A stretch of 64,000 bases of DNA. It comes from Pedobacter sp. BMA. Lineage in GTDB: Bacteria; Bacteroidota; Bacteroidia; Sphingobacteriales; Sphingobacteriaceae. The position numbers and the translations under genes were made by a program. Shown in pieces: positions 1 through 64,000 of this stretch (within the stretch, counting starts at the first letter, position 1; every line of letters begins with the position of its first letter). The notes beneath the pieces were generated by a model that worked only from the letters and a program-made list of their open reading frames with translations, was not told the origin of the DNA and did no database searches. The stretch spans positions 310,001 through 374,000 of the forward strand of contig NZ_LECU01000001.1 in the NCBI RefSeq assembly GCF_001027745.1, given 5' to 3'.

Positions 1-1
1 T

Positions 2-343
2 ATCATGTTCGGAGAGATCGGTGCCTGGTTGTATAAGTCTCCCGGTGGAATCAAACCTGATGAAAAACAACCGGGCTTTAAACATGTAATTCTGGATCCC
101 CATGTAATGGAGGGACTGGATGCTTTCGAGGCCAGCCATATTGGTCCTTATGGAAAAATTATCAGTGGCTGGAAAAAGACTGTAAATGGTGTGAGGTATG
201 AAATTGTAATCCCGCCCAACTCTACAGCAAGTATGGAATTACCTGTTGTTCGCAATATGGAGATCAAGGTGAATGGGAAAACCAGCCCGAATAAAATCGA
301 ACTTTCGGCAGGAAAGTATGTAATTGAGCATTTACGGAAATAG
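2..343 (+). CDS. Alpha-L-rhamnosidase (GH78), C-terminal fragment
   Basis: The reading frame is open from the window edge to TAG at 341-343; the N-terminal part lies outside. The visible 113 codons show the typical C-terminal end of GH78 alpha-L-rhamnosidases: the end of the (alpha/alpha)6 barrel with 'FGEIGAWLYKSPGGIKPD', then a beta-sandwich with 'FEASHIGPYGKI' and 'VIPPNSTASMELP'. Such enzymes release terminal L-rhamnose from plant polysaccharides or glycosides and are usually exported in Bacteroidota, but the signal peptide cannot be seen here. The catalytic residues are also outside the window. It is probably the last gene of an upstream carbohydrate cluster, because a strong inverted repeat follows it. 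The family call rests on motif recognition only. Confidence 0.8.
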   Translation: MMFGEIGAWLYKSPGGIKPDEKQPGFKHVILDPHVMEGLDAFEASHIGPYGKIISGWKKTVNGVRYEIVIPPNSTASMELPVVRNMEIKVNGKTSPNKIELSAGKYVIEHLRK

Positions 344-351
344 TTTTTTTT

Positions 352-389
352 GGTAAACCCTGCAGAAGATGGAAACTGCGGGGTTTACC
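352..389. terminator. Inverted repeat after the rhamnosidase gene, possible terminator
   Basis: A 14-bp stem with one G-T pair (GGTAAACCC plus TGCAG against CTGCG plus GGGTTTACC) encloses a 10-base loop eight bases after the stop codon. No T-run follows on the + strand, although TTTTTTT precedes it, so intrinsic termination is plausible but not certain. Confidence 0.45.
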
Positions 390-526
390 TAAATTAATAA
401 CGACAAAATTTCAGCACAAAACATTATATATCAGCAATTTAGTCATTAAAAATAGCATCATACCGACAAAATTTCCGATTGAAAAACCAAAATAGCTGTG
501 GCACTGGTTTTGATTAAAACGAATAT

Positions 527-3127
527 ATGAACTTCAACAATTTTACAATAAAAGCCCAGGAAGCGATTCAACAGGCTTCTGAAATAGCCCAGGGCAATCA
601 GCAACAGGCTATTGAGACAGCACACCTTTTAAAAGGCCTGCTTACTGTTGATGAAAACGTGGTTTCGTATGTATTGAAGAAATTAAACGTTAATCTGAAT
701 TCGTTAAATCAAAACTTAGATGCTGAGATTGGCAGGTTCCCGAAAGTAAGTGGAAGTAATGTCTATCTGTCATCAAATACCAATAGTGTTTTACAAAAAG
801 CCCAGACTTTTTTAAAGGATTTTAAGGATGAGTTTGTATCTGTAGAACACTTACTATTAGGCATACTTGCTATTAATGACAGCACATCAAAACTGTTGAA
901 AGAACAAGGTGTAAATGAAAAAGACCTTAAAAAAGCAATTACTGAATTGCGTGGCGATAGCCGTGTAACTGATCAGAATGCGGAAGCGACCTATCAGGCA
1001 TTAAGCAAGTATGCACGAAACCTGAACGAATACGCGGAGAGTGGAAAGTTAGATCCCGTGATTGGCCGTGACGAGGAGATTCGTCGTGTAATCCAGATTC
1101 TGTCACGCAGAACAAAGAATAACCCTATTCTGATTGGCGAGCCAGGTGTTGGTAAAACTGCTATTGCTGAAGGAATTGCCTTCCGGATCATTAAGGGTGA
1201 TGTACCAGAAAACCTGAAAAGCAAAACTGTTTTCTCACTGGATATGGGTTCCTTAATTGCCGGAGCAAAGTATAAGGGCGAATTTGAGGAACGCTTAAAA
1301 GCAGTTGTGAAAGAAGTGACACAAAGTGATGGCGACATCGTATTGTTTATCGATGAGATTCATACCTTAGTTGGTGCCGGCGGCGGTGAAGGCGCGATGG
1401 ATGCAGCTAACATCCTCAAACCTGCATTGGCACGCGGCGAGTTGAGAGCCATCGGCGCTACTACTCTTGATGAGTACCAAAAATACCTGGAAAAAGATAA
1501 AGCATTGGAACGCCGTTTCCAAAAGGTGATGGTAGAGGAACCAGATACGCAGGATGCCATTTCTATTCTTCGGGGTTTAAAAGAGCGTTATGAAACGCAC
1601 CATAAAGTAAGGATTAAAGACGAGGCGATAATAGCGGCAGTTGAAATGAGCCAACGGTATATCGCTGATCGTTTTCTTCCTGATAAGGCAATCGACTTAA
1701 TGGACGAGGCTGCATCAAAGCTGCGCATGGAAATGGATAGCGTACCGGAGCACGTAGATGCTTTAGACAGAGAAATTATGCGTCTGGAAATCGAACGTGA
1801 GGCTATAAAACGCGAAAAAGATGATAAAAAAGTAAAAGATCTATCAGAGGAGATTGCCAATTTATCAGCAGAGCGTGATGAATTCAAAGCGAAGTGGCAG
1901 GGTGAAAAAGACCTGGTAGATGCTGTGAATAACCAACTGGAAGCTATTGAGCACTACAAGCTGGAGGCAGAGCAGGCAGAGCGCGCAGGAGACTATGGTA
2001 AAGTTGCCGAAATCCGTTATGGTAAAATAAAAGAAGCGCAGGATCAGGTTTCCAAGTTGAAAGCAGATCTGGAGAGTCAGCAAACGGATAGCCGCATGCT
2101 GAAAGAAGAAGTTACTGCCGATGATATTGCTGGCGTTGTAGGCAGGTGGACGGGAATACCCGTTACCAAGCTGATTGCCAGTGAACGGGAGAAATTATTG
2201 AACCTGGAAGCGGAATTACATCAAAGGGTAGCTGGACAGGATGAGGCCATTGAGGCTATTTCTGATGCGATACGCCGCTCGCGTGCAGGATTACAGGATA
2301 AGCGGAAGCCAATCGGATCATTTATTTTTCTGGGAACTACTGGTGTGGGTAAAACAGAGCTGGCAAAGGCACTTGCAGAATTTCTATTCAACGATGAAAA
2401 TGCTTTAACGCGTATTGATATGAGTGAATATCAGGAGCGTCATGCTGTTTCCCGCCTGATTGGAGCGCCCCCGGGATATGTTGGTTATGATGAAGGCGGA
2501 CAATTAACTGAAGCAGTGAGACGTAAACCCTATTCAGTTGTATTGCTTGATGAAATTGAAAAAGCGCATCCAGATGTATTTAACATCCTGTTACAGGTAT
2601 TGGACGATGGCCGCCTGACCGATAATAAAGGGAGGACGGTAAACTTTAAGAACACGATTATCATCATGACCTCAAACATTGGTGCGCACCTGATTCAGGA
2701 TAACTTCAAGGATTTAAGCGATGAAAACCGCGATGAGGTGATTGCCAAAACTAAAAACGAATTGTTTGAAGTACTCAAACAAACCATTCGTCCAGAGTTT
2801 TTGAACCGTATTGATGAACTGATTATGTTTACACCGTTAAACCGCAGCGAAATCAGGGACATTGTTGCTTTACAATTCAAACAGGTTCAGCATACCCTTG
2901 CAGAGATGGGCATCGAAATGGATGCCAGTGAGGAAGCTTTAGACTGGCTGGCGCAATTGGGTTATGATCCGCAGTTTGGGGCCAGACCATTGAAAAGGGT
3001 GATCCAGAAGAGAATCTTGAACGAATTATCTAAGGAAATACTGGTAGGTAAAGTAGACAAAGAGAGTAAAATTAAACTCGATATGTTCGATCACAATTTT
3101 GTGTTCATCAATCAGAAGCAAGATTAG
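527..3127 (+). CDS. clpB: ATP-dependent disaggregase ClpB
   Basis: This 866-residue protein has the full length and domain order of ClpB, the cytoplasmic Hsp104-type chaperone that pulls polypeptides out of aggregates together with DnaK. An N-terminal Clp_N domain (about 1-150) is followed by a first AAA+ domain with Walker A GEPGVGKT at 204-211 and Walker B 'VLFIDEIHT'. A coiled-coil middle domain (about 400-530) is rich in E, K and R. A second AAA+ domain has Walker A GTTGVGKT at 603-610, '[13 protein letters not shown]', and sensor-2 'GARPLKR'. The middle domain and the lack of a ClpP-binding loop separate it from ClpA and ClpC. ATG at 527 gives the standard N terminus '[12 protein letters not shown]'. 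It is monocistronic, ending in a perfect palindromic terminator. No CIRCE element was seen upstream. Confidence 0.97.
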
Positions 3128-3143
3128 AGCTGGCCGATCCGAT

Positions 3144-3182
3144 AAAAAATCCCGTAGATGATCATCTACGGGATTTTTTTTT
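3144..3182. terminator. Bidirectional intrinsic terminator
   Basis: A perfect palindrome: ATCCCGTAGATG and its complement CATCTACGGGAT, flanked by A6 on the left and T-runs on the right. It lies between the convergent clpB and MFS genes and can act on both strands. Confidence 0.9.
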
Positions 3183-4383
3183 ATTTCTTCTTTGTTTCGA
3201 TATTAGGCAGGAAGCCGGTAAGCAGTCCGATCAGGGGTAGAAAAGCACAGATGCTGAACACATAATTTATTCCTTTTGCATCGGCAAGTTTACCCAACAG
3301 TGCCGATCCTATTCCGCCCATTCCAAAAGCGAAACCGAAAAACAATCCTGCTACCAGTCCAACCTTACCTGGAATAAGCTCCTGGGCATACACCAGAATA
3401 GCTGAGAAAGCAGAGGCGAGAATCATTCCGATGGGAACAATCAAAACACCAATCCAGAACAAACTGGCATGGGGCAGTAACAGTGCGAAAGGTGCTGTAC
3501 CGAGAATTGAAGCCCAGATCACATATTTCCTGCCAATCTTATCCCCTATTGGCCCGCCTAATAAGGTTCCGGCGGCAACAGAGAATAAAAATACGAAAAG
3601 GTAAACCTGAGAAGTTTGAACAGATACGTGAAACTTATTAATCAGATAAAAAGTAAAGTAGCTGGTTAAACTCGCCATATAAAAGTATTTGGAGAAAATC
3701 AGCAACAGCAATATACATACGGAGAATATCACTTTCCTGCGGGAGAACTGATTTATTACAATTTGGGCATTAACCGTTTTCGCTCTTGCTAAAATAAAGC
3801 CCTTGTACCAGTTCCCGACAAAAGTTAAGATGACGATGGCCAATAGTGCAATAAATGAAAACCACACCACGCTAAACTGACCATATGGAACAATTATCCA
3901 GGCGGCCAGAAGCGGACCTAATGAACTTCCGGCATTGCCACCCAATTGGAAAACAGATTGGGCAAGGCCTCTCTTACCGCCTGATGCAGCGTGTGCCATT
4001 CGGGAGGCTTCGGGATGAAAGACAGATGAACCTATTCCAATCAGTGCCACAGACATGAGTATGGTGTAAAAATTTTGCGACTGCGACAGGGTAATTAATC
4101 CGGTTAGGGTAAAGCCCATCCCTATTGCAAGAGAATAAGGCTGAGGTTTTTTATCGGTATAGAGCCCTACGAAAGGTTGCAACAATGAAGCTGCCATTTG
4201 AAAGGTTAAAGTGATTAAACCAATTTGCGAGAATGTTAAATGGTAGCTGGTTTTGATGATTGGGTAAATAGCCGGAATAAGCGACTGTATGGTATCATTC
4301 AATAAATGAGAAAAACTCAGTGCAAATAAAATCGGGAATACTGTTTTTTCGATTAAAGATTGTGTAGAAGTATTTTCGGTCAT
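3181..4383 (-). CDS. MFS exporter, fosmidomycin-resistance (Fsr) type
   Basis: This 400-residue inner-membrane protein has about 12 hydrophobic segments and a conserved region 'GIGSSVFHPEASRMA' followed by 'GLAQSVFQLGGNAGSSLGP'. These segments, with the N-terminal 'SHLLNDTIQSLIPAIYP', are characteristic of the Fsr branch of the major facilitator superfamily, drug/proton antiporters related to the fosmidomycin resistance protein. The actual substrate cannot be inferred from sequence. It is convergent with clpB and has its own promoter just upstream (TTG-N17-TACATTTG). The protein has no long periplasmic loop and the usual family length. ATG at 4383 fits the promoter position, giving a leader of roughly 15 bases. 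Confidence 0.85.
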   Translation of the reverse strand: MTENTSTQSLIEKTVFPILFALSFSHLLNDTIQSLIPAIYPIIKTSYHLTFSQIGLITLTFQMAASLLQPFVGLYTDKKPQPYSLAIGMGFTLTGLITLSQSQNFYTILMSVALIGIGSSVFHPEASRMAHAASGGKRGLAQSVFQLGGNAGSSLGPLLAAWIIVPYGQFSVVWFSFIALLAIVILTFVGNWYKGFILARAKTVNAQIVINQFSRRKVIFSVCILLLLIFSKYFYMASLTSYFTFYLINKFHVSVQTSQVYLFVFLFSVAAGTLLGGPIGDKIGRKYVIWASILGTAPFALLLPHASLFWIGVLIVPIGMILASAFSAILVYAQELIPGKVGLVAGLFFGFAFGMGGIGSALLGKLADAKGINYVFSICAFLPLIGLLTGFLPNIETKKK

Positions 4384-4905
4384 AATGGGATATTGATATC
4401 TTCAAATGTAACGATTAAATATTTTTTCAATCCGCAGACATGTCCTTGCAATTTTGAAAGATTTTTAGCAGACAGTGTTACGCAGGCGGAACGAGATTGT
4501 AAAGCACTACCAACGCGATGTACTATGATCCGCGGGATTGATGTGGGCAAAAGGTGGCTGAAAGGTGGGGAAAAGGTGGGTAGAAACAATACTGATGCAA
4601 ATCATTTATTCCTAAAAGATGTCAAAACTACCGAAATAATTCTGACAATAATACAAAAAAAAGCGGCTTGTCAGTCTGTCACAATCCAAAAATTAATCAC
4701 TTGATTGATTTTTAGTCACCATAAAATAATATTGATTTAATACTAAATTTATATCTGTTTACTAATGAATAACTTGGATAAAATCTGATTTTTTGATGAC
4801 GCTGAAAGGGTTTTTCGGCATAACTGTTGACTTTAATCCAAATATAGTCAGAAATTAAAAAAGTAAAAATGGCTATAAATTTTAACATATATAATTAATA
4901 AAACG
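4384..4905. other. 522-base intergenic region
   Basis: No convincing gene is present. The left end carries the promoter of the MFS gene. Positions about 4450-4580 are richer in G and C than the AT-rich remainder and include three near-repeats of AAAGGTGG (4550-4580); open frames on both strands there look like chance. The right 300 bases are AT-rich and should hold the promoter of the porin-like gene at 4906, but no clear TAnnTTTG box was found. Confidence 0.5.
4403..4430 (-). promoter_or_regulatory. Bacteroidota-type promoter of the MFS gene
   Basis: On the minus strand, TTG (4430-4428) is followed after 17 bases by TACATTTG (4410-4403), a full match to TTG-N17-23-TAnnTTTG. The start codon is at 4383, predicting a very short 5' leader. 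Confidence 0.65.
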
Positions 4906-5520
4906 ATGAAAAAATTATTATTATCATTGGTAGCAGTAGCAGGATTGTTCTACAGTGCAAACGCACAAACTGAAAAAGGAAAATTCATTTTAGGTGGTAA
5001 CGTTGGCTTCAGTTCTTCAAAGGTTGAAGGTGCTGTTAAGTCGGACATCGACTTTAGCGTTGTTCCCAGTATTGGTTACTTTGTAGGCAACAATTTTGCA
5101 ATTGGTACCGGTGTTGGTTATACTTATTCCAAAACGGTTAGCGGTGGTGCTTTGAACAGAAACCAGGTGGGTGCTTTTCAGGTATCTCCTTTCGGACGTT
5201 ACTATGTAGGTTTATCAGACCAGTTTAAATTCTTCGGACAGTTATCTGTTCCTATGGCATTCGGAACGGCTAAAACTGTTGATGCAAATGGCGATACTGG
5301 TTCAAAATACGCATCTACAACCTCAATTGGTGTAAATGTATCTCCAGGTTTTGCTTTCTTCCCAACTAAAAGAATTGGTATAGAGGTTTCTGTAAATGGT
5401 TTAGGTTATGCTAACAATCAGATTAAAGAAGAAGCTACAGGTGCAAAAACTACCAGTAATTCATTCGGATTGGAAGCTGATACCTTCGCTCCAAAATTAG
5501 GCGTGCAGTTTCACTTTTAA
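4906..5520 (+). CDS. Outer-membrane beta-barrel protein (porin-family)
   Basis: The 204-residue product begins with a clear signal peptide (KKLLLSLVAVAGLFYSANA, cleavage before Q) and continues with short amphipathic strands alternating with turns rich in G, N and S. It ends in 'LGVQFHF', with the terminal aromatic residue typical of proteins inserted by the BAM complex. This fits the small 8-10-stranded outer-membrane beta-barrel proteins (PF13568/PF13505 type) that are abundant in Bacteroidota. No substrate or pore function can be inferred. It is monocistronic, with a long 5' intergenic region and a GC-rich terminator directly downstream. Confidence 0.8.
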   Translation: MKKLLLSLVAVAGLFYSANAQTEKGKFILGGNVGFSSSKVEGAVKSDIDFSVVPSIGYFVGNNFAIGTGVGYTYSKTVSGGALNRNQVGAFQVSPFGRYYVGLSDQFKFFGQLSVPMAFGTAKTVDANGDTGSKYASTTSIGVNVSPGFAFFPTKRIGIEVSVNGLGYANNQIKEEATGAKTTSNSFGLEADTFAPKLGVQFHF

Positions 5521-5536
5521 TCGCTGATTAAATAAT

Positions 5537-5583
5537 AAAGCCGCGGCCGCGCAGATGACTAATTCTGCGGAGCTGCGGCTTTT
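5537..5583. terminator. Intrinsic terminator between convergent genes
   Basis: AAAGCCGC pairs with GCGGCTTT, and inside it GCAGA pairs with TCTGC around a short loop. A- and T-rich flanks on both sides allow action for the beta-barrel gene (+) and the M28 peptidase gene (-). Confidence 0.8.
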
Positions 5584-5594
5584 GTATGTTCAAC

Positions 5595-7244
5595 CTATTT
5601 CTTCTCTCTGATGGCCTTGAATTCTGAGCCGTCTTTCCATTTCGGGTAAGTATCTTCATTGCTGATCCGAAAACCCATATCAAACAACATTCTTACATCT
5701 TCGGTGATGCCAGATAAATCCCATGTTTTGGGATCAAAATTATCTTGTGGAGAATGGTATCTGGATTTGGTAAAATCGGCTACCTGTTTTAAGCCCCATT
5801 CCCGGCCATTTTTCACGTTATCAACTCCGGAACCCGTAAATAAGGATGGAACACCAAACTTAGCGAGATTAAAGTGATCAGACCGGTAGTACAAACCTGA
5901 TGAAGGAACAGGATCGGGAACAATTACACGTCCTTGTTTTTTAGCAGATGCAGCCGCGTAATCTTCCATTTCAGATTGTCCGTAACCATACACCACAATA
6001 TCTTTGGTTTTGCCGGCAATCCCCATCATGTCCATGTTAATATTGGCAACGGTTTTCGATAAAGGAAATGCCGGATGTTTGGCATAATACTCTGATCCCA
6101 GCAACCCTTGTTCTTCGCCTGTATAAGAAACGAATAAAATTGATCTGCCTGGTTTTCTGTCTAATTTTTTAAAGGCCGAAGCAATTTCAAAAAGAGACGC
6201 CACGCCAGTAGCATTATCTACAGCTCCGTTATAAATGGAGTCACCTAAAATTTTCTCCCCTGTGCCAAGGTGATCCCAATGCGCAGAATAAATAATGGCT
6301 TCATCTTTATACTTACTGCCTGTAATTTTAGCAATGACATTGTAGCTCACCGATTTCCTGGTTTTGTTTTGGATATTGAGTGAGGTTGTAAGACCCAGGT
6401 TTACAGGCTTAAATTGTTTCTTAGCAGCCGCAACCATTAAACTTTCGTCTTGTCCTGCGAGTTTGAAAAGGGCTTTAGCTTTCTCCAGACTAATCCAGCC
6501 CTCCACTACTGTGCGACTCATTCCATTATCTTCAGATTGCAGGGTTAATTTGGATTTTGACCAACCGCTCCTCACAACACTCCATGGATATGCTGCAGGG
6601 GCTGTATCATGAATGATCAAAATCCCGGCAGCTCCTTGTCTGGATGCCTCTTCGAATTTATAAGTCCAGCGTCCGTAATAGGTCATATTTTTCCCTTTAA
6701 ACAAAGTTGAATCTGCAAAACCCGGATCGTTGATCATCACTACTACCGTTTTACCTTTTACATCCAGATTTTTATAATCATTCCAGCCATATTCAGGGGC
6801 TACTATGCCGTAACCTGCAAATACTAAAGGAGAATTTTTGATACTAACCTGATTTTGCACCCTGCGTGAGCCTGCAACAAAATCGGTCAAGTAGTTTAGA
6901 TTTACCAATCCCGTTTGCCCAGTTATCGTCATTTGCTGGTCGGGTACAGATTTAATTTCTACCATGGGCACTTCCTGAAAATAGCTATCGCCATTTCCCG
7001 GCTCAAGGCCAAGTTCGTCGAATGATTTTTTGAGATAACTGATGGTTTTAGTTTCTCCGATGGTGAAAGGTTTCCTACCCTGAAGACTATCAGCAGCAAT
7101 AACAGACAAATATTGAGTAAGGCTTGAGTCGTTTATGGCTTTAATGGCCAACGAATCTGGTCCATCTGAATTGCTTTGAGCAGATTGCTTGCATGATGAA
7201 AAGCAAAAAGCAACTGCTACCAAAAAAAGAATGGGTTTAGTCAT
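5595..7244 (-). CDS. M28-family zinc metallopeptidase, lipoprotein
   Basis: A 549-residue exported peptidase. The N terminus carries a lipobox ending FSSC with Cys18, so it is probably membrane-anchored. Residues about 130-270 resemble a protease-associated (PA) insert ('LVFAGYGIVAPEYGWNDY', 'GAAGILIIHD'). The M28 catalytic core follows: 'SAHWDHLGTG' (His322, Asp324), 'NGAVDNATGVA', 'TGEEQGLLGS' (Glu377/Glu378), 'NINMDMMG' and 'RSDHF', together giving the two-zinc ligand set. Such enzymes are aminopeptidases that trim peptides outside the cytoplasm. The next gene on the same strand is an S9 peptidase, 101 bases upstream, so the two may cooperate in peptide use. The spacer between them carries a long inverted repeat. 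Confidence 0.92.
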   Translation of the reverse strand: MTKPILFLVAVAFCFSSCKQSAQSNSDGPDSLAIKAINDSSLTQYLSVIAADSLQGRKPFTIGETKTISYLKKSFDELGLEPGNGDSYFQEVPMVEIKSVPDQQMTITGQTGLVNLNYLTDFVAGSRRVQNQVSIKNSPLVFAGYGIVAPEYGWNDYKNLDVKGKTVVVMINDPGFADSTLFKGKNMTYYGRWTYKFEEASRQGAAGILIIHDTAPAAYPWSVVRSGWSKSKLTLQSEDNGMSRTVVEGWISLEKAKALFKLAGQDESLMVAAAKKQFKPVNLGLTTSLNIQNKTRKSVSYNVIAKITGSKYKDEAIIYSAHWDHLGTGEKILGDSIYNGAVDNATGVASLFEIASAFKKLDRKPGRSILFVSYTGEEQGLLGSEYYAKHPAFPLSKTVANINMDMMGIAGKTKDIVVYGYGQSEMEDYAAASAKKQGRVIVPDPVPSSGLYYRSDHFNLAKFGVPSLFTGSGVDNVKNGREWGLKQVADFTKSRYHSPQDNFDPKTWDLSGITEDVRMLFDMGFRISNEDTYPKWKDGSEFKAIREKK

Positions 7245-7280
7245 TAGAAATAAGTTTAGGAGGGTAATTTAGAGAATTTA

Positions 7281-7338
7281 AATTTGCCACGGAAACACGG
7301 AATACACAACGCGCTTTTCTGAACCTCCGTGGCAAATT
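7281..7338. repeat. Inverted repeat with 13-bp arms between two peptidase genes
   Basis: AATTTGCCACGGA at 7281-7293 is exactly complementary to TCCGTGGCAAATT at 7326-7338, with 32 bases between. The left arm continues into AACACGGAA, which resembles the CACGGA-type interspersed repeats I recall from Bacteroidota genomes. No T-run follows on the minus strand. Confidence 0.6.
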
Positions 7339-7345
7339 ACATTAA

Positions 7346-9856
7346 CTACTGTTTTCCGTTTTGTTCAATGTCCCTGTCCATCTCTACTACGTCAACATCG
7401 CTGGGCTCAGAAAAATCCCCGATGAGATATTTATTAAAGTGATCGGCGAGTTTCCAGAATGCATATTCCGTCATATCGCCAAAGCCATGACGCTGTCCGG
7501 GGATGATCAGGAAATCGAAACGTTTACCAGCTTTCATTAAAGCATTGGCTACCCGAATGGAGTTGGCCGGGTGAACATTATTATCCACGTCGCCATGCAT
7601 TAGTAATAGATGACCTTTCAGGTTTTTAGCTAAGTCAGGATTTTTATCGATGCTATATTTAAAAGAAGTATCGCCTTTTAAAGAAACTACCTCTTTAACA
7701 CCATGGTGTTTCTCGCTCCACCAGCGGTTATAAATGCTGTTGTCGTGATTTCCGGCGTTTGAAACCGCAGCCTTAAAGAAATCAGGATAAACCAGCATGG
7801 CCGCGGTAGACATGAAACCACCACCAGAGTGACCGGTTATGCCGACTTTAGACTCATCGATATAGGAATACTTTGAAGCCAGTTGCTCTATTGCCGTTTT
7901 TTTATCTGCTAGACCATAATCCCGAAGATTTCCATAACCATAAGTATGATACCATTTTGAGCGCGATGGATTGCCACCACGGTTACCAACTGTAATTACG
8001 ATATAGCCAAATTGGGCTAAACGTTCCGTACGGTCCATACTTTTGCTAAACGCTTTGTTTACTGCTTCAGTTTGCGGGCCTGGATAAACGTACTCAATGA
8101 TCGGGTACTTCTTGTTCGGATCGAAGTCGAATGGCTTGTACATCACACCGTATAAATCGGTGATACCATCATCAGCCTTCACTTTAAAGGGCTCCGGAAA
8201 TTTGTAACCTGCAGTGATCAACAGTGATAAATCGGTCGTTTCCAGGTCCATCACTTTTTTGCCGCTTTTATCATATAGTGTTGATTTTGGTGCGGTGTTA
8301 ACCCTCGAGTAGTTATCAACAAAATAAGTATTATTATCATTCATGCTTGAAGCATGATCAAAGTCACCTGTATTGAGCAACTTCATATTAGAACCGTCAA
8401 AATTGATGCTGTACAAATGCAGGTAGTATGGGTCTTCCTTAGCCTCTCTTCCGTTAGCCGTGAAGTAAAGAACCCGGTTTTTTTCATCTACATTTACAAT
8501 ACTTTCACAATGGAAAGCACCTTTAGTAATTTGATTTTTAAGTTTACCGTTACCATCGAAAAGGTAAAAATGCGCCCAGCCGTCGCGTTCGCTCCAATGG
8601 ATGAGTTCTTTGCCATCATTCACCAAACCCGGGCGATTCACTTCTACATAGGTATTGAAGCGTTCGTCGATCAGTGGTGAGACTTTTCCTGTTGCAATAT
8701 CTACCGTACCGATATCAATGCGTTTTAAATCTCGGCTGGTACGTGAAAAATAGAAGCGGCTGTCGTTACCTAACCAAACTGATGGACGGAATTCGTTATC
8801 GCGGTCTTTTGCCAGCGATGGCTTGCCCCAAACACCTACACTTTGATCCTTAAAAGCAGCAATAGTTAATTTCTTATAGGTTTTAGCAGTAAAGTCGAAA
8901 AGCAATACCTCATCCTGTGGTGCTTCAGCTTCTCCCGGCATCTGATATTTGTAAGTCTCCAGTGTTGGTCGGCCCGGCGTTACGCTATTGATTACCCACA
9001 AGTCTTTTACCTTACGTGAATCTGTTCTGTCTAAAACGAAATACCTGGCATTTGGTGACCAAAGTACATAGGCCCCGCGGCGTTTTTTATTGTTCTTTTC
9101 ATTTTCAACATTATTTTCTCCATCTCCATCACTTCCGTAAGAATAAAACTTTACACCATCTTTTGTGAGCTGATGTTCTACAATGGTACTATCATCCTCA
9201 TTTTTAACGGCTTTCTTGTAATTCTCTTTATCCATCCAATAGAGATTATAGTTTCGCGAGAAAATAATTGCAGATGAGTCGGGAGCTACTGAACCCCATG
9301 CAGACTTAGGTTTTGGTTTACTGAAATTCGGAATTTCAGTAAGTTTGGCAGAGGCAAGTTCATACCTAAACGAGTAAATCTTTTTCTGCATGGAGTCGGC
9401 CGCTTTTTTGTCTTTGCGGTCTTTTTTCAACTCATCGATTGTGCTTTTCACTTCGAAAGTTACGCTTTTCTCATCGGGAGAGAATTTAAGATTCTCCAGT
9501 GGCAAATGTTCCGCATCAAAGGGATCGCGTACAATCAGGGTGATATCAGATGCTATTTTGGCATTATCGAAAAGCTGTTTTTTGGTCTTTACGGCAGGAT
9601 CAACAAGGTACCAAAACTTACCTTTAGGAGTTTCAAAAGTATACCAGAACCGGTTGGTTAATTTCAACCAGTGCGGATCAACCGATGTTGAATACACCAT
9701 TTTTTTCAATTTATTTGGAGAAAATCTTGATGCCAGCTGGTAATTTGCTTTAGGTTGAGGTTGAATATTCTCAGTAATGGTAAATGTTTTAGTTTGAGCA
9801 GCCAGGGTTAAAGACAGAAACTGCCCGCATAAAAGGAGTTTGTAAAATTTATTCAT
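7346..9856 (-). CDS. S9-family peptidase (dipeptidyl peptidase IV-like)
   Basis: This 836-residue protein has a signal peptide (cleaved after 'LTLAAQ'), an N-terminal beta-propeller (about 80-560, PF00930-like, with 'WSERDGWAHFYLFD') and a C-terminal alpha/beta-hydrolase domain. The catalytic triad can be placed: Ser677 in GHSGGGF, Asp758 in HGDVDNNVHP and His790 in 'RHGFGD'. The order and spacing match prolyl oligopeptidase family S9B, which removes dipeptides, usually X-Pro, from peptide N termini. It is expected in the periplasm. It lies upstream of the M28 peptidase on the same strand and is divergent from the deacetylase gene. Cleavage specificity is not visible from sequence. Confidence 0.92.
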   Translation of the reverse strand: MNKFYKLLLCGQFLSLTLAAQTKTFTITENIQPQPKANYQLASRFSPNKLKKMVYSTSVDPHWLKLTNRFWYTFETPKGKFWYLVDPAVKTKKQLFDNAKIASDITLIVRDPFDAEHLPLENLKFSPDEKSVTFEVKSTIDELKKDRKDKKAADSMQKKIYSFRYELASAKLTEIPNFSKPKPKSAWGSVAPDSSAIIFSRNYNLYWMDKENYKKAVKNEDDSTIVEHQLTKDGVKFYSYGSDGDGENNVENEKNNKKRRGAYVLWSPNARYFVLDRTDSRKVKDLWVINSVTPGRPTLETYKYQMPGEAEAPQDEVLLFDFTAKTYKKLTIAAFKDQSVGVWGKPSLAKDRDNEFRPSVWLGNDSRFYFSRTSRDLKRIDIGTVDIATGKVSPLIDERFNTYVEVNRPGLVNDGKELIHWSERDGWAHFYLFDGNGKLKNQITKGAFHCESIVNVDEKNRVLYFTANGREAKEDPYYLHLYSINFDGSNMKLLNTGDFDHASSMNDNNTYFVDNYSRVNTAPKSTLYDKSGKKVMDLETTDLSLLITAGYKFPEPFKVKADDGITDLYGVMYKPFDFDPNKKYPIIEYVYPGPQTEAVNKAFSKSMDRTERLAQFGYIVITVGNRGGNPSRSKWYHTYGYGNLRDYGLADKKTAIEQLASKYSYIDESKVGITGHSGGGFMSTAAMLVYPDFFKAAVSNAGNHDNSIYNRWWSEKHHGVKEVVSLKGDTSFKYSIDKNPDLAKNLKGHLLLMHGDVDNNVHPANSIRVANALMKAGKRFDFLIIPGQRHGFGDMTEYAFWKLADHFNKYLIGDFSEPSDVDVVEMDRDIEQNGKQ

Positions 9857-9984
9857 CTAGGTTTGTTTGAACTGCTAAATTATTTAATTATAGCCTATTA
9901 ATATCAGTCAACTTTGTAATAAAACGGATAGTTTGGTCATCGTTCTACCAAATGAAATAGTTATCAACACCAGTTTATTTGACG

Positions 9985-10013
9985 TTGAATATTTGACATA
10001 ATTTCTAGTTTTG
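9985..10013 (+). promoter_or_regulatory. Bacteroidota-type promoter for the deacetylase gene
   Basis: TTG at 9985-9987 is followed after 18 bases by TAGTTTTG (10006-10013), a full match to the TAnnTTTG -7 element. The start codon lies 18 bases further on. Confidence 0.6.
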
Positions 10014-10031
10014 TAAACATATTTACTTAGA

Positions 10032-10910
10032 ATGAAATACAAATTACTAACCATTATAGCGGCTGGAAGCATTTTACTGGCCAGTTGTCAGTCTAAATCA
10101 CAAACAGAGACTTCAAGTTCAAAAGATTCTACCCAACAGGCAAGTCCTGCTACAGAAGATACAAGTCCGGCTGTAGATGTTACAAAGATAAAAGTGGCAG
10201 ATGCTAAAACCATCCTTGCGCGCAAGCAGGTTCCGATTTTATGTTATCACCAGGTAAGAAACTGGAAACCTACAGATGGAAAAGTAGGTAAAGACTACAT
10301 TGTAGAAATTCAGAATTTCAAGGACCAGATGAAAATGCTGTCGGACAGTGGATACCACACCATTTTACCTGATCAGTTATATGCTTATCTTAATACGGGT
10401 GCCACTCTGCCAAGTAAACCCATTATGCTTACTTTTGATGATACCGATGAAGATCAGTTTACGATTGTAAGGCCAACGCTGGATAAACTGGGATACAAGG
10501 CGGTTTATTTTATCATGACGGTTTCCATTGGCAGAAAGGGAAAGTTTGTGGATTACATGAGCAAAGAGCAGATCAAACAACTTTCGGATGAAGGGAACGT
10601 TATTGGCTCGCATACCTATGACCACAAGAACTTCAAAAAATATGCTGGTAAAGACTGGGAAGAACAGTTAGACAAACCCACAAAAAAACTGGAGGAAATT
10701 ACCGGTAAGACCATAACTGAGTTTGCCTATCCCTTTGGTTTATGGAACGCGGAAGGAATTCCTGAATTGAAGAAACGCGGTTTCAGAATGGCCTATCAGC
10801 TGTCGACCAAACGTGACGAGAAAGATCCGTTGTTTACTATCCGCAGGATAATTGCCAGTGGTTACTGGAGTCCAAAAACATTAAGCAATAGCATAAAAAA
10901 CAGTTTCTAA
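10032..10910 (+). CDS. Polysaccharide deacetylase (NodB-like) lipoprotein, copy 1
   Basis: A 292-residue lipoprotein (lipobox LASC, Cys19) with a Ser/Thr-rich linker and a carbohydrate esterase 4 / NodB homology domain. The metal triad is visible: 'LTFDDTDED' gives Asp136/Asp137 and 'GSHTYDHKN' gives His194 and His198. 'EFAYPFG' supplies the later conserved motif. Family members remove N- or O-acetyl groups from chitin, peptidoglycan or other polysaccharides in the periplasm or at the outer membrane; the substrate here is unknown. A close paralogue follows 75 bases downstream in the same orientation, separated by a hairpin. The stretch 'ILARKQVPILCYHQVRNW' just before the domain is shared between the copies. 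Confidence 0.88.
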   Translation: MKYKLLTIIAAGSILLASCQSKSQTETSSSKDSTQQASPATEDTSPAVDVTKIKVADAKTILARKQVPILCYHQVRNWKPTDGKVGKDYIVEIQNFKDQMKMLSDSGYHTILPDQLYAYLNTGATLPSKPIMLTFDDTDEDQFTIVRPTLDKLGYKAVYFIMTVSIGRKGKFVDYMSKEQIKQLSDEGNVIGSHTYDHKNFKKYAGKDWEEQLDKPTKKLEEITGKTITEFAYPFGLWNAEGIPELKKRGFRMAYQLSTKRDEKDPLFTIRRIIASGYWSPKTLSNSIKNSF

Positions 10911-10923
10911 AATTAAAGCATAT

Positions 10924-10960
10924 AAAACCGTTGTCTTATTGAGGATAACGGTTTTCTTTT
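10924..10960 (+). terminator. Intrinsic terminator between the two deacetylase genes
   Basis: AAAACCGTTGTC and GATAACGGTTTT form a stem with one mismatch, followed by CTTTT. It separates the tandem copies into at least partly independent transcripts. Confidence 0.7.
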
Positions 10961-10985
10961 ACCTGATATCACCACATATCTTCTC

Positions 10986-11849
10986 ATGAAAAGATTTTCC
11001 TTACTGGCCATGGTTATTCCGGCCCTTATCGGATCCTGCACTGCTGATTCGAAAAAACAGGTTTCACAAAACAAAAAAGACAGTACAGAAATACAGGTTA
11101 CAGATAGCGTTAACCGAAAAGCCGCAGATAACAAAACTATTCTGGCTCGGAGAGAAGTGCCTGTTTTATGCTATCATCAGATCAGAAACAATATTGCCAG
11201 CGACAGTAAGCGGGCTCATGACGATATCATTGCGCCAGACAAATTCAGAGAACATATTAAAATGCTGGCCGATAGTGGCTATCATACCATTCAGCCAGAC
11301 CAGCTTTACAATTACCTAGTGTACGGCGCAAAACTTCCTGATAAACCAATCATCATCAGTTTTGATGATACCGATGAAGATCAGTTTACTGTTGGCAATA
11401 CAACCTTAAAAAAATATGGTTTCAAAGGTGTTTATTTCATTATGACGGTATCTATAGGCAGAAAAGGCAGAATCAGTTACATGACCAAAGCGCAGATTAA
11501 GCAATTAGCTGATGAGGGTAATACCATCGCCAGCCATACTTACGACCATAAAAACTTTGCACAATTTACTGAAGAAGACTGGAAGACACAAATTGATGAA
11601 CCCACCAGAAAACTTGAAGAAATAACGGGTAAGAAAATAGAATACTTTGCCTATCCTTATGGTGTGTATAAATCGTCGACTTTACATAAACTCAAAGAAC
11701 ATGGCTTCAAGGCCGCTTTCATTCTTTCGACTGCGAGAGATGAACAATATCCCCTCCTTACCATTAGAAGAATTATAGATCCGGGTAGATACACGGCTAA
11801 AAATCTATATTACAGCATCAATAAGAGCTTTAATAAAACAAAATCATAG
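10986..11849 (+). CDS. Polysaccharide deacetylase (NodB-like) lipoprotein, copy 2
   Basis: A 287-residue tandem paralogue of the preceding gene, clearly alignable over its length. The lipobox is IGSC with Cys18. The NodB metal and catalytic residues are kept: Asp127/Asp128 in 'SFDDTDEDQF' and His184/His188 in 'ASHTYDHKN', followed by 'YFAYPYGVY'. Both copies therefore look active, arguing for divergence in substrate or expression rather than decay. The linker after the lipobox differs completely from copy 1. A lipoprotein gene with a DUF3298-like domain follows 39 bases downstream, so the two may be co-transcribed. The exact acetylated substrate cannot be read from the sequence. Confidence 0.88.
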   Translation: MKRFSLLAMVIPALIGSCTADSKKQVSQNKKDSTEIQVTDSVNRKAADNKTILARREVPVLCYHQIRNNIASDSKRAHDDIIAPDKFREHIKMLADSGYHTIQPDQLYNYLVYGAKLPDKPIIISFDDTDEDQFTVGNTTLKKYGFKGVYFIMTVSIGRKGRISYMTKAQIKQLADEGNTIASHTYDHKNFAQFTEEDWKTQIDEPTRKLEEITGKKIEYFAYPYGVYKSSTLHKLKEHGFKAAFILSTARDEQYPLLTIRRIIDPGRYTAKNLYYSINKSFNKTKS

Positions 11850-11888
11850 TTTCGTATGTAGGTTTAACGTGAGGTCATCTATTATACT

Positions 11889-13058
11889 ATGAAAAAATAC
11901 ATCTTACCTGCACTGCTAGGGTTATCGATATTAACTGCCTGTAACCGTAGCAAAGAGGATCAACAAAGTAGTACAGAAGCGGATAGTACCGCCACTGTAC
12001 GTAAAGAACTTGAACAAAACTTTTATAAGCGACTGGAGGGAACCATTGCGGGAAAAACGGTTGTAATGAACTTGCAGAAAATTGACGGCGATTACGATGG
12101 CGATTATTACTACGACGGTTACTGGCTGAATTTATCTACCGATACTATTATCGGTAAAGACAGTGTTGTATTGTTTGAAAACAGTTATTATGATTATTAC
12201 TTTGACAAAGCGGCAAAGCAACCGCGCTTGTTGCTGAAATGGACGGGCAATGGTTTTAGCGGAAGCTGGACAAGTGGAGATCAATCAAAAACCTTTCCGG
12301 TTAGTCTTACCGAAAAGTACCCTGAAGGAAGTTACGAATTTAAAGCAGGCATAGTTGAAGATTCTGTAAAGGCCTTTGATGGCCAGGTCAAATCGCCCGT
12401 TGCAACCATCAGCTTTGAATATGTTAAACCGGTTAAGAGTGGTGAGCATGAAAAATGGCTCGACAACCAGTTAAAACGAATTTCGGGAATCAGGTTAGGT
12501 AAGGTAGATAGAGAACCGGGTTTTAAAAGCATTGCTGAAGCCTATTTTAGCGATTACAAAAAGGAGATTGCAGAACAGCAGAAAAACGGTCCGGACCGGG
12601 GTTTTATGCAGTGGATGAATTATACCAATAACAGTCAGCAATCTCTGGCTTACAACGAGCACGGTTATGTGGTGATTGATTTCCTGGCAGATAGCTATAC
12701 CGGAGGCGCACATGGCAATTATAGCAGTACAATGTATTGCCTTGACGTTCAGAATAGAAAACAAATGATTCTGAGCGATGTGGTCAAAATTGATTCAACT
12801 ACCTTGCAGGGCTTATTGGAAAAAAACCTGAGAAAGCAATACAATATTAAGACCGGCGAGGCATTGAGCACAGTGCTTTTCGATAACTTCCTCAAACCAA
12901 ACGGCAATTTTTACTTCAACAGCAAGGGCCTGGCCTTTATGTATAACCCCTATGAAGTAGCGAGCTATGCACAAGGCCAGATTGTGGTATTCATTCCGTT
13001 TAATGAATTGAAAAGTTACGTCGTACCTGCTTTTGCAGAAAGAATCGGACTGAAATAA
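11889..13058 (+). CDS. Lipoprotein with C-terminal DUF3298/RsiV-like domain
   Basis: The 389-residue product has a lipobox LTAC (Cys18). Residues 30-150 form a region of unknown function rich in Y, D and G ('GDYDGDYYYDGYWLNL'). From about 165 onward it resembles the DUF4163 plus DUF3298 pair found in RsiV and PdaC-like proteins: 'DFLADSYTGGAHGNYSSTMY', a 'ILSDVV' strand, and C-terminal 'FIPFNELKSYV'. In some relatives this domain binds peptidoglycan-related ligands or lysozyme; that role is not established here. Its position behind two deacetylase lipoproteins suggests a cell-envelope function, which is inference. It ends a few bases before a convergent small lipoprotein gene. Confidence 0.75.
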   Translation: MKKYILPALLGLSILTACNRSKEDQQSSTEADSTATVRKELEQNFYKRLEGTIAGKTVVMNLQKIDGDYDGDYYYDGYWLNLSTDTIIGKDSVVLFENSYYDYYFDKAAKQPRLLLKWTGNGFSGSWTSGDQSKTFPVSLTEKYPEGSYEFKAGIVEDSVKAFDGQVKSPVATISFEYVKPVKSGEHEKWLDNQLKRISGIRLGKVDREPGFKSIAEAYFSDYKKEIAEQQKNGPDRGFMQWMNYTNNSQQSLAYNEHGYVVIDFLADSYTGGAHGNYSSTMYCLDVQNRKQMILSDVVKIDSTTLQGLLEKNLRKQYNIKTGEALSTVLFDNFLKPNGNFYFNSKGLAFMYNPYEVASYAQGQIVVFIPFNELKSYVVPAFAERIGLK

Positions 13059-13065
13059 CCTGATG

Positions 13066-13371
13066 TTATTTTACAATAACTTCTGATACTTCGATGAGCT
13101 CGGGACCACCTTCAACAGGGTAGCCTGAAACCTTTGTACCTTTCAAAGAAACCTGTTTATCCAGATACGTATCTAAATTTAATGAACTGCTTTTTAAGGC
13201 ATAGGGTCTCCCTCCCGAGTTAATGGTATGCGTACCATATTGGTAGGTAGTTATACCCATTTTCTGTAAGTTTCCGGTTAGGGAAACGACATCAGAACCA
13301 CTGGTGTTTTGCATTGAGCTGCAGCCAGAAAGGGCAGCTACGAATAAGGTTAACATGAGTATTTTTTTCAT
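13066..13371 (-). CDS. Small lipoprotein of unknown function
   Basis: The 101-residue product has a signal peptide with lipobox LSGC (Cys17) and a mature part of about 84 residues. Its short beta-strands ('VVSLTGNLQKMG', 'TYLDKQVSLKGTKVSG', 'ELIEVSEVIVK') resemble a small OB-fold-like lipoprotein, but I do not recognise a named family. The downstream neighbour on the same strand is the BtuF-like gene, behind a gap of more than 40 bases; upstream it converges with the DUF3298 lipoprotein. The short palindrome GTTATT-TTAC-AATAAC at 13065-13080 overlaps its stop codon. Confidence 0.7.
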   Translation of the reverse strand: MKKILMLTLFVAALSGCSSMQNTSGSDVVSLTGNLQKMGITTYQYGTHTINSGGRPYALKSSSLNLDTYLDKQVSLKGTKVSGYPVEGGPELIEVSEVIVK

Positions 13372-13414
13372 GATGCAGTTAATTATTTATTTATAACCAA
13401 GGAACATCAGAAAG

Positions 13415-14212
13415 CTAATAAAGTTCTTTTTGGAATTCAAAAAAATACTGCACCGCCTTCACTAGTCGGCTCCCATACCAGCTGAACATTTCTCCATCTA
13501 CCAGCATAATTCTGGTATCAGGAAGTGCAGCCTGAATTTCCTCAATATGTTTTTCTCTAAACGGATACGGCTCTGATGAAAGCAAGACCAGTTCACAGTT
13601 AGTAGCTTTCAGCTGCTCCATTGTAATTTCGGGATAGCGATCTTGCCTGATGACATTAGTCATTCCGTTTGTTAACAATACATCATTGATGAAGGTATTG
13701 TAACCTGCTGCCATAAATGGTTTTCGCCAGATGAGGTAGGCCACCCTCTTATTAATATTGTGCTGTAGGGCAAGTGTCTTTAAATCGTTAAAACCTGCTG
13801 ATATGAGGTGATTAAGGTAAGCGGCTTCGGGTTCCCGATCTACCAGTCCTCCTATCTGACTGATGGTTTTCATGGCATCCTCTACTGTAAAAATATCACT
13901 CATCCATACCGGAAAATCCCTGGCAAGCTCTTCGATATCACTTTGCGTATTTTCTTCCTTATTCCCGATGATGAGGTCGGGCTTCATTGCGCGGATTAAA
14001 TCGATATTGAGTTTTTTAGTCCCTCCCACTTTTGTTCTTCCGGCAAACTTTTCAATGGGATGAATGCAAAACTTCGTTAGCCCAATGATTTCCTGATCCA
14101 ACCCTAATTCGAACAGGAGTTCCGTTTGGGATGGAACGACAGAAATAATCCTTTGAGGAGGGAAGTTTATGGTGATTTCATTTCCTAACTGATCGGTAAA
14201 GGACTTTTGCAT
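13415..14212 (-). CDS. Helical-backbone metal receptor / BtuF-like binding protein without signal peptide
   Basis: A 265-residue protein of the periplasmic-binding-protein-2 (TroA/BtuF) superfamily. 'RIISVVPSQTELLFELG' (about 21-37) and 'IRAMKPDLIIGNKEENTQ' are typical of vitamin B12 or siderophore-binding proteins, and 'AYLIWRKPFMAAGYNTFIND' matches the BtuF-like C-lobe. These proteins normally deliver ligand to an ABC importer. Here the protein starts directly with 'MQKSFTDQLGNEITIN', with no signal peptide or lipobox, and no permease or ATPase of the BtuCD type is nearby. It may act in the cytoplasm or have a missed upstream start, but the -7 box lies only four bases before this ATG, which supports the start as given. 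Confidence 0.75.
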   Translation of the reverse strand: MQKSFTDQLGNEITINFPPQRIISVVPSQTELLFELGLDQEIIGLTKFCIHPIEKFAGRTKVGGTKKLNIDLIRAMKPDLIIGNKEENTQSDIEELARDFPVWMSDIFTVEDAMKTISQIGGLVDREPEAAYLNHLISAGFNDLKTLALQHNINKRVAYLIWRKPFMAAGYNTFINDVLLTNGMTNVIRQDRYPEITMEQLKATNCELVLLSSEPYPFREKHIEEIQAALPDTRIMLVDGEMFSWYGSRLVKAVQYFFEFQKELY

Positions 14213-14216
14213 AGCG

Positions 14217-14224
14217 CAAATATA
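14217..14224 (-). promoter_or_regulatory. -7 box immediately before the BtuF-like start codon
   Basis: On the minus strand TATATTTG (14224-14217) is followed by four bases and then ATG, so the transcript would be leaderless or nearly so. No good -33 TTG was seen at the usual distance. Confidence 0.45.
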
Positions 14225-14349
14225 GGGGTTTTCGCTGTTGCACTTATTACCGTATTTTACTGCGCCCCGAAGAAGAATGCGACGGGGCAGCAGAAAGTAT
14301 TTTTATTAAGAAAGCTCTATTGGTTAATTTGGTATAAATGATCACCAAT

Positions 14350-15033
14350 TTAGTGATGTACTGCGACATCTTCTTTGATTACGCCATCAGCAATATGCAG
14401 TATGCGATTGCCATAAGTGGCATTTTTCTCTGAATGCGTAACCTGAATAATGGTGATCCCGTCTTCCTGGTTCAGCTTTTTAAACAAAGTCATAATTTCT
14501 TCTGCCTGAACCGACTGTAAATTTCCGGTGGGTTCGTCGGCCAGGATCACCGTAGGTTGTGCAGCCAAAGCCCGGGCAATGCCTACCAACTGCTGTTGGC
14601 CACCTGAGAGCTGATTGGGAAAAAGATCTTTTTTAGCTACAATATTGAAACGATCCAATAAATCTGCAATCCTGCTGGCCCTCTCGGAACCCGGTACTTT
14701 TTTATACAACAACGGGGCTTCGATATTCTCGTAAACCGTCATTTCGTCTATCAGATGATAAGCCTGAAACACGAAACCGATGTGATTGCGATAAAGTTCT
14801 ATTCTTTTACGCTCACTGAGGCTGTTTACATTTTCACCTGAAAATTCATAGGTACCATAAGTTGGATCCTCAAGCATCCCCAGGATATTAAGCAAAGTTG
14901 ATTTGCCCGCTCCTGAAGGGCCCATAATGGACACAAATTCTCCCTGACTGATAGTCGCGCTTACATTGCGAAGCACGTAACTTTTATTGCCTTTTGAGGC
15001 ATAGTATTTTTCAATATTTTTTAGTTCGATCAT
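14350..15033 (-). CDS. ABC transporter ATPase, MacB/LolD type, with variant D-loop
   Basis: A 227-residue ATP-binding subunit for an FtsX/MacB-type mechanotransmission ABC system. Walker [10 protein letters not shown], signature LSGGQQQ, Walker B '[10 protein letters not shown]' and an H-loop 'VTHS' are present. Two positions are unusual: the signature is followed by L where MacB-type ATPases have R ([15 protein letters not shown]), and the D-loop reads GNLQS rather than GNLDS. ATG at 15033 is chosen because it gives the standard start '[11 protein letters not shown]'; an upstream ATG at 15144 would add 37 residues encoded by intergenic repeat sequence. It is the last gene of the seven-gene efflux operon. 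The second ATPase of the operon is canonical. Confidence 0.88.
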
Positions 15034-15121
15034 ATTTGTAAGGTTGATGGCCGGAGGGTTCAGGGCAAGAAGGTTCCGGACGCGTAAGCCTTCAACCTTA
15101 AAACCCTTTACCTTCCTGCCC
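15034..15121. repeat. Intergenic repeat, copy A1
   Basis: The 88 bases between the last permease and the last ATPase are built of GGTTGAAGG/CCTTCAACC-like words that can fold on themselves. The right end (CCTTAAAACCC then TTATTCATATTTAAGTGC) closely resembles 17522-17640, so the spacer appears duplicated with the gene. Confidence 0.5.
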
Positions 15122-17521
15122 TTATTCATATTTAAGTGCATCAATGGTATTGGTTACTGCAGCTTTGTAAGACTTGAGGCTTACGGTAACTAAGGTAATC
15201 ACCATGGAGATTACCATCGCCAGTGCAAATGGCCATATACTGATATCAATGCGGTAAGCAAAGCCTGAAAGCCATTTCGAAATGAATAAATAAGCCAGGG
15301 GCCACGCCACGATATTGGCAATAAAAACCATGACCAGAAATGATCCGTTGAGCATTTTGACCAATTCAATAGTTGAAGCACCTAGTACTTTCCTGATGGC
15401 TACTTCTTTGGTTCGCTGGGTAGCCACAAAAGAAATTAAGCCAAATAACCCGATAAAGGAAATGAAAATGATGACACCCGCAAAAAATTTAAATAAAGTT
15501 CCCATGATTCTTTCAGTTTCGTAGTACTGACTGATATCATCATCAACAAAGGAGGAGCTGTAAAAATTCTCAGGAAAAGTGTCATTCCAGATTTTTTCTA
15601 TTTGTGGCATCACCGAAAGGATGAGCCTGCTATCCATTTTAACGGCGAGGTTCCGGTAACTTTCTTTCATTGGCACGATCACTATGGGTGATATCGGATC
15701 ATGTAAACTCAGGTTGTTAAAATCTTTTACTACTCCTACAATGGTACCCTCTTTCCCCCATAATCTGATCTTTTTACCCAGCGCGTCGTTAAAGTTAACA
15801 ACATTCAGTTTTTTGAGCATGGTTTCATTAACCACGAGCTCTTTGATCGTATCACTTTTGGAAAAGCCTTTGCCGGCAACAAATGTCATCCCAAAGGTGT
15901 CGAAGTAATGCTCATCTGCTACTTTTGTATTGGCCTGAAAATTGGCCGTTTCAGTACCATTGTATTTAAAATTGCTTTCGTTATTGTTGCCCGATGAAGG
16001 CGGATTTCTACAAAAGCTGGTAGATACCACGCCAGGCAGTTTTGAGATCCGCTCCTGAAACACCTGGTATTTCAACACACTTAAACTATCGTTTCTCACA
16101 CTCACCATTGCTATTGCAGAGGGGTTGAAACCGAGTGGCTTTTCTCTCATATAGTTCATCTGTCGCAATACTACCAGTGTACCAATAATAAGCACTACAG
16201 TAATTGTGAACTGCACAATAACCAATATTTTGCGTAAACTCAGGCCACCTGCATTGGCGGTAATTTTATTTTTGATAGCTAAAGCCGGACTGAATTGCGA
16301 CATTACCATCGCCGGATAAAAACCAGCAAGTAAGCTTACAACCAGTACCAAAGCAATCATAAAAATAAAAATCACCGGATGTTGAATGATACTAAAGGAA
16401 ATATCATCATGAAATAACTTTTTCATACCAGGTAAAGCAACTTCAGTTAATACGCAGGCAACAAGTAATGATAGTGCACTTATCGTTAGCGTTTCTGTTA
16501 GGAACTGAACAACCAGTTGTCTTTTCAGGCTGCCCATTACTTTGCGAACCCCAACTTCTTTACTTCTGCTAACGGCCTGGGCTGTGGCCAGGTTAATAAA
16601 ATTGATGCATGCTGTAAGCAGTAGAAAAACACCGATGATCGCCAGGCCATAAAGTTCTTTGCGGGGCATTGTTTTATTGGCAAAATTCCCCAGATTATCG
16701 TTGTAATGAATATCTGTTAAGGCTTGTGCGCTCACTTCCTCCTTAGATGACGCATTTTTTTCAAAGTATTTTTCAGAAAACTTAGGTAGTGCGGCTCTTA
16801 TTTCATCAATTGATACACCCTTCTTTAAAAGGAAGTAACACTCATCATTCGATGAGGTGTTTCCCCACTGATCGAATTTCTCATCTTTATAACTTCTAAA
16901 CGTTTGATACGAGACCACAATATTAAGGGGGAAAGAGGTGTTTTCAGGCATATCTTCAAGAATACCAGTTACTCTAAAGTTTTCTCTGTTTTGGTAATTG
17001 ATGGTTTTACCGATCGCTTTAGTCCAGTCCCCAAAAAACCTGGCAGCCATCTGCTTTGATAAAACAACCGTGTGAGGTGCCGTTAATGATTCATCGGGAT
17101 TTCCCTGTAGCCACTTAAAACTCATGATCTCGAAGAACGCCGGGTCTGCATAAAACACGTCCTCCAGCACTTTCACTCTTTCCTTTCCAGAAACATCTTT
17201 TACTTTTATAATTCCGCCGTCCTGCCGGATGGCTCCAACCTTTTCAATTTGATTTTTAAAATCATTCCTCAACGCATCCGGAGCGGGCTTCGGCACGCCC
17301 TGCGATTCCCCAAACCCATCTCCTGAAGTCCAGTTGGTAGTTAAGCGATAAATCCGGTTCTGATCTTTAAAACCTTCATCAAAACTCATCTGATAGCGGA
17401 TGAAAATAAAAATAAGGATACAGCTGGCCATGCCTATAGACAGACCCAGAATATTAATGAATGTATAACCCTTGTTTTTCCAAAGGTTTCGCCAGGCGAT
17501 TTTAAGGTTGAGTTTGAACAT
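15122..17521 (-). CDS. ABC transporter permease (FtsX/MacB-like), fourth of four
   Basis: A 799-residue membrane protein with two MacB-like halves. An N-terminal membrane helix after 'LKIAWRNLWKNKGYTFINIL' precedes an extracytoplasmic MacB_PCD-type domain and three helices of an FtsX domain ('NFINLATAQAVSRSKEVGVRK'). The second half repeats this and ends in 'GLISFVATQRTKEVAIRKVLG' plus three helices. The C-terminal 'DALKYE' is shared by all four permeases in this operon. Such proteins couple ATP hydrolysis in the cytoplasm to movement of the periplasmic domain and usually export or extract peptides, lipids or drugs. The substrate is unknown. Full-length, with no sign of decay. Confidence 0.88.
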   Translation of the reverse strand: MFKLNLKIAWRNLWKNKGYTFINILGLSIGMASCILIFIFIRYQMSFDEGFKDQNRIYRLTTNWTSGDGFGESQGVPKPAPDALRNDFKNQIEKVGAIRQDGGIIKVKDVSGKERVKVLEDVFYADPAFFEIMSFKWLQGNPDESLTAPHTVVLSKQMAARFFGDWTKAIGKTINYQNRENFRVTGILEDMPENTSFPLNIVVSYQTFRSYKDEKFDQWGNTSSNDECYFLLKKGVSIDEIRAALPKFSEKYFEKNASSKEEVSAQALTDIHYNDNLGNFANKTMPRKELYGLAIIGVFLLLTACINFINLATAQAVSRSKEVGVRKVMGSLKRQLVVQFLTETLTISALSLLVACVLTEVALPGMKKLFHDDISFSIIQHPVIFIFMIALVLVVSLLAGFYPAMVMSQFSPALAIKNKITANAGGLSLRKILVIVQFTITVVLIIGTLVVLRQMNYMREKPLGFNPSAIAMVSVRNDSLSVLKYQVFQERISKLPGVVSTSFCRNPPSSGNNNESNFKYNGTETANFQANTKVADEHYFDTFGMTFVAGKGFSKSDTIKELVVNETMLKKLNVVNFNDALGKKIRLWGKEGTIVGVVKDFNNLSLHDPISPIVIVPMKESYRNLAVKMDSRLILSVMPQIEKIWNDTFPENFYSSSFVDDDISQYYETERIMGTLFKFFAGVIIFISFIGLFGLISFVATQRTKEVAIRKVLGASTIELVKMLNGSFLVMVFIANIVAWPLAYLFISKWLSGFAYRIDISIWPFALAMVISMVITLVTVSLKSYKAAVTNTIDALKYE

Positions 17522-17610
17522 ATTTTTAAAGGTTGAAGGTTAAAAAGCTTGAAGGCTGGAAGGTGTTGGTTGCTTTAGCCCTTCACCTTAAACCTTCCAC
17601 TTTCCTATCT
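17522..17610. repeat. Intergenic repeat, copy A2
   Basis: An 89-base spacer between permeases three and four, composed of GGTTGAAGGTTAA- and CCTTCACCTTAAACC-like words able to form a hairpin. It resembles 15034-15121 in composition and at the end adjoining the upstream permease's stop codon. Confidence 0.5.
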
Positions 17611-19989
17611 TTATTCATATTTAAGTGCGTCTACTGGGTTGGCCTTAGCTGTTTTGTAAGCCTGGAAGCTTACGGTGATCAATGCCATGCCCAATGTTCC
17701 GATCGCGGCTACGGGAATAATCCACCAGCTGAATTCGGTGTGAAATTCGAAATTATTCAGCCATTTCCCCATAGCGAAATAACTTATCGGTACAGCAATG
17801 ATGATGGCAGCAATAATCATTTTAATAAATGAAATTGATAGCAGCTGCATTAAGCTGGTTACCGATGCGCCGAGCACTTTCCTAACGCCAAACTCTTTGG
17901 TCCTTTGCTCTGCACTATATGCCACTAGGCCAAATAAGCCTAAACAGGAGACGAAAATTGCCAGTCCGCCGAAGAGGTTGGAAAGGATCCCAAGCGTTTT
18001 TTCAGATTTATATTTGTCCTGATATAATGAATTTATAAAAGTAATTTCAGTTGGATAGGCAGGATTAAAAGCCTTTGTAATTCTGTTAATCGTTTCGATA
18101 TTATGTTGCAGATTGTTGGTATTGTTCAAACGTATTGTTATCGTGCCGGTTTGAGCGGGATTTAGAAAAACAATCTGTGGATTGTTGGATTTATATGGAG
18201 AATCCCACACGTAATCGTCAAAAACGCCGATAATATAGGCAGTGGTGCCGAAAAGGGTTACTTTTTTGCCGATTGGATTTTTATAGCCAAATACTTTTAC
18301 GGCCGATGCGCTTACCACCAATGCACCGGTATCTGAAGCGAAGTCCTTTGAAAAATCTCTTCCCTGCACTAGTTTGATTCCGTTTGTTTTGATAAAGTCG
18401 TAAGTGGTAGCCACTTGATTAAACATCACCGTATTTTCTGTTTTGGTCATCCCATCCCATTTGATATCCATGAAATTACGGCCACGGTGGGACAAGCTAA
18501 CAGATGACTGATACATCGAAGTAATTGCTCCAGACTTGAGCATTTCCGTTTTAAATAAATCAAATTTTGTTTTTAATTCACCATCCTGCGGGATTTCGAC
18601 CAAGGCATTTACATCGAAACCTACCGGCCTGTTTTTAATGTATTGAATCTGCCGATAGATCACCAAAGTTGAGATAATGAGGATGATGGCAAAGCAAAAC
18701 TGCCCGATAACCAATACCTGCCTTAAACTAATCTCTAAAAAGCCGCTTGTTCTGATCTTTCTTTTTAAAGTTTGGATGGGGTTAAAAGACGACAAATAAA
18801 ATGCGGGGTAACTGCCTGCAACTAATCCTGTGATAATCACAATCCCAAATATACCGATCCAGCTTGCCGCATTGAAATATGAAATACCCAGATTAATGTT
18901 TAACAATCGGTTAAAAGCAGGTAATAGCAGCTCTAATAAAGCTATGGCCAACACAACCGCAACCAAGGTTAACACCATCGATTCGGTTAAAAACTGCATT
19001 ACAAGTGAAGTACGGTTTGCACCGATTGTTTTCTTTATGCCTACTTCTTTGGCTCTTTTCTCTGACTTTGCGGTGGCCATATTCATGAAATTGATGCAGG
19101 CAATCAATAATATCCCGAAAGCAAGACCCATAAAAAGCCAGATCTGTTCAATATCTCCTCCTGCCGGTTGGCCATTCTCAAACTTGCCAAACAAGTGCAT
19201 TTTACTTGCCTGATATAAGAAATGAGGTTGAGATTGTGGGGTTTGCTCGGTATTTGCTTTTACCAAAGCCTCTACTTTACGGTTTACTAAATCAATATTT
19301 GCATCGGGATTGAGCGAAACCATGGTTACAAAACTGTAATTGTTCCAGTTCAAATCTTTAGCATCCGGGTAAACCATCTCATAGAACGACCATGGCATTA
19401 AAAAATCAAAACGGTTCGAACTGTTTTCCGGCAAATCTTTAATTACCCCGGTAATGGTAAGGTTATCTTTATCCTGATAACGGACCGATTTGTTTAGCAC
19501 ATCGGCCGTTCCGAATAAGGTTTTGGCTGTGCTTTCTGTTAAAATAACCGACAGTGGGTTTTGTAAAGCTGTTTTCGGGTCGCCTGAGATAAATTGATAA
19601 TCATACATCCTAAGAATATCAGGTTCAGCAAACTTCGAGTCTTTTTTATAACTATTTTGTCCATTGGCGATTAAGCTTTTTTTGCCATAATCCATACGGG
19701 CAACATATTTTACCTCGGGTAAATTTTGTTTTAACAGCGGCCCGAGAGCAGTGGTTGAACCATTAAAAGTATGTGCAATTTTACCCCCCTCGCCAGGAAC
19801 ATTGGTCATTGCCATATACACATTTTTCCAATTTTTAGCTTGCTTATCGAAATTCCATTCGTATGAAACATATAACAGCAACATTAAACAGGCTGCCAGG
19901 CCAATAGCTAAACCAACAACATTGATGAAAGAAGATGTTTTATTCTTCCAAAGGTTTCGCAATGCGATTTTTAAGTTTAATCTAAACAT
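17611..19989 (-). CDS. ABC transporter permease (FtsX/MacB-like), third of four
   Basis: A 792-residue paralogue of its neighbours. The start 'MFRLNLKIALRNLWKNKTSS' and end 'ANPVDALKYE' are the family hallmarks in this operon. Predicted layout: one N-terminal membrane helix, a periplasmic MacB-like domain (about 45-280), three helices ('GILLIACINFMNMATAKSEKR', about 285-410), a second helix plus periplasmic domain, and three C-terminal helices with 'YSAEQRTKEFGVRKVLGAS' before them. By the FtsX-motif wording 'NFMNMATAKSEKRAKEVGIKK' it is closest to the permease at 22469-24829. Function is as a mechanotransmission ABC subunit; the substrate is not predictable. Confidence 0.88.
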   Translation of the reverse strand: MFRLNLKIALRNLWKNKTSSFINVVGLAIGLAACLMLLLYVSYEWNFDKQAKNWKNVYMAMTNVPGEGGKIAHTFNGSTTALGPLLKQNLPEVKYVARMDYGKKSLIANGQNSYKKDSKFAEPDILRMYDYQFISGDPKTALQNPLSVILTESTAKTLFGTADVLNKSVRYQDKDNLTITGVIKDLPENSSNRFDFLMPWSFYEMVYPDAKDLNWNNYSFVTMVSLNPDANIDLVNRKVEALVKANTEQTPQSQPHFLYQASKMHLFGKFENGQPAGGDIEQIWLFMGLAFGILLIACINFMNMATAKSEKRAKEVGIKKTIGANRTSLVMQFLTESMVLTLVAVVLAIALLELLLPAFNRLLNINLGISYFNAASWIGIFGIVIITGLVAGSYPAFYLSSFNPIQTLKRKIRTSGFLEISLRQVLVIGQFCFAIILIISTLVIYRQIQYIKNRPVGFDVNALVEIPQDGELKTKFDLFKTEMLKSGAITSMYQSSVSLSHRGRNFMDIKWDGMTKTENTVMFNQVATTYDFIKTNGIKLVQGRDFSKDFASDTGALVVSASAVKVFGYKNPIGKKVTLFGTTAYIIGVFDDYVWDSPYKSNNPQIVFLNPAQTGTITIRLNNTNNLQHNIETINRITKAFNPAYPTEITFINSLYQDKYKSEKTLGILSNLFGGLAIFVSCLGLFGLVAYSAEQRTKEFGVRKVLGASVTSLMQLLSISFIKMIIAAIIIAVPISYFAMGKWLNNFEFHTEFSWWIIPVAAIGTLGMALITVSFQAYKTAKANPVDALKYE

Positions 19990-20040
19990 ATCTTTTAAGT
20001 TGAGGGATGAAAGGTTAGATGGTTGAGGGTATAGCCTTAA
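19990..20040. repeat. Intergenic repeat, copy B1
   Basis: The 51-base spacer contains GTTGAGGGATGAAAGGTTAG, then ATGG, TGAGGG and ATAGCCTTAATTATTCGTAT. It is nearly identical to 22417-22468, so spacer and flanking gene ends were duplicated together. Confidence 0.75.
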
Positions 20041-22416
20041 TTATTCGTATTTAAGTGCATCAACAGGATTAGCTTTTACAGCCTTATTGGCCTGGATGCT
20101 CACGGTAATGATGGTTAATAAAATAGTGATCAGCGCACTGCTAATAAAGGGTAAAATGGGCAAATCGATTCGGTAAGCAAAAGTTTCGAGCCATTTTTTA
20201 GTGAGGATATAGGCTATGGGCCACGAAATAACATTGGCCACAAGCACCATTAAAAAAAATGAGCTGTTTATGAGTCTGAAGATCTGAATATCGCTCGCTC
20301 CCAGAATTTTGCGTACGGCAATTTCTTTGATACGGCCATTGGTAATGTATTTCGCGAAAGCGAACAGGCCCAAAACCGCGATGAAAATGGTTAACGTTGC
20401 CGCCGCAAAAAATACGGACTGTAGCTGCTCTTGTTTTTTGAAAAGTTTTCCATAAAGCTCGTCCAAAAATTCATACCGAAAATCTTCTCCGTCCAGCTTG
20501 TTGATTTCCGGCCATTGCGATTTCAAGGCAGCCAAAGCATCGGCCATTTTGTTTTCTTCGATTTTGAGCATGATTTGCAGTTTAGCATTTCCGCAGGAAT
20601 TTTTAATAGCATAAATGGTTGGCTGAACTGCGCTCTCAAAACCCTGTGCCTTGAAATCTTTAGCTACGCCAACTATTCTATAATCGGTATTGCAGCCCCT
20701 AATGGTTTGACCGATAGGGTTTTTAATCCCATATTTTGCTACTGCGCTTTCATTGATTACGGCAGAATTTGCAGTATCTGTTTTAAAAGCAGAGGAGAAA
20801 AACCGCCCTTCCTTAAGTTTAATACTCAGGGTTTCGAAATAATCAAAATCTACATCTACAAAATCGATGCTTGCATTTACAGCGTTCACGGTATAACCGT
20901 TCGAACCGTTTTCTGCGCCATCGGGCACATCGGTAGCCACGGTTGCCGACTTAATCCCGGGGATTTTCAAGATTTTCTCTCTGAGGGGTTCGAATTTGGC
21001 CGGATTGTTAAAGTATGCTATATTTCTAATAAACACCACCTGATTGGCACTAAAGCCCAAATCTTCGCTCCGCATATATTTAAGCTGCGAGTTGATGATA
21101 AATAAACCGATAATAAATACAACAGCAATACTGAACTGAAAAACCAATAAACCGTTACGTAGCCAATAGCTTTGTTTACTGGTCGAAAAATTCCCTTTAA
21201 GTACCAATGCAGGTTTAAAACCAGATAATACCATTGCCGGGTAAATACCTGCAATAAGGGTGATCATGCAAAGAATTAGCGGCAACTGCCAAAACAGATG
21301 ATTATCAATATGCCAGATGGATAACTTAATCTGAAAAAGATTATTGAATGCGGGCAAAACCAATTCGGCTACAATTAAACCTAGTATGGTAGCGGCAAAA
21401 CACTGCATAAAGATTTCGACTAAAAACTGAGTTGTCAATTGCAGGCGATAAGCGCCCATTACTTTTTTAACCCCAACTTCTTTAGCACGTTTGGTAGCCT
21501 GTGCAATGCTCAGATTGGTGAAATTGATACAGGCAATAACCAAAATCAAAATTCCCAGAACAGAAAGTGCGAGTAATATCTTGTAAGGTGCGTCACTCCC
21601 AGCTTTTGGTTTTAAATGCTGATTGGCAAGCGGATCTAAAAACGTAGAAACACTTTTTATCTCCTCAATCGTTTTCTTGTCGGTTTCTCCCTTTAATAAT
21701 TCAGACCGATATAAATTGGTAATTTTTTGTTCAAGATTAGCTACATCAGTTCCCGGTTTAACCTGAATGTAAGTAGTATAATTGTTGTAACCATAGTTTT
21801 CACCCTGTCCCAGCTCATTGGCGATTGATATTCCATCAAAAGTGATGTTAGAGTGTAAATCGTTAAGGATGGAACCATTTATTTTGCTTTTTATACCCGA
21901 ATTGCTACTTCCTACGGCTACCATTTCCGGGCTGTTGTCTTTTTTATCTGGGAAAAGCGTTTTCATGTTCTCATTACTCAAATATGAAAGTCTTTCTATC
22001 TCGCCATTTGGCTTTTCAAGCCCGCCGGTAGGTTTTAAATTTAAAATTTTAGCCGCACTGTAGTCTGACTGCATAAAATTTTTGGCAAAAAGTGCATTGT
22101 TGCCATTTTTCAATGCCAATTCATAGAAGCCCTTTTTCGTAATCCCCGCCAATTCTACTTCAGGAAAACTATTTTTTATGGCTTTAGCCAAGGGAGGGGA
22201 AGTATAATTTGTAGTGAAATCGGGTTCGGTTCTTCCTACCACATAAATGTTATCGTAATTAGGGTTATTCTTATCGAAACCAGTTTCATAACTGAAATAC
22301 ATTACAACTAAAATAAATGCTGCTAAAGCGATTGCCAGGCCACCAACATTAATGGTTGTGATCCCTCTGTTTCTCCAAAGGTTTCGCAATGCGATTTTTA
22401 AATTGAGTTTGAACAT
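20041..22416 (-). CDS. ABC transporter permease (FtsX/MacB-like), second of four
   Basis: A 791-residue permease with the same two-halves plan: N-terminal helix after 'LKIALRNLWRNRGITTINVG', a MacB_PCD-like domain, FtsX helices around 'ACINFTNLSIAQATKRAKEVG', a second periplasmic domain and 'AKYITNGRIKEIAVRKILGAS' before the last three helices. The C terminus is 'KANPVDALKYE'. Its periplasmic domains are the most divergent of the four; for example 'SFPEVELAGITKKGFYELAL' has no obvious equivalent in the others. Divergence there and conservation of the membrane ends suggests different ligands or partners for each permease, which is inference. Confidence 0.88.
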   Translation of the reverse strand: MFKLNLKIALRNLWRNRGITTINVGGLAIALAAFILVVMYFSYETGFDKNNPNYDNIYVVGRTEPDFTTNYTSPPLAKAIKNSFPEVELAGITKKGFYELALKNGNNALFAKNFMQSDYSAAKILNLKPTGGLEKPNGEIERLSYLSNENMKTLFPDKKDNSPEMVAVGSSNSGIKSKINGSILNDLHSNITFDGISIANELGQGENYGYNNYTTYIQVKPGTDVANLEQKITNLYRSELLKGETDKKTIEEIKSVSTFLDPLANQHLKPKAGSDAPYKILLALSVLGILILVIACINFTNLSIAQATKRAKEVGVKKVMGAYRLQLTTQFLVEIFMQCFAATILGLIVAELVLPAFNNLFQIKLSIWHIDNHLFWQLPLILCMITLIAGIYPAMVLSGFKPALVLKGNFSTSKQSYWLRNGLLVFQFSIAVVFIIGLFIINSQLKYMRSEDLGFSANQVVFIRNIAYFNNPAKFEPLREKILKIPGIKSATVATDVPDGAENGSNGYTVNAVNASIDFVDVDFDYFETLSIKLKEGRFFSSAFKTDTANSAVINESAVAKYGIKNPIGQTIRGCNTDYRIVGVAKDFKAQGFESAVQPTIYAIKNSCGNAKLQIMLKIEENKMADALAALKSQWPEINKLDGEDFRYEFLDELYGKLFKKQEQLQSVFFAAATLTIFIAVLGLFAFAKYITNGRIKEIAVRKILGASDIQIFRLINSSFFLMVLVANVISWPIAYILTKKWLETFAYRIDLPILPFISSALITILLTIITVSIQANKAVKANPVDALKYE

Positions 22417-22468
22417 ATTTTTTAGGGTTGAGGGATGAAAGGTTAGATGGCTGAAGGCATAGCCTTAA
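22417..22468. repeat. Intergenic repeat, copy B2
   Basis: A 52-base spacer almost identical to 19990-20040 (GTTGAGGGATGAAAGGTTAG, then GATGGCTGAAGG, ending ATAGCCTTAATTATTCGTAT). Confidence 0.75.
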
Positions 22469-24829
22469 TTATTCGTATTTCAATGCATCCACGGGATTAG
22501 CTTTGGCAACTTTTACCGACTGTACGCTTACCGTTAGAATGGCAATTAAAAGAGATAAACCGATTGCAGTAATAAAGGGTAACGCCGAAATTGATACGCG
22601 GTATTCGTATGCAGAGAGCCACTTATTGATGATAATGTAGGCCACAGGAAATGCAATGATATTAGCAATAGCCACCAGCTTGATAAAATCTTTATTTAAA
22701 AGGGTAAGAATGTTGGTGGTACTTGCACCCAACACTTTGCGAATACTGATTTCTTTTCTACGTTGCTCGGCCATGAAAAGTGCCAATCCTAATAAGCCTA
22801 AACAGGAAATGAAGATAGCAAAACCACCAAACCAGTTTGAAAGTGTGCCTAAAAGCTTTTCGTTTCTGAACTTAGCCTCAAAATTATCGTCAACGAATTT
22901 TACATCAACCGGATAAGCCGGATTGATTTTTTTAACGATTGCATTAATAGTACTTAAAGAATTTGTAATGTTATTTTGCGGATTCAACCGCAATACCATG
23001 GTTGTAATTCTATCAGGATTTTGAGCAATTAATAATGGAATTGGTTTTTGATAGGCTGACTCCATCACGTAATCTTTCATGACGCCTATTATACGCAATG
23101 GCTGCCCCCAGTCGATCATTTTGCCAACAGGATCTTTCATACCCATCACTTTTACCATAGCCTCATTAACCAAAACGCTGGCTGTATCTACGTAATCTTT
23201 AGAAAAATCCCTACCCTGCAAAATCTCCATCCCAGTGGTTTTAGTCAAATCCACGCTTGTGAATCGGGTGTTTACAAGAATTTTATCGCTTGGGTTTTTT
23301 CCTGGCCAGTTAATGCCATAGGTATTGTTTCCTCCTCCGGTTAAAGATTGACTATATTCTGTTACGGCCACTACGGCTCCCGATTTTATTAATTCATCCT
23401 TTAAAACCTGCCGTTTCTCCTTTTTACCAAGTTCACCAACTGTCGGAATCTGAATTAAATTTTTACGGTCGTAACCAATCGGTTTATTTTTGATGTAGTT
23501 GAGTTGCTGGTAAATAACAGCCGTACAAACAATTAAACAGGCTGCGAATACAAACTGAAAAACAACCAAAAACTTGCGGATAGAAAGCGATGAGCCACCA
23601 CCAAGTTTAAAGCCTTTTAGTACCTTAACAGGATCAAAAGATGATAAGTAAAATGCGGGATAGCTGCCGGCAATAATGCCTGTGGTGAGCGTTAAACCCA
23701 AAAACACCGCCCAGAATTGCCATTCGGCATAGTTAATTTGCAAGGTGATGCCTAATAAACTGTTGAAATACGGTAAGCTGACTTCAATTAAAACAAAGGC
23801 GATTAACATACTTAATGTAGTGAGTAAAATGGACTCGAACATAAACTGGGCGATCAGATTTTTCCTTGTTGACCCGATTGCTTTTCGCACGCCAACCTCT
23901 CTTGATCTTTTCTCAGATTTTGCTGTAGAAAGGTTCATAAAGTTTACGCAGGCAATCAAAAGAATACAAAATGCCAAAAGGAAAAAGATGCGAAGCTGGT
24001 CTATTCTTCCACCAACATTTTTACCATTTTCAAACTTCTCATATAAATGCCACTTCGAAAGCGGATGAATAAAAGGTTCGCCATTTGCATCTTTATCATG
24101 AGCTTTAATCATACCATGTAGCTGATTGTTTACCTGATCAAAACGTGAATTATCCTCCAACTGGAGAAACATCATGCAAAAATTATTACCCCATGGACTG
24201 TCTATTGCCCAGGGATTTAATTTTTCATACAAACTCCATGAAAGCACATAATCGATTTCGAGTGTGCTGTTTTTTGGCCGGTCTTCAATTATCCCCTCCA
24301 CTTTTAAGCTTTCATTATTATCCAGCTTAACGACTTTGTTGAGCGGGTCTTCATTACCGAAAAGCTTTTTTGCAAGCGATTCCGATAAAACTACACCGTC
24401 AGGGTTCTTTAAAAATATCGCAGGATTGCCTTTCAAAACCTTGTAATCGAAAATTTTCAAGAAATCAGGATCGGCAAAACTTGCACTTGCTTTAAAATTA
24501 TTCTGATTATAGGTAAGCAACTGAAATTCAGGGTAGGATAACCGGCTAACTTTAGAAACTCCGCTCACTTTGGTTCGCACATCCTCTTTAAGCTTCCCAG
24601 GAAATGCCATGAAACTGAAGGTTTCGGTTGATGTTTTTTGATTATTATACAAAACATAGGTTTTATCGTAATCCGTAAACTGTTTATCATAACCGTATTC
24701 ATAAGCTACATAAAGCAGTAAGACCATACAACTCGCCAAACCAATGGCTAATCCACCCAAATTGATCAGGGTAAATCCTTTATTTCTCCAAAGGTTGCGC
24801 AACGCGATTTTTAAGTTTAATCTGAACAT
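22469..24829 (-). CDS. ABC transporter permease (FtsX/MacB-like), first of four
   Basis: A 786-residue permease, first of the four in transcription order. It begins 'MFRLNLKIALRNLWRNKGF' and ends 'ANPVDALKYE'. Motifs include 'NFMNLSTAKSEKRSREVGVRK' at the first FtsX domain and 'FMAEQRRKEISIRKVLGAS' at the second. Two periplasmic MacB-like domains of about 240 residues alternate with helices, giving eight predicted membrane segments. A 214-base gap separates it from the ATPase gene upstream; this gap has a direct repeat and a hairpin but no obvious promoter, so it is probably still within the operon. Neither substrate nor direction of transport can be proven from sequence. Confidence 0.88.
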   Translation of the reverse strand: MFRLNLKIALRNLWRNKGFTLINLGGLAIGLASCMVLLLYVAYEYGYDKQFTDYDKTYVLYNNQKTSTETFSFMAFPGKLKEDVRTKVSGVSKVSRLSYPEFQLLTYNQNNFKASASFADPDFLKIFDYKVLKGNPAIFLKNPDGVVLSESLAKKLFGNEDPLNKVVKLDNNESLKVEGIIEDRPKNSTLEIDYVLSWSLYEKLNPWAIDSPWGNNFCMMFLQLEDNSRFDQVNNQLHGMIKAHDKDANGEPFIHPLSKWHLYEKFENGKNVGGRIDQLRIFFLLAFCILLIACVNFMNLSTAKSEKRSREVGVRKAIGSTRKNLIAQFMFESILLTTLSMLIAFVLIEVSLPYFNSLLGITLQINYAEWQFWAVFLGLTLTTGIIAGSYPAFYLSSFDPVKVLKGFKLGGGSSLSIRKFLVVFQFVFAACLIVCTAVIYQQLNYIKNKPIGYDRKNLIQIPTVGELGKKEKRQVLKDELIKSGAVVAVTEYSQSLTGGGNNTYGINWPGKNPSDKILVNTRFTSVDLTKTTGMEILQGRDFSKDYVDTASVLVNEAMVKVMGMKDPVGKMIDWGQPLRIIGVMKDYVMESAYQKPIPLLIAQNPDRITTMVLRLNPQNNITNSLSTINAIVKKINPAYPVDVKFVDDNFEAKFRNEKLLGTLSNWFGGFAIFISCLGLLGLALFMAEQRRKEISIRKVLGASTTNILTLLNKDFIKLVAIANIIAFPVAYIIINKWLSAYEYRVSISALPFITAIGLSLLIAILTVSVQSVKVAKANPVDALKYE

Positions 24830-24833
24830 TTTA

Positions 24834-24857
24834 TAGTATCAAGTATTTAGTATCAAG
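24834..24857. repeat. Direct repeat with 14-base period
   Basis: TAGTATCAAG occurs at 24834-24843 and 24848-24857. It belongs to the short intergenic repeats seen elsewhere in the window, such as 40083-40110, which has the same period. Confidence 0.6.
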
Positions 24858-24914
24858 ACCCGCAAATTGCTTTGGTCTCTCAGTATTAGTCTTTCAGCTT
24901 CTTAAGCGCCTTAC

Positions 24915-24942
24915 CCGAATCTTCCTATCCAGAAAGATTCGG
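24915..24942 (-). other. Hairpin in the ATPase-permease spacer
   Basis: CCGAATCTT (24915-24923) is complementary to AAGATTCGG (24934-24942), loop 10 bases. No T-run follows in either direction, so an RNA-processing or stability element is more likely than a terminator. Confidence 0.45.
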
Positions 24943-25043
24943 TGGCTTATCATTAAACTAAAACTATTATTAAGTTTGAGGAATCGAAAGTAGAAAACAA
25001 GATGGTTTAACCGCTTTAAGCTTGCAACCGTCTGCCATTCAAT

Positions 25044-25742
25044 CTATATCAGTTCCTCATTTTTGCTTTTATTTATCTTTTCCGAAATCACATGACCATC
25101 TTTCAGGTTGATGATCCGGTTGGAGAAACTGGCATCGTGACTGGAGTGGGTAACCATTACAATCGTGGTTCCGGTTTCGTTTAATTCACAAAGCAACTCC
25201 ATCACTTCGTTACCGTGCGAGCTATCTAGGTTACCCGTAGGCTCATCGGCTAAAACCAGTTTCGGCTTCGTTACTAAAGCCCTTGCTACTGCAACACGCT
25301 GCTGCTGACCACCCGAAAGTTGTTGTGGAAAGTGACCGCTCCGGTTTACAATGTTCATCCTTTCAATGATTTCGTTCACCAGTTTTTTACGTTCACCTGC
25401 CGGAATCTTATTGTAAATCAAAGGCAATTCGATGTTTTCGAAAACCGTTAACTCATCAATTAAATTGAAATTCTGAAAAACGAAACCCATATTTCTTTTA
25501 CGGAAATTTGAACGTTCCCTGTCGTTTAAGGTTAGAAGCTCGGTATCAATAAACTTGTAACTACCACTCTCCGGCTTATCCAACAAGCCCATCACATTCA
25601 GTAAGGTAGATTTCCCACAACCTGAGGGGCCCATAATGGAAACGAATTCGCCTTCTTTAACATGAAGATTGATCCCGTTAAGTGCCGTTGTTTCTATTTC
25701 CTCTGTTTTGTAAACTTTTTCAAGATTTTCTATTTTAATCAT
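25044..25742 (-). CDS. ABC transporter ATPase (MacB/LolD type)
   Basis: A 232-residue ATP-binding subunit with all canonical motifs: Walker A GPSGCGKST, signature 'LSGGQQQRVAVARAL', Walker B '[14 protein letters not shown]' with intact D-loop, and H-loop 'VTHS'. It is the second gene of the efflux operon, 24 bases after the adaptor gene and followed by the four permeases. It probably energises some or all of them. Compared with the second ATPase at 14350-15033 it keeps the arginine after the signature and the D-loop aspartate, so it is the likelier catalytic partner if the two form a heterodimer; that is inference. Confidence 0.93.
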   Translation of the reverse strand: MIKIENLEKVYKTEEIETTALNGINLHVKEGEFVSIMGPSGCGKSTLLNVMGLLDKPESGSYKFIDTELLTLNDRERSNFRKRNMGFVFQNFNLIDELTVFENIELPLIYNKIPAGERKKLVNEIIERMNIVNRSGHFPQQLSGGQQQRVAVARALVTKPKLVLADEPTGNLDSSHGNEVMELLCELNETGTTIVMVTHSSHDASFSNRIINLKDGHVISEKINKSKNEELI

Positions 25743-25766
25743 AGCGTTTTGTATCAGTATTTAGCT

Positions 25767-27011
25767 TTACTTATTGATTTCAACCTGGTCATATTGATTA
25801 AATTGGTCATATGATGATGTTATCACCCCATCCCCCTTCTGTAAGCCGTCCAATATTTCGTAATACAGGTAGTTTTTTCTTCCAATTTTAACGTTTTTCT
25901 TAATTGCTTTACCATTGTTTACCACAAATACCCACGAACCACCAGTACTCTGGAAAAACTGACCCTGCGCGAGTAGTAGCGATTTACTATTGTCAGACAG
26001 TGTAAGTTTTATTTGAAGTGATAATCCACGTCGCAAGCCCTCAGGCGCTGCCCCCTTAAATACCATTTCAACCTGGAACTGACCCGCAGTAACTTCCGGG
26101 ATAACTTTGCTTACGGTTAAATTATATGTTTTTCCATTGAATTCGCAGGTTGAAGTTTGCCCTTCTTTAACCCGGTTAATATAATATTCATCAACTCCTG
26201 CCTGAAGTTTATATCCTTGCAGCACATCGATCTTCCCAATCATTTCGTTCGAACTGTACGACTTACCAATAACAGGGTCATACGAGGATAACTTGCCGGA
26301 AACCGGTGCTTTGATGGTCATGTTCTCAATGTTTTTACGAATCATCTCTAAACTTTCATTCATCTGACCCATCGACTGATCTATCTGGGCAAGCTGCATT
26401 TTACGGCTTTGGTTCTCCTGCTTAATTGCCTGGCGGACAATTTTAAGTTTGCCCTGATAATATTCGTAATCCTGACTTGATTTATTAAACTCCTGGAGCG
26501 TGATCACTTTTTTGGAAAACAGCGAGCTGTCCAGACGGTACTGACGGGCAGCTGTCTTCAGGCTGTTTTCCACATCCAGAACATCCTGATTTAACACCCT
26601 TTGGTTTTGCTCGAGATCCAGTCTCGATTTGCGTAGCTGATTGATTTGCTCGGTAGCCGCAGTTTGACTCGAGGTATAACTTAACATGGCGTTTGAGTTC
26701 GAGATCCTCAACAGCGGTGTTCCCTTTACGACTGATGCACCATTCTCGGTAAAAATTTCTGCAACCGTTCCTCCTTCTGATGAACTTACGATTACTGAGG
26801 TTAGCGGAACAACGCTGGCATTCAACAGAACCACATCCTCAAAATCGCCATATTCCACTTTGCTAATGGTTAATTTATCAGCATCGGCGCTATATGTTTT
26901 TTTCAAGGATAAGGTATAGCCATAAATTACAATTGCTACGAAAGCAACTGCTCCACCTATCATTATCAAAGCTTTGGTGCTGAATCTTTTCTTCTCTATC
27001 TTTTTGTCCAT
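25767..27011 (-). CDS. Periplasmic adaptor of the efflux system (MacA/HlyD family)
   Basis: The 414-residue protein has one N-terminal membrane helix (about 13-30, 'ALIMIGGAVAFVAIVIYGYT') and a large periplasmic part: a barrel-sandwich half-motif ('ENGASVVKGTPLLRI'), a long alpha-helical hairpin rich in Q, L and K (about 115-220), the returning lipoyl half ('IKAPVSGKLSSYDPVIGKSY') and beta-barrel segments to the C terminus. This is the layout of membrane-fusion proteins that link an ABC exporter to an outer-membrane channel. No TolC-like gene is in the window. It is the first gene of the operon, with tandem palindromes and a sigma-54-like site upstream. Confidence 0.92.
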   Translation of the reverse strand: MDKKIEKKRFSTKALIMIGGAVAFVAIVIYGYTLSLKKTYSADADKLTISKVEYGDFEDVVLLNASVVPLTSVIVSSSEGGTVAEIFTENGASVVKGTPLLRISNSNAMLSYTSSQTAATEQINQLRKSRLDLEQNQRVLNQDVLDVENSLKTAARQYRLDSSLFSKKVITLQEFNKSSQDYEYYQGKLKIVRQAIKQENQSRKMQLAQIDQSMGQMNESLEMIRKNIENMTIKAPVSGKLSSYDPVIGKSYSSNEMIGKIDVLQGYKLQAGVDEYYINRVKEGQTSTCEFNGKTYNLTVSKVIPEVTAGQFQVEMVFKGAAPEGLRRGLSLQIKLTLSDNSKSLLLAQGQFFQSTGGSWVFVVNNGKAIKKNVKIGRKNYLYYEILDGLQKGDGVITSSYDQFNQYDQVEINK

Positions 27012-27040
27012 TGTTTGGCTATACAGTTTGATTGCTTATT

Positions 27041-27056
27041 AACCAAGCTTGTGCCA
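27041..27056 (-). promoter_or_regulatory. Sigma-54-like promoter candidate of the efflux operon
   Basis: On the minus strand TGGCAC (27056-27051) matches the -24 element exactly; after five bases comes TGGTT where TTGCW is expected, so the -12 half is weak. The implied start site is about 20 bases before the adaptor ATG. No TAnnTTTG box competes in this region. Confidence 0.4.
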
Positions 27057-27118
27057 AAAGGCCAAATCGCATTTAAAACACTATATATCAATATTTTAAT
27101 AATTTAATTTAATTTTTA

Positions 27119-27157
27119 CTGTTCGTTATCGAACAGTTTATGTGCGGGATCGGACAG
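27119..27157. promoter_or_regulatory. Two tandem palindromes, probable activator sites
   Basis: A perfect palindrome CTGTTCG-TTAT-CGAACAG (27119-27136) is followed exactly 21 bases later by a degenerate copy ATGTGCG-GGAT-CGGACAG (27140-27157). The spacing of two helical turns suits cooperative dimers. The sites lie 63-106 bases upstream of the sigma-54-like -24 element, a usual distance for enhancer sites of NtrC-type activators, and just before the gene of such an activator. Confidence 0.65.
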
Positions 27158-27190
27158 TTTATTTAAATTCGTATTTCAAATTTAGTATCC

Positions 27191-28561
27191 ATGTTAGACG
27201 CCACAGTTTTAATTATCGATGATGATGATGACATTCTCTTGAGTGCCCGCCTGTTTTTGAAACAGCAGGTAAAGCAGGTGATTACGTGTAAATCGCCCAA
27301 AGAAATTAACGTTTTGCTCAGCAAAAATGAGGTTGATATCATCTTGCTTGATATGAATTATCAAAAAGGTGCAAGTGATGGCCGTGAAGGTTTGTACTGG
27401 CTGGAGCACATTCTGTCGATCGATAAAGATTATGTGGTGATCTTGATGACTGCTTTTGGCAATGTAGAACTCGCAGTTAGTGCCATTAAAAAAGGTGCAA
27501 CCGACTTCATTCTGAAACCATGGGAAAATGAAAAACTGTTTGCTACCCTCTCCGCAGCATCAAAACTTCGGCAGTCGACCAGAAAGGTAAAAAAGCTGGA
27601 GAAAATACATACGTCACTTCATCAGGATATGACCAGGGGTTTCGAACATATTGTTGGAGAGGCTGATGGCATCAGGCAACTGCAAACAACTTTGCTAAAA
27701 GTGGCACCAACTGACGCCAATGTATTAATATTAGGAGAGAATGGTACAGGAAAACAGGTTTTTGCTTATGAGATTCACGGAAATTCGCAACGCAAGAACC
27801 AGGTTTTTATGCACGTTGATTTAGGATCGTTAAATGAAAATCTCTTTGAGAGTGAACTGTTTGGTTATGCAAAAGGGGCGTTCACCGATGCAAAAGAAGA
27901 TAAACCGGGTAGATTTGAACTGGCAGATGGAGGAACAATATTTTTGGATGAAATTGGAAATCTCACCTTACCGTTGCAGGCCAAGCTGCTGAGCGTTTTG
28001 CAAAACCGTACCGTAACACGTTTAGGTGAAAGCAAAGAGCGGAAAATAAATGTAAGGTTAATTACTGCGACAAATATGCCGCTGGATGAAATGGTTGCCA
28101 AAAATAATTTCAGGCAGGATTTGCTTTTCCGCATCAACACTGTGGAATTATTACTGCCACCATTAAGAAAACGCGGAAAGGATATTCTCCTTCTGGCCAA
28201 TCACTTTATGCAGGTTTTTAGCTCAAGATATCACAAAGAAATACGCAGTTTAAGCCATAAAGCCCAGGACGTGTTACTGAGCTATAAATGGCCGGGAAAC
28301 GTCAGGGAGCTTCAGCATGTACTCGAACGTGCTGTAATTATGACTGATGGCAATGAAATCAGCGAAGAGGATCTACAATTAAGTCCGCAGCGATTTGCAC
28401 AAACTAATACCATGCCAGATGAAATGGCTCTCGAAGATATGGAGAAAATGATGGTGCAAAAGGCCATTGACAAGCACAAGGGAAATATATCAAAGGCAGC
28501 AGCAGAGCTGGGTTTAACCCGTGCCGCCTTGTACAGAAGAATAGAGAAATTCGGAATATGA
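27191..28561 (+). CDS. Sigma-54-dependent response regulator (NtrC family)
   Basis: A 456-residue activator. Residues 1-125 form a receiver domain (DDDDD near residue 12, phosphoacceptor Asp54 in 'ILLDMNY', 'LMTAFG', 'KPWE'). The AAA+ domain (about 150-385) has Walker A GENGTGKQ (182-189) and Walker B 'GGTIFLDEIG'. The sigma-54-contact loop reads GAFTDA (229-234) instead of GAFTGA. The C-terminal Fis-type helix-turn-helix is 'ISKAAAELGLTRAALYRRIE'. It should activate sigma-54 transcription once phosphorylated by the kinase encoded 31 bases downstream. Divergent location from the ABC efflux operon, and the palindromes between them, point to that operon as its target. Confidence 0.9.
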   Translation: MLDATVLIIDDDDDILLSARLFLKQQVKQVITCKSPKEINVLLSKNEVDIILLDMNYQKGASDGREGLYWLEHILSIDKDYVVILMTAFGNVELAVSAIKKGATDFILKPWENEKLFATLSAASKLRQSTRKVKKLEKIHTSLHQDMTRGFEHIVGEADGIRQLQTTLLKVAPTDANVLILGENGTGKQVFAYEIHGNSQRKNQVFMHVDLGSLNENLFESELFGYAKGAFTDAKEDKPGRFELADGGTIFLDEIGNLTLPLQAKLLSVLQNRTVTRLGESKERKINVRLITATNMPLDEMVAKNNFRQDLLFRINTVELLLPPLRKRGKDILLLANHFMQVFSSRYHKEIRSLSHKAQDVLLSYKWPGNVRELQHVLERAVIMTDGNEISEEDLQLSPQRFAQTNTMPDEMALEDMEKMMVQKAIDKHKGNISKAAAELGLTRAALYRRIEKFGI

Positions 28562-28592
28562 CCATCTACCTTTAGATTTTCGGCTTAGCACT

Positions 28593-29951
28593 ATGTTTTA
28601 TACACGCTTTACTTTTCGTTTAATTTCCCGGTTGGTGCTTATTAACCTATTGGGCTACCTCTTGTTCTATCTGATCAGCAACACACAATTGTGGTTTACG
28701 ATTATTGGGGTAAGCTTGATATTCGTTGGTGCAATTATCTCGCTTTACTATTACATTAATGAAATCCGCTCAGATATTAAGCGGTTTATCCTGGCTGTAA
28801 AAACCCGCGACCATACACTTAATTTTAAGAATAAGGCTACGAGGGGAAGTTTTCCTGAGCTCTATGAGTCATTCAGCGAAATTCTTCAGGTGCATAAACA
28901 GATTCGTATGGAACAGGAAGCCATGTTCCAGCTGATTAAGACCATCCTTGAGCAGGTTCCTGTAGGAGTCATTGTAGTCAATAACACCAAAACTGCTCAG
29001 GATAGCGAGGAAATTGCATTTTTTAACCAGGCGGCATCGAATTTACTCGGCGTGCCGGCATATAAATACTGGCATCGCCTGCAACAGCATCTTCCGCTTT
29101 TCGCCCGGGAAATTGAGCAGATTTCATCAGGTGGGAAACGTTTCCTTGAATTGAAGATACAGGAGAAACTCATCCAACTGTCTACAGAAGTTATCCCTCT
29201 GAATCTTTATGGTAAAAATTATACAATTATTAGTTTTCAAAATATTAAAGATGAAATTGAACAGAAAGAAACTGAAGCATGGAATCGTTTGATAGGTGTA
29301 ATTTCACATGAAATTCTGAATTCCATCACACCAATCAGTTCCCTCTCCGATACCATAAATAGCATGGTTACAGATAAAGAGAATCTTGATATTGATGAAA
29401 TGGAGGATTTAAAAACGGCTTTGCGTACCATCAAACGACGATCTGCAGGCTTACTGGACTTTGTGAAAGATTACAGGCTTATTGCCGAACTGCCAACTCC
29501 AAATCTTGAATCGCACACTATAGGCGAAATCCTGAAGCACATTAAAGTTTTGATGCAGCCTTTTGCCAAAGTTAAGAATGTGGTGCTGGATGTGGCGCAA
29601 ACATCCTCTAAAATTACGGTACAACTCGACCTGAAACTGGTGGAGCAAGTGCTCATCAATCTGATCACAAACAGCATCTATTCTGTTGAGGAAGAGGAAA
29701 ACCCACACATATCGGTGAGTTATCGGCTTGAAAACACCAGACTTTATATCGATGTAACCGATAATGGTAAGGGAATTGAGCCTGCAGATTTAGAAAAAAT
29801 ATTTGTTCCTTTTTACACCACCAGGAAAAACGGATCGGGAATTGGATTAACCATTAGCCGTAACATTATGAAAATGCATAGAGGCAGTATCGAAGTAGTT
29901 TCCAGTCCAAACAAACAGACAACTTTCTCCCTTGTGTTCAACTATGTTTAA
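28593..29951 (+). CDS. Sensor histidine kinase, partner of the NtrC-type regulator
   Basis: A 452-residue kinase with two N-terminal membrane helices separated by only a few residues (about 13-58), so little or no periplasmic sensor domain is visible. A PAS-like segment (about 115-220, 'EQVPVGVIVVNN') precedes the dimerisation domain with phosphoacceptor His239 in 'VISHEILNSITP'. The catalytic domain carries 'LITNSIYSVEEEE' (N-box), 'DNGKGI' and 'GSGIGLTIS'. The short sensor suggests detection of a membrane or cytoplasmic signal, perhaps the transporter's state. It is encoded directly after the response regulator, and the pair is divergent from the efflux operon. Confidence 0.9.
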   Translation: MFYTRFTFRLISRLVLINLLGYLLFYLISNTQLWFTIIGVSLIFVGAIISLYYYINEIRSDIKRFILAVKTRDHTLNFKNKATRGSFPELYESFSEILQVHKQIRMEQEAMFQLIKTILEQVPVGVIVVNNTKTAQDSEEIAFFNQAASNLLGVPAYKYWHRLQQHLPLFAREIEQISSGGKRFLELKIQEKLIQLSTEVIPLNLYGKNYTIISFQNIKDEIEQKETEAWNRLIGVISHEILNSITPISSLSDTINSMVTDKENLDIDEMEDLKTALRTIKRRSAGLLDFVKDYRLIAELPTPNLESHTIGEILKHIKVLMQPFAKVKNVVLDVAQTSSKITVQLDLKLVEQVLINLITNSIYSVEEEENPHISVSYRLENTRLYIDVTDNGKGIEPADLEKIFVPFYTTRKNGSGIGLTISRNIMKMHRGSIEVVSSPNKQTTFSLVFNYV

Positions 29952-30113
29952 GTTAATCGCAACAATGCTTTAGCCCTGTCTCTGGCCAAAAACCGGTGAA
30001 CAATTCTTTTAGGGAAACTCCCTGAAAAATCATTTGAATGTTTCTTTCGAAACAAAATTCAAACAAAACCGTTGCTAGCTGCTTTTATTTATGTGAATAC
30101 ATCAAATACAAGC

Positions 30114-32303
30114 ATGAAGACAGTTATAATTTCGAACAGACTACCCGTTAAAATCATTGAAGAAAACAATCAGTATACGTTTATTCCTAGTGAGGGCGGC
30201 CTTGCTACCGGCCTTGGCGACGTATATAAAACAGGCAATTCCATTTGGGTAGGCTGGCCGGGAATTGAGGTTCCTGATGACCGCCAACAGGAGGTTACAG
30301 AAAAACTACAGGAGCTTAACCTCTACCCCGTTTTCCTTACACAGGAAGAAATAAACTTATATTATGAAGGCTTTTCAAATGAAGTTTTATGGCCTGTATT
30401 TCATTACCTGGTAACTTATGCGCATTATGAACAAAGTTATTGGGACTGCTACAAGTCGGTAAATGAAAAGTTTGCTAAAAGTGCCATGCAGGTGCTCAAC
30501 AGAAGGGATAAGATCTGGATTCAGGACTACCAGTTACTCTTACTTCCCGGAATTTTAAGGGAAAAACTGCCAAATGCCACCATCGGCTTTTTTCAGCATA
30601 TCCCCTTCCCATCTTACGAAATATTCAGGTTAATTCCCTGGCGGGAAGAACTGTTAAACGGATTGATAGGATCCGATTTAATTGGCTTCCATACCTACGA
30701 TGATGTGCGCCACTTTATCAGCACAGCAACCCGCCTGCTCCCGGTAAATTCATCTTCCAACGTACTCAGCAGCAATGAAAGGCAAATTGTGATCGAAGCC
30801 TTCCCAATGGGAATTGATTACGATAAATTCTCATCACTCACGTTGACCGAAAAAGTAAAAAAAGAAATTGATTACTTCGGAAATGGCAAGGAGGATATGA
30901 AAATAATTCTTTCAATTGATAGACTTGACTATAGCAAAGGCATTCTGGAGCGTTTAAAGGCCCTGGAATTGCTCCTGCAAATGCATCCCGAATTTATAGG
31001 GAAAATCGAGCTCTTTATGATTGTTGTTCCCTCAAGAGATACCGTTCCGCAATACAGCGAGCTTCGGGATCAGATTGACCAGTTTGTAGGGAACCTGAAT
31101 GCCCGGTACCGTTCTATGAACTGGATTCCGGTAAACTATTTTTACCGGTCTTTTCCAATTGAAGTTTTATCTGCACTTTATGCATCGGCCGATATTTGTC
31201 TGGTTACACCCATGCGCGATGGCATGAACCTGGTGAGCAAAGAATATGTTGCCAGTAGAAATAATGAAGACGGTGTACTCATTTTAAGTGAAATGGCGGG
31301 TGCATCCAAAGAGTTGACAGATGCGTTAGTGGTAAATCCAAATAATTTGGGCGACATTATGGAAGCTATCGTAACAGCGCTCAAAATGCCCTCAGAAGAA
31401 CAGCAGCAACGCATGAAAGCCATGCGTGCAATAGTAGAAAAATTCAATGTGAAACATTGGGTAAACAATTTTATTTTAAGATTAAACGAAGTGAAAGATT
31501 CTCAAAAATCATTGCAAACTAAACATGCAGTAAATGCTGTGAACGAAGTTATTGCGGCTAAATACGCAGAAACAAACGATCGTGTTTTATTTCTGGATTA
31601 CGACGGTACACTGGTAGATTTTACCGGAAATATTGATGATGCTTCTCCTGACGACGAATTATACGATCTGATCGAAAACCTTACCCTGGATGCCGCAAAC
31701 AAAGTTGTGATCATCAGTGGAAGGCGACACGAGACGTTGGAAAGCTGGTTTGGCCATTTGAAGGTTGATTTAATTGCTGAACATGGGGCCTGGCAAAAGG
31801 CGCAGCAAGATAAATGGAACTGCTTGCCACTGCTTACCGACCAGTGGAAAAGCGAAATCCGGGCATTACTAGAAACGTACACCGACAGAACACCTGGCTC
31901 ATTTATCGAAGAAAAAAGCTACTCACTGGTATGGCATTACCGGAAAGCAGAAGAAGGACTAGGCGATTTGAGGGCAAATGAAATTGTTAGTCACATGAAA
32001 ATTCTTGCGGCAGATAAAGGCCTTCAACTCATGCCCGGGAATAAGGTAATTGAGTTTAAAAACATCGAGGTAAATAAGGGTAAAGCTGCTTTGAACTGGC
32101 TTTATGGTAAGTATCCGGATTTTATTATAGCTCTTGGCGACGACCATACCGACGAAGATATTTTTAAAGCTTTGCCTGAAGATGCCATTACGGTTAAGGT
32201 GGGAAATAATTTATCTGAAGCAAAATATTACCTTAACGATTACAAAGAAGTACGAAAATTATTGTGGAGCCTGGTTAAGGAAGAGTTTGTAGAGCGGGAC
32301 TAA
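30114..32303 (+). CDS. otsA-otsB: Bifunctional trehalose-6-phosphate synthase/phosphatase
   Basis: A 729-residue fusion. The first part (about 1-470) is a GT20 trehalose-6-phosphate synthase, using UDP-glucose and glucose-6-phosphate: 'ISNRLPVK', 'GGLATGLGDVY', 'IQDYQLLLLPGILR', 'FFQHIPFPSYEIFR' and 'SIDRLDYSKGI'. The second part (about 485-729) is a HAD-type trehalose-6-phosphate phosphatase with catalytic Asp495 and Asp497 in 'FLDYDGTLVDF', 'VIISGR' and 'LGDDHTDEDIF'. Together they make trehalose, an osmoprotectant. ATG at 30114 is preferred over 30072 because it starts exactly at the conserved 'MKTVIISNRLPVK'. A terminator follows, with the GH15 gene convergent. Such fusions are usual in Bacteroidota. 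Confidence 0.95.
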   Translation: MKTVIISNRLPVKIIEENNQYTFIPSEGGLATGLGDVYKTGNSIWVGWPGIEVPDDRQQEVTEKLQELNLYPVFLTQEEINLYYEGFSNEVLWPVFHYLVTYAHYEQSYWDCYKSVNEKFAKSAMQVLNRRDKIWIQDYQLLLLPGILREKLPNATIGFFQHIPFPSYEIFRLIPWREELLNGLIGSDLIGFHTYDDVRHFISTATRLLPVNSSSNVLSSNERQIVIEAFPMGIDYDKFSSLTLTEKVKKEIDYFGNGKEDMKIILSIDRLDYSKGILERLKALELLLQMHPEFIGKIELFMIVVPSRDTVPQYSELRDQIDQFVGNLNARYRSMNWIPVNYFYRSFPIEVLSALYASADICLVTPMRDGMNLVSKEYVASRNNEDGVLILSEMAGASKELTDALVVNPNNLGDIMEAIVTALKMPSEEQQQRMKAMRAIVEKFNVKHWVNNFILRLNEVKDSQKSLQTKHAVNAVNEVIAAKYAETNDRVLFLDYDGTLVDFTGNIDDASPDDELYDLIENLTLDAANKVVIISGRRHETLESWFGHLKVDLIAEHGAWQKAQQDKWNCLPLLTDQWKSEIRALLETYTDRTPGSFIEEKSYSLVWHYRKAEEGLGDLRANEIVSHMKILAADKGLQLMPGNKVIEFKNIEVNKGKAALNWLYGKYPDFIIALGDDHTDEDIFKALPEDAITVKVGNNLSEAKYYLNDYKEVRKLLWSLVKEEFVERD

Positions 32304-32327
32304 ATCCAAAGCCCTATAGCACAAGAA

Positions 32328-32397
32328 ATCCCGCAGCTTAAGCTGTTGATGCAAAAGTAAAAGCATCATCACCTTGAACTGCGGGATATTTTTTTTT
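32328..32397 (+). terminator. Terminator after the trehalose synthesis gene
   Basis: ATCCCGCAG (32328-32336) pairs with CTGCGGGAT (32379-32387), with an inner GATGC/GCATC hairpin, followed by a long T-run at 32389-32397. The T-run overlaps the stop codon of the convergent GH15 gene. Confidence 0.75.
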
Positions 32398-34180
32398 ATA
32401 GAAATATTGGCCTGTCGAGTTTTATTGCAATGCGGTAAGCTGCATTCATTAAACCAACATGGCTGTAAGCCTGCGGAAAATTACCCCACTGACTACCGGT
32501 CTTCGCGTCGACATCTTCACTAAAAAGCAATAAATGATTGCAGTATTTAATGATGTTTTCGAACTCTTTAATGGCTTCATCCGTTCTGCCTACACAAGCC
32601 AAAGCCTCCACATACCAGAATGCACAGATTAAAAAGGTTGTTTTCGGTTTGCCAAAATCATCAGCATGCAGGTAGCGGTAAAATAATCCGTCCTCTGTTT
32701 TAAGTTCCTTCTCGAGTGCAATTAAATGGTCTTTAGCCCGCTCTGATGCCGGATCAAGGTAATTCATCATGATTAGCTGAAGGGTACTGGCATCTAAATG
32801 CGGGCTCCCCACTGCATTGGTGTATACTTTCCTGATCGGATCGTAGCAAGCTTCAATATGCGCAGCCGCTTTATCAATAAGCACCTGTGCCCTGTCTTCA
32901 AAATTTTTGCTGCCGATAGTTTTGGCCATTTTCAATGCAGCCTGAGCACCAGCCCACTGAAACAGGTTGCTGTAACAGTGCACGTTTGCAATGTTTCTAA
33001 ACTCCCAGATACCGGCATCCTTCTCATCGATCGTCCTTTCAATTTTAGAAAGTACACTTTCAATCCACTTTATGGAATCGCTACGCTCAGAAAATACGAA
33101 GCGATGATCGGTATATAAAGGCAGCATGGAAATTAATACCTGTCCGTATATATCATTCTGGATATGTTCGTAAGCCTGGTTACCAATGCGAATGGGTTGT
33201 TCACCCCTATAGCCTTCCAAATGGTCTAATGTGGTTTCCGTGATCTCCCGTTCTCCTGCAATTCCGTAAAGCGGCTGGTAACGGGTATCTTCAGCATGCG
33301 ATATATCAGAAAGGTAATTAAAGTATTTCTCCATTTCCTCGAAATGGCCGATATGATTTAAGGAAGTCAATACATAATGAGAATCACGCAGCCAGCAATA
33401 ACGGTAATCCCAATTTCTGGTACTTCCGGGTGATTCTGGCAAACTTGTGGTACTCGCTGCAATGATTGCCCCTGTATCTTCATACTGGTGAATTTTTAAA
33501 ACCAGCGCAGAGCGGATAACAAAGGGCTGGTAAAACCCCGCTATTGAGGAATGTTTAATCCACAAACGCCAGTAAGAAACAGTATCGCGAAGGAAGTTTT
33601 CTGCAGTGCTGATGATCGGTGCTTCGAAATTCTGGCCGTACGTCATGATCAGGTATTTCGTCTCATTCAATACAAAAGCCTTTTCATCTATAATATAGGT
33701 GAGTGATACATTCGAACTTAGTCTGATATTCTCATCGCAACCCAGATAATCGATATGGTTACTCCCTCTGCTTGATCGCATTTTACCCTTTCCGTAGTCA
33801 CATACCGGCTGGCACTTTATGGTGATACGTGGATTCCCTTCTAATGGCTCAATTTTTCTGATGAACATCAGGGGTTTGAAATACCTGTCGTACAATCTAA
33901 AGCGTGGGGCAAAATCGGTAATGCGATAGCGCCCGTCTTCGGCCGTAATTTCTGTTCTTAAGACGTTCGTATTCTCAATATAATATTGTGTCGACGAAAA
34001 CTCGCCCTGGGGTAGAATGGTAAACTCGCCTCCCTTATTTTTATCAAGTAAGCTTCCAAAAACGAAAGGACTATCGAAGCGTGGCCAGCATAGCCATGAG
34101 ATATCTGTATTTTTATTTACATGTGCCAGAAAAGCACAGTTACCTATTATTCCTGTTTCATAAAGGTGTTGTTCTGCCAT
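32396..34180 (-). CDS. Glycoside hydrolase family 15 (glucoamylase or trehalase type)
   Basis: A 594-residue cytoplasmic protein without signal peptide. The N-terminal beta-sandwich ('IGNCAFLAHVNKNTDISWLCWPRFDSP') and the (alpha/alpha)6 barrel with 'GSTRNWDYRYCWLRDS' are diagnostic of prokaryotic GH15 enzymes, which release glucose from maltodextrins or split trehalose. The C-terminal half has 'FLICAFWYVEALACVGR' and 'GSQWGNFPQAYSHVGLMNAA'. Neighbourhood with the OtsA-OtsB fusion and glgC/glgA fits either trehalose recycling or glycogen breakdown; the sequence alone does not decide. It lies 135 bases downstream of glgC, with a terminator between, so it is probably its own transcript. Confidence 0.9.
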   Translation of the reverse strand: MAEQHLYETGIIGNCAFLAHVNKNTDISWLCWPRFDSPFVFGSLLDKNKGGEFTILPQGEFSSTQYYIENTNVLRTEITAEDGRYRITDFAPRFRLYDRYFKPLMFIRKIEPLEGNPRITIKCQPVCDYGKGKMRSSRGSNHIDYLGCDENIRLSSNVSLTYIIDEKAFVLNETKYLIMTYGQNFEAPIISTAENFLRDTVSYWRLWIKHSSIAGFYQPFVIRSALVLKIHQYEDTGAIIAASTTSLPESPGSTRNWDYRYCWLRDSHYVLTSLNHIGHFEEMEKYFNYLSDISHAEDTRYQPLYGIAGEREITETTLDHLEGYRGEQPIRIGNQAYEHIQNDIYGQVLISMLPLYTDHRFVFSERSDSIKWIESVLSKIERTIDEKDAGIWEFRNIANVHCYSNLFQWAGAQAALKMAKTIGSKNFEDRAQVLIDKAAAHIEACYDPIRKVYTNAVGSPHLDASTLQLIMMNYLDPASERAKDHLIALEKELKTEDGLFYRYLHADDFGKPKTTFLICAFWYVEALACVGRTDEAIKEFENIIKYCNHLLLFSEDVDAKTGSQWGNFPQAYSHVGLMNAAYRIAIKLDRPIFL

Positions 34181-34260
34181 AAGCTCATTTTGTGTTTATT
34201 GATTAACAAGATTATGGCGAAAATGTTGGAAGTAAATGGGCTTTATCGGCTAAAAGAAAC

Positions 34261-34296
34261 AAAAAAAGCCAGAGTGAACGAATTCAAACTGGCTTA
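34261..34296 (-). terminator. Intrinsic terminator after glgC
   Basis: On the minus strand AAGCCAG and CTGGCTT enclose a 16-base loop and are followed by a T-run. It closes the glgA-glgC transcript. Confidence 0.75.
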
Positions 34297-34315
34297 GTTA
34301 ATGATAATGATGATT

Positions 34316-35584
34316 TTATATGACTGTTCCGCTAGGCAAAACGGCACCTTTTTTAACCACAACAATTCCATCTTTTACTGCATAGAGCTCATGATCTCCG
34401 TCTTCAAGATGCGGTCCGCCGTTTATTTTAACATCGTTTCCAATGCGGCAATTCTTATCGATGATGGCGTTGTTTATGTAACACCTGTCGCCTATACCGA
34501 TCAGGGAATTTCCTTTATTGGTTTCGCTTTGTATTTCCTCTAGTGTCTGATAACGATCGCTACCCATGATGTAAGCGTTAGTGATCACTGTATCACGGCC
34601 TATGCGCGCCCTGATGCCCAGTACAGCATGCTCTACTTTACTGGCCTGAATAATACACCCTTCAGCGATGATTGCTTTCTCAAGTGTTGTACCTGAGATT
34701 TTTGAAGGTGGCAGCATCCTTGCTCTTGTAAAAATAGTATGATTGCTATCGAACATATTAAATTTAGGAATCTCATCTGTTAAGCCAAGATTGGCTTCAA
34801 AGAAAGATGAAATATTACCGATATCAGTCCAGTAACCTTCATACTGATAGCTAAGCACCCGGCTTTCAGTAATGGCCCTTGGGAGAATTTCTTTGCCAAA
34901 ATCCTTTTCTTCAACATTTTCATTCAGGATATTGATGAGGTATTCTCGGTTGAATACATAGATTCCCATTGAAGCAAGAAAGTTTCTTCCTTCGCCCTGC
35001 ATTTCTTCACCTGTATCAGAAACCCAGTCTTCGAGACCTGTTTTGGGTTTTTCGATGAAAGAAGTGATCATGTTTTCCTCGTCTGCTTTCAATATACCGA
35101 AATCAGTGGCATCTTTCGCGGTTACCGGAATCGTGGCAATGGTTATTTCTGCATTCGCCTCAATGTGCTTTTCAATCATGTCCTTGAAATCCATTTGATA
35201 CAACTGATCACCTGAAAGGATTAAGATGTAGTCAAACTCATGAGATACAATATGGTGCATACACTGACGCACAGCATCAGCGGTTCCCTGAAACCAACCC
35301 GAATTCTGAACGGTTTGCTCAGCCGCGAGAATATCTACAAAAGCCGTACTGAAATGGCTAAAGTGATAGGTGTTTTTAATGTGTTTATTTAGGGATGCCG
35401 AATTAAACTGTGTTAACACAAACATACGGTGGATTCCCGAGTTAAGGCAATTCGAAATCGGAATGTCTACCAAACGGTACTTACCTGCAATTGGAACTGC
35501 CGGTTTAGAACGTGTTTGTGTTAGTGGCGATAATCTAGAGCCCTGGCCACCGCCAAGGATAACGCCTAAAACTTTGTCAGTCAT
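34316..35584 (-). CDS. glgC: Glucose-1-phosphate adenylyltransferase
   Basis: A 422-residue ADP-glucose pyrophosphorylase making ADP-glucose from ATP and glucose-1-phosphate, the committed step of glycogen synthesis. The nucleotidyltransferase domain starts with 'VILGGGQGSRLSPLTQ' and 'SKPAVPIAGKYRLVDIPISN'. 'ILSGDQLYQMDF' and 'GTADAVRQ' follow, then 'SFIEKPK' and 'YWTDIGNISSFFEANL'. The C-terminal left-handed beta-helix ('GCIIQASKVEHAVLGIRARIG') is complete. Length is normal. It sits eight bases after glgA, so the two are translated from one message. Branching enzyme and phosphorylase are not in the window. Confidence 0.96.
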   Translation of the reverse strand: MTDKVLGVILGGGQGSRLSPLTQTRSKPAVPIAGKYRLVDIPISNCLNSGIHRMFVLTQFNSASLNKHIKNTYHFSHFSTAFVDILAAEQTVQNSGWFQGTADAVRQCMHHIVSHEFDYILILSGDQLYQMDFKDMIEKHIEANAEITIATIPVTAKDATDFGILKADEENMITSFIEKPKTGLEDWVSDTGEEMQGEGRNFLASMGIYVFNREYLINILNENVEEKDFGKEILPRAITESRVLSYQYEGYWTDIGNISSFFEANLGLTDEIPKFNMFDSNHTIFTRARMLPPSKISGTTLEKAIIAEGCIIQASKVEHAVLGIRARIGRDTVITNAYIMGSDRYQTLEEIQSETNKGNSLIGIGDRCYINNAIIDKNCRIGNDVKINGGPHLEDGDHELYAVKDGIVVVKKGAVLPSGTVI

Positions 35585-35592
35585 GTTTAAGC

Positions 35593-37005
35593 TTATTTTA
35601 ATATTTGGTATAAATCTATATAATTGGTTGCTGCCCTATCCCATGAATGGTCAATCTTCATCATGGTCTTTCGCACAGCTTTAAATGCTTTTTTATTGTT
35701 GTATAAATCAACAGCACGGTTTATGGATTGCGTTACATCCCAAACGCTGGTTTGATCATGGCAAAGGCCGAAACCGCCATCGCCAACATCAATTACCGTA
35801 TCCTTTAACCCCCCTACTCTCCGTACAATTGGAACCGTTCCATATCGGAGGGCATAAAGTTGGTTAAGCCCGCAAGGTTCAACCCTTGATGGCATTAAAA
35901 GGAAGTCAGCTCCTGCATACATCTCATGAGAAACCTGCTCATTATACCCGATATAAACATTGTATCTTCCTCCAAATATATCTTTCAACTGATTTAACCT
36001 ACCCTCTACCCAGTTTTCGCCGGAGCCTAATACCAATACATTAATATTATCCCCATGTTGTTGTAAGGCGCTATAAAATATATCAGGAAGCAAATCAGCA
36101 CCTTTTTCATCCACCAGCCTGCCAATAAAAGTAAACAGCGGTTTGGAAGCGTCTAATTGAAAAACATCGCAAAGAGCCCTTTTGTTTGCCTCTTTTCCTG
36201 CTTCAACCGTTTTTAAATTGTAACTTTTGCCTATCATCGGGTCGGTTTCCGGATTCCATACTTCACTATCGATTCCGTTTAAGATCCCTACTGATTTCCA
36301 ACGTTCCTGACGAAGGAGAGTTTCCAGTCCGCGTGCATTGTTCATCATCTCTTCAAGATAGCTAGGCGAAACGGTTGTTACCCTCCATGCACATTTAATC
36401 GCGGAGGCTAATGGATTAATGGCGTCGTCCCACCCCAGCAAGCCACCTTTCCATAAATCGAAAGCCGGCAGGTAATACAATTTCTCCCAGCCAAACTGTC
36501 CCTGATACTGGGCATTGTGGATGGTTAAAATGGTAGGCACTTTACTGATATTCTGGTATTTCAAACAATTTGACACCATGAAGGGTATTAAACCCGTATG
36601 ATGATCATGGCAATGAATGATGTCCGGACGATGCTCCCATTGGGCGATCCAATCTAACGTAGCAATCTGAAAAGCTACAAAGCGTTCTGTATCATCGGCG
36701 TAACCATAAACATTTGGGCGGTCGGTTAATCCCTGTATATGCACCACATATAAATCGAAACCAAGCTTATTGGTCTTTTCTTTTAACACGCGGTAAGAAA
36801 AGTGATGATTTCCGTAATTTGACCACGCATCGTAAGCCACTTCAAATTCGCTTTCGCGTACAAATTTAGTTTCGTAGGCGGGTACCACCACCTTGGCAAT
36901 GTGGCCTGTTTTATTTTGATATTTTGGTAAGGCCCCTACTACGTCAGCTAATCCGCCAACTTTCGCAACAGGGTAACACTCGGCGCTTATATGTATAATT
37001 TCCAT
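35593..37005 (-). CDS. glgA: Glycogen synthase (GT5)
   Basis: A 470-residue ADP-glucose-dependent glycogen synthase. The N-terminal 'AECYPVAKVGGLADVVGALP' includes the KxGGL-type ADP-glucose site, 'IHCHDHHTGLIPF' the acceptor loop, and the C-terminal GT-B half shows 'FIGRLVDEKGADLL' and 'MPSRVEPCGLNQLYALRYGT' with the conserved glutamate. It elongates alpha-1,4-glucan chains in the cytoplasm. It is the first gene of a glgA-glgC operon; about 190 bases upstream hold a terminator for the next gene and no obvious TAnnTTTG box. Length and motifs are typical. Confidence 0.95.
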   Translation of the reverse strand: MEIIHISAECYPVAKVGGLADVVGALPKYQNKTGHIAKVVVPAYETKFVRESEFEVAYDAWSNYGNHHFSYRVLKEKTNKLGFDLYVVHIQGLTDRPNVYGYADDTERFVAFQIATLDWIAQWEHRPDIIHCHDHHTGLIPFMVSNCLKYQNISKVPTILTIHNAQYQGQFGWEKLYYLPAFDLWKGGLLGWDDAINPLASAIKCAWRVTTVSPSYLEEMMNNARGLETLLRQERWKSVGILNGIDSEVWNPETDPMIGKSYNLKTVEAGKEANKRALCDVFQLDASKPLFTFIGRLVDEKGADLLPDIFYSALQQHGDNINVLVLGSGENWVEGRLNQLKDIFGGRYNVYIGYNEQVSHEMYAGADFLLMPSRVEPCGLNQLYALRYGTVPIVRRVGGLKDTVIDVGDGGFGLCHDQTSVWDVTQSINRAVDLYNNKKAFKAVRKTMMKIDHSWDRAATNYIDLYQILK

Positions 37006-37132
37006 TAAATATTTGGTGTAGATAACCCTGTTAAGTTAGCAATTGTTTTCTGATTTAGAAATTATCTAAAATTAATTTTCAAGGAGCAGATATTGCATCT
37101 GAAAGGCTCTGAAAACATCCAGTTAGTAAACA

Positions 37133-37164
37133 AAAAAACCGCTAAGCTTTCGCCAGCGGTTTTT
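37133..37164. terminator. Terminator downstream of the SUMT paralogue
   Basis: AAAAACCGCT pairs with AGCGGTTTTT around an 11-base loop. With A- and T-runs on both flanks it works on either strand; it lies just after the minus-strand gene ending at 37195. Confidence 0.75.
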
Positions 37165-37194
37165 AACAACAAAACAAATATGAGTAATTTACCT

Positions 37195-37989
37195 TTAGTA
37201 TTCTTCGGCCAGGGTTTCGTAAAAATCTCTGATGGGCTGAAACTGAGGATGCAACGAAACTACATCTCCGAATACCAGCAGTGCAGGTGCACTGATTTTT
37301 TTATCTTCTACAAGCTCGGCGATAGTGTCAACAATGCCTACGGCAATTTTTTCTTGTGGGGTTGAGCCATTTTCAATCACAGCCACGGGTAAAAGGTGCT
37401 TATTTTCAGCCTGGAAAATAGCAGCTATTTCTTTTACCTTTTCAATTCCGTTTAAAACTACAATTGTAGCTTTGGTTTTTGCAGCGATGTATAAATCTTC
37501 TGAAATATCACCTTTAGCGTTCGTTCCGGTTACGGCCCAAAAGCTTTCGCTAAGGTCTTTGTAAATCATAGGAATCTTTTGTAAGCTTGGTGCGCCGGTA
37601 GCACTTGAAATTCCAGGGATGATCTCTGTTGGAATACTATACGATTCGGCAGCATCTATTTCCTCATAACCTTTGGCAAAGAAAAACGGATCGCCACTTT
37701 TTAAACGAACCACATGTCCGTAGTTCAAAGCATAATCAATCACCAGTTTATTTACCGCGTCCTGAGAGAACCCTTCATCATCACTGCGTTTACCGACGAA
37801 GATTTTTGGAATACCGTCTGGAGCGTGACACAGTAAAGCTTCGTTCACATTCGCATCATATAAAACAACATCAGCTGTTTTTAATGCTTTTACACCTTTC
37901 AAACTAAACAAATCAGGGTCACCAGGGCCCGCACCTATTAGTGTAATTTTTGGTTCAATGTTCGCTTTCTCTACTTTACTTAAAATCAT
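37195..37989 (-). CDS. Divergent SUMT-like methyltransferase (CobA paralogue)
   Basis: A 264-residue member of the tetrapyrrole methylase family, close to uroporphyrinogen-III C-methyltransferase, with SAM-binding 'ITLIGAGPGDPDLFSLKG' and 'GKRSDDEGFSQDAV'. Several SUMT-typical residues differ from the canonical copy at 43339-44109: KSGDPFFFAKG for KGGDPFVFGRG, 'IPMIYKDLSESFW' for 'IPVTHRGLSESFW', and loss of the H and P in the GxHSxPQ stretch. It may have reduced or altered activity, or a different acceptor. ATG at 37989 gives the usual short N terminus. Its promoter shares a 20/23-base element with the sulfite-reductase leader, implying co-regulation with sulfur assimilation. Confidence 0.82.
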   Translation of the reverse strand: MILSKVEKANIEPKITLIGAGPGDPDLFSLKGVKALKTADVVLYDANVNEALLCHAPDGIPKIFVGKRSDDEGFSQDAVNKLVIDYALNYGHVVRLKSGDPFFFAKGYEEIDAAESYSIPTEIIPGISSATGAPSLQKIPMIYKDLSESFWAVTGTNAKGDISEDLYIAAKTKATIVVLNGIEKVKEIAAIFQAENKHLLPVAVIENGSTPQEKIAVGIVDTIAELVEDKKISAPALLVFGDVVSLHPQFQPIRDFYETLAEEY

Positions 37990-38027
37990 AACAGAAATAT
38001 TAGCTCGTGATAACTTTATTAACATTA

Positions 38028-38050
38028 CAAATATACAAAGTCTATCGAAA
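38028..38050 (-). promoter_or_regulatory. Promoter element shared with the sulfite-reductase leader
   Basis: The minus strand carries a TATATTTG -7 box (38035-38028) overlapped by the imperfect palindrome ATAGAC-TTT-GTATAT (38045-38031). The 23 bases are identical at 20 positions to 46407-46429 upstream of the cysteine leader ORF. Confidence 0.6.
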
Positions 38051-38113
38051 AGGTAGTAATTTATTTTAAAATAATTTATTAAAGCATAAAACTGGTGACA
38101 AATACCCTCAAAG

Positions 38114-38578
38114 CTACTTACATGGCACTTCCTGAAAGATAAATTTACCTGCTTCGTAATTGATTTCTTTCCCTTTGACGAAGTAAGAACGGCCGAGCGT
38201 CGTTTCAATCTGACCTACTCCCATGATCAGATTACCATCTTTCTTTAAGAATGCAAGGGGATTGGTAAAAGCCTTTGTCGTATCGTTACCCGTGTTAAAG
38301 CGATAATCGACCAATAAGGTATCGCCACTTAACTTGCCGGTAATCTTGCCGTTATTCTGAGGTTTTTCTGCGTATTTGACCAGCAAGGAGCCTTCAATTT
38401 TCCCTGACGCCATTGTTCTGACAATCATTGCAGCGCTGTCTTTTTCGAAAGCTGCGGCATAACAGGTTTGATTAATCACCGAATCTTTCCTGGTTGAAGC
38501 AGCTTTTTGTTCACTGGAGTTGCAGGCAAAAATAAACGGGACAGCGGCAAGGGCCGAAAACAGGATGTTCTTTTTCAT
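38114..38578 (-). CDS. Small lipoprotein of unknown function
   Basis: A 154-residue product with a hydrophobic signal segment ending IFACNSS, a somewhat unusual lipobox with Cys19. The mature part consists of short beta-strands with 'GKITGKLSGDTLLVDYRF' and ends 'GKFIFQEVPCK'. I do not recognise a named family, although similar lipoproteins of about 150 residues with a central 'GxLxGDTLxxxY' strand are common in this phylum. ATG at 38578 is chosen because it is followed directly by the signal sequence KKNILFSALAA; the longer frame from 38644 begins with implausible residues. It lies between the terminator of the cys operon and the SUMT paralogue. Confidence 0.7.
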   Translation of the reverse strand: MKKNILFSALAAVPFIFACNSSEQKAASTRKDSVINQTCYAAAFEKDSAAMIVRTMASGKIEGSLLVKYAEKPQNNGKITGKLSGDTLLVDYRFNTGNDTTKAFTNPLAFLKKDGNLIMGVGQIETTLGRSYFVKGKEINYEAGKFIFQEVPCK

Positions 38579-38662
38579 AACTCGAATCATGTTGGTTTGT
38601 ATTATCAATTTAAGATGATGATGAAAGGTTCCTGATTTTTCCATAAATAAATCTCCTATACG

Positions 38663-38691
38663 AAAAACGGGGCTCCGTTACCGGTACCCCG
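38663..38691 (-). terminator. Terminator of the sulfate-assimilation operon
   Basis: On the minus strand CGGGG and CCCCG close a hairpin with inner CCG/CGG pairing, followed by TTTTT. It lies about 100 bases after the cysN stop codon. Confidence 0.8.
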
Positions 38692-38788
38692 CTGAAATTG
38701 CTTTCGCTTAAAGATTTACTAAAAGCTTTCCTAATTATATTTGGTCGTAGTTTTCTTAGTTTGTCACCCCCGGATTTTACATCTAACC

Positions 38789-40039
38789 CTACTCTACCGC
38801 TGCTCTGAACATCAAAGCGCCTACCGTTAAGTTTGTTCGGCTATCTATCAAAACGGCTGAACCATTCGCCCGGTTATCGTCGTACAGATCAAAGGCCAAA
38901 GCATCAGCCGTTTTAACAATTACGCGGCCGATATCGTTCAGTTTGAATTCATCTGCCTGATGTTTTTCAAGTGTATTGATGTCAACTTTGTGCAGGATTT
39001 CACTGATTTTGCATTTAGTTACCTTGCTGTTATGCTGAATGAGGTACATGATGGATGTATCCAGTGCACGTGTATCCATCCAGCATAAATCCGCTTCAAT
39101 TAATTTCGACTCCTGAGGTAAAGCAGATGCATTTACAATTGTGTCGCCACGGCTGATATCCACATCATCTTTAAGGTGGAGGGTAACTGACTGACCGGCA
39201 TGTGCCGCCACAGGGGTTAGATCAAAAAACTCAATTTTTTCTATCGTTGAACTTGCACCCGAAGGCAATATGGTCACCTTATCATTTAATTTGAATGTAC
39301 CACTGAGTACCCTTCCCGCATAACCCCGATAATCGTGCAATGCTTCTGTTTGAGGGCGAATTACCCATTGAACAGGCATACGCGCCAACTGAGATTTATC
39401 CAGATTATCCGTATCCACTTTTTCTAAAAAGTGCAACAGGCTTTCTCCACTATACCAATCCATCCGATCGGAATTCTGAACAATGTTATCGCCCTTTAAA
39501 GCACTTACCGGAATGTAGTTGACATCAGCAAGGTTAAGCTGTTGGGCCAACACTTTGTATTTATCTATGATGGTATTGTAAACTTCTGCGCTATAGTCTA
39601 CCATATCCATTTTATTGATCGCAACAACTACGTGCTTAATACCCAGTAAAGAAACTATATAGGAGTGACGAATGGTTTGCTCCACCACGCCATTTCTGGC
39701 ATCAATCAGAATAATGGCCAGATTGGCTGTCGATGCACCGGTAACCATATTTCGGGTATATTGAATATGCCCCGGGGTATCTGCGATAATGAATTTGCGT
39801 TTATCGGTCTGAAAGTATTTATAAGCAACATCAATGGTAATGCCTTGCTCGCGCTCCGCCCTTAAGCCATCAGTTAAAATAGCTAAATCAATTGTTCCAT
39901 CGTCGTTCTTACGGTTAGAGCTTTGTAAAGCTTCCAACTGATCAGCTAAAATGGAATCGGTATCATATAACAAACGGCCTATTAAGGTACTTTTACCATC
40001 ATCTACGCTGCCTGCTGTGAAAAATTTTAGAATGTTCAT
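38789..40039 (-). CDS. cysN: Sulfate adenylyltransferase, GTPase subunit
   Basis: A 416-residue translation-factor-type GTPase that couples GTP hydrolysis to ATP sulfurylase activity of CysD. G1 is GSVDDGKST (10-18), followed by 'DTPGHIQYTRNM' (G3) and 'INKMDMVDY' (G4); beta-barrel domains II and III make up the rest. There is no C-terminal APS-kinase (CysC) extension, consistent with direct APS reduction by the CysH encoded upstream. It is the last gene of the operon, 72 bases after cysD, and is followed by a strong terminator. Confidence 0.96.
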   Translation of the reverse strand: MNILKFFTAGSVDDGKSTLIGRLLYDTDSILADQLEALQSSNRKNDDGTIDLAILTDGLRAEREQGITIDVAYKYFQTDKRKFIIADTPGHIQYTRNMVTGASTANLAIILIDARNGVVEQTIRHSYIVSLLGIKHVVVAINKMDMVDYSAEVYNTIIDKYKVLAQQLNLADVNYIPVSALKGDNIVQNSDRMDWYSGESLLHFLEKVDTDNLDKSQLARMPVQWVIRPQTEALHDYRGYAGRVLSGTFKLNDKVTILPSGASSTIEKIEFFDLTPVAAHAGQSVTLHLKDDVDISRGDTIVNASALPQESKLIEADLCWMDTRALDTSIMYLIQHNSKVTKCKISEILHKVDINTLEKHQADEFKLNDIGRVIVKTADALAFDLYDDNRANGSAVLIDSRTNLTVGALMFRAAVE

Positions 40040-40082
40040 GTTAATAAAATGATTGAATGAATGAGGGATTAAATTTTGAATA

Positions 40083-40110
40083 ACTCCGGACTCAAGACTC
40101 CGGACTCGAG
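40083..40110. repeat. Tandem 14-base intergenic repeat
   Basis: ACTCCGGACTCAAG (40083-40096) is followed at once by ACTCCGGACTCGAG (40097-40110), one mismatch, directly before the cysD stop codon. It resembles the GGAGTC-type interspersed repeats I recall from Bacteroidota. Confidence 0.65.
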
Positions 40111-40111
40111 A

Positions 40112-41017
40112 CTAAAAATATCCGCCCTTTTTCCTGTCTTCCATTGCAGCTTCCGAAACCTTATCATCCAGACGTGCCCCGCGTTCAGAAATTTTGGAAG
40201 CGCTGATTTCATCGATGATGTCATCAATCAGCGTTGCTTCTGATTCTACTGCTGCGGTGCACGACATATCTCCAACGGTACGGAAACGAACCTGCTTGCG
40301 AAAAATGAAATCTTCTTCGTCCATATTCAGGAATGGAGAGGCAGCCATGAGCTGTCCATTTCGGGTAATCACTTCCCGTTCATGTGAAAAGTAAATACTT
40401 GGCAATTCAATCTTTTCCCGTCGGATATAATTCCACACATCTAACTCTGTCCAGTTACTGATTGGGAACACCCGAACGTTTTCACCCTTATGAATTTTAC
40501 CATTATAGATATTCCAGAGTTCAGGACGCTGGCGTTTCGGATCCCACTGACCGAATTCATCGCGCACAGAAAAAATACGTTCTTTCGCCCGTGCTTTTTC
40601 CTCATCGCGGCGTGCTCCGCCAATGCAGGCATCGAATTCATATTTCGCAATGGTATCCAATAAAGTAACCGTTTGCAAGGCATTTCGACTGGCATTTTTA
40701 CCCTTCTGCTCCACAACTTTACCCTGGTCGATAGATTCCTGAACTGAACCGACAATTAACCTTTCGCCGATTCTTTGAATCATCTTATCACGGTAATCTA
40801 TCGTTTCCTGAAAGTTATGACCCGTATCAATGTGCACTAGAGGAAAAGGAAATTTTCCTGGACGGAAAGCTTTTTCTGCCAAGCGAACTAAGGTAATTGA
40901 GTCTTTTCCTCCGGAAAACAATAAGGCAGGTTTCTCAAACTGGCCGGCAACCTCACGCAGGATGTGAATGGCTTCGGCCTCTAGTTCATCTAAGTAATCA
41001 AAATTATATGTACTCAT
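40112..41017 (-). CDS. cysD: Sulfate adenylyltransferase, catalytic subunit
   Basis: A 301-residue PP-loop ATPase forming APS from sulfate and ATP together with CysN. The pyrophosphate-binding loop is SGGKDS (35-40) in 'ALLFSGGKDSITLVRLAEKA'. 'PLVHIDTGHNFQETIDYRD' and 'CIGGARRDEEKARAKERIFS' are the standard CysD motifs, and the C-terminal 'DRKKGGYF' is intact. It lies between cysH (119-base gap) and cysN (72-base gap); the gap before it is the largest in the operon and could hold a secondary promoter, although no TAnnTTTG box was seen. Confidence 0.97.
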   Translation of the reverse strand: MSTYNFDYLDELEAEAIHILREVAGQFEKPALLFSGGKDSITLVRLAEKAFRPGKFPFPLVHIDTGHNFQETIDYRDKMIQRIGERLIVGSVQESIDQGKVVEQKGKNASRNALQTVTLLDTIAKYEFDACIGGARRDEEKARAKERIFSVRDEFGQWDPKRQRPELWNIYNGKIHKGENVRVFPISNWTELDVWNYIRREKIELPSIYFSHEREVITRNGQLMAASPFLNMDEEDFIFRKQVRFRTVGDMSCTAAVESEATLIDDIIDEISASKISERGARLDDKVSEAAMEDRKKGGYF

Positions 41018-41136
41018 TTAGTAAGTTTTGATTGATTGAATTTCGGAAAAGTAAACGATAAATTCTTTTTCTACTCTTCAATTATGATATCATTTGTTGT
41101 TGTTGTCTTTTTCTTTATGATTGCCGGCAAACAGGC

Positions 41137-41844
41137 TTAAGCCTTTTCAGTAGCATGCAATCCACATTCTTTTTTACTTTGGTCTTCCCACCACCATCTG
41201 CCCGCTCTGAAATCTTCGCCCGGCTGTACGGCCCTGGTACAAGGGGCACATCCTATGCTTGGAAAACCTTTATCGTGCAATGTATTGTACACAATATTGT
41301 TTTCTTTAATATAGGTTTTTACGTCATCCAGTGTCCAGTCGAAAATCGGATGAAATTTAACTAAGTTATTACCTTCATCCCATTCCAGGTCGTGCATGTC
41401 TTCGCGGTTAGCGCTCTGCTCAGCTCTAATCCCCGTTACCCATATTTCATTACCTTTAAGCGCCCTTTTAAGCGGCTCAATTTTCCGGATGTAACAACAT
41501 TCCTTTCTGTTTTCAACCGATTCGTAAAAGCTATTCGGACCTTTGGTATTGACCATGTCCTGCAACAACTCGTTTTGCGGGTAGTATGCATGAATGGGTT
41601 TATTGTAGACTTCCAGCGTTCTGTTCCACACATAATAAGTTTCAGGGAATAACCTGCCTGTTTCCAGCGTAAAAACCTTAATTGGAATGTTATGCGCAAA
41701 AATCAGATGGGTAATGGCCTGGTCTTCCCAGCCAAAACTAGTGGAAAATATAATTTTGCCGGCAAATTTATCTGCCAGAAACTTCAACTTCTCTATTGTA
41801 TTTAAACCTGATAATTCTTGTTTTAGGCCCTCTACACTCATCAC
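41137..41844 (-). CDS. cysH: Adenylylsulfate reductase, thioredoxin-dependent (APS type)
   Basis: A 235-residue reductase of the CysH family reducing activated sulfate to sulfite. The adenylyl-binding fold is marked by 'IIFSTSFGWEDQAITHL' and 'WVTGIRAEQSANR'. The paired cysteines in 'KECCYIRK' and in 'GCAPCTRA' are the four [4Fe-4S] ligands that distinguish APS reductases from PAPS reductases, and the catalytic cysteine is in 'ECGLH' near the C terminus. Together with the lack of an APS kinase this indicates APS as substrate. Its ATG shares one base with the stop codon of the preceding siroheme-synthase/TSUP gene, so translation is probably coupled. Confidence 0.95.
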   Translation of the reverse strand: MMSVEGLKQELSGLNTIEKLKFLADKFAGKIIFSTSFGWEDQAITHLIFAHNIPIKVFTLETGRLFPETYYVWNRTLEVYNKPIHAYYPQNELLQDMVNTKGPNSFYESVENRKECCYIRKIEPLKRALKGNEIWVTGIRAEQSANREDMHDLEWDEGNNLVKFHPIFDWTLDDVKTYIKENNIVYNTLHDKGFPSIGCAPCTRAVQPGEDFRAGRWWWEDQSKKECGLHATEKA

Positions 41845-43355
41845 TATATTAATTTTAAAATAAACATCACTACGCTACGCAAACTTACAATCATTACGAT
41901 AATTCCAACTGCCACCATAATTGTTTTTGCTGAAATTTTGTTAGAAACCCGCGCTGCAATCGGAGATGCGACAGCACTACCGATAATTAATCCCAATACG
42001 GCTTCCCAATGTTTTCCACCCAGCATGGTAAAGAATGTAAGTGAGCTCAGGGTTGCAATAAAAAACCTGCTGATTTTTACAGTTCCAAGGGAAAATAACG
42101 GATGGCGTCCTCCGGCAATTAAGCTGGATAAAACGATAGATCCCCAGCCACCTCCAAAAGCAGCATCTATAAAACCACCAAAAAAGCCCAGCACCCCTAT
42201 CCTTTTAATTTTCTCATCCGCTTTTTTTCTTTTGATATTAAAAGCTTTCATCAGGATGATTCCGCCTAAAAACAAGGTATATACAGCTACAACAGGCTTT
42301 ACGTATGCACTGTAATGCTCTAAAGATGATAAGATGTATGCACCTAAAACAGCACCAATAATGGCCGGAAGAATTAAAATTTTAAACAATTTCCAGTTTA
42401 TATTCCCCATTCGGTAGTGCATCCAACCGGCAATACCATTGCTCATCACCTCTGAGATGTGGATTGCCATACTCGCCGATGCTGGTGGCAGTCCCATTGC
42501 CAGTGAAAAAGATGCTGTAGTTACACCGTACGACATCCCTATGGCTCCATCGATTAGGGCAAAGACAAAACCAGCCCCCAGGAACCAGTAAAACAAAGGA
42601 TCGATGTGAATCAAAAACGACTGGAATTCTGGTTCTGTGTTCCAAAGCGACACTCCAATTGCGCCAATCAACAAAATCGCAGCAAGCCAGATCAGCCATT
42701 TAATATTTCTTTCCGCAAAGCTTTTCCTGGGGTTAATTAAACTTTGGGTAACCTTATTGAGCTTTTTAACCTTCGCCGAAAAATCACCATTTAAAGTCTG
42801 GCGCAAAGCACTCATATTTTGTAAGGTTTCATCCAGCTCTGGCGGTAAACCCTCATTCAAAATCTGTTTTAAACGCTTTGCGATGGTCGGCGATTTCCCA
42901 TTGGTAGAGATGGCGATTTTCAGATCACCTTTCTGAACGATAGACCCCAGATAGAAATCACATAAATCGGGTTTATCGGCCACATTAATCAGCAGTCCCT
43001 TTTCATGGGTAACTACCCTGATCTCTTCATTTAAAATATTGTTGTTCGTTGCGGCAAAAACGATATCAATGTTCTCCAGATCAGAAACATCAAAACTTTT
43101 CTGCTTCACTTTAATCTGAGGATAATTTGCGATTAAAGCGTATACCTCGGGTGAAACGATTTCTGCAACAATGGTAATTTTAGCATGGTGGCTGTTGTTA
43201 ACAATAGCTGTTAACTTTTCCAGCCCTATATTTCCTGCACCAATTAATAATGTACGCAGCTTGTTCAGCTTTACAAAAACCGGAAAAAGCTGATTTCCTT
43301 TCTCATCTTCATGCAGGAAGGTTTCATTATCGGGTTGGTTAGGCAATATTTGCAT
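41844..43355 (-). CDS. Fusion of precorrin-2 dehydrogenase (CysG N-type) and TSUP exporter
   Basis: A 503-residue two-part protein. Residues about 20-215 match the siroheme synthase N-terminal module (precorrin-2 dehydrogenase and sirohydrochlorin ferrochelatase): 'FPVFVKLNKLRTLLIGAGNIG' region with GAGNIG at 39-44, 'ADKPDLCDFYLGSIV', and 'STNGKSPTIAKRLKQIL'. After a membrane helix (about 221-238), residues 255-503 form a TauE/SafE (TSUP) domain with about eight helices and two related half-motifs ('LIDGAIGMSYGVTTASF' and 'FIDAAFGGGWGSIVLS'). TSUP proteins carry sulfite or other sulfur anions. The gene sits among sulfite reduction genes and overlaps cobA by 17 bases. The C-terminal SUMT module of true CysG is replaced by the transporter. 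Confidence 0.9.
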   Translation of the reverse strand: MQILPNQPDNETFLHEDEKGNQLFPVFVKLNKLRTLLIGAGNIGLEKLTAIVNNSHHAKITIVAEIVSPEVYALIANYPQIKVKQKSFDVSDLENIDIVFAATNNNILNEEIRVVTHEKGLLINVADKPDLCDFYLGSIVQKGDLKIAISTNGKSPTIAKRLKQILNEGLPPELDETLQNMSALRQTLNGDFSAKVKKLNKVTQSLINPRKSFAERNIKWLIWLAAILLIGAIGVSLWNTEPEFQSFLIHIDPLFYWFLGAGFVFALIDGAIGMSYGVTTASFSLAMGLPPASASMAIHISEVMSNGIAGWMHYRMGNINWKLFKILILPAIIGAVLGAYILSSLEHYSAYVKPVVAVYTLFLGGIILMKAFNIKRKKADEKIKRIGVLGFFGGFIDAAFGGGWGSIVLSSLIAGGRHPLFSLGTVKISRFFIATLSSLTFFTMLGGKHWEAVLGLIIGSAVASPIAARVSNKISAKTIMVAVGIIVMIVSLRSVVMFILKLI

Positions 43356-44109
43356 ACTGTTTTACAAGTTTTTTAAATGATGGATGTAAGGAAACAACCT
43401 CGCCAAAAATCAACAGCGCCGGGGCTTTCAGGTTTTCAAGCTGAACAAGTTCCTCTATGGTTTCCACAACACCTACTACCAGCTTCTCATCTTCCGAGGA
43501 ACCATTCTGCACTACTGCAGCAGGAAGCTGATGTCTTCCGGCAGCCTTGAATATTTCAACAATTTTAGAAAGCTTTTTCAGGCCCATTAATATCAGTACC
43601 GTAGCATTCGATTCGGCCGCCTGGTAAATATCTGCCGAAACTTCTCCCGAAGTGGTGGTTCCCGTAATTACCCAAAAGCTTTCGCTCAACCCTCGGTGTG
43701 TTACGGGAATCTGCTGCAACCCGGGAACACCAATAGAACTTGATATACCGGGTATCACATCGACAGGAATACTATATGATGCAGCATAATCCAGCTCCTC
43801 GTAGCCCCTGCCAAAAACAAAGGGATCGCCACCCTTCAAACGCACCACATGGCCGTAGTTTAGGGCATAATCGATCATTAATTTATTGATGGTTTCCTGT
43901 GGATAGGAATGTTCTCCCGAACGTTTACCAACATATACTTTTATGGCTTCCGCCGGGGCATGCTGCAATAAGGCTTCATTAGTTAAAGCATCATACAACA
44001 CCACATCAGCCGCTTGTAAAGCCTTAACACCTTTCAGTGTCAGCAAATCCGGATCGCCGGGACCAGCTCCTAAAAGGGTTATTTTTGATTCTTTATTGTG
44101 GTTAATCAT
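43339..44109 (-). CDS. cobA: Uroporphyrinogen-III C-methyltransferase (SUMT)
   Basis: A 256-residue SUMT making precorrin-2 from uroporphyrinogen III and two SAM, supplying siroheme for the sulfite reductase encoded just upstream. Motifs are canonical: 'ITLLGAGPGDPDLLTLKG', 'GKRSGEHSYPQETIN', 'VVRLKGGDPFVFGRGYEE', 'PGISSSIGVPGLQQIPVTHRG' (as overlapping shorter matches) and C-terminal 'APALLIFGEVVSLH'. ATG at 44109 gives the usual N terminus. An alternative GTG at 44160 overlaps the sulfite reductase stop by two bases (GTGA) and would add 17 residues; it cannot be excluded. It overlaps the next gene by 17 bases. Confidence 0.94.
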   Translation of the reverse strand: MINHNKESKITLLGAGPGDPDLLTLKGVKALQAADVVLYDALTNEALLQHAPAEAIKVYVGKRSGEHSYPQETINKLMIDYALNYGHVVRLKGGDPFVFGRGYEELDYAASYSIPVDVIPGISSSIGVPGLQQIPVTHRGLSESFWVITGTTTSGEVSADIYQAAESNATVLILMGLKKLSKIVEIFKAAGRHQLPAAVVQNGSSEDEKLVVGVVETIEELVQLENLKAPALLIFGEVVSLHPSFKKLVKQYANIA

Positions 44110-44156
44110 AATTTTAAATTTTGGTTGTGGGGTTTCGATGTCAACTTTCTCAAACC

Positions 44157-46247
44157 TCACTTTACTAATACTGACCTCTTCTCTTTAATCTGCGCTAAAA
44201 ATGCTTCTGCCTGAGCAAAATAACTTTTCGCAAATTCGGCGCCCGGTTCATTTTTATTAATCTGAAGCACCAGGTCTGAGAAATTAGTCGGCAAACTGAA
44301 TTCATCTGTTTCTACATAGTGATTATCAAATTCTCTGATTACGCCAACCTGAGTACTGCTGTTTACGCCTTTATCTAATAATAACGATTTGGCAGCACTT
44401 ACAAAGGTTGCATACGTATGGTAAATCGCATCAGCATACGCTCCTTTATCCAGGTTCTGCTTTGCCCATCCAAATTTCTCATCAGCTTCCAAAAGCAGGG
44501 TTGCCACTAAATCAATCACTACGCCGGCACATTCGCCAACGCCAATTGCTGTGACAAACTGCTCCACATGGCCCCAGTCTACAAATTCTTCCTGCTTTAA
44601 CGAAGTTAAATCTGCCAGTGGTTTTAACAACTGGTAAAAATGATCTTTACCTTTCCTATCGTAATACTGGTGAAAGTTTTCACCTTCCTCATTACTGGCT
44701 TTAAAATCGTTCAAGATGTAGTGTAGCACACTGGTAGCTCTTTTAGAAGGCACTTTGATCACACGTTCTGCTACACGGCCAACACCGTTTCCAACCGTTC
44801 CGCCGCCCAGCATCACCTGAACTGCAGGAACTACTTTACCTTCTGCTTTAAGTGAACTGCCATGAAAACCGATCTCGGCCAGGCCGTGCTGACCGCAGGA
44901 GTTCATACACCCACTGATTTTGATTTTGATATCTTTCTCGTAGATAAACTCCGGAAAATCCGTATAGATCACCTCTTCCAGCACCTCGGCAAGGGTCATT
45001 GAATTGGAGATCCCCAGGTTACAGGTATCCGTACCAGGGCAAGTCGTAATATCTGCCAGACTATCGAAACCTGCCGTAGTAAAGCCAATTTTATTCAGCG
45101 CTGAATAAAGCGAAGGCAAAGCTTCCTTGCGTACAAATTTCAAAAGCAATCCCTGATTCTGCGTAATCCTGATTTCATCAGCCACGTATGGCCTGATGGC
45201 TTCCACAAAGGCACGTGCTTTATCCGTTTTAATATCCCCAACCTGGACTTTAACATACACAGCGAAGAAGCCTTCCTGCTTTTGTTCTACTACATTTGTG
45301 GCCGACCAGTGTTTGTAGTGTGCTTCATTTAAAATCTCCACTGCTGCATACTCCTGATCAACCGGCGAGGCAGGTTGAGGTACCGTGTCTCTGTCGATTG
45401 TAAAAGTTTTAACCTTGTTAGCAGTACGCTCCTCGGCAACCAGTCTTAATACCTCTTCTAATCCAAGTTTTTGCACCAGATATTTCAGGCGGGCCTTATT
45501 TCTGTTTGAACGTTCACCATAACGGTCGAATACACGGAGAACCGATTCAGTAAAAGGAATCAACTGATCTTCATGTAAAAAGTCATGAACTGCACTTGCT
45601 AAAAAAGGCTGTGCACCCAATCCACCTGCGAAAAGCACTTTAAAACCGCGTTCACCATTCTCATTGATTTTGGGAATAAAACCTAGATCATGTATGTAGC
45701 TGAATGCAGTGTCCTTATCGCTTGAAGAGAAAGAAATTTTAATCTTTCTACCCATTTCCTGACAAATCGGATTACGCAGGAAATATTTAAATACCGCATG
45801 GGCATAAGGTGAAACATCGAAAGGTTCATCCTTATCAATTCCCGAGTTGGGAGATGCCGTAACATTACGTACTGTATTTCCGCAAGCTTCCCGTAAAGTT
45901 ATATCATCTTGTTCCAGCTTGGCCCATAACTCAGGCGTTCTATCCAAACTCACATAATGCAACTGAATATCCTGACGGGTAGTGAGGTGCAAATTCCCAC
46001 TGCCATATTCATCGGCAATATCTGCAATACGCAATAACTGCTTAAAAGTCACCTTTCCGAAAGGTAATTTTATGCGAATCATCTGCACGCCCGGCTGCCT
46101 CTGACCATAAACGCCACGGGCCAATCGTAAACTTCTAAACTTTTCGTCGTGGATAGTTCCATCACGAAAAGCTTTAATCTTATTCTCTAAATCAATAATG
46201 TCCTGCTCGACAATAGGATTTTCGAGTTCTGTTCTGAAACTTTGCAT
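44157..46247 (-). CDS. Siroheme sulfite reductase with C-terminal extension
   Basis: A 696-residue sulfite reductase hemoprotein reducing sulfite to sulfide. Two ferredoxin-like half-domains and two siroheme/[4Fe-4S] domains fill residues 1-560. 'HLTTRQDIQLH' is the siroheme-binding region and the cluster ligands are Cys403 and Cys409 ('TCPGTDTCNLG') and Cys447 and Cys451 ('SGCMNSCGQHG'). After residue about 565 comes an alpha-helical extension ('GAYADAIYHTYATFVSAAKSLLLDKG') not part of classical CysI, probably a HEPN-like helical domain. The electron donor subunit is not in the window. It is the first structural gene of the operon, preceded by a Cys-codon leader ORF and terminator. Confidence 0.93.
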   Translation of the reverse strand: MQSFRTELENPIVEQDIIDLENKIKAFRDGTIHDEKFRSLRLARGVYGQRQPGVQMIRIKLPFGKVTFKQLLRIADIADEYGSGNLHLTTRQDIQLHYVSLDRTPELWAKLEQDDITLREACGNTVRNVTASPNSGIDKDEPFDVSPYAHAVFKYFLRNPICQEMGRKIKISFSSSDKDTAFSYIHDLGFIPKINENGERGFKVLFAGGLGAQPFLASAVHDFLHEDQLIPFTESVLRVFDRYGERSNRNKARLKYLVQKLGLEEVLRLVAEERTANKVKTFTIDRDTVPQPASPVDQEYAAVEILNEAHYKHWSATNVVEQKQEGFFAVYVKVQVGDIKTDKARAFVEAIRPYVADEIRITQNQGLLLKFVRKEALPSLYSALNKIGFTTAGFDSLADITTCPGTDTCNLGISNSMTLAEVLEEVIYTDFPEFIYEKDIKIKISGCMNSCGQHGLAEIGFHGSSLKAEGKVVPAVQVMLGGGTVGNGVGRVAERVIKVPSKRATSVLHYILNDFKASNEEGENFHQYYDRKGKDHFYQLLKPLADLTSLKQEEFVDWGHVEQFVTAIGVGECAGVVIDLVATLLLEADEKFGWAKQNLDKGAYADAIYHTYATFVSAAKSLLLDKGVNSSTQVGVIREFDNHYVETDEFSLPTNFSDLVLQINKNEPGAEFAKSYFAQAEAFLAQIKEKRSVLVK

Positions 46248-46268
46248 ATGTGTTGTTAGCTTTTATTC

Positions 46269-46300
46269 AAAAAATGCTTCTCCGGTTACTGAGAAGCATT
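46269..46300 (-). terminator. Attenuator terminator in the sulfite-reductase leader
   Basis: On the minus strand AATGCTTCTC (46300-46291) and GAGAAGCATT (46282-46273) form a perfect 10-bp stem with an 8-base loop, ending in a run of six T (46274-46269). It lies 22 bases before the sulfite reductase ATG, inside the leader, so it must be avoided for the operon to be expressed. Confidence 0.85.
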
Positions 46301-46333
46301 CAAATGTTTACATCAAATCATTTAATACCCCTC
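46291..46333 (-). promoter_or_regulatory. Antiterminator competing with the leader terminator
   Basis: On the minus strand GAGGGGTATTAAATG (46333-46319) starts directly after the leader ORF stop codon and pairs with CATTTGAATGCTTCTC (46306-46291): 15 pairs, 12 Watson-Crick and 3 G-U, with one bulged G (46301) and a 12-base loop. Its 3' arm contains the whole 5' arm of the terminator, so the two structures exclude each other. Confidence 0.8.
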
Positions 46334-46402
46334 TTACTTTGTTTCGCAACAACAGCGCATGGAGAACATATGGTTTTGATTGTATGTAAATTTGAAGTTC
46401 AT
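46334..46402 (-). CDS. Cysteine-codon leader peptide of the sulfate-assimilation operon
   Basis: A 22-codon ORF ending in TAA (46336-46334), between the Rrf2 gene and the sulfite reductase gene. Its C-terminal part reads MFSMRCCCETK: three consecutive cysteine codons (TGT TGT TGC, 46354-46346), although cysteine is normally rare. Translation can start at the first ATG (46402), four bases after a TATATTTG -7 box and therefore leaderless, or at internal ATGs at 46369 or 46360. All keep the Cys run. The stop codon abuts the antiterminator's 5' arm. With Cys-tRNA scarce, a stalled ribosome leaves that arm free and transcription proceeds; with ample Cys the ribosome at the stop codon covers it and the terminator forms. 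The function is inferred from this layout. Confidence 0.85.
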   Translation of the reverse strand: MNFKFTYNQNHMFSMRCCCETK

Positions 46403-46406
46403 GCTC

Positions 46407-46429
46407 CAAATATATAAAGTATATAGAAA
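46407..46429 (-). promoter_or_regulatory. Leader promoter with shared palindromic element
   Basis: The minus strand has TATATTTG (46414-46407) overlapped by ATATAC-TTT-ATATAT (46424-46410). 20 of 23 bases equal 38028-38050 at the SUMT paralogue. No -33 TTG is visible at 17-23 bases, which suggests dependence on a regulator. Confidence 0.6.
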
Positions 46430-46492
46430 TAGTCGTAGTTTTTTATGAAAAAAATTACTAACCATTATGTTGAAGTGACAAAGAGGAAGTTT

Positions 46493-46939
46493 TTATAGGA
46501 TATCGATACCCAGCTTCAGCGAATGTTCGCGACCGATTACATCTGCAACACTGGTTTCACTTAATACTTTCAACGTTGCATCTCTTACATCAATAAAAGC
46601 GCTTCGGATACCGCAGGTTTTCTCATCCTCACATTCATCACACTTGTGGTAGAAATTCAAGCTGGCACATGGAACCATGGCAATAGGTCCGTCGGTTACA
46701 CGCATCACCTGAACCAAAAGTATATCTTCAGGTTTTTTGTTTAAGCTGTAACCACCACCAGCACCTTTTTTACTGTATAAAAAGCCTGCGTTACGCAAAT
46801 CAAGAAGGATTTGTTCGAGAAACTTTTTGGGGATATGCTCCTCCTCAGCAATCTTGGAGATTTGCATCGGTGGTTTTTCTACATTTTTTCCAAGCGCAAC
46901 AAGCGCTTTAATGGCGTATTTTGTCTTTTTGGATAGCAT
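46493..46939 (-). CDS. Rrf2-family transcriptional regulator
   Basis: A 148-residue regulator with the Rrf2 winged helix at the N terminus ('MLSKKTKYAIKALVALG', 'ISKIAEEEHIPKKFLEQIL' and 'SKKGAGGGYSLNK', residues 1-68). Four cysteines (91, 100, 103, 109) follow in the position where IscR-type members bind an iron-sulfur cluster, so a redox- or Fe-S-responsive mode is possible. CymR, another member, represses cysteine synthesis genes in Firmicutes. Here the gene ends 90 bases upstream of the cysteine leader ORF in the same orientation, so the sulfate-assimilation operon is the obvious target. Its own promoter (TAGCTTTG) carries a partly similar TACAAAGCTA word, so autoregulation is possible. 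Confidence 0.9.
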   Translation of the reverse strand: MLSKKTKYAIKALVALGKNVEKPPMQISKIAEEEHIPKKFLEQILLDLRNAGFLYSKKGAGGGYSLNKKPEDILLVQVMRVTDGPIAMVPCASLNFYHKCDECEDEKTCGIRSAFIDVRDATLKVLSETSVADVIGREHSLKLGIDIL

Positions 46940-46947
46940 ATATCGTA

Positions 46948-46955
46948 CAAAGCTA
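46948..46955 (-). promoter_or_regulatory. -7 box of the Rrf2 regulator gene
   Basis: TAGCTTTG on the minus strand, eight bases before the ATG at 46939, is a full match to TAnnTTTG. No clear -33 TTG is present. Confidence 0.5.
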
Positions 46956-47061
46956 ATAAAAGTAAGCCATATATAAAACTAATCTCAACGAGGGCATGCC
47001 CATACGGATACTCAAATAAAATTTGTCTTTATTCTATATATTTATCAAAAATATCTTTTCA

Positions 47062-48843
47062 ATGCTTCAAAGTGTCAGATTATTAAACATAAGGAACCGC
47101 AAAATCAGCATTGAATCCAAATTATTTGCACTGCTCTGTTTGTGCATGATTATCGTTTCTGCATTCAGTATCGTATTAAATCTTATTATAGGATTAGCCT
47201 GGATCAACAACGCATCCATTTTATTTTTTATCGCTGTTTACGTTATCTTCTACTATTATTCCCTGAAAGATCGCGTATCAGAAAACTGGCGTTTCTGTTT
47301 TTTTATTTTCAATTGCCTTACCATGTTTCCGGCCTGGTTCCTTAACGGAGGTTCGTGGGGTTCAACGCCTGTTTTCCTGATATTCTACTTGAGCGTAGCA
47401 GTACTTTCACTTTCTAAAAAATTCAGATGGTGGTTTATATTTCTTTTCATTTCCACTGCCGGTTTATGTATTCTGTTGGAGCAGCTCATCCCATCGTTGG
47501 TTACTCCATATGAAACTGAAAAGGCCAGAAACCTGGATTTGATCTTTGCTTTTTTAAACATCTCATTCATGATGATTTTTATGCTGATTGCTTACAGACG
47601 GGTGCTCGACTATGAGCGAATCTTACTGCTAAAAAGCAAACATCACCTGGAAAGCTCCCAGCAGGAACTGATTCTGGCAAAAGAAGCAGCAGAGGAAGCC
47701 ACCATGGCAAAATCCAACTTCCTGGCTAATGTGAGCCACGAAATCAGGACGCCGCTTAATGGAATTATTGGTGCTTCAGAATTGCTCAAGCTCACTAAAC
47801 TTAATCAGGAACAAGCAGAATTACTCAATACGCTTCAGGCCAGCAATAGTATCATGACAGATATTGTGAATGATTTGCTTGATATATCCCGGATTGAGGC
47901 GAATAAAATGGAGATTCATAACCATCCCTTTGAAATCCGCAAATGCCTTATTGATACGGAGAACATCGTAAAACCCTTATTTACCAGAAAAAACCTGCAG
48001 CTGGTTATCGAAATTGACAACAGCGTACCTGAAATCATTATCTCCGATGAAATCAGATTCAAGCAGATTATGATTAATTTGCTAGGGAATGCGGTTAAAT
48101 TTACCGAATTAGGTTATGCCAAACTGAGCGTTCAGTATATTATGATTAACGAGGTACAAACGTTGGTATCTGTATTGGAAGATACAGGAATTGGTATTGA
48201 TGAAGAAGACATGGAAAAACTCTTTCTCCCTTTTTCTCAGATTAATCCATCTACAACACGAAAGTTCGGTGGTGCGGGCCTGGGTTTGGTGATCTGCAGA
48301 AAACTGGCGGAAATGATGGGTGGAAAAATTTCGGCAAAAAGCCAGCCCGGGGCAGGATCCGCATTTACATTCTCACTACCCGCCGCATCGTATTATGCCC
48401 ATTCACTTATTAAAAGCCGCGACTTTAAGGCCAGCACCCTCCATTATCCTATTGCAGGTATGCACATCCTGATTGCTGAAGATAACGTTTTTAATCAGAT
48501 CATTACCTCAAAAATGCTGGAAAAATCCGGATACCGGTATAGTGTTGCCAGCGACGGCGAGGAAGCGCTGATCAAGGCTAAAGCGGAATATTTCAACATC
48601 ATATTAATGGATATGCAGATGCCAAAAATGGACGGCATATCGGCCACTATTGAAATATTAAAGTTCTACAAATCTCAGCAGGTGCTGCCCCCAATCATCA
48701 TTGGCTGTACTGCAAATGCCATGCAGATAGATAGAGAGGCCTGCATGAACGCCGGCATGAAAGATTTCCTCCCCAAGCCATTCACCCTAAACGACCTGAG
48801 AACAGTGATGATTAAATGGACGAAAACAGGTGTTTCAGCTTAA
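47062..48843 (+). CDS. Hybrid sensor histidine kinase with C-terminal receiver
   Basis: A 593-residue protein. About six membrane helices (residues 25-190) form the sensor part, with almost no periplasmic domain. A short coiled coil leads to the dimerisation domain with His226 in '[17 protein letters not shown]', the catalytic ATPase domain ('[11 protein letters not shown]', 'DTGIGI', 'GGAGLGLVI') and a receiver domain with Asp517 in '[12 protein letters not shown]' and 'LPKPF'. There is no output or HTH domain, so the signal must pass to another protein. ATG at 47062 is preferred; the frame also opens at TTG 47023. No partner regulator is adjacent; the Rrf2 gene is divergent. Confidence 0.88.
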
Positions 48844-48938
48844 TCAAATCATTGTAAAAGTAATGCGTTCGTTCAAGTAATCAGGGCTTATTAACCTTTA
48901 AATCCTAATTTTACCTATTCTGCTAACAATTTTTTATA

Positions 48939-50162
48939 ATGAGAAGAAAATTCAGCCTGCTCCCTATTTTAGTTATTGCAATTTTATTTTTCAGTCTTAA
49001 TGCCTATTTCATTTCAGGACTAGGTGTAATTTATAAAAGTATCTGGCTTAAAACCTCACTTTGGATAATCATTTCGGGCTTAACCTTACTACTCATATAC
49101 GCGATCGGTACGGTTCAGCGTAAAGGTGTAACGAAACTTTTTCAGGTAGTTGCACATGCATTTTTAATTGTATTCGTTTCCGAACTCATCTTTGCTGTAT
49201 TTTTACTCATTGGCGATATTTACCGGGTACTGTTATCTGTACCCACCCAATTCGAAGCAGGAGGTTATCATACCCTGAACAGAAGTAATGATTGGATAGG
49301 CTTTGCGTTTGTCATGTTTTGTTTAACTATTATACTATTTGCTTATGGTATTACAAAAGGAAAATATGCCTACCGGGTAATCAGGCATACTTTATATTTC
49401 GATGATTTACCAGAACAGTTTGACGGTTTTACATTAACGCAGATCTCTGATGTACATGCAGGGAGTTTTACCAACCCTAAGGCCGTTCAAAAAGGAATTG
49501 ACCTGATCAATGCACAAAAAAGTGACTTATTTGTATTCACTGGCGACCTGGTGAATAACATGTCCAATGAGATTGTTCCGTACATCGGGCATTTTTCCCA
49601 AATCAAAGCACCTTACGGGCAATTTTCCGTTCTTGGAAATCACGATTACGGAGATTATGTGAAGTGGCCTGGTGAAGCCGAAAAAATTAAGAACCTCAAC
49701 CAATTAAAAGCTTACCACCAGGAACTGGGTTTCAAACTTTTGCTGGACGAACATGTAGAATTACATAAAAACGGTGAAAAAATCATCCTTGCCGGTATCG
49801 AAAACTGGGGAATAGGATTTGGCGAACGAGGCGACCTGAATAAGGCCTTGCAGGGAACTGCACAAAACGACTTTAAAATTCTGCTTTCACACGATCCCTC
49901 TCACTGGGATGCACAGGTTAAAAATTACCCCTCAAAAATTCAATTGAGTCTGGCTGGCCATACTCATGGCATGCAGTTTGGAATTGAAGCCTTTGGCATC
50001 AAGTGGAGTCCGGTTAAATACAGATACAAGCATTGGGCAGGGGTCAAGTCAGAAAACGGCAGGTATCTCAATGTGAACCGGGGCTTTGGATTCCTGGGTT
50101 TTTCCGGACGCATAGGAATATGGCCTGAAGTCACTGTGATTGAGCTGAAAAAGAAAATTTAA
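48939..50162 (+). CDS. Membrane-anchored metallophosphoesterase
   Basis: A 407-residue protein with four N-terminal membrane helices (about 1-135) and a cytoplasm- or periplasm-facing calcineurin-like phosphoesterase domain. Metal-ligand motifs are complete: Asp171 and His173 in 'QISDVHAGS', 'VFTGDLVNN', 'LGNHDYG', 'LLSHDPSHWD' and 'LAGHTHGMQFG'. The arrangement resembles YkuE/YaeI-type phosphodiesterases, some of which act on lipid or UDP-sugar phosphoesters; the substrate here is unknown. It is monocistronic, and its stop codon overlaps the convergent ORF at 50159. Confidence 0.88.
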   Translation: MRRKFSLLPILVIAILFFSLNAYFISGLGVIYKSIWLKTSLWIIISGLTLLLIYAIGTVQRKGVTKLFQVVAHAFLIVFVSELIFAVFLLIGDIYRVLLSVPTQFEAGGYHTLNRSNDWIGFAFVMFCLTIILFAYGITKGKYAYRVIRHTLYFDDLPEQFDGFTLTQISDVHAGSFTNPKAVQKGIDLINAQKSDLFVFTGDLVNNMSNEIVPYIGHFSQIKAPYGQFSVLGNHDYGDYVKWPGEAEKIKNLNQLKAYHQELGFKLLLDEHVELHKNGEKIILAGIENWGIGFGERGDLNKALQGTAQNDFKILLSHDPSHWDAQVKNYPSKIQLSLAGHTHGMQFGIEAFGIKWSPVKYRYKHWAGVKSENGRYLNVNRGFGFLGFSGRIGIWPEVTVIELKKKI

Positions 50163-50473
50163 AACCTGATGATCAACCGGCACTTTTTTCTTTCCGCTTC
50201 CCCTGTAACAAGTTCAGGTAGCGTTATCCTTAATCCCATTTCAGTTTGCTTCCAGGCAAGGCAGATGTCTTCGTCTGCTATTTTCAACGCTTTCACCAAC
50301 AACACATCAGTAGATAACGATTTAATTATTAACTCTCCTACCTTCACTCCAACAAGCTCAACCATCAGTTCATCTTCCTTACCTGAATAAAAAATAATCG
50401 GATTTATTTCAGATACATTAAGTGGATTGATCACACGATCACCGGGTTTATGATTACTATTGCTGAGCGACAT
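50159..50473 (-). CDS. Short ORF resembling an alpha-L-fucosidase C-terminal domain
   Basis: A 104-residue ORF without signal peptide. 'VGELIIKSLST' and 'LAWKQTEMGLRITLPE' resemble the beta-sandwich at the end of GH29 alpha-L-fucosidases, where IKSL and WKQTxxGLxIxLP words are common. The catalytic part is absent and the upstream 187 bases do not continue the frame (in-frame TGA shortly before the ATG). It could be the remnant of a deleted fucosidase or an independent small beta-sandwich protein. Two LacI-type palindromes lie directly upstream, which suits a carbohydrate gene. The last four bases overlap the convergent phosphoesterase stop. Family assignment is tentative. Confidence 0.45.
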   Translation of the reverse strand: MSLSNSNHKPGDRVINPLNVSEINPIIFYSGKEDELMVELVGVKVGELIIKSLSTDVLLVKALKIADEDICLAWKQTEMGLRITLPELVTGEAERKKCRLIIRF

Positions 50474-50541
50474 CTGAATACACGGGGGATAAGATGTGCA
50501 AGGTATTCATTCGCCTCCTCATCTCCGGTAACTGAAGCAGC

Positions 50542-50553
50542 GCAAACGTTTGC
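50542..50553. promoter_or_regulatory. LacI-type palindromic operator, site 1
   Basis: GCAAACGTTTGC is a perfect 12-base palindrome of the PurR/CcpA/LacI operator type, 69 bases upstream of the start of the short ORF at 50473 (minus strand). Confidence 0.6.
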
Positions 50554-50638
50554 CCAATGGCTTTGTTTATTTGGGTTATGCTTCATTAATCATGAGAGTA
50601 TAAAACGAATACACATAGCAAATCCTGAAATCAAAGCG

Positions 50639-50648
50639 CAAACGTTTG
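50639..50648. promoter_or_regulatory. LacI-type palindromic operator, site 2
   Basis: CAAACGTTTG, in the longer shared context GCGCAAACGTTTG, is 96 bases centre to centre from site 1 and 12 bases after the stop codon of the FAD protein gene. Paired operators allow looping. Confidence 0.55.
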
Positions 50649-50660
50649 AGTAAATTCCCC

Positions 50661-52382
50661 TTACGTAGTACTAAACAAACTTTTAACAACGGCTTCTGAA
50701 GCGGATTCGCAAAAATCAATACCCGAATAGTCGGGATTGTAGCCTCCGATGTAAGGAACGGCCATGATGTAAATCCTGGCATTTGCCTCGCCGTTGATAT
50801 TAATTACATTGAAGTTGTCGTTAATTGTTATTCCCGGAACTTTGAGGAAATACGTTCCGTTTTCTTCTTGTACGAGCTCATTTCCATCATCAATTGCATT
50901 TTTCGCATGCTCATCCGACTTAAACTTTAATTTTGCCGGACTTACCACACCCTGATCAATTAAACTTTTAAAAGGAAAATCTTCAAATGAAAGATGGGGC
51001 TGGCCTACACAGTTTACGAAAGTTTTGAAAGGTATAGCCAGCTTTTCACCCTTACTATCAGTATAGTGATATACAATACCCCCCGATTCAACTGGCTCAA
51101 CCTCACTGTCTTTTCCAACGGTAACAATCTCCAGCACGCCCGCTTCGTGCAAGGCCATTAATACCCTGCACGAACTCTGCGGCACAAAGGCAATTACAAT
51201 GGAAATCAACGGCATCAGCACATGCTGCAGGCGTTCCATATCTTCGGCCGACAGGTATTTAGCCGGATAATTCATGGCAAAACTAAGTATCGCCAGCGCT
51301 TCTTTCCAATAAATAGATTCCTTACGCGCTATCGATCTTTCAGCTTCTTCATATTCTTTTTTAAACAGATCAAAAGGCTCCATGGATTCGCGCATATTCA
51401 TCATGGCATCCACAAATTCCTCCAGGTTCATATCTTTTATTATCTTGTGGAATGCGGGATCATTTTTAATGAAAGAAGCTTTAAAGTTCTTCTCAAACAC
51501 ATAATCCAGATCAACGAACCCACCATTTTCTTGTATATTCCGCTTAAATTCCTGCTGAGATATTGTCTCATTTTTACCCAGATGGGAATCCTTTAAGTGA
51601 AACCGAACAGCAGGGAGTAAACCATTACGCGAATGCAGAATTAATTTAAAATCTTTGCTGTCTTCATTAAGGGTAAAAACCAGCTTACCATCCTCCCCAT
51701 CTTCAAAGTTTCCGTTTAATTTTGCAAGCGTCCTCACCGCATCAATTGCTGTAAGTGATGATCCCATCAACGCTACAGGATGGTTAATTTTCACCAATAG
51801 TTTTTTTGGCGGATATGGCGAATCAAAATAACCGTCAATTTTACCTTCAAATTTTTGTGGCCAGTTGTGCCCCGAACAGATCATCACATAATCGAAATCG
51901 GATGAACCAGTTTGCGCAGTAACCACACTCACCATTTGGCGCTCAGGTCGATCGATCAGATCGTTGACTAAACTATTCAGATGTACCCTGGTCACGATGC
52001 CTTTATGATCTGCAGCTGCTTTTAACAAGCCAAATTGTGCTTTAAGATACTCGCCGAAAAACAGGCGCGGAAGTACCTTATATTCATTAAAGTTTGCTGA
52101 ATTGATTTGGAACTTATCCAGTACAGCCTGAGGCGCAACCTTCACCCAATCTTCAATAGAATTATAAATGCCAGGAATTTCATTGTCTGAAACATTGGTG
52201 ATGTGTTCAACATTCGCCCCCTCTTCACTATAGGGCATCCCTGCACCTAAAAATCCTTTTCTTTCGAAGATTTCAATTTCAATATCTGTTTGTCCCGATT
52301 CAACCAAACGTTTATACATAAACAGACCGCTCGGTCCACCGCCGATTATTGCTATTCGTTTCTTAGATGTTAATTTGCCCAT
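50661..52382 (-). CDS. FAD/NAD(P)-binding protein
   Basis: A 573-residue protein with an N-terminal dinucleotide-binding motif GGGPSG (14-19) in 'KRIAIIGGGPSGLFMYKRL' and 'EIFERKGFLGAGMPYSEEG', typical of the FAD-NAD(P)-binding (PF13454) group of flavoproteins. 'YVMICSGHNWPQKFEG' is a second conserved element, and 'TFVNCVGQPHLSFEDFPF' is the late NAD(P)-fold motif. No signal peptide or membrane helix. Relatives include ornithine hydroxylase-like and adenylate-forming-pathway enzymes, but substrate cannot be deduced. It is divergent from the DUF1810 gene across a 177-base region with no recognisable promoter box. Confidence 0.75.
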   Translation of the reverse strand: MGKLTSKKRIAIIGGGPSGLFMYKRLVESGQTDIEIEIFERKGFLGAGMPYSEEGANVEHITNVSDNEIPGIYNSIEDWVKVAPQAVLDKFQINSANFNEYKVLPRLFFGEYLKAQFGLLKAAADHKGIVTRVHLNSLVNDLIDRPERQMVSVVTAQTGSSDFDYVMICSGHNWPQKFEGKIDGYFDSPYPPKKLLVKINHPVALMGSSLTAIDAVRTLAKLNGNFEDGEDGKLVFTLNEDSKDFKLILHSRNGLLPAVRFHLKDSHLGKNETISQQEFKRNIQENGGFVDLDYVFEKNFKASFIKNDPAFHKIIKDMNLEEFVDAMMNMRESMEPFDLFKKEYEEAERSIARKESIYWKEALAILSFAMNYPAKYLSAEDMERLQHVLMPLISIVIAFVPQSSCRVLMALHEAGVLEIVTVGKDSEVEPVESGGIVYHYTDSKGEKLAIPFKTFVNCVGQPHLSFEDFPFKSLIDQGVVSPAKLKFKSDEHAKNAIDDGNELVQEENGTYFLKVPGITINDNFNVININGEANARIYIMAVPYIGGYNPDYSGIDFCESASEAVVKSLFSTT

Positions 52383-52559
52383 AAGGTTCTACCTGGTTTT
52401 TGCTATCACGATGTTTTGATGTTCCGCCATTTCATCGCATTTATCCACCTATAATCCATAAAAAACCAAATTGTTTTATCATGCCATAAAAATGTGCTGG
52501 TAAATTTTTGTAAACCAAATGCGGTATCACTTGTTAAATCTTTTTAGATTGACAAAACG

Positions 52560-52985
52560 ATGGTAGAAAGAACACTTGACCGATTTATTTCGGCACAGGC
52601 GACAGATTATGAGCGGGCTTTAAGCGAAATTAAAAAAGGAAAAAAAAGAAGCCATTGGATGTGGTATATTTTCCCTCAGATAGGCGGATTAGGCTTCAGC
52701 GAAACTTCTAAATTTTATGCCATCAAGAACATAAACGAAGCGAAGGAATATATTAGTCACCCTGTTGTGGGAAAACGCCTATTGGAAATTTCTCAGGTAC
52801 TGCTTGAACTTGATGAAACAAATGCACTCCAAATCTTTGGTTCACCGGATGATATGAAGTTAAAATCCTGCATGACACTTTTTTCGAGTCTTCCTGACGC
52901 ATCGCCAGTATTTCAGTCTGTTTTAAACAAATTTTTCAACGGTCAGCAAGATCCTCAAACCTTAAAGATAATTCAGAATGATTAA
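52560..52985 (+). CDS. DUF1810 family protein
   Basis: A 141-residue soluble protein matching the DUF1810 (COG5579) family: 'LDRFISAQATDYERALSEIK' at the start, 'SHWMWYIFPQIGGLG', 'FYAIKNINEAKEYISHPVVG' and 'DMKLKSCMTLFSS'. Length is standard for the family, whose biochemical role is unknown to me. It overlaps the next gene by eight bases, so the two are translationally coupled and may act together. Confidence 0.88.
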   Translation: MVERTLDRFISAQATDYERALSEIKKGKKRSHWMWYIFPQIGGLGFSETSKFYAIKNINEAKEYISHPVVGKRLLEISQVLLELDETNALQIFGSPDDMKLKSCMTLFSSLPDASPVFQSVLNKFFNGQQDPQTLKIIQND

Positions 52986-53562
52986 CCCGGAACTAAAACA
53001 AACACCTAAACTTTTCATGCTGCTACTGGGATCAAAAGCACCCCAGCGCAATGTAGAGCAGCACGATTATTTTTTTGGTATTGCTTATGCTTTGAAAGAT
53101 CTTGTTAAGGAAATTAAATCTTTTTGGCCAGAGGCCGGAAACAGTATCCATGTAGACGGCTGGCGGGAAGTAAATAAGGTAGGTAATTACGTGATCAGGG
53201 TGAGAGAAAAAAACGAAAACACTCATCCTTCTCTAAAGAAACTGTTCTTCATCAACCTGGGTGGGTATCAGTCGAACATATTGGCCGAGCAGCACTACAT
53301 CGTACTTTCAGTTCATGATGACCGCGCACAGGCCGTTCAGGAAGCTAAAAAATCAGTCTTTTTCAAGACCAATTCCATTAAGGGGGCTAATGCCCATGTC
53401 GATGAGAAATACGGTATCGATGTAGATGATATTTATAAGATCGAAGATGTGTTGAGTGCTGAAATGAAAGCCAGGTATGAAATAGAGATTGACTATAATC
53501 AACAGAATGACCTGCCTGAAGATGAAATTCATTTGGGTTATTTTAAACTGGACAAATTGTAG
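52978..53562 (+). CDS. DUF1543 family protein
   Basis: A 194-residue soluble protein of the DUF1543 family, seen from 'KLFMLLLGSKAPQRNVEQHD' at the start, 'EAGNSIHVDGWREV' and 'LFFINLGGYQ'. Function is unknown. Its ATG lies inside the end of the DUF1810 gene, so they form a two-gene operon. No terminator was recognised after it. Confidence 0.85.
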   Translation: MINPELKQTPKLFMLLLGSKAPQRNVEQHDYFFGIAYALKDLVKEIKSFWPEAGNSIHVDGWREVNKVGNYVIRVREKNENTHPSLKKLFFINLGGYQSNILAEQHYIVLSVHDDRAQAVQEAKKSVFFKTNSIKGANAHVDEKYGIDVDDIYKIEDVLSAEMKARYEIEIDYNQQNDLPEDEIHLGYFKLDKL

Positions 53563-53984
53563 CAAGTCAGGAAACCTATTTTAACGCACTCAAAATCAAC
53601 CTTCAAACTCCATAAACCGAGCCTCCCCGGCTTCGAATGATTCCGTTTTCAATTTCGATTTATTTCATCCAATTTCAAAAACAGGATAGAACAGGATGGA
53701 ATAGCAAAATAAAAGCCTTAACCTCGTGTAATATTTAACCAGGTATATATCAAAATCAGTTTCAATGTCATCTATAACCATTACACGCACCTGATAGATC
53801 AGCAATATTTGTCCCTATCCTCTGCATTCTAATTAAGCCCTCCGCTAATACTCAAAATCTCCTTCTGCACCATGAATATGGAAAGTACTTATTCCTGTTC
53901 AAAGGCATTTTAAGGAATTGCTATTGCTTATCATGTCGCAAGACATCATAATAAACAAAACCAAATATTTAAAAATTAAAGCTT
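53563..53984. other. 422-base intergenic region before susC
   Basis: No gene is seen. It holds the 10-base direct repeats and downstream conserved block at 53681-53755 that recur at 59375-59445, and a small hairpin ATGTC-GCAA-GACAT near 53933. The element lies about 230 bases before the susC start, implying a long leader or a further promoter that was not recognised. Confidence 0.6.
53681..53755 (+). promoter_or_regulatory. Putative operator/promoter of the SusCD locus
   Basis: ACAGGATAGA and ACAGGATGGA are adjacent 10-base repeats (53681-53700). Fifteen bases on come CCTTAACCTCGTGTAATA and TTTAACCAGGTATAT. The whole arrangement recurs before the GH2 gene. Confidence 0.55.
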
Positions 53985-56900
53985 ATGCATTTTAATTTAC
54001 CTCCATTTTTTAATCAGCGAGTGACCCGTTATCATGGGAAAAAGCTGGTTATTTTCAGTATGTCCGTCCTTTCTGTTGCAGTGGCTTCTCAAAAGGTATC
54101 GGCTGATACGATTCATACCCATCATGCGCCGGCCATGGCTCCCATCCGTTTTGCGGATGTGATTAAAGGAAAAGTGACCGACGAAAAAGGTGAGACCCTT
54201 GTTGGGGTGGTGCTGAAAGTTAAAGGAACTTCGGCTGTTGCCACAACAGATGCCAATGGTGCATTCTCAATTACGGTACCAACCGGAACAGCGAACCCCA
54301 TTCTGGTGTTTTCTTACGTAGGTTATGGAACGCTTGAAGTGCCGGTAAATGGCAAAACAACACTTACCGTACAATTGAAAAGTACCACTAACGATCTGGA
54401 TGAGATTGTTATTGTGGGATACAATGCCGTTAAAAAAAGTGATTTAACCGGATCGGTGGTAAGCGTTGGGGCGGAAGAGATCAGATCCAGGCCGGTAGCC
54501 AATGCGCTACAAGCCATTCAGGGTAAAGCTGCAGGGGTCGATGTTACCTCGAATGAGCGCCCGGGCCAATTAGGAAGTATTCTGATTCGTGGGGTCAGAT
54601 CAATCAATGCCAGCAATTCGCCATTATATGTGGTTGATGGAATTCCATTGCAGTTTGGCGGTATCGACGCGATTAATCCAAACGACATTGAGAATATTGA
54701 CATTTTAAAAGATGCCTCTGCAACTGCTGTTTATGGATCCCGTGGTGCAAACGGTGTAGTTTTAGTGACCACCAAGAAAGGTAAGGCTGGAAGGTTGACT
54801 ATGGATTACGTAGGTACTGCGACCGTAGAAACATTAAATGATCGAATCGATATGATGAATTCGGGACAATATATCGAATTCCGTCGGGATGCTTACCGCA
54901 GAACTGCCTATTTGAATTCCATTAACGGAACTACAACAACGCCAATCTACAATTATCCTACTGTAGCAACGCAGGCAGCTGACAGGGAAATATTTAAACA
55001 GGATGCAAACATGCTTACCAATTTGGATCAAGGTTGGGTGAATGGCGTTTTTGATGGGAGTCTGGTTCCAACAACTAATTGGACAGATCTGGTAACCCGT
55101 ACCGGAGTTACTCAGGATCATATATTGAGTTTAAGTGGAGGTACAGATAAAATCAAAGCTTACGGCTCATTTGGTTATCTTAACCAGAAAGGAACACAAC
55201 TTGGTCAGGATTTCGAGCGATACAGCAGTAAGGTAAGTATAGAAATTAACCCGGTCAAATGGTTTAAAATGGGAGCGAATATTACAGCTACCTATGGCTT
55301 ACAAAATTATGGTTTTCAGGCTGCCAGTGCTACAGGTGCAGCAGATATATACAGCGCCACCCGAAGTATGCTACCGCTCGCCATACCTTACGATGCAAAT
55401 GGAAACAGAATCAACTTGCCAGGTGGTGATATTAATATCCAGAACCCAATTCTGGAGGCTGATTACAATATTAATCTTCGTAAATCATTGCGTACTTTAG
55501 GATCCATCTACGCTGAAGTGAGTTTAATGAAAGGTCTGAAATACCGTATTAATTTTGGTCCAGATTTTTCCAACTATTATAATGGCAGATACCAGGATGC
55601 TAAATCTGTTAACCGTGACGCTGGCGTTCCGGGTTCAACCAATAACTATGCCCAGTTAAATCAAAGTAGCAAATTTGCTTATACACTAGATCATCTGATT
55701 TATTATGATAAAACTATTGGCAAACATAATTTTGGAGCAACCTTATTACAAAGCTCATCGTTAAACAGAGATGAATCATCATCATTAACTGGGAGTAAAA
55801 TATCTTTACCAGGTGCACTGTGGTATGGATTGAACTCAGCAAATGTTACTGCTTTAGACGGATTTGACAGCAACTTAAGTAAATCGACCCTGGTTTCTTA
55901 CATGGCGAGGATAAATTATAGTTTCAACAACAGATACCTTTTAACGGCGTCCGCACGTTGGGATGGTGCATCACAATTGGCTGAAGGTAATAAATGGGAT
56001 TTCTTCCCTTCAGCTGCATTAGCATGGCGTATAGAGCAGGAAGATTTCATTAAAGATATCAAATGGATTAATCAGTTAAAATTACGACTTGGAGTTGGTA
56101 GTACCGGTAACTCTTCTGTTAATATAGGAAGTACACTAGGATTATTACAGCCCTTAACTTACACTTTTGGAAGTTCGGCGCAAACAGGTTACGTATCTTC
56201 TGATGCTTCTTTAGCCAGTCCTATTCCCTTACCGAATAAAACGCTGAGTTGGGAAAAAACACTTCAATATAATCTTGGATTAGATTTTGATATCTTAAAA
56301 GGAAGAATCAGTGGATCATTAGACGTTTATAAGTCTAAAACCACAGATTTGATTTTACTGAAAAAAATCCCGTCTGTAAACGGATACACAACGGCATACG
56401 ATAATGTGGGTTCCACTAAAAATAAGGGGATCGACTTAACGGTAAGCTCAACAAATGTCCGGACTAAAGATTTTACATGGGAATCTACACTGAATCTTTC
56501 CCTTAGTAAAGATCAGATCGTTAAGCTTGACAACGGCGACATTGTTTCAAACAACTTATTCATCGGGCAAAGAGTTGGAGTAGCTTACGATTATGAGAAA
56601 GTTGGGATCTGGCAGGATACACCAGAAGACAGAGCTGAAATGGCTAAATTCAATGCTAATATTGCCAGTAAAACCAGTTGGTTTAGCCCAGGCAGTGTCA
56701 GAGTTGCTGATTTAAACGGTGATTACAAGATAGATGCAAACAATGACCGTAAAATTTTAGGCCATTATAATCCTGGCATCACAGGAGGTATCACCAATAC
56801 ATTTGGGTACAAGAGTTTCGACCTTTCCATATTTATTGTATCACGCTTCAATTATATGATCGCAACTGGTGCAGAAGCATTACAGGGTCGTTTCGCACAG

Positions 56901-57215
56901 CGTGTGGTAGATTACTGGACGCCAACAAATCCAACGAATTCCTATCCAGCTCCAAATTACGCAAGTGCCGGGGGAGATCAATATGTAAATGCTTTAAACT
57001 ATCAGGATGCTTCCTTCATCAAAATCAGAAACATCTCGTTAGGCTACAATTTTGCTGATAATATTGCTAAAAAATTAACACTATCCAGATTGAGAATATA
57101 TGCACAGGCAATTAATCCGGGCTTAATTTATTCTAAAATCAGTTGGATTGATCCGGATTTGGGTGGTTCAACTTTCAACAGAGGTTTTGTATTTGGTGTT
57201 AACGCCAGCTTCTAA
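53985..57215 (+). CDS. SusC/RagA-family TonB-dependent outer-membrane transporter
   Basis: A 1076-residue TonB-dependent transporter of the SusC type. A signal segment (about 22-40, 'LVIFSMSVLSVAVASQKVSA') follows a long basic N terminus. A carboxypeptidase-like beta-sandwich comes next ('IKGKVTDEKGETLVGV', about 60-145), then the plug with 'IVIVGYNAVKKSDLTGSV' and 'PLYVVDGIP', 'LKDASATAVYGSRGANGVV', and the 22-stranded barrel ending 'FNRGFVFGVNASF'. It imports oligosaccharides together with the SusD-like lipoprotein encoded 12 bases downstream. Substrate is not predictable from SusC itself. An ATG 26 codons in would give a shorter signal peptide. Confidence 0.96.
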   Translation: MHFNLPPFFNQRVTRYHGKKLVIFSMSVLSVAVASQKVSADTIHTHHAPAMAPIRFADVIKGKVTDEKGETLVGVVLKVKGTSAVATTDANGAFSITVPTGTANPILVFSYVGYGTLEVPVNGKTTLTVQLKSTTNDLDEIVIVGYNAVKKSDLTGSVVSVGAEEIRSRPVANALQAIQGKAAGVDVTSNERPGQLGSILIRGVRSINASNSPLYVVDGIPLQFGGIDAINPNDIENIDILKDASATAVYGSRGANGVVLVTTKKGKAGRLTMDYVGTATVETLNDRIDMMNSGQYIEFRRDAYRRTAYLNSINGTTTTPIYNYPTVATQAADREIFKQDANMLTNLDQGWVNGVFDGSLVPTTNWTDLVTRTGVTQDHILSLSGGTDKIKAYGSFGYLNQKGTQLGQDFERYSSKVSIEINPVKWFKMGANITATYGLQNYGFQAASATGAADIYSATRSMLPLAIPYDANGNRINLPGGDINIQNPILEADYNINLRKSLRTLGSIYAEVSLMKGLKYRINFGPDFSNYYNGRYQDAKSVNRDAGVPGSTNNYAQLNQSSKFAYTLDHLIYYDKTIGKHNFGATLLQSSSLNRDESSSLTGSKISLPGALWYGLNSANVTALDGFDSNLSKSTLVSYMARINYSFNNRYLLTASARWDGASQLAEGNKWDFFPSAALAWRIEQEDFIKDIKWINQLKLRLGVGSTGNSSVNIGSTLGLLQPLTYTFGSSAQTGYVSSDASLASPIPLPNKTLSWEKTLQYNLGLDFDILKGRISGSLDVYKSKTTDLILLKKIPSVNGYTTAYDNVGSTKNKGIDLTVSSTNVRTKDFTWESTLNLSLSKDQIVKLDNGDIVSNNLFIGQRVGVAYDYEKVGIWQDTPEDRAEMAKFNANIASKTSWFSPGSVRVADLNGDYKIDANNDRKILGHYNPGITGGITNTFGYKSFDLSIFIVSRFNYMIATGAEALQGRFAQRVVDYWTPTNPTNSYPAPNYASAGGDQYVNALNYQDASFIKIRNISLGYNFADNIAKKLTLSRLRIYAQAINPGLIYSKISWIDPDLGGSTFNRGFVFGVNASF

Positions 57216-57226
57216 TAACAGATAAC

Positions 57227-59221
57227 ATGAAAAAGATTATAAATATAGTATCAGGATTGGCTTTGCTAGGCAGTATCATGATTGTGCCTACATCCTGCAA
57301 AAAAAGCTTTCTGGATGAACAAGTAATTAATTCACATAATACTTCTGAGTTCAAAACGACCTTAGGTTTAGATGGCCTGGTAATCGGAATGTACCAGAGC
57401 TTAAAGTTTCATTTTAATTACACCTGGGCTTACACGACCACAAACTATGGTGTTGACGAATTCACTGTGGGGGGTGACAGAACGGAGCAGATGTTCAACT
57501 CATACGACGGAAACTTTAACTCAATTTCCGGAGATATAGCATCTGTCTGGGACAATATGTATGGCAATATCAACTCCGCTAACATTGTTATCACCAATGT
57601 ACCACAATATTACACCGGAGCAAACAAAAATACCCGCTTAGGCGAAGGCTACTTTATGAGGGGATTTGATTACTTCAAACTGGTAAAGCAGTTTGGTGGC
57701 GTAGTTTTAAAGTTAGAGCCTTCCGAAACCGTTCAGGAAGAATTTAGCAGAAGCTCTGCAAAAGAAACCTATGCACAGGTAATTTCAGACCTTACACAAG
57801 CCTACGAACTGCTTCCGGCAACTGCTGCAGAAACCGGCAGAATTACCAAATGGGCTGCTGCACACTTTTTAGCTAAAGCTTATTTGTTCCGTGCAAGTGA
57901 ATTAAATAATGACTGGAATAGCGATACTAAAACGGCCGACCTACAAAATGCCGTTAAATATGCCGACCTGGTAATCAATAGTGGTGCTTATACCCTGGCT
58001 ACGAATTATAGCGACCTATGGAATTTCACTACGCCTGATGGGGCAAATGAGACCAATAAAGAGGTAATACTTGCTGCACAATTTTCTAATAACACGACTA
58101 CCCAGGGCCGTTACGGAAACCAGATACACCTTTATTACCCGTCAGTTTATCAAACACTTCCAGGAATGGTACGCGACTTAGCTGGTGGACGCGAATTTCA
58201 GAGAATGCGTTCTACCGATTATGCACTGGATGTTTTCGACCGTGTAAATGATTCACGGTTCTGGAAAAGCTTTAAAACCAGATATATCTGTAACAATCCT
58301 GCCAGTGCACCTAAATGGACTGCTGCAAATGCGCCAACTGCTGCACAAGCTGGTCAGGTGAAATTTGTAGGCGGAGAAGAAGCTGTCTTGTACATTATTA
58401 ACAACGCTGGAGACACCAGATATACTGCCGCTACAACTTCAGCGTCTTTACCGACTGATATTGGTCGTCGCAAGCCAAATATGTTTGTACGCTATTATTC
58501 GGGAGAGGCTCAAAGCTATTTAAACGGTCATGGAAACTATGGTGTAAGTCAGTTTGTTGCGCTCTCTAAATTCATGGACGGATCAAGAAATCTGGTGGCT
58601 TCTCAATTTGGTCAGCGCGATGGTATTTTAGCACGCTTAGCGGAGACCTATTTGATCGCGGCAGAGGCTTATGGACGTTTAGGTCAGTACGCAGCGGCAG
58701 TACCCTACATCAACAGGGTAAGGGATCGCGCAGCTTATAAAGACGGCGAAAACAGAGAAAGCTATGTAGATGGAGGTATTGCTTACAAAACTAATCCTGT
58801 AACTATTTCCAGTGCTTTATCTTCGTATTCAGATAAAAATACCTATTTCGAATCTAACAATTTAACGGCTACAACTGCAAGTACGTTAACATCCATGCAC
58901 TTGAACAGTGAGACAGATATTTTCAACTCTACCACTAACTTCTACGATAAAGTTGGAGCAACGTCACAAGCTGATAAATTCACCGCCTTTATCTTAAATG
59001 AACGGTCGAGAGAGCTCATGGGAGAATTAATGAGATGGGAAGATCTGGCCCGTACCAAAACTTTAGTTGCCCGCACGGCAGCATTCAACTCTGAGGCTAA
59101 ACCAATTGACGGCAAACATTATTTGCGTCCAATTCCTCAAACTTTTTTAGATGCACTTAAAAGTGGAGGCTCTGCACTAAGCGGCGCCCAAAAACAAGCC
59201 ATGCAAAATCCAGGCTGGTAA
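57227..59221 (+). CDS. SusD/RagB-family glycan-binding lipoprotein
   Basis: A 664-residue surface lipoprotein (Cys24 after 'MIVPTS') with the SusD-like tetratricopeptide helices: 'YFMRGFDYFKLVKQFGGVVL', 'TKWAAAHFLAKAYLFRAS' and 'LAETYLIAAEAYGRLGQ'. The C-terminal SusD domain has 'ILNERSRELMGELMRWEDL' and 'KHYLRPIPQ'. It forms the lid of the SusC transporter and captures glycans at the cell surface. It is followed by a strong terminator, so the GH2 gene is a separate transcript with its own, similar, upstream element. Confidence 0.95.
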   Translation: MKKIINIVSGLALLGSIMIVPTSCKKSFLDEQVINSHNTSEFKTTLGLDGLVIGMYQSLKFHFNYTWAYTTTNYGVDEFTVGGDRTEQMFNSYDGNFNSISGDIASVWDNMYGNINSANIVITNVPQYYTGANKNTRLGEGYFMRGFDYFKLVKQFGGVVLKLEPSETVQEEFSRSSAKETYAQVISDLTQAYELLPATAAETGRITKWAAAHFLAKAYLFRASELNNDWNSDTKTADLQNAVKYADLVINSGAYTLATNYSDLWNFTTPDGANETNKEVILAAQFSNNTTTQGRYGNQIHLYYPSVYQTLPGMVRDLAGGREFQRMRSTDYALDVFDRVNDSRFWKSFKTRYICNNPASAPKWTAANAPTAAQAGQVKFVGGEEAVLYIINNAGDTRYTAATTSASLPTDIGRRKPNMFVRYYSGEAQSYLNGHGNYGVSQFVALSKFMDGSRNLVASQFGQRDGILARLAETYLIAAEAYGRLGQYAAAVPYINRVRDRAAYKDGENRESYVDGGIAYKTNPVTISSALSSYSDKNTYFESNNLTATTASTLTSMHLNSETDIFNSTTNFYDKVGATSQADKFTAFILNERSRELMGELMRWEDLARTKTLVARTAAFNSEAKPIDGKHYLRPIPQTFLDALKSGGSALSGAQKQAMQNPGW

Positions 59222-59241
59222 AATATATTATTTATTATGCT

Positions 59242-59275
59242 AAAGGCAGTTGACGTAATGTTAACTGCCTTTTTT
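59242..59275 (+). terminator. Intrinsic terminator after the susCD pair
   Basis: AGGCAGTT (59244-59251) and AACTGCCT (59263-59270) form an 8-bp stem with an 11-base loop, followed by TTTTT. Confidence 0.85.
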
Positions 59276-59374
59276 GCTTCCATACAATACACAGCAATCT
59301 GCCCAGGCACCACTCATTTTTTTCAAACGATTGAAACCGAATACAAAGCTCCGGTCAACCGCCAGTGCACATCA

Positions 59375-59445
59375 ACAGGATGGCACAGGACGGCAATGAA
59401 AGCTAAAATCCTTAACCTCGTTTAATTTAACCAGATATATTAAAC
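59375..59445 (+). promoter_or_regulatory. Putative operator/promoter of the GH2 gene
   Basis: Adjacent repeats ACAGGATGGC and ACAGGACGGC (59375-59394), then CCTTAACCTCGTTTAAT and TTTAACCAGATATAT, copying the arrangement at 53681-53755 with a few changes and a two-base deletion. It ends about 15 bases before the GH2 start codon. Confidence 0.55.
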
Positions 59446-59457
59446 CCAACGCTAATC

Positions 59458-62418
59458 ATGATCAGAAGACCAATCTTCATTTTCATGCTCTGCCTGTTCT
59501 CCATGATCGGCCGTGCACAGGAAAACAATCTTCGGAAAACCTATAATTTTAATCCCGGCTGGAAGCTGTTTGTTGGCGACACTACAGGCGCTGATGCTGT
59601 TGCATTCGACGATACAAATTGGAAGGCCATAACCCTACCCCATGCCTGGAATGAAGATGAAGCTTTTAAAAAATCCATCGAAGCACTATCTACAGGCATT
59701 GTATGGTACCGGAAACATTTCACCGTTCCTCAAAACGATCAGCAACAAAAAGTTTTCCTTGAGTTTGAGGGGATCAGGCAAGCGGGCGAATTTTATCTGA
59801 ATGGTCAGTTTATTGGCAGGCATGAAAACGGTGTGATGGCTTTTGGCTTCGACATCTCAAAACTGATCAAAAAAGGGCAGGAAAATATAATAGCCGTAAA
59901 AATCGACAATGCTTGGAACTACAGGGAAAAAGCAACCAACTCAGGCTACCAGTGGAATGACAAAAACTTCAATGCCAACTATGGCGGTATGTCTAAAAAT
60001 GTACGCCTGCATGTTACAGGCAGCATTTACCAAACCCTTCCAATTTATTCCATCCTCCACCATACAGGAAACTATATTTACGCCAAAGATTTCGACATTA
60101 AAAACAGAACGGCGACGATCGTTTCTGCCTCACAGGTAAAAAACGAAAGCGCAGATCCAAAATCAGTTGTTTATGAAGTTGAAATCAAAGATGGCGATAA
60201 CAAGATCATCAAAACATTTCAGTCGGCGGCGAAAACACTAAATGCCGGCGATAGTACTACCCTATCTGCCGAAAATGCAGTATCTGGTTTAAACTTCTGG
60301 AGCTGGGGATACGGTTATTTGTATACGGTAACCTCAAGGTTAAAAATAAACGGACTGCCGGTTGATGAACTCAGCACGAAAACCGGTTTCAGAAAAGCGG
60401 AATTTAAAAATGGAATGGTGTACCTGAACGACCGTGTGCTGATGATGAAAGGCTATGCCCAACGCAGCAGCAACGAATGGCCTGCCATAGGCCTATCCGT
60501 TCCACCATGGTTAAGCGATTACAGCAATGGTTTGATGGTGGAGAGCAACGCCAATCTGGTTCGCTGGATGCACATCACGCCATGGAAACAAGACATTGAA
60601 TCCTGCGACCGTGTAGGTTTGATTCAGGCCATGCCGGCAGGAGATTCAGAGAAAGATGTAACTGGTACCCGCTGGGATCAGCGTAAAGCAGTAATGACCG
60701 ACGCCATCATCTACAACCGCAACAACCCGAGCATCCTGTTCTACGAATGTGGAAACGAATCCATCAGTGCCGAACACATGCAGGAAATGCGGGCGATCAG
60801 GGATCAGTTTGATCCTTATGGCGGCAGGGCAATTGGTTCCCGTGAAATGCTCGACATCCCTTCCGCAGAATATGGAGGAGAAATGCTGTACATCAACAAA
60901 AGTGCAACCAAACCAGTATGGTCAATGGAATATTCGAGAGATGAAGCCCTTCGTAAATACTGGGACGAATTTTCACCTCCGTTTCATAAAAACGGAGCCG
61001 GTCCGCTTTACAAAGGAGCCGATGCAAGCGACTATAACCGCAATCAGGATTCGCAGGCTATTGAAGATGTGATCCGCTGGAATGAATACTATGAAGTTAG
61101 GCCGGGAACGGGCAAAAGGGTAAGCTCGGGTGGTGTAAACATCATTTTCTCCGATTCCAACACCCATTACCGCGGAGAAGAAAACTACCGCCGGAGTGGC
61201 GAAGTAGATGCCATGAGGATCCCAAAAGATGCTTTCTTTGCCCATCAGGTGATGTGGGATGGCTGGGTTGACGCCAAAAAAACAGGGCTTCACCTGGTTG
61301 GCCACTGGAATTATAACAAAGCAACCAAAAAAGACGTCTATGCCATTGCATCCGGAGATAAAGTAGAGCTGATCTTAAACAATAAATCACTTGGATTTGG
61401 AGAAAAATCAAATGGCTTTCTCTTTACTTTCAAAAACATCAGCTATCAGCCTGGCATACTAAAGGCGGTTTCCTACAGCGCTGCTGGTAAAAAACTAGCC
61501 GAAACACAATTAAAAACTGCAGGCGCTCCGGTTGCGCTGAAATTAACTGCGATAAAAAATCCGGCAGGCTTCAAAGCCGACGGTGCAGATGTGGCTTTAG
61601 TTCAGATAGAAGTGGTAGATCAATCTGGCATGCGTTGTCCGATTGCGTTAAACACCATTAAGTTCAACCTGGAAGGACCGGCAGAATGGCGCGGAGGCCT
61701 TGCACAAGGCCCCGATAATTATATTCTTTCGAAAGTACTTCCCGTAGAAGGTGGTGTAAACCGGGTGCTGATCCGCTCGACGATAAAGGCAGGAAAAATT
61801 AACCTGACCGCAAATGCAGACGGACTGAAATCTTCAACGATCAGCCTGGAAACTTTGCCGGTGAGGGTGGAAAAAGGACTTGCCCTGCAACTACCTTCCG
61901 AAGGGTTAAAACCAGGTTTGGTAAAAGGACCAACACCTGCAGGTGCGTTGTACACCGAATCACGTAAATCTGTGCAGATCATAGATGCAGAAGCCGGCGC
62001 TAATCAGGCTAAAGCAAAATTAAGTTTTGACGACAATGAACTGAGCGACTGGGTAAATGATGGTAAAATCCAAACGGCATGGATTAAATATAAACTGGAA
62101 AAAGAAAGCCTGGTTAATGCTGTATCCCTAAAACTCAACGGTTTCAGAACAAAGGTTTACCCCATTAAAATCTTAGTTGATGGTAAAACAGTCTTTACCG
62201 GAAACAGCAAGCCAAGTTTGGGTTACTTCGTAACCAGCTTTACGCCTACAAAAGGAAGCTCCGTGACTATTCAGCTTGCCGGCTCACGAAAAGATGAAAA
62301 CACCAATATTGGTGTGGAGGTAAACGGAAAGAAACTGGATGATGGCATAGAACGCGCAGAAACAAAATCAAACGGCGGGCTTAGCATAATTGAGGCAGAA
62401 ATATATGAAAATCCTTAA
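59458..62418 (+). CDS. Glycoside hydrolase family 2 (beta-galactosidase-like)
   Basis: A 986-residue exported enzyme (signal peptide cleaved near 'IGRAQ'). Domain order: sugar-binding jelly roll (about 25-190, 'VWYRKHFTVPQ', 'EFYLNGQFIGRH'), Ig-like domain, TIM barrel (about 325-620), Ig-like C-terminal domains, and a discoidin-like module (about 845-950, 'LSDWVNDGKIQTAWIKYKL'). The acid/base is Glu434 in 'YECGNES' and the likely nucleophile is Glu491 in 'VWSMEYSRDE'. Retaining GH2 enzymes cleave beta-galactosides, mannosides, glucuronides and others; this branch is not assigned. It is the third gene of the polysaccharide locus and shares an upstream element with susC. Confidence 0.92.
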   Translation: MIRRPIFIFMLCLFSMIGRAQENNLRKTYNFNPGWKLFVGDTTGADAVAFDDTNWKAITLPHAWNEDEAFKKSIEALSTGIVWYRKHFTVPQNDQQQKVFLEFEGIRQAGEFYLNGQFIGRHENGVMAFGFDISKLIKKGQENIIAVKIDNAWNYREKATNSGYQWNDKNFNANYGGMSKNVRLHVTGSIYQTLPIYSILHHTGNYIYAKDFDIKNRTATIVSASQVKNESADPKSVVYEVEIKDGDNKIIKTFQSAAKTLNAGDSTTLSAENAVSGLNFWSWGYGYLYTVTSRLKINGLPVDELSTKTGFRKAEFKNGMVYLNDRVLMMKGYAQRSSNEWPAIGLSVPPWLSDYSNGLMVESNANLVRWMHITPWKQDIESCDRVGLIQAMPAGDSEKDVTGTRWDQRKAVMTDAIIYNRNNPSILFYECGNESISAEHMQEMRAIRDQFDPYGGRAIGSREMLDIPSAEYGGEMLYINKSATKPVWSMEYSRDEALRKYWDEFSPPFHKNGAGPLYKGADASDYNRNQDSQAIEDVIRWNEYYEVRPGTGKRVSSGGVNIIFSDSNTHYRGEENYRRSGEVDAMRIPKDAFFAHQVMWDGWVDAKKTGLHLVGHWNYNKATKKDVYAIASGDKVELILNNKSLGFGEKSNGFLFTFKNISYQPGILKAVSYSAAGKKLAETQLKTAGAPVALKLTAIKNPAGFKADGADVALVQIEVVDQSGMRCPIALNTIKFNLEGPAEWRGGLAQGPDNYILSKVLPVEGGVNRVLIRSTIKAGKINLTANADGLKSSTISLETLPVRVEKGLALQLPSEGLKPGLVKGPTPAGALYTESRKSVQIIDAEAGANQAKAKLSFDDNELSDWVNDGKIQTAWIKYKLEKESLVNAVSLKLNGFRTKVYPIKILVDGKTVFTGNSKPSLGYFVTSFTPTKGSSVTIQLAGSRKDENTNIGVEVNGKKLDDGIERAETKSNGGLSIIEAEIYENP

Positions 62419-62457
62419 CATAAAAATATTCCGCTGCTGAAATTCACCATCTCTACT

Positions 62458-64000
62458 ATGAAAACATCAACCAAAGCATTGCTGTTGTGGCTGTCATTTG
62501 CTTTTCTATCTGCAGGCCTATTCGCGCAGCGAAAAAGAAATATAGAAGTAAACTTTGACCGTAATGTTGCGCCTATGAAACCCGTATGGGCCTGGTTTGG
62601 TTACGATGAACCGAATTATACTTACATGAAAGACGGGCAGAAATTGCTGACCGAAATTTCGAAACTCAGTCCGGTTCCGGTATTTGTGCGGGCACATAAT
62701 CTGCTTACTTCAGGCGATGGCACCCCGGCTTTAAAGTGGGGCTCTACCAATGCCTATACCGAAGATGCCAATGGCAATCCAGTTTACAACTGGAAAATCG
62801 TAGATCAGATTTTCGACACTTATGTAAAGAGAGGAATGAAACCACTCGCTCAGATTGGCTTTATGCCCGAAGCACTTTCTACACACCCCCAACCTTACCA
62901 GCACAAATGGAAACCCGGCACCCGTTACGAGGAAATCTTAACGGGATGGGCCTATCCGCCAAAGGACTACCAAAGGTGGAGCAATCTGGTTTATGAATGG
63001 GTAAAACACAGTATCGACCGCTATGGCAAAGCCGAGGTGGAAAGCTGGTACTGGGAAGTATGGAACGAAGCCGATGGGGCGTATTGGAAAGGAACACAAC
63101 AGGAGTTTTTCAAATTATACGATTATGCCGCCTACGGCTTGAAAAGGGCTTTACCAACAGCCCGGATTGGTGGCGCAAATGTAACCGGTGGCGGTTTCAG
63201 ATACCTGGATGCCTTTATTAAACATTGCCTGCTCGATACCAATTATGCAACCGGTAAAGTCGGCTCGCCTTTGGATGCGGTGTTGTTCCATGCCAAAGGG
63301 TCGCCGAAGGTGGTGAATGGCACGGTGGTGATGAGCATCAAAACGCAACTAAAAAACATTGAATCCAATTACAAGGTAATCAGCAAATATCCGCAGCTGA
63401 AAAACATCCCGGTGATCATTGGCGAATCTGATCCTGAAGGCTGTGCCGCCTGTGGTATGTCGACTAATCCGGAGAATGCCTACCGCAATGGCACCATGTA
63501 TTCGAGCTACACCGCAGCCTCTTTTGCGCGGTTATATGAACTTACCGATCAATATAAAATCAACCTGCTTGGAGCGGTTACCTGGTCTTTTGAATTCGAA
63601 AATCAACCCTGGTTTGCAGGTTTCAGAGATCTGGCCACAAACGGCGTCGACAAACCAGTATTAAATGTGTTCAGGATGTTCGGACAAATGAAGGGGAACC
63701 GTGTAGAAGCCAAAAGCGATGGCATGTATCCGTTAAAAACGATACTTGATTCAAGCATTAGAAAAGCGACTACCGATCTGGGTGCCCTGGCTACAAAAGA
63801 TCAGCGCAGTGCTGCAGTCATGATCTGGAATTACCACGATGAAGATAAAACCGGGACTAAAGCACTGGTTAGGGTGAAACTCAACGGACTGGCCACGCCA
63901 ACGGTAACCTTAACCCGGTATCAGATTGATCAGGAAAATAGCAACTCCTATGAAATGTGGAAGAAGATGGGTTCGCCACAACAGCCGGATGCAAAACAAA
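62458..64000 (+). CDS. Glycoside hydrolase family 39-like enzyme, 3' end outside window
   Basis: The frame opens at ATG 62458 and runs, without stop, to the window edge (514 codons). It starts with a signal peptide (KTSTKALLLWLSFAFLSAG, cleaved near 'FAQ'). 'PVWAWFGYDEPNYTYM' and 'WEVWNEADGAYWKGT' with acid/base Glu204, then 'VIIGESDPEGCAACG' with likely nucleophile Glu323, are the pattern of GH39 (beta-xylosidase, iduronidase and related). 'WSFEFENQPWFAGFRDLATN' follows. The gene lies 39 bases after the GH2 gene and is probably in the same operon. The unseen C terminus is probably a beta-sandwich. Substrate is not established. Confidence 0.88.
   Translation, partial: MKTSTKALLLWLSFAFLSAGLFAQRKRNIEVNFDRNVAPMKPVWAWFGYDEPNYTYMKDGQKLLTEISKLSPVPVFVRAHNLLTSGDGTPALKWGSTNAYTEDANGNPVYNWKIVDQIFDTYVKRGMKPLAQIGFMPEALSTHPQPYQHKWKPGTRYEEILTGWAYPPKDYQRWSNLVYEWVKHSIDRYGKAEVESWYWEVWNEADGAYWKGTQQEFFKLYDYAAYGLKRALPTARIGGANVTGGGFRYLDAFIKHCLLDTNYATGKVGSPLDAVLFHAKGSPKVVNGTVVMSIKTQLKNIESNYKVISKYPQLKNIPVIIGESDPEGCAACGMSTNPENAYRNGTMYSSYTAASFARLYELTDQYKINLLGAVTWSFEFENQPWFAGFRDLATNGVDKPVLNVFRMFGQMKGNRVEAKSDGMYPLKTILDSSIRKATTDLGALATKDQRSAAVMIWNYHDEDKTGTKALVRVKLNGLATPTVTLTRYQIDQENSNSYEMWKKMGSPQQPDAKQ

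What the first reader, a model, noticed from the sequence alone, without database searches (positions are those of the whole stretch)
46269..46414. Cysteine-codon attenuator controlling the sulfate-assimilation operon
Seen directly: a 22-codon ORF with Cys-Cys-Cys codons; an antiterminator arm starting on the base after its stop codon; a 15-pair antiterminator; and a mutually exclusive intrinsic terminator with six T, all within 150 bases upstream of sulfite reductase. The first Cys codon is 21 bases from the antiterminator arm, so a stalled ribosome (leading edge about 14 bases ahead) leaves the arm free, while one at the stop codon masks it. This is the classical amino-acid attenuation geometry applied to cysteine. 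Cysteine-rich leader ORFs are known to me in actinobacteria; I do not know of a described case in Bacteroidota, and leaderless translation of the leader would be a further novelty.
Basis: partly seen in the sequence, partly recalled or inferred. Interest (0 to 1): 0.95.

Follow-up and report, generated by a model that had tools for sequence, protein, structure and literature searches.

The report
Cysteine-methionine attenuator for sulfate assimilation
Just before its sulfate-assimilation genes a Pedobacter-like bacterium, like many relatives in the class Bacteroidia before the matching gene, carries a very short reading frame rich in cysteine and methionine codons followed by a predicted stop-transcription hairpin, which would likely act as a switch that turns these genes on when the cell runs short of sulfur amino acids.

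Summary
On the minus strand a 22-codon ORF (MNFKFTYNQNHMFSMRCCCETK) is followed, from the base after its stop, by an arm able to form a 15-pair antiterminator that excludes an intrinsic terminator, ahead of sulfite reductase, siroheme, CysH, CysD and CysN genes. In the genus (Pedobacter by contig match) 95 of 140 loci have a short ORF exactly 4 nt after the TAnnTTTG box; 94 of 95 have Cys, 91 of 95 a terminator-like hairpin. Cys-cluster ORFs with terminators precede homologous genes in other taxa too: 26 of 79 named loci (7 of the 26 Pedobacter), 0 of 79 on the opposite strand. Two additions: the spacing puts the predicted transcript start on the A of the AUG (likely leaderless), and internal Met is enriched (9.5% against 2.2% in control ORFs), so both sulfur amino acids are likely read. 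About 30% of the genus lacks the leader, one leader has no Cys, and most antiterminators are individually no better than shuffles. No response to Cys or Met was tested. Classical ribosome-mediated attenuation, new variant; my searches showed none in print for Bacteroidota.

The parts
46407..46439 (-). conserved promoter region ACTACGACTATTTCTATATACTTTATATATTTG; its last 8 bases (46414-46407, TATATTTG) are the TAnnTTTG -7 box; the upstream part perhaps also an Rrf2-type operator (inferred)
   Evidence: a loose pattern for this box is found in 94 of 95 leader loci and 41 of 45 loci without the N4-ATG leader; TAnnTTTG at -12 to -5 is the sigma-A box of Flavobacterium psychrophilum (PMC9723704 passage)
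46402..46402 (-). predicted transcription start, the A of the leader ATG (leaderless mRNA)
   Evidence: TTTG-N4-ATG spacing plus the -12 to -5 placement of the box in Flavobacterium; spacing 4 in 95 of 140 genus loci
46334..46402 (-). leader ORF, 22 codons, MNFKFTYNQNHMFSMRCCCETK, stop TAA 46336-46334
46346..46354 (-). three Cys codons TGT TGT TGC, presumed regulatory
   Evidence: Cys present in 94 of 95 genus leaders
46358..46369 (-). stretch with internal Met codons M12 (46369-46367) and M15 (46360-46358)
   Evidence: Met enrichment
46319..46333 (-). antiterminator 5' arm (arm A), first base directly after the stop codon
46291..46306 (-). antiterminator 3' arm (arm B); 46300-46291 is also the terminator 5' arm
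46269..46300 (-). intrinsic terminator: stem 46300-46291/46282-46273, loop 46290-46283, T run 46274-46269
44157..46247 (-). first gene of the presumed operon: NIR/SIR-type sulfite reductase
   Evidence: PF01077 1.5e-45, PF03460 1.5e-37; no NCBIfam equivalog cut-off reached
43339..44160 (-). uroporphyrinogen-III C-methyltransferase (siroheme)
   Evidence: PF00590; TIGR01469
41844..43355 (-). CysG N-terminal siroheme synthase domain with a TauE/SafE domain
   Evidence: PF01925, PF13241; TIGR01470
41137..41844 (-). CysH, APS/PAPS reductase
   Evidence: PF01507; NF002537, TIGR02055
40112..41017 (-). CysD, sulfate adenylyltransferase small subunit
   Evidence: TIGR02039 4.7e-129
38789..40039 (-). 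CysN, sulfate adenylyltransferase large subunit
   Evidence: TIGR02034 3e-163
46493..46939 (-). upstream Rrf2-family regulator; best equivalog model is CymR, below its cut-off
   Evidence: PF02082 8.5e-37; NF047409 CymR 1.1e-24, 87.1 bits against a cut-off of 195; IscR 8.8e-19

Best explanation
The 155 bases before the sulfite reductase gene encode a 22-codon leader peptide with a Cys-Cys-Cys run and two internal Met codons, followed by sequences that can pair either as an antiterminator or as an intrinsic terminator, and this is predicted to be a ribosome-mediated transcription attenuator that would switch on the sulfate-assimilation genes when charged Cys-tRNA, and likely Met-tRNA, runs short. 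Shown by sequence and comparison: the ORF, the enrichment of Cys and Met codons, the constant TTTG-N4-ATG spacing, conservation of the terminator, a statistical excess of complementarity between the stop-codon region and the terminator arm, and recurrence of Cys-cluster ORFs with terminators before homologous sulfite reductase genes in other families. Inferred: transcription starts on the A of the AUG and the ORF is translated without a 5' leader; with enough Cys the ribosome reaches the stop, covers arm A and the terminator forms; when it stalls at Cys (or Met) codons arm A is free, the antiterminator captures the terminator 5' arm and RNA polymerase reads on. An Rrf2 (CymR-like) protein perhaps controls initiation at the same promoter as a second layer.
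For: Genus: 95 of 140 loci have TAnnTTTG-N4-ATG ORFs of 18-23 codons; Cys >=1 in 94, >=2 in 85, terminator-like hairpin in 91; mean Cys 2.47 against 0.54 in 326 control ORFs; at least two Cys within six residues in 77 of 95 against 21 of 326. Both Cys codons are used, TGT 168, TGC 67. Terminator: 520 cells in 52 sequences, 99.8% paired, 3 pairs changed on both sides, 0 of 500 shuffles as high on four of five measures. Own linker x own terminator arm across 51 lineages: -3.17, permutation sd 0.35, 0 of 20000; upstream segment -0.26 (3315 of 20000). Arm A under a ribosome at the stop codon: mean fraction 0.77 against 0.49 for shuffled linkers, at least half covered in 101 of 125. Window: antiterminator -12.0, terminator -12.9 kcal/mol. 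Other families: at least two Cys before a terminator-like hairpin in 9 of 26 loci L158-L183; Cys-cluster ORF + terminator in 28 of 80 unnamed loci against 4 of 80 on the opposite strand and in 26 of 79 named loci against 0 of 79. Met: internal 163 of 1710 residues against 135 of 6043 in controls, ATG in frame 181 of 1876 positions against 9 of 1781 in each other frame; Met after the first Cys, where it cannot be the start for that codon, 56 of 552 and 53 of 487. The model R1, which needs no sulfite reductase gene, matches 66 of 144 genus genomes at 67 places, 65 of them beside this gene. No Rfam family reaches its gathering score in the window.
Against: 45 of 140 genus loci were counted without the N4-ATG leader; of these L052 is my indexing error (R1 finds its leader in G135), L013 and L057 have ATA for ATG, L022 GTG, and L003 has a stop in the N4 frame, which leaves 40 without it. 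L041 has no Cys; L067 looks decayed. Antiterminators are individually weak: 36 of 125 at p<=0.05, median p 0.126, and the CAGGAGCC arm common in one Pedobacter group is mostly p 0.3-0.6; the own linker was the best of 51 for its arm only 4 times. In some distant families the best arm A lies well upstream of the stop (to -61), which a stop-codon ribosome would not cover. Reversed linkers keep a weaker signal (-1.04, 28 of 20000), so composition explains part. One covariation measure, further pair types, is reached by 465 of 500 shuffles. The whole-leader minimum-energy fold does not show the antiterminator. Outside the genus I looked only upstream of sulfite reductase homologues, so the association there is by design. 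Nothing here shows transcription, translation or a response to Cys or Met.
Confidence: 0.85

Rival explanations
1. Control is by the adjacent Rrf2 (CymR-like) regulator at the promoter alone; the leader ORF and hairpin are passengers.
For: Rrf2 gene directly upstream; a promoter box CTACTA...TATATTTG is kept in 41 of 45 genus loci counted without the leader, so the operon can do without an attenuator.
Against: A passenger would not keep Cys in 94 of 95 leaders, a constant N4 start and a paired terminator, nor recur as Cys cluster plus terminator in other families. Both layers can coexist.
Confidence: 0.07
2. The attenuator is real but reads Cys only; the Met codons are alternative internal starts or have another cause.
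For: Many Met codons stand directly before the Cys run, as an internal start would; in L003 and L057 the Cys run could be reached from an ATG only internally.
Against: Met is about as frequent after the first Cys (56 of 552 genus, 53 of 487 other) as before it (106 of 1053, 49 of 501); ATG is 9.6% of in-frame positions against 0.5% in the other two frames.
Confidence: 0.4
3. The ORF encodes a functional Cys/Met-rich micropeptide (for example metal binding) that happens to share the transcript.
For: Cys- and Met-rich peptides can bind metals (general knowledge).
Against: Sequence outside Cys and Met, length (18-23 aa in the genus, longer elsewhere) and Cys spacing drift, while the ORF-stop-hairpin arrangement stays; in the genus 65 of 67 R1 places stand beside this gene.
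Confidence: 0.04
4. Leader translation acts through Rho or through translation of the first gene, as proposed for actinobacterial Cys leaders, and the hairpin is not the switch.
For: Actinobacterial cys leaders lack terminator hairpins and Rho was proposed (PMC1262725 passages).
Against: Here a terminator-like hairpin with a T run is present in 91 of 95 genus leaders.
Confidence: 0.04

Closest known systems
Classical ribosome-mediated amino-acid attenuators (trp, his, thr leaders of Proteobacteria; recalled; the start of the abstract of PMC1183508 seen in a listing)
   Same: short ORF with codons of the pathway product, overlapping antiterminator and intrinsic terminator; a stall frees arm A, a stop-codon ribosome would cover it
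   Different: Cys plus Met codons, sulfate assimilation, Bacteroidota, predicted start on the AUG, different antiterminator sequences in different families
Polycysteine leaderless sORF attenuators of mycobacteria (Canestrari 2020; paper not held; described in passages of PMC9031893 and PMC9094748)
   Same: leaderless short ORF with contiguous Cys codons; ribosome speed depends on cysteine
   Different: different phylum; a terminator with a competing antiterminator here, whereas the mycobacterial cys leaders of PMC1262725 have no conserved terminator hairpin (passages); Met codons here, not looked for there
uORFC-8-2 motif before cysS in Rhodobacterales (PMC8632094 passages)
   Same: uORF with tandem Cys codons and a U-run terminator, proposed ribosome-mediated attenuation
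   Different: alphaproteobacterial, before cysteinyl-tRNA synthetase; no leaderless start or Met enrichment in the passages seen
Leader-peptide candidates in Flavobacterium psychrophilum (PMC9723704, section 19 read) and genome-wide leader-gene lists that include Bacteroidetes (PMC4833913 passages)
   Same: same phylum; leader-peptide attenuation suggested before amino-acid biosynthesis operons
   Different: no Cys or sulfate-assimilation leader named in what I saw; the supplementary tables, which might list such ORFs, could not be read

Membership tests
Ribosome-mediated transcription attenuator (classical) | short leader ORF enriched in codons of the pathway's product | tested here: met
   Cys in 94 of 95 genus leaders, mean 2.47 against 0.54 in control ORFs
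Ribosome-mediated transcription attenuator (classical) | intrinsic terminator between leader and first gene | tested here: met
   by sequence: 91 of 95 genus leaders; helix 99.8% paired in 52 sequences
Ribosome-mediated transcription attenuator (classical) | mutually exclusive antiterminator whose 5' arm is covered by a ribosome at the stop codon | tested here: met
   in the window by sequence and folding; across lineages a statistical excess only: 101 of 125 at least half covered, 36 of 125 individually p<=0.05
Ribosome-mediated transcription attenuator (classical) | readthrough responds to the charged tRNA | not testable with these tools
   needs expression data
Mycobacterial polycysteine leaderless sORF attenuator | contiguous Cys codons in a leaderless sORF | tested here: inconclusive
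   Cys run shown; leaderless start only predicted from spacing
Mycobacterial polycysteine leaderless sORF attenuator | homology with the mycobacterial leaders | not tested
   different phylum; convergence assumed
Known Rfam family (T-box, SAM riboswitch and others) | match at or above the gathering score | tested here: not met
   0 matches in the 64-kb window

The most novel reading that the evidence does not exclude
Class Bacteroidia uses a widespread sulfur-amino-acid attenuator in which one leaderless leader mRNA, starting on its own AUG, reads both Cys and Met codons to gate sulfate assimilation, while the antiterminator is rebuilt in lineage after lineage.
Probability: 0.5. Interest if true: 0.75.

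Novelty: new variant of a known kind. Interest (0 to 1): 0.66.

Why it matters
Leader-peptide attenuation is told mainly from Proteobacteria, and to my knowledge sulfate assimilation in Bacteroidota has no described amino-acid sensor (recalled, plus the searches named in Tried and rejected). If right, this gives a directly testable sulfur-amino-acid sensor in many families of a major class, a natural system in which leaderless initiation is coupled to transcription termination, and a leader that reads both sulfur amino acids. Natural variants with a lost start, lost Cys run or lost leader offer ready-made controls.

Tried and rejected
Known RNA family: none at gathering score. A second copy of the leader in the same genome: only itself; in the genus R1 found one extra weak place in G034 and one in G138, a genome without a detected sulfite reductase gene. 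R1 was built from one group of Pedobacter leaders and misses others, so its 66 of 144 is not the genus total. 'Stalled against stop-codon ribosome' pairing probabilities (137 of 143 higher when stalled) are partly trivial because more RNA is free, so I rely on shuffles and permutations; that script ended with an error after printing. Testing arm A against the terminator stem alone gave 22 of 126 at p<=0.05 and missed antiterminators that reach into the loop; one search used stem plus loop. Antiterminator covariation column by column was not counted because arm A shifts register in alignment A2. Literature: the listings showed no Cys or sulfate-assimilation leader for Bacteroidota; I read passages or one section of eight papers (PMC8632094, PMC9723704, PMC7366714, PMC13236596, PMC1262725, PMC4833913, PMC2965389, PMC9031893) and of PMC9094748; supplements and most subscription papers were out of reach.

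Rows dropped or chosen: searches left out L083, L024, L194, L185 as probably wrong picks, plus duplicates and linkers under 15 nt; the 51 lineages were picked by hand; A2 holds 52 of 55 core leaders (duplicates out). Of the family search (230 of 251 genomes with a match) and the class search (106 of 395) I examined only the loci L158-L263. L338 was too short (79 of 80). Seven of the 26 positives are Pedobacter records, some the same genomes as in the genus set; a few positives may be chance picks. In one search, 89 of 101 leaders in loci up to L146 and 17 others showed the N4 spacing; that first set holds a few class loci and the others a few Pedobacter records. L052 was mis-indexed.

Full report
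What is there. On the minus strand, a 33-base promoter region ends in TATATTTG (46414-46407); four bases later begins a 22-codon ORF, MNFKFTYNQNHMFSMRCCCETK (46402-46334). The base after the stop starts an arm, GAGGGGTATTAAATG, that can pair with CATTTGAATGCTTCTC to give a 15-pair antiterminator; the second part of that partner is the 5' arm of a terminator with a run of six T (46274-46269). The sulfite reductase ATG follows at 46247. Folding the stretch before the terminator 3' arm gives the antiterminator at -12.0 kcal/mol; the terminator alone gives -12.9; with the first 11 nt of arm A hidden, only the terminator forms. The equilibrium fold of the whole 141 nt shows the terminator and pairing between ORF and linker, not the antiterminator. 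The downstream genes are sulfite reductase, uroporphyrinogen methyltransferase, a CysG-N/TauE protein, CysH, CysD and CysN, that is, sulfate assimilation with its siroheme.

Chance. In the whole window this is the only ORF of 12-32 codons with the TAnnTTTG-N4-ATG start and the only Cys-cluster ORF with a terminator-like hairpin behind it. The antiterminator duplex is matched by 1 of 300 shuffled linkers and 2 of 300.

The genus. The genome belongs to a genus of which 145 genomes were searched, 140 with a sulfite reductase match. I examined 140 loci. 95 have an ATG exactly 4 nt after TAnnTTTG that opens an ORF of 18-23 codons. Of these 94 have at least one Cys, 85 at least two, 46 at least three, and 91 have a terminator-like hairpin in the last 90 nt. 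Control ORFs of like size in the same regions have 0.54 Cys on average, leaders 2.47. Exceptions: L041 has no Cys; L026, L065, L097 and L116 fail the terminator scan. 45 loci were counted without the leader: L052 is my indexing error (R1 finds its leader in G135), L013 and L057 have ATA in place of ATG, L022 GTG, L003 a stop in the N4 frame; the other 40 lack it, L067 looking decayed. A loose promoter-box pattern is kept in 41 of these 45, so promoter control is more widespread in the genus than the attenuator.

Other families. With a fixed scan (ORF up to 60 aa, at least two Cys within six residues, stop 5-120 nt before a terminator-like hairpin) the sense strand scored 28 of 80 unnamed family and class loci and the opposite strand 4 of 80; in named GTDB genomes 26 of 79 against 0 of 79, 7 of the 26 being Pedobacter. 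In an earlier, similar scan 9 of 26 loci L158-L183 had at least two Cys in such an ORF. Clear cases include Reichenbachiella agariperforans (GCCQPCCCC), Mucilaginibacter aquatilis (CCICICCC), Chitinophaga species and a MAG with seven Cys in a row; names are. Most loci showed none, the eight Sphingobacterium and two Pontibacter records among them. Outside the genus I looked only upstream of sulfite reductase homologues, and did not check their downstream genes.

Structure. In 52 genus sequences the terminator helix is paired in 99.8% of 520 cells with changes on both sides at three pairs; four of five measures exceed all 500 shuffles, the fifth (further pair types) does not. The antiterminator is less regular: arm A shifts and its partner may extend into the terminator loop. 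Each leader on its own often fails a shuffle test (36 of 125 at p<=0.05, median 0.126). Taken together the signal is strong: for 51 hand-picked lineages, linkers fit their own terminator arm better than those of others (-3.17, permutation sd 0.35, 0 of 20000), although the own linker is the single best only 4 times of 51; a reversed linker gives -1.04 (28 of 20000) and an upstream segment -0.26 (3315 of 20000). Arm A sits where a ribosome at the stop codon would cover it (mean 0.77 of its length against 0.49 in shuffled linkers; at least half in 101 of 125). In some distant families arm A lies far upstream of the stop, which the simple picture does not explain.

Leaderless start. In Flavobacterium psychrophilum the sigma-A box TAnnTTTG lies at -12 to -5 (PMC9723704, passage seen). 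With four bases between box and ATG, +1 falls on the A. The constant N4 spacing in 95 genus loci is thus best read as a conserved leaderless leader; this carries the Flavobacterium spacing over to another order. Leaderless mRNAs are a minority in this phylum (5.5% in that paper; 3.7% of 5' UTRs under 10 nt in Bacteroides thetaiotaomicron, PMC7366714 passage).

Cys and Met. Internal Met is 9.5% of residues in 86 distinct genus leaders against 2.2% in 321 control ORFs; ATG occurs at 181 of 1876 in-frame positions and at 9 of 1781 in each other frame; Met is the commonest non-Cys neighbour of Cys, 119 cases, 29.6%. It is about as frequent after the first Cys as before it, so it is not merely a start codon for the Cys run. 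Since sulfide from this pathway feeds both Cys and Met (general knowledge), the leader plausibly senses both. This is inference.

Second layer. The gene upstream is an Rrf2 regulator whose best equivalog model is CymR, below that model's cut-off. The conserved box upstream of the -7 element is kept where the leader is absent; I infer an Rrf2 operator.

One site. A covariance model of one Pedobacter group (R1) matched 66 of 144 genus genomes at 67 places, 65 of them directly before the sulfite reductase gene by coordinates. In the window's genome the leader DNA matches only itself.

Literature. Cys-codon leaders are known: mycobacterial leaderless polycysteine sORFs (Canestrari 2020, not held, described in passages), actinobacterial cys leaders without terminator hairpins (PMC1262725 passages), and a Cys-Cys uORF before cysS in Rhodobacterales (PMC8632094 passages). 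In Bacteroidota, leader-peptide attenuation before amino-acid operons was suggested in F. psychrophilum (PMC9723704 section 19), and leader-gene lists including Bacteroidetes exist whose tables I did not see (PMC4833913 passages). The listings of my searches showed no Cys or sulfate-assimilation leader for this phylum.

Verdict. A real, conserved attenuator of a known kind with new features, recurring in many families of the class. Confidence 0.85 for Cys-responsive attenuation, about 0.5 for the Met part; both untested by experiment.

Noticed in passing
L017, L018, L090 (genus loci), region between the TATATATTT box and the sulfite reductase ATG: In place of the leader a long inverted repeat (in L017 CCAAATCATTATTTG ... 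CAAATGATATTTGG) follows the promoter directly, without a T run.
   Followed up: no
window 46439-46407 and the same box in genus loci: A box of about 30 nt, CTACTA...TATATACTTTATATATTTG, is strongly conserved, also in loci without the attenuator; some loci carry a palindromic form TCTATATAGAATATATAT. Possible Rrf2 operator.
   Followed up: partly
   Followed up: partly
L041 (G072): Leader frame and terminator kept but no Cys codon (MKFNFTPEQVYSLPMQYRKVK).
   Followed up: no
L158, L159, L290 (L290 is a Mucilaginibacter record): The last codons of the peptide (Ser-Arg-Leu-stop) fall in the predicted antiterminator arm A, which pairs with the terminator loop, so coding and pairing constraints overlap.
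   Followed up: partly
window 41844-43355: One ORF joins a CysG N-terminal siroheme synthase domain and a TauE/SafE sulfite exporter domain.
   Followed up: no
G034:C216:40485-40578: A second, weak R1 match (E 8.6e-4) on a contig other than the one with the sulfite reductase gene.
   Followed up: no
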